Shown: one piece after another, positions 1-26,633 of the stretch
Layout: each line of letters opens with the position of its first letter
How positions within the stretch are numbered: the first letter of the stretch is position 1
Translations under genes and position numbers: made by a program
The notes under the pieces: generated by a model
Databases searched by the model: none
The model's input: the letters and a program-made list of their open reading frames with translations, nothing else
Told to the model about the DNA's origin: nothing
IMG/VR virus record: IMGVR_UViG_3300051212_000271
Span: 1 to 26,633 of that record
DNA: 26,633 bases
From: a virus
Direction: 5' to 3' (one strand)

Positions 1-180
1 TGCCTTGACTACCTGTGGTGCCTTGACTACCTGTGGTGCCTTGACTACCTGTGGTGCCTTGACTACCTGTGGTGCCTTGACTACCTGTGGTGCCTTGACT
101 ACCTGTGGTGCCTTGACTACCTGTGGTACCCTGACTACCTGTGGTACCCTGACTACCTGTGGTACCCTGACTACCTGTGG
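1..180 (-). repeat. Tandem 18-nt repeat array, 10 units
   Basis: Ten head-to-tail 18-nt units fill positions 1-180. Units 1-7 (1-126) are identical to each other (tgccttgactacctgtgg on the plus strand). Units 8-10 (127-180) are a second identical type (taccctgactacctgtgg) that encodes the same six residues. Blocks of perfectly identical units point to recent expansion or homogenisation by slippage or recombination. The array may continue beyond the left edge. Confidence 0.95.
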
Positions 181-238
181 TACCTTGTACACTTATCCCT
201 TGTATACCTTGTAATGGTGGAGTTATCGTTAAAGCCAT
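1..238 (-). CDS. Collagen-like Gly-X-Y repeat protein, C-terminus beyond window
   Basis: Reading leftward from the ATG at 238-236, the protein starts MALTITPPLQGIQG and then becomes a repeated six-residue unit GSQGTT, that is Gly-X-Y triplets, running in frame off the left edge. Ten units are visible. Collagen-like triplet repeats in phage virion proteins form trimeric fibre shafts or linkers, so a role in a host-contacting fibre is inferred. The start is supported by an AAGAGA-type ribosome binding site and by its place 9 nt after the stop of the 858-aa gene, the end of a polycistronic fibre block. Length and C-terminal domain are unknown because the gene is cut. The opposite strand is also open here but encodes only a low-complexity Cys/Thr repeat, an artefact of the 18-nt period. 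Confidence 0.8.
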   Translation of the reverse strand, partial: MALTITPPLQGIQGISVQGTTGSQGTTGSQGTTGSQGTTGSQGTTGSQGTTGSQGTTGSQGTTGSQGTTGSQGTTGSQG

Positions 239-247
239 GTTTTTCTC

Positions 248-2824
248 TTACTTATATTGTGCATCAAACCAGCAATCTGCTGATCCAATAGTTTTTGTAG
301 GCCCAGTGCTACTATTACAAACTGTGATTCCCGTGCTAAATGCTCTACCATATACGCCTAGGTCTAAACTAAAATTACTCTGTGCTGCTACTGAAAAAGT
401 AATCACAGGAGCTACTCCATCTGCTGGTAAACTAGCAGTATTGTGTATCTGAATAAATTGTGATGAAGCTTTGGAATTATATCCATTTAACATATATAAT
501 GTTCCAGCAGCATTTTTAATAACTAGGCTCGTTGCGTAGGCTGTAGTTGTGGCATTGCTATTTGGACCTGTTGTTGTACTCGATATACTAGTTGGTAATG
601 TGCTGATAGCACTAGTTCCATCACTTAGTCTAACAAATACAGGAGTGCCTACTGGAGCATCAACAGTTAAACTACCACTGTTATCACTAATAGGAACTAC
701 ATCATTTGTGGCAACGGTTACTCGTAGTGTACCAGTATCTCTTACACCAGTGCCCATTGATATTGTTTTACCAGCAAATTGAGCAATATTAGTTATAGAA
801 TTATTACTTGGTACTGTAAAGGTTAAGCCAGTTGTTGTACCTCCAGGAGTTGTACCACCTGTAGTAATTGCTGCGTCTGCCAAAGTTTGTAGTGTAAAAG
901 TAGTGGATCCATTGGTGGCACTGATCTTGTAAGTCGTAGGATTAGTATAACCACTAATTGTTCCAGTGCCTGAATTTGTTCCACTTATAGTTACTGTTTG
1001 TCCAACATACAGTGTAGTGGCTGTACATTGGAATCCACCAGTTGTATTTGAAACTGTAACTCCACTAATGGTATTTGTGGCCTGATTAGCAGTTGTAGAT
1101 ATACTCCAACTTCCAGATTGTGTAACAGCAAGAGTAGCATTGTTGATTGTAACATCACCGATGTCAACACCATCATTAGATACTAATTTACCAATGGCAT
1201 TTGACCCTGTAGGTAAAGCACTGTTTGGACTGAATGCTACAACTAAACTGGGATCTGCTGCTAGGGCTGCTGTACTTGCTGCCTTTACTGCTGCTGTATT
1301 AGTTCCGTCAGTTACTCTATGATATATACCTCTGGCAGCAGCATCACCTGTTGGCATAGTATTAGTGCCATCAGTTAGTCTAACATATACACCACTACCT
1401 ATGGCATTATTAACGGTAACATCGCCAATATCAACACCATCATTAGTTGCTAATTTACCTATAGCATTTGTACCTGTTGGCAATGCGCTATTTGGACTAA
1501 ATGCTACTACTAGACTAGGATCTGCTGCTAGGGCTGCTGTGCTTGCTGCTTTTACTGCTGCTGTATTAGTTCCGTCAGTTACTCTATGATATATACCTCT
1601 AGCAGCAGAATCACCTGTTGGCATGGTATTAGTACCATCAGTTAAGCGTACATATACACCATCTCCAATTGCGTTATTAACGGTAACATCACCAATGTCA
1701 ACGCCACTATTAGCAGTTAATTTACCTATAGCATTTGTACCTGCTGGTAAAGCACTGTTTGGACTAAATGCTACTACTAGTGAGGGATCTGCTGCTAGGG
1801 CTGATGTGCTTGCTGCCTTTACTGCTGCTGTATTAGTTCCATCAGTTACTCTATGATATATACCTCTGGCAGCAGCGTCACCAGTAGGCATAGTATTAGT
1901 GCCATCAGTTAAGCGTACATATACACCGTCGCTAATCACATTGTTAACAGTAACATCACCAATATCAACACCACTATTAGCAGTCAGTTTACCTATAGCA
2001 TTTGAACCAGTAGGCAATGCGCTATTTGGACTAAATGCTACGACCAAACTTGGATCAGTGGCCAGTGCTGCTGTGCTGGCTGCTTTTATTGAGGCATTAT
2101 TAGTTCCATCACCTATTTTAGTTGCCGAATTAGCACCTGCGAACGAAACAACTAATGCTGGATCTGCTGTAGCTGCTGCTGTACTGGCTGCTTTTACTGC
2201 TACATTATTTGTACCATCGCTTGGCCTAATCAACCAAGGTGTTGTGTTAGCTGTATTACCAGGCTGTACAGTCCAAGTTCCACTTTGGCTTGCTGGAACT
2301 ATATCATCAGTAGCAATAGTTACTCGTTGTGTACCAGCATCTCTAACACCAGTACCCATTGATATAGTTTGTCCAGCCAACTGAGCAATATTACTAATGC
2401 TTTGTGGAACATTAACAGTATAAACAATACCGGTAGGAGTTCCAGTTGTAGTTGCTATAGCGCCATTTTCTAAATCTACTAGAGTAAATGTAGTAGATCC
2501 ATTAGTAGTGCTGATCTTGTATACTTTGCCAGTAGTATAACCTGTAATAGTTCCTGTTCCACCCATTGTGCCTGTTATAGTAATAGTAGCACCTTTGGTT
2601 AGAATGTTTGAACTTGCTGTACAAGTAAAGTCACCTGTAGTTCCAGCTATGCTAACACCAGATAAAGTGAATGTAGCCTGTGTGGCTAGTACAGGTATTG
2701 TAGTTTGATCTGTAGCCAAAGCTACACGTTGAGTTCCACTGCTGGATGCTCCGGTGCCTACATCTACAACCGTGCCTCCTATTTTTCGTAAATCAACTGT
2801 TGGGTTTGATGATCCTTGTGCCAT
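248..2824 (-). CDS. Repetitive virion/fibre protein, 858 aa
   Basis: A Thr/Ser/Gly/Ala/Asn-rich protein with no Cys-based catalytic motif, probably a beta-structured fibre or adhesin-like virion component. Two copies of a module containing GSTTFTL, an ISNIAQ/ITNIAQ stretch, ISMGTGVRD and [16 protein letters not shown] lie near the N-terminus (DNA about 2330-2690) and C-terminal half (about 720-1090). Between them are three 89-residue repeats starting [17 protein letters not shown] and preceded by partial copies. The last roughly 120 residues are non-repetitive, contain [20 protein letters not shown]-like sequence and end WFDAQYK, a plausible distal domain. Its ATG shares one base with the stop of the 109-aa gene (TAATG), so the two are translationally coupled. 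I do not recognise a specific family; the virion role rests on composition and neighbours. Confidence 0.8.
1130..1930 (-). repeat. Three 267-nt (89-aa) internal repeats
   Basis: The same landmark (ggcatagtattag or ggcatggtattag with two preceding bases) recurs at 1351, 1618 and 1885, exactly 267 nt apart. Each unit encodes [17 protein letters not shown], then [27 protein letters not shown] and GVDIGDVT. The units differ mostly at synonymous positions, for instance cta/tta and gta/gtt choices. This indicates older duplication held under protein-level selection rather than a fresh expansion. Confidence 0.9.
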
Positions 2825-3153
2825 TAGCTTACCTCTATTCCGAATACATTAAAACTTAAATTTGCAGTTCCTGCATATACTCTTATTACATCTGTTGCCT
2901 GTAAAGTAATACCAATGGTTACTAGGAAACTACTATTTCCATCTATAAATTGATCATAATATATGTATTGTTTATTGGCCAGTGCTTCACCAGCTTTAGC
3001 TATACTTATTCTAAATGTTGTTGCTGTGCTTGCTCTATTAGCCACAGCTAATGTACTAACTGTAGTTTGAGTAGCGGCAGGTACAGTATACAAATCACTT
3101 GATGTAGTTGCTGCTGGTGCTGCTTGTCCTAATATTTTTAGTGCTTCTGCCAT
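2824..3153 (-). CDS. Small virion-associated protein, 109 aa
   Basis: A small protein starting [10 protein letters not shown] with a beta-rich pattern ([42 protein letters not shown]) that looks like a compact beta-sandwich. It sits between the 3,495-aa fibre (one base after its stop) and the 858-aa repeat protein (1-nt overlap), with a GGGAG ribosome binding site lying inside the last codons of the fibre gene. Such tight coupling between two fibre genes suggests a fibre connector, cap or chaperone, but this is inference from position. The motif [15 protein letters not shown] resembles small virion proteins next to fibre genes in aquatic T4-like phages as I remember them; no named family is claimed. 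Confidence 0.75.
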
Positions 3154-3154
3154 T

Positions 3155-6100
3155 TTAGGCTCCCATTAATGCAAATGTTCTTGTCCAATAACTGCCACTT
3201 GTAACAATATCCCCGGTCTCACTGGTTAGGCTCTTACCTAATACTTGATTACCAGTTAGTGTTCCATCATATGCTAGTACTGTGGTTGTATCAATTTTAT
3301 AGACTTTTCCTGCTGCTAGATCAAAGTTATCACTTGATGTCCAAGCAGGTGTATTTTTAACCCATCTTAATGTTTTGTTATCGCCTGTAGATGCCTTTAT
3401 AGTAATTCCACCCTGATCGGCTGTACTATCACTTGCTCCGCTTACATCAAATGTTATAGATCCAAGAGTATTATTATTATCAGCCTTAAAGGTAAATTGC
3501 GTTGCACTATTTATTTGGGTTACTACTGCGTTTGTGCCAAATGCTCCCACTCCACCAGTTTTGGTTAGCGTCATACCAGGAATCATTCCATCAGTGGTGC
3601 TTGGAGCAGTCATTGTCACAGTACTTGAACTAGCGGTCACAGAATTAATTGTACCAACTTTACCAGTCATTGCTGATACTGATCCTAGTTCAATATTATT
3701 ATCACTCATGCGTATATCATAAGCAGTTAATGTGCTTACGCTACCACTTTGACTGATGTTACCTAATACTGTAAGATCATTCACTGTGATATTAGTACTC
3801 CATTGTGGAGCACTACCTGTACTGGTCATAATATAGTTGGCAGAACCTATAGCTAACTTTGCTAGGCTGGTAGAACCATTAGCATAGATAGTGTCTCCTA
3901 ATGTGTATCCAGTAATGTCTGTTCCACCTTTGGTAACTGGTTGTACGCTATGATTACTACTAGTCAATAGATATGTTAAATCTTTACCATCTATAGTTTT
4001 AGCATCAATAGTTCCACCTGATGTTGCCGGTGTTATATAAACCTGACCTGAAGTTGCTCCAGTTCCTACAGTAAATTGATCTTTCTTGAATTTAGCTACA
4101 CCTAAATTTGTATAAGGATCTAATGCCCCACTAAAAGCAGGATCACTATCCACTCTAGCTATATCCAATGTAACACTATTATAGAACTGATCTACTCCAC
4201 CTACAGTATTATAGCTACCTGTTAAACTTAAGGGACTATCTGTATTAGTTATTTTAATATTTTGTACAGCTTCTACCCAAGAACTATCACCTCTTAGGAA
4301 CGTATCACTACTAGCAATACCAGTAGTGGCTAATCTACTAGTATTCAATACTCCTGTGACTACATTACTAGCATCAATATTTGTAGTGCTGATACTGCTC
4401 CAGTTTAATATATTAGAACTTGAAGTATCAACAGTGCCAATTACTGTAACATTCTGTTCAGTAAAGGTAATTGTTCCTGAACCTGTATCGGTAAGATCAT
4501 AAGCAGTGGTTGTCAATCCATTTACACTGGTTAGGGCGCTAGATCTTGTTAAATGTAAAGAAAAGCTATTAGTTGTAACACTACCTAAGAAGAAAATATT
4601 GTTATCAGCATTGATACCAGTTGGCAATGATGAGCCTGTAATTTTAACTGGAGTACCTGTGCTAAAACCATGGTTAGCTAAAAATATAATATCATGACCA
4701 GAAATACTTGCTCTAACTGTTATTGCTTTTACAGTAAGAGTTTGATTACCTAAACCACTACTGGTAAAGCTAATTTTGTTACTCAAATAATAATTTGTGT
4801 AAAGTTCAATGGTATTAGCATCAATACTCTTGACAAAATACACTTCCCCGCCAATTAATCCACCTATGCCTTGAGCACCTACCACCGCATATGTTACTGG
4901 ATCTCCATCATCAAATGTATGGGCATTTATAGTGATTCTACTTGTTCCATAGTTTACATCTGTAGCGGCACTAAAGGTTGTAACTGTAGTGTCTGTGGCT
5001 GTTATATTTTGACTACTGGCATTAGCATCAGAGATATATTCGTTAGTGGCAGTAGTATTTCCTGCCTCAAATTTTAATCCGACGGGAATTTCCACATAAA
5101 GTCTATTTTGTACCGCACTAACTGGAATACTGAAATCAGTATTTGAAGTTCCGCCTACATCTGCTGGGTCGGCACTTAAAATATCACCAACGGCATATCC
5201 AGTTCCGCCTCTACGCATATCAACACTAATAACTACACCATTTTCTACTGTAATATCTGCTTTGGCTCCTGTGCCTGTACCTGTCACATTGGTCAATGAA
5301 ACCATTTCATATGTAACGGCCAAACCTGAAGCTGGTGTATATCCGTCTCCTGGTGTGAGGCTTAGATTATTAAGAGCATTGATTACGCCGTATTTGGTTT
5401 GTGTTACCGTTCCCTGCCCTTTATTAACAGCACCTGTAACTGTGGTAATACCAGTAAAATCATAAGTACCAGCTGGGTCTAATATTAAAAATTGTGTGCG
5501 TATTTCCTCACTTAATAGGAAGTTGCCTGTTTGCCCGGTATTAGTAGTACCAACCACTGTAGGAATAGCTCCTGTGCTGATACCATTAATACTGATAATA
5601 TTTGTTGTATTAAAATTAGCTGTAAATGTAAGATCAATACTGCCTACAATAATGTTGTTGTCATTATTGACATCGCCTACTAGGTAACCACTAGCACCAC
5701 TTACTGCTTGTTCTACTAGATCACCATTTGATCCAGTTATAGGATTGTCCAAAGTTATTTCAACTGTGCTGTAGGTTTCAGTAATTAAGTCGCCGTTTAA
5801 GATATTCTTTGGTGGCACATCCTCAATTAGTGTAAGCCTGTTTAAATACCCTTCACCTTTGTAAATTAAGAAATTTCTTACAGCAGGTATAAGGTCAGCA
5901 TTAATTTTACCGCTGCTATTGAGTTGAACAGCTGAGCCTGGTATACTATTTGTTGATAAATTCTTATCAATAAATTTACCTAGTCTAAACTGTAGGAAGT
6001 CACGAATGGCTTTTTGTGTGCTTAATCTACTATCCTTAGCACCGCCCATTTCATTGTCACCCAAACCAACGTCAGCACTTATTTCTTGAATAACAATGTT

Positions 6101-9100
6101 ACCAATTCTCAACTTCAATGTATCTAATTCTGCGATACTAACAGTATTAGTAAATGTTACATTACCTGTTTTGTTTTCAGCTTTAATAAAGTCGCCTACT
6201 TTGAAATCGCCTAATTCATTAGTACCTGAACTATATACACGACCTGGTAGATCACTAACTTGTTCATACTCTGGAATCGTTTTTCCACCATTTTGTGGCA
6301 GAGCATTATAATCTGTACCACTACCGGCATATTCCCATGTATGACCAGAACTGTTTACAATACTGGGACGATGTAACCATATTTGATTTTCTGGTAGATT
6401 ACCTTCGTTGGTTATTTCACCACCAGTTACAGTAGGACTTATTCTAAAGTTTGATGTATAAAGATCACTTCTATAATCTACATCAGCGGCAAATCCAATA
6501 TTAGTCTGTTGTGATGGTGATGTATGATCCTCATCAATCACACTGCTATTATTAAAATAATTTTTAACTGGCTGTTGTGTTATTGGGTCGACAAATTCTT
6601 CTATACTAACTATAAGTTTTCTAGTTGTTGAATCATAACTATACACATAGGCAAATATATCATTGTTATCACCATATACAGCTCTGCCTGGAATAAATTC
6701 ATAAACGCCTGGAACAAGCGTTAGTATTTGATAATCTGTATGAGTAGTTAATATATCATCAATAAAAAACTCTCGTACATTTTTTAGGAAAGCATGAGTT
6801 TCTGAAACAGGACGAGTACCTTTAATATCTACAATTGTAGTTAAACTATCATCAAGATACAATCCAAATGTATCTGCGTCTAAAACTCTAGCATAATAAG
6901 TTTGTTCATTATCTAAACCTAAAATTGCTGTATTACCATTTGAAATATAAACAAGTTTAGTTCCTTCTGTAATACCATGATTAGTAATAAGGAAAGTATT
7001 ACCGCCAACATCAACTACGCTGGCAGGGGTAAAACTTACAGTATCACTAGGATTGCTTGGTTTAAAATTACTGGTTATATCTCCAAAATTACTTGATTCA
7101 ATACTGGCTATTACTATTGTAGGAGTAGCAATAATATCTAATATATTATCAAATAGGCCATTTGATACTGTTTCTACTCCTAATGGTGTTAATAGTGTTT
7201 CTACTTCTAATTTTAGTTGTTGAATAGATGCTTCATGTTGTGCTAATTGACTGGTGAACCCAACGTCAGTACTCTCAACATATAAATAACCTGCTTCTAA
7301 TGTCTTGCTATTGCCACCAGATAATATGTCATAAGCTAGCGCATCTACCAAATAGCCTACATCCTCAGCACATTTTAGTGGATCATAAGTAAATCCATTC
7401 CATATACCAGTATTTGTTGCTATTTGTGCGTTTACCCAACCCACAATACTTACTTGTAATTCATCTTTGTTGGCTATTAATAGGTCACTGGCTCTTTTAA
7501 ATACTGGATTTCTAAATCTAATAACATAATCTTGTGTAGGAACTGATTTAAATCCTATAGCTTTAATTGTTTGTTGTGTTCCAGAGTCACCAGTACCAAC
7601 CACTATACCACGATCAAATTCAAAAGCATTAGGACTATATCCACTGGCTCTTAGAGCATACTTACCAAAGTTAGTTGCGCTATTAGTAACACTTAAATAA
7701 CCACCGCTTTGTGCGTAGCTGCCTACTGAACAGAAAATCTGGAAACAACTAACAATCTGTGCGTAGGCATCGTTAATCACACGCCAACCAGTGCCACCAA
7801 AGCTTAACATGGTAAATGCGTTGGCTACCATTGACTTACCCTGTTGTGGTATACTACCAAAAGGTGGATTTTCTGCTTCTATATTTGTAGGAGGCTTGTT
7901 AGGAGTATTAACTAAATTACCATCAATTAAAACACCACTACCACCTAAGAAACTGATAATAGAGCAATTTTGAATATATGGACTTATGGTAATTGTAGGC
8001 TTTTTACTAGGTAAATTAATATATCCTGTACGATTTGTTTCTGGATCTGATGGATCATCAAAACTCACAGCATAGTTAAATGTATGATAAGGTTTTTTAT
8101 CAACATCCAAATAATCTCTAAAAGTAATTTCTGTAAAATAACAGCCATTACGCACACGCAACATATCCTTGTTGGCATTTAATGGTCTGATATTACAGGC
8201 ACGTAAGCCAGCACCTACTACACTGACATTATCTGGAATAATAATTGGGTTGTCTTCTACGTAATCCCCACTGGCCACTGCGATTATTATACGTTTATCA
8301 TTTGGCACACCATTAACATCATACACTAGTCCACTGGCAATTTGTAGAGCACGTTTGATAGTGGCTACTGGCTTATTAATACCATCAAAATTATCATCAC
8401 CATAATCAGCACTAACAGAGACTTGACCTCCACCAAATAGATCTGGACTAATCCATTCTAGCTTATCACCGTCTGTGTTTAAGCTTAGTACATATCCGTC
8501 TAATCCCTTGACTCCTGGTAATGTGTATGTTGTATCCTGTACAAAATTAGCTGGAGCTTTGAATCCTATATAGGTTGGATTTACTGTGCCTTTTAGTTTA
8601 AGTATACCTTCATTATTGATAGTGATATTGTCTGCTTCAATATCTGTGGCATAGATATCAGCTGGTGTTGTAAGTCCAATAACGGTATCATCAATGTTAC
8701 CCGCATTAATATCTACAGTGGCCAGTGTACTAGTACCAGTTACGTCTAATGTACTAGACATAGTAACTGGGCCACTGACATCTAATGTACTAGTATCAAC
8801 ATTACCGGCAGTCATATCTCCAGTAAATGTACTAGTTCCTGTTACTGATAGTGTGCCTTCTATTACAGTATTTCCAGTAGTACCATCTACACTGAATATT
8901 GTAACAGGAGTAGCTGCCGAATTTTGAATAGTAAAATCAGAACTAGCACTTAGATTAACATTACCACTAAAGTCACTTGTAGCATTAACATCTAATGTAT
9001 CGTTTAAAGTTGTTGAACTTTCTACAGTCAGTGTTCCCTCTGTTAGAGTATTACCGTTAGTCTTATCTATGGTAAAAAATACATTAGGTATTGCGTTTAA

Positions 9101-12100
9101 ATCTTGTATAGTAAAGTTACCATTTAATGTTAGATCACCATTAATTTCAGCATCGCCGCTGGCATTAAATTCAGTAACATCTGTGCGCTCTAATGTGGTT
9201 ATTGTTTCTGGATCTCCAGGATTGGCTCTAATAACTTCAAAATTATTATGGAATGTACTAACACCATAAACATCTAATGTACCCTGTATGAGTACATTAC
9301 CACTAGCGGTAATATTACCGGCTGTCAAGTTGCCGCTGAAAGCAATAGCACCACCTACATTTAGACTACCTTCGATATCAGTATCACCAGTAGCTCCATC
9401 TACACTGAATACAGTGTTTGGAGTACCAGCTGCATCTTTCATTATAAAGTCTGCTGCTGAATTTATAGTTACATCGCTATTAAAATCACTAGTTCCATCT
9501 ACTTGTAGGTCATTGTTGATATTAGTAGTTCCAGTACTAGCACCAATTTCTACTGTAGTTGCTGCTCCGGCAAAATTCACTGTGGTAGCAGTAGTATTGA
9601 CTAGATTAAATGTTGTAGTGCTTACTGTTAGGTCGCCACCGTCAATATTGATATCACCATCTACATCTAAATTATTATTAACATTGGTTGTACCAGTACT
9701 AGCACCAATCTCTATAGTAGTTGCTGCTCCGGCAAAGTTTACAGTGGTAGCAGTAGTATTGACTAGGTTAAATGTTGTAGTACTGACTGTTAAGTCACCA
9801 CCATCAATATTAATGTCACCATCTACATCTAGGTCATTATTAACATTAGTAGTTCCAGTGCTAGCACCAATTTCTATTGTAGTAGCAGCACCGGCAAAGT
9901 TTACAGTGGTAGCAGTAGTATTAACTAAGTTAAAGGTAGTGGATGTAGTTGTTATATCCCCGCCATTAACAGCAAGATCACCGGTAACTGTTGCATTAAC
10001 ATCAACAGTTAAGGATCCGTTTACTAGAGCATCACCATCTACATCTAAGTCGTTATTGACATTAGTAGTTCCAGTGCTAGCACCAATTTCTACAGTGGTA
10101 GCAGCACCGGCAAAGTTTACAGTGGTAGCAGTAGTGTTAGCTAAATTGAATGTGGTAGTACTTACAGTTAGATCACCACCATCAATATTAACGTCGCCGT
10201 CTACATCTAAATTATTATTGACGTTAGTAGTTCCAGTGCTGGCACCAATTTCTACAGTAGTAGCAGCTCCGGCAAAATTTACAGTAGTAGCAGTGGTATT
10301 AACTAAGTTAAATGTTGTAGTGCTTACAGTTAAGTCACCACCATCAATATTGATATCACCATCTACATCTAGGTCATTATTAATATTGGTTATACCAGTG
10401 CTAGCACCAATTTCTACAGTAGTGGCAGCACCGGCAAAGTTTACAGTGGTAGCAGTTGTATTCACTAGATTGAAAGTAGTTGTGCTTACAGTTAAGTCAC
10501 CACCATCAATATTGACATCACCATCTACATCTAGGTCATTGTTAACATTAGTAGTTCCAGTACTAGCACCAATCTCTATTGTAGTAGCAGAACCGGCAAA
10601 GTTTACAGTGGTAGCAGTTGTATTGACTAGGTTAAAGGCAGTTTGATTTGTTGTTATATCCCCGCCGTTAACTTCTAAGTCTCCACCAATGCTTACGTTA
10701 CCAGTAGTATCTAATGTACTAGCATCAATATTACCGGCAGTCATATCCCCAGTAAATGAACTTGTTCCTGTTACACTTAGGTTGCCTCCAACATTCACAT
10801 CACCTGAACTACCTAAAGTGATTACTCCAACATTATCAGCATTAATATCGTTAGCTGTTATTGTGCCTGTAAAATTACTAGTTAACGCAACATCTAATGT
10901 TCCTGCTGTGCTTATATTACCAGTAGAGCCATCTATGCTAAACATAGTAGGAGTTTGTGTGACTCCGCCTATTACTTGTGGCAGTGCCTTAATTGTAAAG
11001 TCTGCTGCATCGCTTAGTGTAACATTGCTACTGAAATCACTAGGAGCGTTTACATCTAAATCATCGTTTAATGTAGTTGTTCCTGTTACAGTTAAATTAC
11101 CACCTATAAGAACATCACCAGTAGTTGATATTGTTCCAACACTAAAATTACTAGAAGTAAAAGTACCAGTGACATTGAGAGTACCTACAATGCTTGTATT
11201 ACCAGTGTCCCCATCTATACTGAAAACACTAGTTCCTGAACTATCTTTTACTTCAAAATCTGATGCGTTACTTAAAACAACATTACCACTGAAGTCACTG
11301 GGGGCATTTACATCTAAATCATCGTTTAGTGTTGTTGTTCCTGTTACAGTTAAGTTACTACCAATGCTTACGTTACCAGTAGTATCTAGTGTACTAGCAT
11401 CAATGTTACCGGCAGTCATATCACCGGTGAATGTACTAGTACCTGTTACTGCTAAGGTACCAGTCATTGTGGTATTGCCACCAATGCTTACATCGCCTGT
11501 AGTATCCAATGTACTAGCATCAATATTACCGGCAGTCATGTCACCAGTGAATATGCTAGTTCCTGTTACTGCTAATGTACCACCAATGCTTACGTTACCA
11601 GTAGTATCTAGTGTACCAGCATCAATGTTACCTGCTGTCATGTCCCCAGTGAATGTACTAGTTCCTGTTACATTGAGAGTGCCACCAACGAATGTATCAC
11701 CAGTAGCTCCATCTACACTGAATACAATAATTGGTGTAGCTGCCGAATTGTATATAGTAAAATCTGCTGCTGCGCTGATAGTAACATTATCACTAAAGTC
11801 ACTGGCTGCATTTACATCTAATGGATCATTTAAGGTTGTCTGTCCAGTTACTTCTAAATTACCTGTAACTGATACATTACCAGCAGTCATGTTACCAGTG
11901 AATGTACTTAATCCATCCACGTTTAAGTCTAAATCTACATCTAAATTATGGTTAATATTTGTGGTGCCAGAACCAGCACCAATTTCTATTGTAGTAGCAG
12001 CACCAGCGAAATTTATAGTGGTTGCTGTATTGTTTAGTAAATTAAATGTAGTTTGATTAGTCTTAAAGTCACCACCGTTTACTGATAGATCACCACCTAC

Positions 12101-13642
12101 GGTAACATCCCCAGTAGTGTCTAAGGTAGTGGCATCTATATCATCTACTGACAAATCACCGGTGATGGCCAAATCACCAGTAATGTCCACATCCACTGCG
12201 GTAAGTTTACCAGTAAAATCACTAGTTCCATTCACAGTCAATGTACCATCAATATAAGTATTACCTGAAGTAGTTTCAACAGTAAATCTTGTAGATGCTA
12301 ATGCTAATGTAGAACCGTTATAATTTAAATTGGGGGCACTAATATTACCTGTAAAGTCAGCAGTGCCTGCCACTGTAAGATTACCACCGATTGCCACATC
12401 ACTTGTGGTATTCAAAGTATCAGTATTAATTACAGTAGCATTAACATCTCCAGTGAATAAAGCATCAGTACCATCAGTTCCATTATCTAATACTATACTA
12501 GATCCATCACTGGCTACCACATCACCTTGGAGATATCCATATACTGTGCCGTCTAGGTCACCATGGAATTGATTACTGGCATAGATATCAGTTCCACGAA
12601 TAGGCCTAGCCGTTGTTTTACCTATTTCGGTATTGTCTATTTCACCGCCATTGACATCAATATTTGAAAAGCTGCTTGTTCCTGTACTTGTTATATTACC
12701 TGTAACATTGCCTGTAAATATAGCATTAGTTCCGTCTGTGCCATTTTCTAATATCTTACTTGTTCCATTGTCAGCATAGACATCACCAATTAATCCACCA
12801 GTAGCAGTTCCTTGTACGCTGCCATAAAATACAGCATCACTACCATTAGTTCCATTTTCTAATATCTTACTGGTTCCATTAGCAGCATAGACATCACCTT
12901 TTAAATTACCATTAAAGTCACCGTTAAATTGTGTAGCATTAATAGTGGTTCCGTTTATTGTTGTTCCAGTTATAGCAGCAGGGTTATTTGCTCCAATTAT
13001 TGCGCCATCAATTGCCCCACCGTTTACATCAATATTACTAAATGTGCTAGTACCGGTACTGGTTACATTACCAGTTACACTGCCAGTGAATACAGCATTA
13101 GTGCCAGTGGTGCCATTCTCTAAAATCTTAACACCATTGGAGCTGTAGACATCTCCAATTAAATCACCAAAAACATTACCAGTTAAATTACCTGTAACAT
13201 CGGATACAACTTCATCTTCAATAATGATACGGTCAGCTCTAAATTCACCTCCTATATTAAGATTACCGGTAATACCAACACCACCTTGGACTACTAGTGT
13301 TCCTGAAAACGGATCTAGACTTTCTATTCCCGAATCTAATAGTGTATTAATACCAACCTTCATTAGGCCAGTGCTTAGAGTAACTGTTTCTAAACCTTCA
13401 TTGACTATATAGATGATGCCCTCATCGGCTCCTTCACCAATCTCTATATATGTATTTTCATTTATACTAGCAATAGATCCAGTGTTAATAGCATACTTAA
13501 CAGAATCCCATGCATCAACACCGTTACCAATTTTGATATTTTTAGTGGTAAGATCTACGGCAACTTCACCCTGTGCCAGTACAGGGTTAATTCTTTCCCA
13601 GTTAGATTTAGTATCGCGTCTTAGTTGAATCCTTTTTGCCAT
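3155..13642 (-). CDS. Giant tail fibre protein, 3,495 aa
   Basis: Residues 1 to about 50 (MAKRIQLRRDTKSNWERI..., with LAQGEVAVD, IKIGNGVDAW) match the pattern of the phage tropism-determinant N-terminal domain (Mtd_N type), which attaches fibres to the baseplate. Residues about 50-1730 are repeats rich in TGTSTFTGDMTAGN, TLDTTGNVSIGG and NNDLDVDGD motifs, expected to form a long beta-helical or trimeric shaft. From about 1735 a pectate-lyase-like beta-helix segment begins (SADYGDDNFDG, IIIPDNVSVVGAG), to about 2010. The remainder is further globular and beta modules, with a short coiled coil (TSQLAQHEASIQQLKLEVE), ending FALMGA. No lytic active site is obvious. The start has a GGAGA ribosome binding site, a late promoter and a structured leader. 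It likely determines host range. The 10.5-kb frame is intact, which argues for strong selection and good sequence quality. Confidence 0.92.
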   Translation of the reverse strand: MAKRIQLRRDTKSNWERINPVLAQGEVAVDLTTKNIKIGNGVDAWDSVKYAINTGSIASINENTYIEIGEGADEGIIYIVNEGLETVTLSTGLMKVGINTLLDSGIESLDPFSGTLVVQGGVGITGNLNIGGEFRADRIIIEDEVVSDVTGNLTGNVFGDLIGDVYSSNGVKILENGTTGTNAVFTGSVTGNVTSTGTSTFSNIDVNGGAIDGAIIGANNPAAITGTTINGTTINATQFNGDFNGNLKGDVYAANGTSKILENGTNGSDAVFYGSVQGTATGGLIGDVYADNGTSKILENGTDGTNAIFTGNVTGNITSTGTSSFSNIDVNGGEIDNTEIGKTTARPIRGTDIYASNQFHGDLDGTVYGYLQGDVVASDGSSIVLDNGTDGTDALFTGDVNATVINTDTLNTTSDVAIGGNLTVAGTADFTGNISAPNLNYNGSTLALASTRFTVETTSGNTYIDGTLTVNGTSDFTGKLTAVDVDITGDLAITGDLSVDDIDATTLDTTGDVTVGGDLSVNGGDFKTNQTTFNLLNNTATTINFAGAATTIEIGAGSGTTNINHNLDVDLDLNVDGLSTFTGNMTAGNVSVTGNLEVTGQTTLNDPLDVNAASDFSDNVTISAAADFTIYNSAATPIIVFSVDGATGDTFVGGTLNVTGTSTFTGDMTAGNIDAGTLDTTGNVSIGGTLAVTGTSIFTGDMTAGNIDASTLDTTGDVSIGGNTTMTGTLAVTGTSTFTGDMTAGNIDASTLDTTGNVSIGSNLTVTGTTTLNDDLDVNAPSDFSGNVVLSNASDFEVKDSSGTSVFSIDGDTGNTSIVGTLNVTGTFTSSNFSVGTISTTGDVLIGGNLTVTGTTTLNDDLDVNAPSDFSSNVTLSDAADFTIKALPQVIGGVTQTPTMFSIDGSTGNISTAGTLDVALTSNFTGTITANDINADNVGVITLGSSGDVNVGGNLSVTGTSSFTGDMTAGNIDASTLDTTGNVSIGGDLEVNGGDITTNQTAFNLVNTTATTVNFAGSATTIEIGASTGTTNVNNDLDVDGDVNIDGGDLTVSTTTFNLVNTTATTVNFAGAATTVEIGASTGITNINNDLDVDGDINIDGGDLTVSTTTFNLVNTTATTVNFAGAATTVEIGASTGTTNVNNNLDVDGDVNIDGGDLTVSTTTFNLANTTATTVNFAGAATTVEIGASTGTTNVNNDLDVDGDALVNGSLTVDVNATVTGDLAVNGGDITTTSTTFNLVNTTATTVNFAGAATTIEIGASTGTTNVNNDLDVDGDINIDGGDLTVSTTTFNLVNTTATTVNFAGAATTIEIGASTGTTNVNNNLDVDGDINIDGGDLTVSTTTFNLVNTTATTVNFAGAATTVEIGASTGTTNINNDLQVDGTSDFNSDVTINSAADFIMKDAAGTPNTVFSVDGATGDTDIEGSLNVGGAIAFSGNLTAGNITASGNVLIQGTLDVYGVSTFHNNFEVIRANPGDPETITTLERTDVTEFNASGDAEINGDLTLNGNFTIQDLNAIPNVFFTIDKTNGNTLTEGTLTVESSTTLNDTLDVNATSDFSGNVNLSASSDFTIQNSAATPVTIFSVDGTTGNTVIEGTLSVTGTSTFTGDMTAGNVDTSTLDVSGPVTMSSTLDVTGTSTLATVDINAGNIDDTVIGLTTPADIYATDIEADNITINNEGILKLKGTVNPTYIGFKAPANFVQDTTYTLPGVKGLDGYVLSLNTDGDKLEWISPDLFGGGQVSVSADYGDDNFDGINKPVATIKRALQIASGLVYDVNGVPNDKRIIIAVASGDYVEDNPIIIPDNVSVVGAGLRACNIRPLNANKDMLRVRNGCYFTEITFRDYLDVDKKPYHTFNYAVSFDDPSDPETNRTGYINLPSKKPTITISPYIQNCSIISFLGGSGVLIDGNLVNTPNKPPTNIEAENPPFGSIPQQGKSMVANAFTMLSFGGTGWRVINDAYAQIVSCFQIFCSVGSYAQSGGYLSVTNSATNFGKYALRASGYSPNAFEFDRGIVVGTGDSGTQQTIKAIGFKSVPTQDYVIRFRNPVFKRASDLLIANKDELQVSIVGWVNAQIATNTGIWNGFTYDPLKCAEDVGYLVDALAYDILSGGNSKTLEAGYLYVESTDVGFTSQLAQHEASIQQLKLEVETLLTPLGVETVSNGLFDNILDIIATPTIVIASIESSNFGDITSNFKPSNPSDTVSFTPASVVDVGGNTFLITNHGITEGTKLVYISNGNTAILGLDNEQTYYARVLDADTFGLYLDDSLTTIVDIKGTRPVSETHAFLKNVREFFIDDILTTHTDYQILTLVPGVYEFIPGRAVYGDNNDIFAYVYSYDSTTRKLIVSIEEFVDPITQQPVKNYFNNSSVIDEDHTSPSQQTNIGFAADVDYRSDLYTSNFRISPTVTGGEITNEGNLPENQIWLHRPSIVNSSGHTWEYAGSGTDYNALPQNGGKTIPEYEQVSDLPGRVYSSGTNELGDFKVGDFIKAENKTGNVTFTNTVSIAELDTLKLRIGNIVIQEISADVGLGDNEMGGAKDSRLSTQKAIRDFLQFRLGKFIDKNLSTNSIPGSAVQLNSSGKINADLIPAVRNFLIYKGEGYLNRLTLIEDVPPKNILNGDLITETYSTVEITLDNPITGSNGDLVEQAVSGASGYLVGDVNNDNNIIVGSIDLTFTANFNTTNIISINGISTGAIPTVVGTTNTGQTGNFLLSEEIRTQFLILDPAGTYDFTGITTVTGAVNKGQGTVTQTKYGVINALNNLSLTPGDGYTPASGLAVTYEMVSLTNVTGTGTGAKADITVENGVVISVDMRRGGTGYAVGDILSADPADVGGTSNTDFSIPVSAVQNRLYVEIPVGLKFEAGNTTATNEYISDANASSQNITATDTTVTTFSAATDVNYGTSRITINAHTFDDGDPVTYAVVGAQGIGGLIGGEVYFVKSIDANTIELYTNYYLSNKISFTSSGLGNQTLTVKAITVRASISGHDIIFLANHGFSTGTPVKITGSSLPTGINADNNIFFLGSVTTNSFSLHLTRSSALTSVNGLTTTAYDLTDTGSGTITFTEQNVTVIGTVDTSSSNILNWSSISTTNIDASNVVTGVLNTSRLATTGIASSDTFLRGDSSWVEAVQNIKITNTDSPLSLTGSYNTVGGVDQFYNSVTLDIARVDSDPAFSGALDPYTNLGVAKFKKDQFTVGTGATSGQVYITPATSGGTIDAKTIDGKDLTYLLTSSNHSVQPVTKGGTDITGYTLGDTIYANGSTSLAKLAIGSANYIMTSTGSAPQWSTNITVNDLTVLGNISQSGSVSTLTAYDIRMSDNNIELGSVSAMTGKVGTINSVTASSSTVTMTAPSTTDGMIPGMTLTKTGGVGAFGTNAVVTQINSATQFTFKADNNNTLGSITFDVSGASDSTADQGGITIKASTGDNKTLRWVKNTPAWTSSDNFDLAAGKVYKIDTTTVLAYDGTLTGNQVLGKSLTSETGDIVTSGSYWTRTFALMGA
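9495..10660 (-). repeat. 162-nt (54-aa) tandem repeats in the giant fibre
   Basis: The landmark caccaat recurs at 9541, 9703, 9865, 10081, 10243, 10405 and 10567. Spacing is 162 nt except one interval of 216 nt, which holds a 54-nt (18-codon) insertion. Each unit encodes NLVNTTATTVNFAGAATT, VEIGASTGTTN and a DLDVDGDVNIDGGDLTV segment. A diverged eighth copy lies near 11977 and residue-level relatives continue beyond. Protein identity between units is higher than DNA identity. Confidence 0.92.
10690..11680 (-). repeat. Interspersed TFTGDMTAGNIDASTLDTTG modules
   Basis: Four near-copies of a segment encoding TGTSTFTGDMTAGNIDA followed by STLDTTGNVSIGG occur here, around 10700-10760, 11385-11440, 11500-11560 and 11600-11660, with a related copy near 8790-8840. 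They alternate with a longer module encoding LNDDLDVNAPSDFSGNV and a TGNTSIVGTL-type stretch. The arrangement reads as higher-order shuffling of short shaft cassettes rather than one simple tandem array. Confidence 0.8.
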
Positions 13643-13653
13643 CGTTATCTCCA

Positions 13654-13684
13654 GCGATTTCTTGGAGATAAAACTCCAAATCGC
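13654..13684 (-). promoter_or_regulatory. Leader hairpin before the giant fibre gene
   Basis: GCGATTT (13654-13660) and GGAG (13664-13667) pair with CTCC (13674-13677) and AAATCGC (13678-13684), giving an 11-bp stem with a 3-nt bulge and a 6-nt loop. The leader runs from the late promoter to the ATG at 13642. The hairpin fills most of it and stops one base short of the GGAGA ribosome binding site at 13648-13652. It may protect the 5' end of a very long mRNA or regulate initiation; both are inference. Confidence 0.75.
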
Positions 13685-13692
13685 CCATAAAA

Positions 13693-13701
13693 GTATTTAT
13701 C
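13693..13701 (-). promoter_or_regulatory. T4-type late promoter (GATAAATAC)
   Basis: On the minus strand the box reads GATAAATAC, one base off the T4 late consensus TATAAATA. It lies 50 nt upstream of the giant fibre ATG and 22 nt after the 96-aa gene stop. Transcription should start about 6 nt downstream, just ahead of the leader hairpin. Confidence 0.8.
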
Positions 13702-13723
13702 GAGGACGATTTGGTAAAAGGTT

Positions 13724-14014
13724 TTAGCTTAATGCTATTCCTGAGGTTCTGCTCAAGTACTGTTTCGCTATTTCACCGTCGGTTTTAGCGTAAGAAATAA
13801 TATTTGTTTTGAATACTGTGTATTCCTGATCTGGGTCAACAGTAAACATATAAGGAACCATACCCATACCTTGTGGGTTCATCATTAGAACATTAGGTTT
13901 GGTTATATAAAAATTTGTGTCATCTTCACGTAAAAATCTGCCTAATATTTCCTCTCCACTGGATATTTTAAAACTGATTACATCATTCTCTGTAAATTTT
14001 TTCGTCAATAGCAT
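13724..14014 (-). CDS. Small Sm-like-fold candidate protein, 96 aa
   Basis: A 96-aa protein with the pattern VISFKISSGEEILGRF, DDTNFYITKPNVL and a YTVFKTNIISYA stretch. Alternating short beta strands around SGEEILGRF are reminiscent of the Sm/LSm barrel (RNA- or protein-binding), but I cannot confirm this from residues alone. Its ATG shares one base with the glutaredoxin stop (TAATG), so it is translationally coupled to the nrd operon and is its last gene. I recall similar small proteins of unknown function in T4-like aquatic phages. A function in nucleotide metabolism is not implied beyond co-transcription. No clear terminator follows, so nrd transcripts may run into the fibre gene. Confidence 0.75.
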   Translation of the reverse strand: MLLTKKFTENDVISFKISSGEEILGRFLREDDTNFYITKPNVLMMNPQGMGMVPYMFTVDPDQEYTVFKTNIISYAKTDGEIAKQYLSRTSGIALS

Positions 14015-14247
14015 TATGCTGCCTCTTTTAAATATTTTTGTAGCTCTGTATATCCACCAATGAGTTCATCATTAATAAAGATTTGTGGTACTGTACGTGC
14101 TGTTGGCACTGATTCTAATAGATCTTCTTTAGTATATCCGTCACCTATTTTACGTTCTTCAAACTCTATGCCTTTTTGTTGTAATAAAGACTTGGCCATA
14201 TCACAATAGGGACAATGATACTTACTCCATACGATTGCTTTTGACAT
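14014..14247 (-). CDS. grx: Glutaredoxin, 77 aa
   Basis: A full glutaredoxin/thioredoxin-fold protein. It has the dithiol active site CPYC at residues 12-15, the cis-proline segment TVPQIFIND at 52-60 and the GGYTEL turn at 64-69 that in the family contacts glutathione or substrate. It would reduce the disulphide formed in the ribonucleotide reductase large subunit at each turnover, fitting its place directly after nrdB. The start chosen is the ATG at 14247-14245 (MSKAIVWSK), because GAGGAAAAC precedes it at good spacing and it lies 7 nt past the nrdB stop. An upstream in-frame ATG at 14292 would add 15 residues overlapping nrdB and is unlikely. Length matches phage glutaredoxins. Confidence 0.93.
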   Translation of the reverse strand: MSKAIVWSKYHCPYCDMAKSLLQQKGIEFEERKIGDGYTKEDLLESVPTARTVPQIFINDELIGGYTELQKYLKEAA

Positions 14248-14254
14248 GTTTTCC

Positions 14255-15355
14255 TCACATTGTTGGTAGTTCATCATAGTTAATAGCGTCACTCATAACG
14301 CCTATAACATAATTAGTTGATTCGTTTTCCTGTAGTGCTGTTTGCTTCTTACTAGTATCGCTATGCTTGTTAAACCATGGAATTGGATTAGTCTTGACTG
14401 TAGTAACATACTTAAGCCCAATATCCTTTAGTCCAGTCAATGCTGTATAATCTACAAACTCTTTTAGTATATTAGCATTGAGACCGATCACAGGACCTTT
14501 CTTAAACAAATAATCTGCCCAGGCTTTTTCCTCACGTATAACATCCATATACAATGCATATACTTCTTGCTCGCATTCTTGTTTGGCCTTGGCAAATCTT
14601 GGATCTTCCTTGACCACTTGGTTAATAAGCCAAGCCGTCCATCCTTTGTGTAATAGTTCATCCTGTAGGATTAGACTGATAATATTGCCATTGCCAATAA
14701 AGATTTTATTCTCTACCATGGCTAGGCTTGTGGCAAACGATACCATAAAGCGGAAGGCTTCTAGTGCGTAACTGGCATTAAGTGCTAGCCAAATTGCTTT
14801 AATATGCTCTTGTTCGCTTACTAACATCTCACCTATTTCTTTTTGACAATTTAACTTATGTAGGTAATCATAATACTTTCCTACGCTACTAGCCATATCT
14901 ACTATCTCTGCTGTATCGTGTATAGTATTGAATACATCTTTGGGTACATTGTAGATGTTACGAATAATATGACTATAACTGCGACTATGAATATTAGTCT
15001 CAAAGAATGTCCAGTTATAGACCAAAGCCTCTAACTCTGGTAATGATATTATCGGAGTAAAGATTTGACTGGGGCCACGTCCTTGTAGGCTATCCAATGC
15101 TGTTTGACGCAGTAGATTACTGGTGAATATGTGCTTGACTGCTTCACTAGCATCTTTAAAGTCTTGTGCATCTTTAACTAGACTGATCTCTTCTGGTACC
15201 CAAAAGAAACCACGTGCTGTTTTTTCATAGTCTGCTATTTTATTATATTTGACTTCCTCAAATCTCTGTATGGTAACAGGTCCTTGTGGATCAAGGAACA
15301 TCTTACGATGTAGGTAGTCTGTCTTTGTCTGTAGGTTGTATTGTTGTTTGCTCAT
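14255..15355 (-). CDS. nrdB: Ribonucleotide reductase class I small subunit
   Basis: The 366-aa R2 subunit, which houses the metal-radical cofactor used by NrdA to make deoxyribonucleotides. Aligning by eye to E. coli NrdB: first ligand Asp88 (ALDSLQGR), Glu119 and His123 (FFETNIHSRSYSHI), radical Tyr127, then Glu199 (LEAFRF), Glu233 and His236 (DELLH). Spacing agrees with E. coli everywhere except Glu119 to His123, which is ExxxH where the family has ExxH. The start ATG at 15355 overlaps the nrdA stop (ATGA); an in-frame ATG six codons earlier lies inside nrdA and is less likely. The C-terminal peptide ends NYDELPTM, an acidic tail of the kind that docks to R1. Confidence 0.96.
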   Translation of the reverse strand: MSKQQYNLQTKTDYLHRKMFLDPQGPVTIQRFEEVKYNKIADYEKTARGFFWVPEEISLVKDAQDFKDASEAVKHIFTSNLLRQTALDSLQGRGPSQIFTPIISLPELEALVYNWTFFETNIHSRSYSHIIRNIYNVPKDVFNTIHDTAEIVDMASSVGKYYDYLHKLNCQKEIGEMLVSEQEHIKAIWLALNASYALEAFRFMVSFATSLAMVENKIFIGNGNIISLILQDELLHKGWTAWLINQVVKEDPRFAKAKQECEQEVYALYMDVIREEKAWADYLFKKGPVIGLNANILKEFVDYTALTGLKDIGLKYVTTVKTNPIPWFNKHSDTSKKQTALQENESTNYVIGVMSDAINYDELPTM

Positions 15356-17688
15356 AATATGCAGGAATCGCAATCCTCTTCTAGTTCTATTTCTAATAAT
15401 TCTAACTTGGGCTCTACGTGATGTCCATTAGTTTGCTCAGGATCCATCCTTGAACCCTGCTTATTGATTAGGCTGTAGTAGAATGTCTTAATACCCCACT
15501 TGTGAGCCTGCATCAAATTCTTTGCTATCAATGTAGTAGGCACTTTACGATCTGCGTAGTGTGCTGGATTATAAAATGTGTTGGTGCTTATGCTTTGATC
15601 CACATAGGCAGCAAGCACAGCAGCAGTCTTAATATAACCTACGCAGTCTGTTTGTTCCCACATCAATTGATATTTGTTCTTAAGTTTATGATACTCTGGA
15701 ACTACCTGTGTAAATGATCCTGCTTTACTTTCTTTAGTACTGATCAAACTCATAGGTAGTTCAATGCCATTAGTACTATTGATAACTACACTGCTACTTT
15801 CCACAGGAGCAATGGCCATCAATGTAGCATTACGCACGCCATATTGTTTGGCCTGTTCTCTTAGTACTTCCCAGTCAAGTTCAGGAGTAAAGTCTGCTAG
15901 TTCATTCACGCCTTTGGCTCTACGTTCCCAAGGGAATATGCCCTGACCATAATAAGTTTTATCACTATGCTTACAGGCACCACGCTCCTTGGCTAGTTCA
16001 ATAGTTGCTTCTGTCAAGTAGTAGGCCTGATGTTCCATCCAACTCTTAACTTCACTAAGAGCAGCAGGTTCACCATACTTTAATCCTCTCTTGGCGTGCC
16101 AGTAGGCTAAGTTAGTAACACCAATGCCTAATGGTTGTATTTCGTCATTGCTTAACTTACTCTGTATGCTTAGATAATCTTGATAATCAAGTATGTTACA
16201 AAGACTGCGCTGAAGTATACGGCAAGCACGGCGCAGATCCTCAGGATGCTTGAACATTCCCCAGTTGATTGACCCCAAGGTGCATAGAGCAATGCGGCCT
16301 TTTTCGTCGTCGAGCCTCTTAAATGGCAGTGTAGGGAGGAGGATCTCACAGCATAGGTTACTTTGATATATGGTATGGTAGTCTGGATCAAACGGTCCTT
16401 GGTTCATTACATTATCTATAAACACAAGATATATGCGACCAGTATCCGTACGCTCTTTTAGAATACCTCCCTTGAATACTTCCTCAGCACTGATTGTCTT
16501 TTTTCTCAGTCCTGGTGTGTTTTCATATTTAACATATAATTCTTCAAATAATTCTATGTCTTTATAAAATGCTTCATAAAGATCAGGCAGTTCATTAGGG
16601 TCGAAGAATGTTATGTTTCCTTGTTCTCTGAATCTTCTCCAGAAGAAACTACTAAGGATAACCCCATAATCGAGATGACGGACGCGGGTCTCTTCGGTTC
16701 CTTGATTGTTTTTAAGTACAATAAGATCATCAAACTGATAATGCCATATAGGATAAAAAACTGTAGCGCTAGCATTGCGTATGCCCCCTTGACTGCAACT
16801 ACGCAAGTCACCAAACCATTTCTTGAGGAAGGGCAGCATACCTGTATGCATGATCTCACCACCTCTAATAGGACTGCCTAAAGGCCTTACTCGTCCTACT
16901 TCTAAGCCTATGCCTGCTCGTTTGCTGGCATATTTAGCCATCATTTCTCCGCTAGCAAAAATACTGTCAAGATCATCATCGCTGCGTATGAGTACACAAC
17001 TACTGAACTGCTTAGTGGGAGTGCCAAGCCCAGCAAGAACAGGAGTAGCGAGAGTGAATAAGCCGTCTGAAGCCGCATCATAATAATCCTTAATATAACG
17101 CATACGAGCCTTATTGGGCTCTTCCCGATGAAACACAGTGGCAGCGGCAATCATATAGCGTACCTGTGGTGTTTCATATATTTCTTTTGTACTACGATTT
17201 TTGACTAGATACTTTTCAATAAGTTGTTCAATAGCAGCATAACTATACTCTTGATCCTTGTCGTGATCAAGCATATCATTCATCTTGTTCCAGTCTGCTT
17301 CACTATACCATTCTAATAGTTCTTTGGTATATAAACCAGTAGCAATATTACGCTTGACTATATCGTATAAATGTGGAATAGTACTACTACCATATACATC
17401 CTTACGCAGCATATGATAACGCTGTCTACCTGCTACATATTGATAGTTAGTGTGTCCAATATCTGGGTTTGATTCCACATCAATCAAATCTACAATGGCA
17501 CGTAGAGTGATGTTATCAATTTCCTTAGTGCTTATTCCATCGTAGAAATGTGGGTTGCTACGTATTTCAATCATACTTTGGCTAACATCAGAAACACCTT
17601 GGCATATTCTACTGACCTGAGCTTGCCATTTAGCAAGATCCAATGCTTCTCTGCTACCATTTCTTTTAACTACTGTGATATTACTCAT
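15352..17688 (-). CDS. nrdA: Ribonucleotide reductase class I large subunit
   Basis: The 778-aa R1 catalytic subunit. All key residues are present by comparison with E. coli: Cys231 and Cys469 (the redox pair, in QFSSCVL and ALCTLGSINWG), Asn444, the thiyl Cys446 and Glu448 in SNLCCEI, the adjacent tyrosines of the radical pathway in KTFYYS, and a C-terminal Cys773/Cys776 shuttle (DCDSC) for re-reduction by glutaredoxin. Residues 1 to about 100 form an ATP-cone-like N-terminus (VVKRNGSREALDLAK). It leads the operon nrdA-nrdB-grx-96 aa with a 4-nt overlap to nrdB. A weak early-type promoter lies just upstream, but no clear ribosome binding site precedes the ATG. An extra cysteine (Cys447) sits next to the catalytic one. 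Confidence 0.97.
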   Translation of the reverse strand: MSNITVVKRNGSREALDLAKWQAQVSRICQGVSDVSQSMIEIRSNPHFYDGISTKEIDNITLRAIVDLIDVESNPDIGHTNYQYVAGRQRYHMLRKDVYGSSTIPHLYDIVKRNIATGLYTKELLEWYSEADWNKMNDMLDHDKDQEYSYAAIEQLIEKYLVKNRSTKEIYETPQVRYMIAAATVFHREEPNKARMRYIKDYYDAASDGLFTLATPVLAGLGTPTKQFSSCVLIRSDDDLDSIFASGEMMAKYASKRAGIGLEVGRVRPLGSPIRGGEIMHTGMLPFLKKWFGDLRSCSQGGIRNASATVFYPIWHYQFDDLIVLKNNQGTEETRVRHLDYGVILSSFFWRRFREQGNITFFDPNELPDLYEAFYKDIELFEELYVKYENTPGLRKKTISAEEVFKGGILKERTDTGRIYLVFIDNVMNQGPFDPDYHTIYQSNLCCEILLPTLPFKRLDDEKGRIALCTLGSINWGMFKHPEDLRRACRILQRSLCNILDYQDYLSIQSKLSNDEIQPLGIGVTNLAYWHAKRGLKYGEPAALSEVKSWMEHQAYYLTEATIELAKERGACKHSDKTYYGQGIFPWERRAKGVNELADFTPELDWEVLREQAKQYGVRNATLMAIAPVESSSVVINSTNGIELPMSLISTKESKAGSFTQVVPEYHKLKNKYQLMWEQTDCVGYIKTAAVLAAYVDQSISTNTFYNPAHYADRKVPTTLIAKNLMQAHKWGIKTFYYSLINKQGSRMDPEQTNGHHVEPKLELLEIELEEDCDSCIL

Positions 17689-17709
17689 GTTATTATTTTA
17701 CTAGATTTT

Positions 17710-17738
17710 TATATAAAACGCAATATGTATCAGCTCAA
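17710..17738 (-). promoter_or_regulatory. Probable early/middle promoter for nrdA operon
   Basis: On the minus strand TTGAGC (17738-17733), a 17-nt spacer and TATATA (17715-17710) resemble a sigma70-type promoter. It is weaker than the three consensus early promoters in this window. The -35 falls inside the end of the 568-aa fibre gene. Transcription would begin near 17703, giving a short leader for nrdA. Confidence 0.5.
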
Positions 17739-19436
17739 AATTCTATAGGTATAGGTAAAATTACCTCGTTCTTCTAGATTTTCTCCTAAAGCTGGAATTG
17801 TCTTGTACTTATAAAAAAATAACACTTGCCATGTATTATTTTTAAGTTCAGTCTGTGCTTCAAATATGATAAATTCATCTTCGTCAGTGACTTGAGGATT
17901 CTCTAATCCTTTGCCTAAATATTCATAATTATCAACCAAATTAGTTTTGCTCAATCCTAAACTGTTTTCACTATCCAGTAATAAGGATAATGTTCCCTTT
18001 CTAATACGTCGATATTGTCCTAAGGATTGATATAGATAATCAATCTCAATCATACAACTTACTGGGCCCACACCTGCTGTCGAAGATTTTGGCAGTGGGA
18101 ATCTAAATAAAAATTGTTTAGGATTTCCTTCTATATACTGTAATGGTACTGTGTTTGGAAATGTATTTTGATTAAAGCTTGATCCAGTAATTTCGCTTAC
18201 ATAGGCACTTCCACCTCTAACTTGAGCCGCGTGTCTGTCAAAGTAATTGTCAATAATAATATTGGTAACATCATTGGTTTCTATTTGTCCGTATAAGGAA
18301 GATTCAATAGCACCTCCTCCATTACCTACAAATTTGAAAGTATTTTTATTAATGATATTATTCTTACCTTGCCAAATTTTAATACCATGACGTTTTATGT
18401 CATCGAACTGTGAATTTTTAATAGTATTATTTTTTGGACCTAAGTTAGTTACTAGAGGAGTAGATGTAGTATCATAACCAAATACAATAGCATCTTCCAA
18501 TTTATAAAATATCATAGAATCAAATATATTATTTCTTATTTCCTTCTTTGCTACTAGCCCTTCTTTAAAATTATTAATTTTTACGTTTTTAAAAATATTA
18601 CTTTCGCAAGTGATTAGTACTTCACCTGGTATGCCATCATATGGATCATTACCAATAAAACTCTCCATATTAATGGCTCTACTAAATTGTCCTAAATCAG
18701 TATAGGTCCATAGCCCTTTTATATCTATATTTTCCAGTCTGCTATTTTTTACATATTTCAAATTAAGAGCCGGTGACTCAGGGTCTTGTACTTCTAATGT
18801 AAACCCTTCTAAACTAATATTCCTACATTGTCTTTGACTTAGCTGAGTAGGAGGGTTAGTCTGAGGATCATCAACAAATATAAAAGCAGGTTGACTTTGA
18901 GCCGATGGACTTGGTGTATATCTAAATATAGTTCTTCCCTGTCCTGCACCTACAATTCTAGTGTAGCTATAAATGTAAATTGGATCTGAAAATTGAAATA
19001 TTCCAGGACTAAATTCTAAAATAGCTCTAGTATCAGGACTCTCGCCGCCTAAACTATCTTTGTAAAGACGATCAATAGCTCTTTGAATATTAGTGGTTTC
19101 ATCTTCTTCATCAGGAAGACCTTGAATATTAAAACTACTAGCATTGAGCCTTTCGTCTAGTCTATCCTGTAAACTTCTAGCAAATGGTTGACTAGCACCT
19201 GTGGGAAAATTAACCTTATATGAATAATTATCGGTAAGAGAAAAGATATTACTCTTGGTTGTGAGTATTTCTACATTTTCCTCTTGGCTAGCACCTTCTG
19301 CTACTGTTCCGCCACCAATGTATAATTGTTTGGAATCAATACACCAGGCAAATTCACCACTGGCTAATTGGGGTATTCCATCAACACCTTTTAATCCACG
19401 ACGAATTTGTATTTTAGATATTTGTACGACAGCCAT
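17730..19436 (-). CDS. Beta-helix tail fibre/spike protein, 568 aa
   Basis: Residues 1 to about 50 (MAVVQISKIQIRRGLKG, LASGEFAWCID, LYIGGG) repeat the tropism-determinant-like N-terminal pattern of the 3,495-aa fibre, so both may dock on the same kind of site. Residues about 100-400 look like a pectate-lyase-type right-handed beta-helix: LEFSPGIFQF, YTRIVGAGQGRTIF, NISLEGFTLEV, NSRLENIDIKG and repeated N-I/N-T rungs. The last 150 residues form a separate beta-rich domain. A receptor-binding or depolymerase-type spike is plausible, but no catalytic triad is evident. A late promoter and an AAGGGGAAA ribosome binding site precede the ATG at 19436. Confidence 0.85.
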   Translation of the reverse strand: MAVVQISKIQIRRGLKGVDGIPQLASGEFAWCIDSKQLYIGGGTVAEGASQEENVEILTTKSNIFSLTDNYSYKVNFPTGASQPFARSLQDRLDERLNASSFNIQGLPDEEDETTNIQRAIDRLYKDSLGGESPDTRAILEFSPGIFQFSDPIYIYSYTRIVGAGQGRTIFRYTPSPSAQSQPAFIFVDDPQTNPPTQLSQRQCRNISLEGFTLEVQDPESPALNLKYVKNSRLENIDIKGLWTYTDLGQFSRAINMESFIGNDPYDGIPGEVLITCESNIFKNVKINNFKEGLVAKKEIRNNIFDSMIFYKLEDAIVFGYDTTSTPLVTNLGPKNNTIKNSQFDDIKRHGIKIWQGKNNIINKNTFKFVGNGGGAIESSLYGQIETNDVTNIIIDNYFDRHAAQVRGGSAYVSEITGSSFNQNTFPNTVPLQYIEGNPKQFLFRFPLPKSSTAGVGPVSCMIEIDYLYQSLGQYRRIRKGTLSLLLDSENSLGLSKTNLVDNYEYLGKGLENPQVTDEDEFIIFEAQTELKNNTWQVLFFYKYKTIPALGENLEERGNFTYTYRILS

Positions 19437-19454
19437 TGATTTTCCCCTTATTGG

Positions 19455-19463
19455 GTATTTATC
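19455..19463 (-). promoter_or_regulatory. T4-type late promoter (GATAAATAC)
   Basis: The minus-strand box GATAAATAC overlaps the TGA stop of the exonuclease gene (19464-19462) and lies 18 nt before the 568-aa fibre ATG. The short leader contains only the AAGGGGAAA ribosome binding site. The box is identical to the one before the giant fibre, suggesting co-timed late expression of the two fibres. Confidence 0.8.
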
Positions 19464-20178
19464 ACAGGATCGTGTAGTATTCTTCTACCCTATCAAACCA
19501 ACGATGACTCCAATAATCAAAGTCTTTACTCTCTAGTACAAATTGTTGATACTGTGGTTCTCCCCATTGTCCAGGGCTAGTTTCTGGGGGTCTAACACAC
19601 ATCATTATAACACCTTTGCGTATGTTTGTACCATACACAGCATTATGAGCTAGGGCATAAGCAGTGATCTGTAAGTAATAATCCTCAATCCATTCTAATT
19701 TTTTAGGTTTGTTAGTTTGTTTGAAGTCTAAGATGCTGGGTTCGCCGGCATGCATACCCACACAGTCTGTAGTGCCGGCATAAAGTTCTGGATAGTATAA
19801 TGGAACTTCGTTACCCCAGATCTCATCAATACCACCAAAACCCTCATCAATAACCTTTTTGGCCATTAACAAACTTTGTTGGGCATATGGATTGCTTACA
19901 CTATCTTTGATGCCTTCGCCTTTGATATAGCGTTCTAGGAAGGTATGCATCCTAGTACCACGGGCAGCGGCTTCTGTAGTAATAGCCTGTGCTTGTGCGT
20001 GGCCAACACGATTACGCCACTCCTTTAAGGCCTGTTTAGCCTCTTCTGGTTTGGTCTTGTCTAGTATAGTTGTTACACTGGGTACTCTACTACCATCTGG
20101 ACAAGCATATAATCTTTTGCCTGCTTGCTCTTCTCTGGTTAAGTTCTTGTATTCGTATATAGGATTTAGTAATGTCAT
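19462..20178 (-). CDS. PD-(D/E)XK exonuclease, RecB/MGME1-like
   Basis: A 238-aa nuclease with the ordered motifs of the RecB-like PD-(D/E)XK superfamily: GTRMH (Gly74...His78), Glu124 in NEVPLYY, Asp138 in AGTTD, Asp151-x-Lys153 in ILDFKQ, and the helical QxxxY motif Gln170...Tyr174. The family degrades DNA ends in recombination, replication or host DNA turnover; comparable exonucleases are annotated in T4-like cyanophages. It sits between structural genes but has its own consensus early promoter, so it is probably expressed before them. The start at 20178 coincides with the predicted transcription start, and no ribosome binding site fits between, so the mRNA from this promoter may be leaderless. 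Confidence 0.88.
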   Translation of the reverse strand: MTLLNPIYEYKNLTREEQAGKRLYACPDGSRVPSVTTILDKTKPEEAKQALKEWRNRVGHAQAQAITTEAAARGTRMHTFLERYIKGEGIKDSVSNPYAQQSLLMAKKVIDEGFGGIDEIWGNEVPLYYPELYAGTTDCVGMHAGEPSILDFKQTNKPKKLEWIEDYYLQITAYALAHNAVYGTNIRKGVIMMCVRPPETSPGQWGEPQYQQFVLESKDFDYWSHRWFDRVEEYYTIL

Positions 20179-20184
20179 CTCGCT

Positions 20185-20212
20185 ATTATACTATTTTTTA
20201 TTATTTTGTCAA
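20185..20212 (-). promoter_or_regulatory. Consensus early promoter for the exonuclease
   Basis: On the minus strand TTGACA (20212-20207), a 16-nt AT-rich spacer and TATAAT (20190-20185). Both hexamers are perfect and the spacing equals that of the two plus-strand promoters at 24468 and 25188. The -35 shares bases with the TGA that ends the frameshift extension. The predicted start of transcription is at about 20178, the A of the exonuclease ATG. Confidence 0.85.
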
Positions 20213-20532
20213 CGTCTTCGGTTAAGTGCGCTCTTTGCCATACTTTTTGTAAGGTTACCTGCGTTGGGATCACCACCTGACTGTGATGGCATTTCTGATG
20301 CACTAGTCTTTAATTTTACACCTTGTGGATCAAAGCTACATATTTCAGCAAAGCTAGGATTGGCTTCAAAACGTGGACCAAATTTGCTAGGGCTGTCTAT
20401 ACGTTGCCCTAGCACATTTTGTGTTAAATTGCCTAATGCGTTCCAATTGATTACTTCTGGATTGCCTGCACTATCAGCAGCATTACGTTTGGCTACTAAT
20501 AGATCAAATAACTTATCTTGATTTTCAGTTAC
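20209..20532 (-). CDS. -1 frame extension of the 317-aa protein, 107 codons
   Basis: Directly after the A9 run, the -1 frame is open for 107 codons (VTENQDKLFDLLVAKRNAAD... to ALNRRR, TGA at 20211-20209). Its codon choice and composition look like its neighbours, so it reads as real coding sequence. It has no ATG near its beginning; the only plausible start is a GTG at 20415-20413 with no ribosome binding site, giving 68 aa. In this frame there is a stop 9 codons upstream of the run, so the extension can only be reached in full by slippage in the run. A fused product would be 424 aa. The alternative is a one-base homopolymer error, since A10 would fuse the frames. Confidence 0.7.
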   Translation of the reverse strand, partial: VTENQDKLFDLLVAKRNAADSAGNPEVINWNALGNLTQNVLGQRIDSPSKFGPRFEANPSFAEICSFDPQGVKLKTSASEMPSQSGGDPNAGNLTKSMAKSALNRRR

Positions 20533-21482
20533 TTTTTTTTTGTAAGTATGGCTGCTAGTCTACGGCTATATTCAGCTGTCTCACGCATAGCACGACCAGC
20601 TGCTCCTTCTTCACCGCCAGCAGCGGCGCCTAGTTCATCTTCCATACCAGCTGCGGCATCAGGAGCTCCTACTTCTGGAGGTCCCATACCAGCAGGACCT
20701 GCCATACCTAAGCCTGCTCCGCCTGGTGCTTCTGTGCCTGTTAATACACTAGTGGCCTGTGCTAGTAATTGACGATTCTTTTCTAGTGCCAAATAAATTT
20801 CATCCAGTGCTGGTCGAACTGTTTGTTCAAAACTAGTACTGACATCTGTGCCCATTTCATCTCTTATAGAGTCTAATAAATCTAACATGGCTTCGGACTT
20901 CATACTTGCTACGTCCTCTAGCCAGCCTGTGATACGATCTGTCATGTCCTTTGCGGCCATGATCAATTCTGCCTTTTCTTCTTCGCCTTCTGTTAAGCGC
21001 AGATCACGAACAACACCCTTGGCTGTTGTCTCATCTAGGTCATAACGAATAATTAGTTCGCTGACTACTTCCTCATCAGCATCACGCTCTAACATTAAAC
21101 GCTGGCGTGCGTTGGCCTTCCATTGTTCTGGGAATCTATAACTACGTAGTCTACGCTGTGCCTGATGATATTCTTTTAAACTTTTTGCCTTGCGCTCTTT
21201 TTTCTTCTCTTCGGCCTTTTCGCCATTTTCTTCACGCTCAGCGATCTCTTGATTGATTACGTCAAGCATACGTTGGTTCTTTTGATATTTGTGATCTTCC
21301 AATACACTGTCATAACTATTAACACTTTCAAATTGACTTTGCTCTGTGCGTAGTTTATTTCTAGCATCGTATAACTGTTCCATTGTGAACTTTTCTAATG
21401 CTATTTTATAGCCAAATTGACGGCCTAAATTTTCATTTAATTTCTTGCTGGTAATGGGTTTTTGAAGATCATTGATGTTCAT
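20529..21482 (-). CDS. Coiled-coil virion/assembly protein, 317 aa (0-frame product)
   Basis: The start is MNINDLQKPITSKKLNENLG with a conserved-looking N-terminal domain (GYKIALEKFTMEQLYDARNKL), then a charged coiled-coil region (residues about 75-120, EIAEREENGEKAEEKKKERK), further helices, and an Ala/Gly/Pro-rich tail (residues about 245-300) before RRLAAILTKKK. The layout recalls structural or scaffold-type proteins of T4-like cyanophages; I cannot assign a T4 gene number. A late promoter overlaps the preceding gene's stop and AGGA precedes the ATG. The final codons AAA AAA AAG are followed at once by TAA and form a -1 slippery site, so this may be only the shorter of two products. Confidence 0.82.
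   Translation of the reverse strand: MNINDLQKPITSKKLNENLGRQFGYKIALEKFTMEQLYDARNKLRTEQSQFESVNSYDSVLEDHKYQKNQRMLDVINQEIAEREENGEKAEEKKKERKAKSLKEYHQAQRRLRSYRFPEQWKANARQRLMLERDADEEVVSELIIRYDLDETTAKGVVRDLRLTEGEEEKAELIMAAKDMTDRITGWLEDVASMKSEAMLDLLDSIRDEMGTDVSTSFEQTVRPALDEIYLALEKNRQLLAQATSVLTGTEAPGGAGLGMAGPAGMGPPEVGAPDAAAGMEDELGAAAGGEEGAAGRAMRETAEYSRRLAAILTKKK
20532..20541 (-). other. Slippery A9 run, A_AAA_AAG then stop
   Basis: On the minus strand nine A residues (20541-20533) followed by G give the in-frame heptamer A_AAA_AAG at 20538-20532, the same heptamer used for -1 frameshifting in E. coli dnaX, immediately followed by TAA. A run of nine A also suits transcriptional slippage. I see only a weak possible downstream stem (TAACT...AGTTA) and no upstream Shine-Dalgarno stimulator, which makes polymerase slippage at least as likely as ribosomal frameshifting. 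Confidence 0.7.
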
Positions 21483-21503
21483 ACCGAGTTCCTAATATTT
21501 AAG

Positions 21504-21512
21504 ATATTTATC
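21504..21512 (-). promoter_or_regulatory. T4-type late promoter (GATAAATAT)
   Basis: The minus-strand box GATAAATAT spans the TAA stop of the 146-aa gene (21510-21508) and lies 21 nt before the ATG of the 317-aa gene. A second TAAATA follows shortly downstream (CTTAAATATTAG) but is a poorer match. Confidence 0.72.
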
Positions 21513-21948
21513 TGAATGCGTAATTAAACGCCTGAGTTATTTCTTGCTTGTAATAGTCAGCACGATCACGACTTTGTTCATAACGCCATAAGAATACATC
21601 ACGTTTGACTTCGTCTTTGGTATACTTATACCGTTCTTTAAAATGTGTACTATCTACGTAGCTGCTCCAATAGCGTTGATCCAAATCTCTTATACGATAC
21701 ATGGCCATTATTTGATTATATCTATGCTGCTTTGCTGCCATTAGTGCGCTACTCTTTAGGTAAAAACTGGCTATATTGTTTCTAAGACGTTTACCCACTT
21801 GAATAAGATCCCACTGACCAAACTTATTTTTTTTAATAATATAATTGTTATAGGCTACACTGCCGTCATCTAATATCACGGCAGGCATTATTTTGTTTAC
21901 GTCAGTGAGTAATTTATTGAACTTGGTTACTGCTCTGTCTATAGTCAT
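21508..21948 (-). CDS. Conserved-looking small phage protein, 146 aa
   Basis: I do not recognise a named family. The protein is basic and aromatic-rich. An N-terminal helical part (RAVTKFNKLLTDVNKIMP) is followed by a beta segment (VAYNNYIIKKNKFGQWDLIQ) that looks like a short fold-conserved stretch, then long charged helices with many Tyr/Arg (YRIRDLDQRYWSSYVD, FLWRYEQSRDRADYYKQE). The start at 21948 overlaps the end of the 74-aa gene by 35 nt with GGTAGTGG before it. It lies in the late block between a 74-aa protein and the 317-aa coiled-coil protein, so a virion or assembly role is likely but unproven. Confidence 0.75.
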   Translation of the reverse strand: MTIDRAVTKFNKLLTDVNKIMPAVILDDGSVAYNNYIIKKNKFGQWDLIQVGKRLRNNIASFYLKSSALMAAKQHRYNQIMAMYRIRDLDQRYWSSYVDSTHFKERYKYTKDEVKRDVFLWRYEQSRDRADYYKQEITQAFNYAFR

Positions 21949-22138
21949 TGGCCACTACCTTTGGATTAACACTGCCTATCTTAATTAATAAACTTTTTCT
22001 AATTAAGTTCTCTGCTACGTGTTGTTCACGTTCTGGTAACATACTTAGCAGAGTTGGCCTATCTAATCGCTTCAATAAGGCACGCTCTTCATTGGTAGTG
22101 AAGATTTCAAAGCTACGTACAAGTTCGTTTATTTTCAT
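21914..22138 (-). CDS. Small phage protein, 74 aa
   Basis: MKINELVRSFEIFTTNEERALLKRL... is a helical protein; the pattern RSFE.fTTNEER...L and a later ENLIRKSL look like a conserved small-protein family that I associate with aquatic T4-like phages, of unknown function. The sequence is consistent with a helix-turn-helix-like bundle or winged-helix (EERALLKRLDRPTLLSML, AENLIRKSLLIKIG), but no DNA-binding claim is made. Its ATG overlaps the stop of the 195-aa gene (ATGA) and its end overlaps the 146-aa gene by 35 nt, so the three are translated as a coupled set. Confidence 0.75.
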   Translation of the reverse strand: MKINELVRSFEIFTTNEERALLKRLDRPTLLSMLPEREQHVAENLIRKSLLIKIGSVNPKVVANDYRQSSNQVQ

Positions 22139-22722
22139 AATCCTGCTAGTTTCTTAAGGTCTATAACGTCTTGTTTTTGTTTTGCTGATGATTTAACTTC
22201 TACATTGCTGATACGTTTGGCTAGGTTAACTATATCTTTACCTTCAAAGTAGTGATCTTTATCTGTGACATTTTGCATGGCCTTACGCATCATGGCTTTT
22301 TCTCTATAGTCATCATCATAGCCTGTTGGCACATAACCAGCTTCTACCATCTCTGGATCTTCTTCCATCTCCTCTGCGGCGGCTTGGTTTTGCTGCTGTC
22401 CTTGTCCAGGAGGATTAGGTGTTAATGGACTACCTGGTTGACTGGGCGCATCCGTAGCTGCCATGTTCACTTCAGCACCTTGCTGTAATTGTGGAGTAGG
22501 TGGTGCTGCGTTAGGATCTGCCATAGGATTTACAGTAATTCCCTCGGGGCCTTGCTGTATAGCATTTGGATTTTTACTGGGATCAAATGTAGTCTTAGCC
22601 TGAGTTTCAGGATTCTGTAGTGTAACTTGATTAGGTGAAGCCTGTACAACTTTCATCTTGGTCATTTGTCCTGGCGGTTGTGGATTTTCTCTTATTTTAC
22701 CTGTTACTTCATATATTTTCAT
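22135..22722 (-). CDS. Proline/glutamine-rich protein, 195 aa
   Basis: Three parts are visible: an N-terminal beta-like segment (MKIYEVTGKIRENPQPPGQMTKMKVVQASPNQVTL), a disordered Pro/Gln/Ala/Asn-rich middle (residues about 60-125), and a charged C-terminal helical part (DDDYREKAMMRKAMQNV, GKDIVNLAKRISNVEV, DVIDLKKLAGL). A linker or assembly protein in the late operon is plausible. The late promoter at 22754 precedes it, and the GGAG ribosome binding site lies in the loop of a 4-bp hairpin (CTGG-AGA-CCAG). It is coupled to the 74-aa gene by an ATGA overlap. I cannot name the family. Confidence 0.75.
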   Translation of the reverse strand: MKIYEVTGKIRENPQPPGQMTKMKVVQASPNQVTLQNPETQAKTTFDPSKNPNAIQQGPEGITVNPMADPNAAPPTPQLQQGAEVNMAATDAPSQPGSPLTPNPPGQGQQQNQAAAEEMEEDPEMVEAGYVPTGYDDDYREKAMMRKAMQNVTDKDHYFEGKDIVNLAKRISNVEVKSSAKQKQDVIDLKKLAGL

Positions 22723-22753
22723 TACTGGTCTCCAGGCCTAGTCAGCCTATATC

Positions 22754-22762
22754 TTATTTATT
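22754..22762 (-). promoter_or_regulatory. Late promoter (AATAAATAA)
   Basis: The minus-strand box AATAAATAA overlaps the TAA stop of the 131-aa gene (22760-22758) and lies 31 nt before the ATG at 22722. The first base deviates from the consensus T, and the AT-rich context lowers certainty. Confidence 0.62.
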
Positions 22763-23153
22763 TAAGCATTTCGAAACTGATATTGACCCCAGGTACCCAC
22801 ATAGCAGGCTTACAATCTATAGTTTCTGTCAGTCCTGGAATATAAGGAACTAGCTTAAAATCTTGTTTTAAAAAAGCTACGTCATCACCATTATCTGAAA
22901 ACAAATATTCCATCTCTACGTTCCAATCAAAGATCCATATACTACATAATTGTTTTCCTACCATCCCGTATCTTTCAGGATAATCAATAATTACTTTAGG
23001 AGGATAATCATATGATATATTAGATCGCATACCAATAGTATTGATCAATGTATCAAAATTTTGTTGTTGTAGACGAGCCTGTTCTTTACCAGGCTCGTTT
23101 CGATATTGAGTTGTATTGGTAATATCTACTGTGGTGTGGATTCTATATTGCAT
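22758..23153 (-). CDS. Conserved-looking small phage protein, 131 aa
   Basis: The protein starts MQYRIHTTVDITNTTQYRNEPGKEQARLQQQNFDTLINTIGMR, then a beta-rich part with YMFSD/YLFSDNGDDVAFLKQDFKLVPYIPGL. The N-terminal stretch (IHTTVDIT.T.QYR.EPGKE...QQQNF.T...T.G.R) is, to my memory, a recurring pattern in T4-like cyanophages, where it has no firm function. A Trp-rich segment (SIWIFDWNVEMEYLF) suggests a compact fold. The spacing of 19 nt to the 119-aa gene is short and only GTGG precedes the ATG, so initiation may depend on coupling. The late promoter of the next gene is written into its last codon and stop. Confidence 0.78.
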   Translation of the reverse strand: MQYRIHTTVDITNTTQYRNEPGKEQARLQQQNFDTLINTIGMRSNISYDYPPKVIIDYPERYGMVGKQLCSIWIFDWNVEMEYLFSDNGDDVAFLKQDFKLVPYIPGLTETIDCKPAMWVPGVNISFEMLK

Positions 23154-23172
23154 CCACTATTTACTATGTAGA

Positions 23173-23532
23173 TTACTTCAGCATCTTAATCACGGCGTCA
23201 CCGTGGGCAGCGATCCATCCTATGGCAATGGCCACACCGGATATTATATATACCCACTTCATTTTAAAGTCTTGTAGTTCAGCGATCTTTTTCTTTAGAT
23301 CACCTTGAGCCTTATCCTGTTCCTCTTTTCTACGATCTAGTTTGTCATAGAAGATGTCACGATTCTGTTCGTACTTTTCTTCCATGTCGTCTAATTTCTT
23401 CATCATTATGTCATGATTGGAGGCTATGGTATTTTTGGTTTCTTTGACTTCTTCTTTGATGTCATCTACTTTTTCATTTAGGTGTGCTACCTTTGTTTCA
23501 ACTACACCTAATCTTTCTTCTGCGGTTGGCAT
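23173..23532 (-). CDS. Coiled-coil protein with C-terminal membrane helix, 119 aa
   Basis: Residues about 5-90 are a highly charged heptad-type coiled coil (GVVETKVAHLNEKVDDIKEEVKETK..., LDRRKEEQDKAQGDLKKKIAEL). Residues about 93-110 (MKWVYIISGVAIAIGWIA) form one membrane segment, followed by a short tail HGDAVIKMLK. This layout resembles XhlA-type haemolysin/holin-accessory proteins, which are membrane-anchored coiled coils near lysis genes. A membrane or lysis role is inferred from topology only; no endolysin or holin is visible beside it. It has its own late promoter and GGAG before the ATG. Confidence 0.8.
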   Translation of the reverse strand: MPTAEERLGVVETKVAHLNEKVDDIKEEVKETKNTIASNHDIMMKKLDDMEEKYEQNRDIFYDKLDRRKEEQDKAQGDLKKKIAELQDFKMKWVYIISGVAIAIGWIAAHGDAVIKMLK

Positions 23533-23556
23533 GGCTCGGCTCCATATCGTCTTAAA

Positions 23557-23565
23557 ATATTTATT
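23557..23565 (-). promoter_or_regulatory. Late promoter (AATAAATAT)
   Basis: The minus-strand box AATAAATAT lies 24 nt before the ATG of the 119-aa gene and just downstream of the terminator at 23600-23622, so it restarts transcription for the next late unit. The first base differs from the T4 consensus. Confidence 0.68.
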
Positions 23566-23595
23566 TGGATATAGTACAAAAGTTATATACGTAGA

Positions 23596-23622
23596 AAAAT
23601 AAAAAGGGCTCCGAAGAGCCCT
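23596..23622 (-). terminator. Intrinsic terminator with UUCG loop
   Basis: On the minus strand AGGGCTC-TTCG-GAGCCCT (23622-23605) forms a 7-bp stem with a UUCG tetraloop, followed by TTTTATTTTTC. It ends the unit holding the 140-aa gene, 30 nt after its stop. On the plus strand the same hairpin is followed by only TAGTTTTCC, so termination should be mainly leftward. Confidence 0.92.
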
Positions 23623-23652
23623 AGTTTTCCCATCCCGATTGAGAAATTAAAA

Positions 23653-24075
23653 TTAGAACAATGTGGTTACGCTACCAACTTCAACTAGAGCAGTTGTTGC
23701 TGGAGCGGCAGTTGTACCTGCTACACCACTACCACTTCCGCTACTATATCCATCTTCTACATAGTCAACTAATGCGCCTGTACCACCAAGAGCACGATCA
23801 GCACGACGAGCAATGATGTTGCTATCTAATGCGTGACTATCACCAACAAAAATTACACTATTAGTGTCAAATTCAATTAGGGCACCTGTTGTACCAAACT
23901 CTTGTGCTAGAGCTTCTGCTGTGCTACCAATACCAAATGTAAAGTTACCTGAAGCTTTTGTGATTTTCCAAGCACGGATTTGTAAGTGATCATACAATGT
24001 ATTATTGGCATGGCCAATACCATTAACACGGCCGGTTTCTAGTACGCCGCCAACTAATATTTTCATTTCTGGCAT
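23653..24075 (-). CDS. Probable virion protein, 140 aa
   Basis: The start chosen is MPEMKILVGG at 24075, because GAGGAG precedes it; an upstream in-frame ATG at 24111 would begin inside the leader hairpin and is unlikely. The sequence is beta-rich (VGGVLETGRVNGIGHANN, LQIRAWKITKASGNFTFGIG, ALIEFDTNSVIFVGD) and ends with a Gly/Ser then Ala/Thr linker and TALVEVGSVTTLF. I do not recognise the family. A single-gene transcription unit with late promoter, structured leader, strong ribosome binding site and strong terminator suggests very high late expression, as for a decoration, tube or other abundant structural protein. That functional reading is inference. Confidence 0.82.
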   Translation of the reverse strand: MPEMKILVGGVLETGRVNGIGHANNTLYDHLQIRAWKITKASGNFTFGIGSTAEALAQEFGTTGALIEFDTNSVIFVGDSHALDSNIIARRADRALGGTGALVDYVEDGYSSGSGSGVAGTTAAPATTALVEVGSVTTLF

Positions 24076-24097
24076 GTTATTCTCCTCGTTGCCTTTG

Positions 24098-24114
24098 CCC
24101 GTCAACTCCACGGG
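24098..24114 (-). promoter_or_regulatory. Leader hairpin before the 140-aa gene
   Basis: On the minus strand CCCGT (24114-24110 read as CCCGT) pairs with ACGGG (24102-24098) around a 7-nt loop GGAGTTG. It lies at the very 5' end of the expected late transcript, whose leader is about 45 nt. Structured 5' ends commonly stabilise abundant phage late mRNAs. A second GGAG in the loop is not the functional ribosome binding site. Confidence 0.65.
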
Positions 24115-24124
24115 ACTCGTATAA

Positions 24125-24133
24125 TTATTTATC
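24125..24133 (-). promoter_or_regulatory. T4-type late promoter (GATAAATAA)
   Basis: The minus-strand box GATAAATAA lies 49 nt before the ATG at 24075, about the same distance as the late promoter of the giant fibre. It starts the unit that ends at the UUCG terminator. Confidence 0.78.
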
Positions 24134-24175
24134 GGTTTTGGAGAATTCTACCCAGTTTGGGTAAATTTTAGTATT

Positions 24176-24436
24176 CTAACTTTTTACTCTACGACTTTCA
24201 TGTACCTTGGTCATGCCACGTTTGAACTTATCGCTATCCCCGCTGCGTATAGCATTGATAAACCTACGCTCTAATTCAGTGGCAGTTTCAATGTCATAGT
24301 TTTCTTTAATTAGTTTAAGAAGGTTGATGGCACTGGCTATTAGATTAGTGCCCTTGCTCTCTATAAGATGATCCTTATTTCTAATTAGACTGATCTCATT
24401 AAGTTCTTCTAATATGCTTCTCGTACTTTTCTTCAT
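24176..24436 (-). CDS. Small helical phage protein, 86 aa
   Basis: MKKSTRSILEELNEISLIRNKDHLIESKGTN... is an all-helical protein: an amphipathic N-terminal helix, then SAINLLKLIKENYD, then TELERRFINAIRSGDSDKFKRGMTKV and a basic end HESRRVKS. The pattern RNKDHLIESK and LERRF.NAIRSGD looks like a conserved small family in T4-like aquatic phages with no known function; I am not certain of that recollection. A near-perfect late promoter and GAGAGGAAGG precede the ATG. It is the first leftward gene next to the divergent rightward early cassette. Confidence 0.78.
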   Translation of the reverse strand: MKKSTRSILEELNEISLIRNKDHLIESKGTNLIASAINLLKLIKENYDIETATELERRFINAIRSGDSDKFKRGMTKVHESRRVKS

Positions 24437-24452
24437 ACCTTCCTCTCACCAG

Positions 24453-24461
24453 TTATTTATA
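24453..24461 (-). promoter_or_regulatory. T4-type late promoter (TATAAATAA)
   Basis: The minus-strand box TATAAATAA contains the exact T4 late consensus TATAAATA and lies 16 nt before the ATG of the 86-aa gene. It sits back to back with the rightward early promoter, 6 bp from its -35, so early and late transcription diverge from one short intergenic stretch. Confidence 0.85.
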
Positions 24462-24467
24462 GTGAGC

Positions 24468-24495
24468 TTGACAAGTCAATTAATAAGTATATAAT
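24468..24495 (+). promoter_or_regulatory. Consensus early promoter P1
   Basis: TTGACA (24468-24473), a 16-nt AT-rich spacer and TATAAT (24490-24495), both hexamers perfect for sigma70-type host polymerase. Transcription should start near 24502 and cover the five tiny genes and the 80/94-aa pair. Confidence 0.9.
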
Positions 24496-24511
24496 ACATG
24501 CTGCCCTGCCG

Positions 24512-24520
24512 CATAAATAG
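24512..24520 (+). promoter_or_regulatory. Possible rightward late promoter (CATAAATAG)
   Basis: CATAAATAG matches seven of eight bases of the T4 late box. It lies inside the leader of the early transcript, 29 nt before the ATG at 24550. It could allow the micro-gene cassette to be transcribed late as well; a chance match in AT-rich DNA is possible. Confidence 0.4.
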
Positions 24521-24549
24521 TTACACACATATACATAGAGGACAAATAT

Positions 24550-24729
24550 ATGACACTATCAACTATGATGCTCAATATCCTTGAGCGACTCGCAGAGATG
24601 TTCCCACAGGACTCTTACCAGAACCGTTTGGAGAACTATCTTAATACCAAAAGCATTACCGATGCAGCAACTCTTGAAACTTACATCAAAGAGTTCACTT
24701 ACAATTCTCAAAAGGAAAACTTCAAATGA
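24550..24729 (+). CDS. Micro-gene 1, 59 aa, possible DUF3563-like
   Basis: MTLSTMMLNILERLAEMFPQDSYQNRLENYLNTKSITDAATLETYIKEF... encodes 59 residues with an amphipathic helix, then a YL...s.tDa.tLE motif. That spacing recalls DUF3563-type small bacterial proteins, but the likeness is weak and offered only as a lead. The ATG follows AGAGGACAAAT, a good ribosome binding site, 48 nt after the expected start of transcription from P1. Its stop overlaps the next start (ATGA). Codon use has more CTC/CGC/TTC than the leftward structural genes, fitting an early gene of different origin or translation demand. Confidence 0.75.
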   Translation: MTLSTMMLNILERLAEMFPQDSYQNRLENYLNTKSITDAATLETYIKEFTYNSQKENFK

Positions 24730-24827
24730 TTAAAGCAATCTTATATGCTATCTTCCGCGCTCTCGAACGTAGCGGACAAGCCCGTGCCCGTAGATTTCTA
24801 AGCGTTCATAAAGGAGCGTGGCAATGA
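24726..24827 (+). CDS. Micro-gene 2, 33 aa basic peptide
   Basis: MIKAILYAIFRALERSGQARARRFLSVHKGAWQ: a hydrophobic N-terminal helix followed by an Arg-rich helix (ERSGQARARRF). Its ATG overlaps the previous stop (ATGA) and AAGGA lies 10 nt upstream, so it is likely translated by coupling. The Arg-rich helix with conserved-looking RARRF recalls small DUF1127-like peptides of bacteria in general style only. A role cannot be assigned. Its reality rests on coupling, ribosome binding site and order in a polar cassette. Confidence 0.65.
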   Translation: MIKAILYAIFRALERSGQARARRFLSVHKGAWQ

Positions 24828-24931
24828 AATATATTACAATGATGCGTGAAGTATTATGCCAAGCACTATTGGCCAGTCATCTTACTCGAAGGGGTCGTTG
24901 GCAAAGTGCTGTAAAACTTATGGGAAAATAA
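24824..24931 (+). CDS. Micro-gene 3, 35 aa basic peptide
   Basis: MKYITMMREVLCQALLASHLTRRGRWQSAVKLMGK: one amphipathic helix, a basic turn TRRGRW and a short second helix. AAAGGAG at 24809-24815 is the best ribosome binding site of the micro-genes, and the ATG overlaps the previous stop (ATGA). Helix-RGRW-helix resembles the second half of the previous peptide in plan, so the two may be related or act together; this is a guess from shape. No named family. Confidence 0.65.
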   Translation: MKYITMMREVLCQALLASHLTRRGRWQSAVKLMGK

Positions 24932-24932
24932 T

Positions 24933-25064
24933 ATGATTGAATATCATGGAAAAAATGATGGGTATAAAGCATTCGATCGTCAGATGTGGTTGATCATAAT
25001 TGCTAGTATGGGAGGCCCATTATTATGTTTCCTCAATGTAATTAATATAATTGTAAACATATGA
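24933..25064 (+). CDS. Micro-gene 4, 43-aa predicted membrane peptide
   Basis: A hydrophilic start (MIEYHGKNDGYKAFDRQ) is followed by a membrane segment (MWLIIIASMGGPLLCFLNVINIIVNI) that runs to the C-terminus. Only one base separates it from the previous stop (TAATATG), and GGGA lies upstream. Small single-span phage peptides can act on host membranes, signalling or superinfection; nothing in the residues identifies which. Its stop overlaps the next ATG (ATGA). Confidence 0.62.
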   Translation: MIEYHGKNDGYKAFDRQMWLIIIASMGGPLLCFLNVINIIVNI

Positions 25065-25204
25065 TAATATCCTTTTTAATTATGACTATTCTAATAGCCG
25101 TTGCCTATTTGGATGATCTGTTAACAAAGACTGATCCCGTTTTGGGCGAGGAATGGGATTTTACTCGCCCTAATTACAAAAAAACTATTGACACAATTAA
25201 ATAA
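25061..25204 (+). CDS. Micro-gene 5, 47-aa predicted membrane peptide
   Basis: The N-terminal segment MIISFLIMTILIAVAYL is hydrophobic enough for a membrane anchor or signal-like helix. It is followed by an acidic part (DDLLTKTDPVLGEEWDFTRP) and a short basic end. There is no ribosome binding site of its own, so translation probably depends on the ATGA overlap with micro-gene 4; two tandem membrane peptides coupled this way could form a pair. The end of the gene contains a 7-bp hairpin and the -35 of promoter P2. No family recognised. Confidence 0.62.
   Translation: MIISFLIMTILIAVAYLDDLLTKTDPVLGEEWDFTRPNYKKTIDTIK
25144..25170 (+). other. Inverted repeat inside micro-gene 5
   Basis: GGGCGAG (25144-25150) and CTCGCCC (25164-25170) form a 7-bp GC-rich stem with a 13-nt loop, unusual in such AT-rich DNA. 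No T-run follows, so it is not a standard terminator. It lies 18 bp before the -35 of promoter P2 and could be an mRNA processing or pausing signal, or an operator. Confidence 0.55.
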
Positions 25205-25215
25205 ACATATATAAT
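25188..25215 (+). promoter_or_regulatory. Consensus early promoter P2
   Basis: TTGACA (25188-25193), a 16-nt spacer and TATAAT (25210-25215). Same hexamers, spacer length and ATACA-type downstream bases as P1. The -35 overlaps the last codons of micro-gene 5. It should start near 25222, giving a leader of about 17 nt ending in AGGGAGGAG. Confidence 0.9.
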
Positions 25216-25238
25216 ACACATACACAGGGAGGAGATTA

Positions 25239-25481
25239 ATGATTATTTTAGGACCAGATACAATCATTGATACTGTTCAGAATATGAAAAGAATGGTGGT
25301 CAATCAGTTCGTTCAGGATAAGGTTATCCTTGAAGCCGCACACAACTATATAGACAGTCAAACGCATTTTGCTAAAATGCTAGTAAAGAATACCTTGGAC
25401 ATTGCTCAACATCAATACAAGCAATGTACAGAGTATTCCCCAAGTGGGAAAAGCACAGACACCAACACACAGGAGAAATAA
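25239..25481 (+). CDS. Small helical early protein, 80 aa
   Basis: MIILGPDTIIDTVQNMKRMVVNQFVQDKVILEAAHNYIDSQTHFAKMLVKNTLDIAQHQYK... is almost entirely helical with a hydrophilic, Ser/Thr-rich tail (SPSGKSTDTNTQEK). The run FVQDK...AAHNYIDSQTHFAKMLVKNT has the look of phasin-like amphipathic helices, but it is too short to call. Its own early promoter P2 and the strongest ribosome binding site in the window (AGGGAGGAG) predict high early expression. It is followed one base later by the 94-aa gene, with which it probably acts or is co-produced. Confidence 0.85.
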   Translation: MIILGPDTIIDTVQNMKRMVVNQFVQDKVILEAAHNYIDSQTHFAKMLVKNTLDIAQHQYKQCTEYSPSGKSTDTNTQEK

Positions 25482-25482
25482 C

Positions 25483-25767
25483 ATGTCTGATTTTAATGGT
25501 TTAACACAAAAAGTAACAATGCCTGAAGTTAAGTTTAATAAAAACGGTTATGAAATCCGTACCGAAATACTAGGTATGGCTAAACAAATGGCCGAATTCG
25601 AATACAGCGCAAAGTTCCAAGGATGGGAAATGAGCACTGCTCGTGATGAGAAGACCGGTCAGTTCGTCACTACGGTAGGGATGCCGCAGGTTCCAGGTTT
25701 AGAGCAGATTCTACAGACTGCACAAAAGATGTATGACTTTGTAAATCAAGGTAATAATAAACGATAA
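25483..25767 (+). CDS. Small early protein, 94 aa
   Basis: The start MSDFNGLTQKVTMPEVKFNKNGYEIRTE at 25483 is chosen because AGGAG ends 7 nt before it and the preceding stop is one base away; a longer reading from 25402 would overlap the 80-aa gene out of frame. A central segment GYEIRTEILGMAKQMAEFEYSAKFQGWEM is helical with conserved-looking aromatic residues, followed by a polar turn DEKTGQFVTTVG and a last helix (LEQILQTAQKMYDFVNQ). The family is unknown to me. It ends the rightward early unit just before a terminator. Confidence 0.85.
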   Translation: MSDFNGLTQKVTMPEVKFNKNGYEIRTEILGMAKQMAEFEYSAKFQGWEMSTARDEKTGQFVTTVGMPQVPGLEQILQTAQKMYDFVNQGNNKR

Positions 25768-25795
25768 CACCGCATAGCGGACACAATACTAATAC

Positions 25796-25816
25796 GGGGC
25801 CCTTGTGCCCCTTTTT
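25796..25816 (+). terminator. Intrinsic terminator ending the early cassette
   Basis: GGGGC (25796-25800), a 6-nt loop and GCCCC (25807-25811) followed by TTTTT at 25812-25816, then ATTT. The T-run overlaps the stop codon of the converging glycosyltransferase gene (25817-25815). The reverse direction lacks a T-run, so leftward transcripts of the glycosyltransferase gene are not expected to end here. Confidence 0.9.
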
Positions 25817-26633
25817 ATTTGGCACTTACTAGGTTGGTCTTGAATATGTGCCAAGCCTCTTCCCATGTCCAACGTAGGCTACCCTCATAGACACAGTGTC
25901 TATTCAACACCAAAGCCCTATCTATAGCCTTGACTAGATCAGTATCCATACAACCTGTAATATTTTGATCTATGACATCTAATGGACCGCTTACAGGATA
26001 TGCTGCCACTGGTGTAGCACAGGCCATGGCTTCTATCATGACCAGACCAAATGTTTCCCACTTACTGGGAAATACAAACACATCGGCATTGGCAAAATAT
26101 TCTGCCAGAGCCACACCAGTTTTGAATCCTACAAACTCCACATCCTTATATTCTAATTCATATTGAGGTCTCATAGGTCCATCACCTACCATGATCTTAC
26201 GACTATTGGGATATTGTATTCTAAAGAAATCTTCTAGGTTCTTTTCCTTACTTACCCTACTCACACATACTAGATTGATAATATTGTCTGTTCTATTGCG
26301 TAGTTCAGGACGGAATGTGCTACGATCTACTCCTCTGGTCCATGGTATGATATCAGCCACTAGGCCATGAGCAGTGAGTTCATCAGCCATAGTGCGTGTG
26401 GTGGTCAGCACACGGCCAGTGTGTTTGTGGAACCATTTTATATAACGCCAGGTAAGAGATTCAGGAAGTCCCATAAGAGTTTTAAGTCCTTCAGGAAACT
26501 TAGTATGATAAGCAGTGTTATGCCTAATGCCGCGCTTTGAAAGATATGCTCTAGCCCACAGACCCACAGGACCCTCTGTGGCGATGTGGATATAATCCGG
26601 ATTAATCTCCTCAATCTTCTTGCCCATGTTCCT
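25815..26633 (-). CDS. GT4-type glycosyltransferase, N-terminus beyond window
   Basis: The 272 visible codons contain an acceptor-side segment (DYIHIATEGPVGLWAR, TAYHTKFPEGL), the linker WTRGVDRSTFRP, a donor-side Rossmann domain start (NLVCVSRVSKEKNLEDF, KIMVGDGP), FANADVFVFPSKWETFGLVMIEAMA with the EX7E motif of GT-B retaining enzymes, and PVAAYPVSGPLDVI. This matches bacterial GT4 transferases close to those of alphaproteobacteria that use nucleotide sugars to glycosylate lipids or sugars. About 80 N-terminal residues of the family are missing and the frame is open to the edge, so the ATG at 26627 is probably internal. In a phage it may modify virion, DNA or the host surface; which one cannot be seen. 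Confidence 0.9.
   Translation of the reverse strand, partial: RNMGKKIEEINPDYIHIATEGPVGLWARAYLSKRGIRHNTAYHTKFPEGLKTLMGLPESLTWRYIKWFHKHTGRVLTTTRTMADELTAHGLVADIIPWTRGVDRSTFRPELRNRTDNIINLVCVSRVSKEKNLEDFFRIQYPNSRKIMVGDGPMRPQYELEYKDVEFVGFKTGVALAEYFANADVFVFPSKWETFGLVMIEAMACATPVAAYPVSGPLDVIDQNITGCMDTDLVKAIDRALVLNRHCVYEGSLRWTWEEAWHIFKTNLVSAK

Follow-up and report, generated by a model that had tools for sequence, protein, structure and literature searches.

A putative programmed frameshift site in a virion-type gene of T4-like jumbo phages

Does a phage gene that ends in a run of adenines and a stop codon yield one product or two? The question was raised by 26,633 nucleotides of the IMG/VR virus record IMGVR_UViG_3300051212_000271 (positions 1 to 26,633; this whole stretch is referred to as the window), in which a long open frame begins where a 317-aa gene ends.

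Two reading frames at a run of nine adenines

The 317-aa gene lies on the minus strand (20529..21482) and ends in ACA AAA AAA AAG TAA (protein end ...LTKKK*), with its zero-frame stop TAA (20529..20531, minus strand) placed directly after AAG. The run of nine A occupies 20541-20533 in the direction of the gene (20533..20541, minus strand; TTTTTTTTT on the plus strand) and is followed by G at 20532. In the zero-frame register, the last six A of the run and this G form the heptamer A_AAA_AAG (20538-20532, minus strand), which follows the slippery pattern X_XXY_YYZ, and A_AAA_AAN is kept in relatives with the -1 register. The run also has the length (about nine or more A or T) at which transcriptional slippage is considered, and relatives carry A8-A11 except for three with A6G. 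No other run of at least nine A or T exists in the 26.6-kb window.

Immediately after the run, the -1 frame is open from GTA at 20532 to TGA at 20211-20209, giving an extension of 107 codons plus the stop (20209..20532, minus strand; VTENQDKLFDLL...NRRR*, that is, VTENQDKLFDLLVAKRN...SALNRRR with the stop at 20209-20211). The other two frames over this stretch contain 10 and 16 stops, and the probability of 110 open codons arising by chance was estimated to be ~4e-4 from base composition. An earlier note, made from the letters of the window, had described the 317-aa end within nine A and the 107-codon frame, and both were exact when the run and the ORF were recounted. Its remark that no ATG lies near the beginning of the extension also holds, with the minor correction that two in-frame ATGs exist, both late. 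The earliest usable start is a GTG at 20415, at about codon 40, and the first 40 codons are shown to be out of reach of any start codon of their own. A -1 shift at A_AAA_AAG or an extra A in the mRNA would give the identical 424-aa fusion.

The start-less part of the extension bears the marks of coding sequence. Between the window and its relative L004, the codons before the GTG differ at 3, 1, and 18 sites at positions 1, 2, and 3, respectively, with 16 synonymous and 3 nonsynonymous codons, and this predominance of third-position change argues that the start-less part is translated; its codons (1-41, up to the first GTG) are under purifying selection. Among near relatives of the window, conservation is higher in the extension than in the main part, and distant members of the family show the extension's pattern as well. 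Comparison among relatives shows both reading frames to be conserved coding sequence, the downstream one being reachable only by a shift.

The gene, its carriers, and the predicted fold of the extension

The 317-aa protein matches PHROG 14154 (virion structural protein, head and packaging) with an E value of 4.8e-11 over residues 161-252 only, and the family profile matches gp044 of phage Atu_ph07 (NC_042013) with an E value of 1e-16. The two genes have a homologous core and lie among corresponding neighbours in unchanged order (gp046, gp045, gp044 ... gp035); the matches to gp046 and gp045 are weak. Upstream in the window are genes of 146 aa (21508..21948, minus strand), placed as gp045 (E 0.014), and of 74 aa (21914..22138, minus strand), placed as gp046, which is annotated as a virion structural protein (E 0.003). 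Downstream is a PD-(D/E)XK nuclease gene (19462..20178, minus strand) homologous to the gp035 exonuclease (E 1e-47). In the published Atu_ph07 work, mass spectrometry is reported to have detected 29 virion proteins encoded in CDS 31-76, a cluster that includes gp044 (PMC6102473); that gp044 itself is a detected virion protein is taken from its RefSeq name. Unlike the present gene, gp044 encodes 771 aa, has another C-terminus, has no A9 at its end, and has no detectable homologue of the extension. Directly after gp044, in the extension's place, lies gp043, a gene of 128 aa (L190:10243-10629) with no significant sequence match to the extension; it is a possible remote counterpart.

A T4-type portal was found in five of six large contigs carrying the family and Gp23 in two of ten, which identifies the carriers as T4-like phages; the contigs reach 400 kb. 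The gene is one of T4-like jumbo phages, and its product is similar to an Atu_ph07 virion protein. Among INPHARED phages, tblastn searches with the two parts of the window's gene (the extension query being 108 aa) and with one relative (L033) returned no match. A match obtained there in cyanophages with another relative (L030) covered a short inserted DUF6321-like stretch and did not represent orthologues. Pfam returned nothing for the 317-aa part or the extension. Matches of the extension in Bacteroides phages, at E 2, were set aside as noise, and a second weak match to it in a 383-kb contig was to another protein.

Structure prediction gave a helical 317-aa part with a long low-confidence linker ahead of the A-run, for which a PDB structure search found generic long helices only. 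The extension was predicted by AlphaFold2 to fold as H-E-H-H-H-E-E with a mean pLDDT of 71. Its structural neighbours are nearly all winged-helix domains (reference topology H-S-H-H-S-S), with weak scores (best Z 5.0), and the extension is predicted from this model to be winged-helix-like, probably a winged-helix domain.

Three other regions of the window, all on the minus strand, were noted. Positions 1-238 encode collagen-like QGTTGS repeat units, cut off by the end of the contig, which probably belong to a tail fibre or a protein of that sort. Positions 3155-13642 hold an ORF of 3495 aa full of near-identical internal repeats (e.g., TTFNLVNTTATTVNFAGAATT), a giant fibre-like protein. An overlapping cluster at 14014-17688 appears on inspection to encode the large and small subunits of ribonucleotide reductase and then a glutaredoxin.

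Junctions among relatives

Scans of IMG/VR, in which the protein or alignments built from its relatives served as queries, yielded several locus sets; one scan alone returned at least 537 relatives. After removal of duplicates, 146 distinct junctions remained, one of which lay at a contig edge, and the other 145 were classified. The extension follows in the -1 frame behind 8-10 A at 130 of them (exactly nine A at 114) and behind a minimal A_AAA_AAG (A6G) at three (L159, L181, and L185). At four junctions (L037, L038, L039, and L257) it follows A10 or A11 in the other frame (+1 register), and at eight it has its own ATG. At none of the 145 are the two parts joined in one frame.

Aligning homologues at the junction, as the earlier note had proposed, bears directly on the competing explanation which that note had named, a one-base homopolymer error or mutation in one gene whose frames A10 would fuse. 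That the window has a single 424-aa gene, broken by an error of sequencing or assembly or by an inactivating mutation private to it, is exceedingly improbable: such errors do typically fall in homopolymer runs, but a fused frame is found in no relative, and many metagenome assemblies made separately retain A9, at protein identities as low as about 35-45%. In the A10/A11 clade, the register is unchanged despite a substitution at the run start (TTC-A11 in L037, TTCC-A10 in L038 and L039), which speaks against an assembly slip there. The earlier proposal of slippage giving 317- and 424-aa forms, by a dnaX-type shift or by transcription on A9, is borne out by about 140 related junctions.

The run is conserved while its surroundings vary. 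The base that follows it may be G, C, or A (giving A10-T), and the distance from the run to the zero-frame stop ranges from 0 to 22 nt. Elsewhere in these genes, KKK is written AAA AAA AAR in only 6 of 91 triplets. Of the A≥9 runs in 757 kb of fetched loci, 136 lie at the junction and one lies elsewhere; whole large contigs contain zero to five runs of exactly nine A, both strands summed. These comparisons show the run to be under selection. Some loci carry further runs or phases: a second A7 follows the main run in L052, and L240 has, near 1810, an A9 in a different codon phase (AAT AAA AAA AAA GTT TAA), the extension nevertheless being in the -1 frame. In L066, L077, L091, and L160, a second run of eight or nine A lies ~48 nt before the one used, at the slip-site position of L032-L035, suggesting relocation or duplication of the slip site in these four.

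The earlier note had counted an extension encoded as a separate gene with its own start as evidence against slippage. Such ATG-started ORFs do occur, in eight contigs (L030, L031, L051, L075, L085, L106, L176, and L180) and in some with an SD-like sequence; on the other hand, the A-run is absent in seven of them, and the eighth, L051, has only A6G, beside an ATG with an SD-like sequence before it. L051 had been considered as a short slippery site and was assigned to the own-start class because of these signals. We read the eight contigs as likely reaching the same domain by another route. Scored against slip on the tree, own start requires four changes. L030/L031, the outgroup-like pair, is own-start, and the own-start clades within the family are nested among slip clades; A-run and own start appear to replace each other. 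That the extension is a separate gene, expressed from an unusual start codon within it or by ribosomes that re-initiate past the stop, would agree with these eight relatives and with the GTG at codon 40 in the window. This explanation is nevertheless very improbable, as the stretch ahead of that GTG is conserved, start-less coding sequence in the window and its near relatives, and the absence of the run from seven own-start contigs and its shortening to A6G in L051 are what would be expected if the two interchange.

Downstream RNA structure and the mode of frame change

We propose that most ribosomes would read ACA AAA AAA AAG TAA and release the 317-aa protein, and that a fraction would enter the -1 frame on the A-run and read 107 more codons, giving a 424-aa form with an extra C-terminal domain. 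Both forms would share the helical N-terminal part, and a set ratio between them, serving the virion or its assembly, is probable. We infer the product ratio, the role of the long form, and the mainly ribosomal nature of the shift (-1 at A_AAA_AAG), the last because a related clade has a covarying stem. The whole proposal, i.e., a programmed frame-change signal with two products made mainly by ribosomal -1 shifting, is given a probability of roughly 0.7. For the family as a whole, a programmed frame change is nearly certain, and ribosomal shifting is likely to be its main mechanism; for the window's own clade, we put the ribosomal share at slightly better than even. The earlier note had left the choice between ribosome and polymerase undecided, and ribosomal -1 shifting is now well supported for the family and less clear in the window's clade.

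The related clade in question, from freshwater, has a 9-bp stem starting 8 nt after the slip codon. In its alignment (37 sequences, 34 distinct), 96.1% of cells were paired, and seven of the nine pairs showed compensatory changes on both sides. None of 500 shuffles was as good, a test that is inflated by sequence relatedness; weight was therefore placed on the slid controls, in which pairing dropped to 31-43%, and on the number of different pair types. The predicted geometry is the usual one for -1 ribosomal frameshifting. Furthermore, over the first 60 nt after the site, all slip-type loci had a mean z of -1.73 relative to shuffled sequence, compared with -0.09 to -0.29 in control windows. 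With protein and codon use fixed by synonymous recoding, the slip class scored -1.53 (n=90) and the own-start class -0.49 (n=8). The three minimal sites (L159, L181, and L185) have a strong adjacent stem.

The structure is different in the window's clade. An 11-bp hairpin with a 10-nt loop (CUAUUAGUAGC / GCUGCUGAUAG; 20471..20502, minus strand; z -2.42) was predicted, starting 29 nt after the slip site, which exceeds the usual spacer. It is the sole supported hairpin there, with 94.5% of cells paired and three compensated pairs; it is weakened in L002-L004, a slide of +3 is nearly equal on covariation, and its role is uncertain. A local hairpin right at the slip site (GUAACU...AGUUAU) was rejected, as it lacks conservation in relatives. 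No upstream SD-like stimulator was found in the window, and no local drop in synonymous change was found at the extension in this clade.

The main rival is transcriptional slippage, in which RNA polymerase would stutter on nine template T and some mRNAs would carry A10, or lack two A, and be read straight through. Runs of 8-11 A are kept in almost every member, although A6G would be enough for a ribosome, and A9 is an efficient slip length in vivo for bacterial polymerase (PMC5009743). A single mechanism acting on RNA length would also cover both the -1 register and the +1 register of the A10/A11 clade (L037-L039 and L257), which is sister to the window's clade (joint-clade support 96) and is unexplained by -1 shifting at A_AAA_AAG. 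Little RNA structure adjoins the run in L178/L182, L062, L130, L132, and part of the window's clade. However, RNA structure should be irrelevant to a polymerase, yet the freshwater clade keeps its covarying stem 8 nt behind the run and structure is seen in that region across the slip class; the three A6G runs would be too short without special context. We regard slippage by polymerase as an unlikely overall explanation. In the window's clade it is kept as a serious rival because of the A10/A11 sister clade, the distant hairpin, the missing SD-like stimulator, and the in vivo slippage on A9.

Known systems offer parallels for both. The dnaX site is A_AAA_AAG with a usual stem spacer of 5-9 nt, and in a reversed bacterial dnaX variant the shift gives the longer product and the zero-frame stop lies directly after the site (PMC5009743). 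The present site shares the heptamer and the -1 direction with E. coli dnaX (tau/gamma), the adjoining stop with the reversed arrangement (PMC5009743), and, in the freshwater clade, a stem-loop with the usual spacing. It differs from E. coli dnaX in belonging to a phage virion-type gene, in having A9 rather than A6, in the stem 29 nt away in the window's clade, and in lacking the upstream SD-like stimulator, which is present there but not required. Transcriptional slippage in Thermus thermophilus dnaX likewise involves nine A/T and two products with a common N-terminus (PMC5009743). Unlike the present case, its long product is the zero-frame one; furthermore, many relatives here keep a downstream stem that would be superfluous for transcription.

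As with lambda-type tail assembly chaperones G/GT, a phage morphogenesis gene would here be shifted by -1 close to its end, but the gene belongs to a virion-protein cluster of another type, and no Pfam or PHROG match to G or T was found. Frameshifted structural proteins are known from T7 (gene 10A/10B), Listeria phage PSA (cps and tsh), and Lactobacillus phage A2 (head protein). The likeness would be that of a virion protein with a minor C-terminally extended form made by frameshifting; the proteins and their shift sites are different, and the present gene is another one, in T4-like jumbo phages.

Another reading, which we hold tentatively and at somewhat less than even odds, is that one family reaches the same two products by several routes. 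Certain clades would use ribosomal -1 shifting aided by a stem-loop, a second group (among them the window's own clade and the A10/A11 sister clade with its other register) would rely on slippage of polymerase along A9-A11, and still others would have a separate gene. If true, the family would be a natural series on how recoding signals arise, switch mechanism, and disappear.

Phage structural proteins made by frameshifting are a known kind, as are A_AAA_AAG sites. In the open-licence papers searched, no description of this site was found, and the gene, its record across the family, and its series of variants appear to be new. With the proposed shift, mainly ribosomal, a virion-type gene of T4-like jumbo phages would gain a recoding site that is conserved and apparently undescribed; the family numbers well over 500 in IMG/VR. 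Annotation pipelines will overlook the second product or label it a frameshift error. The family provides matched natural variants (A6G with a stem, A9 with a stem, A9 without one, A10/A11 in the other register, and own start), which let the roles of run length, RNA structure, and register be tested directly.
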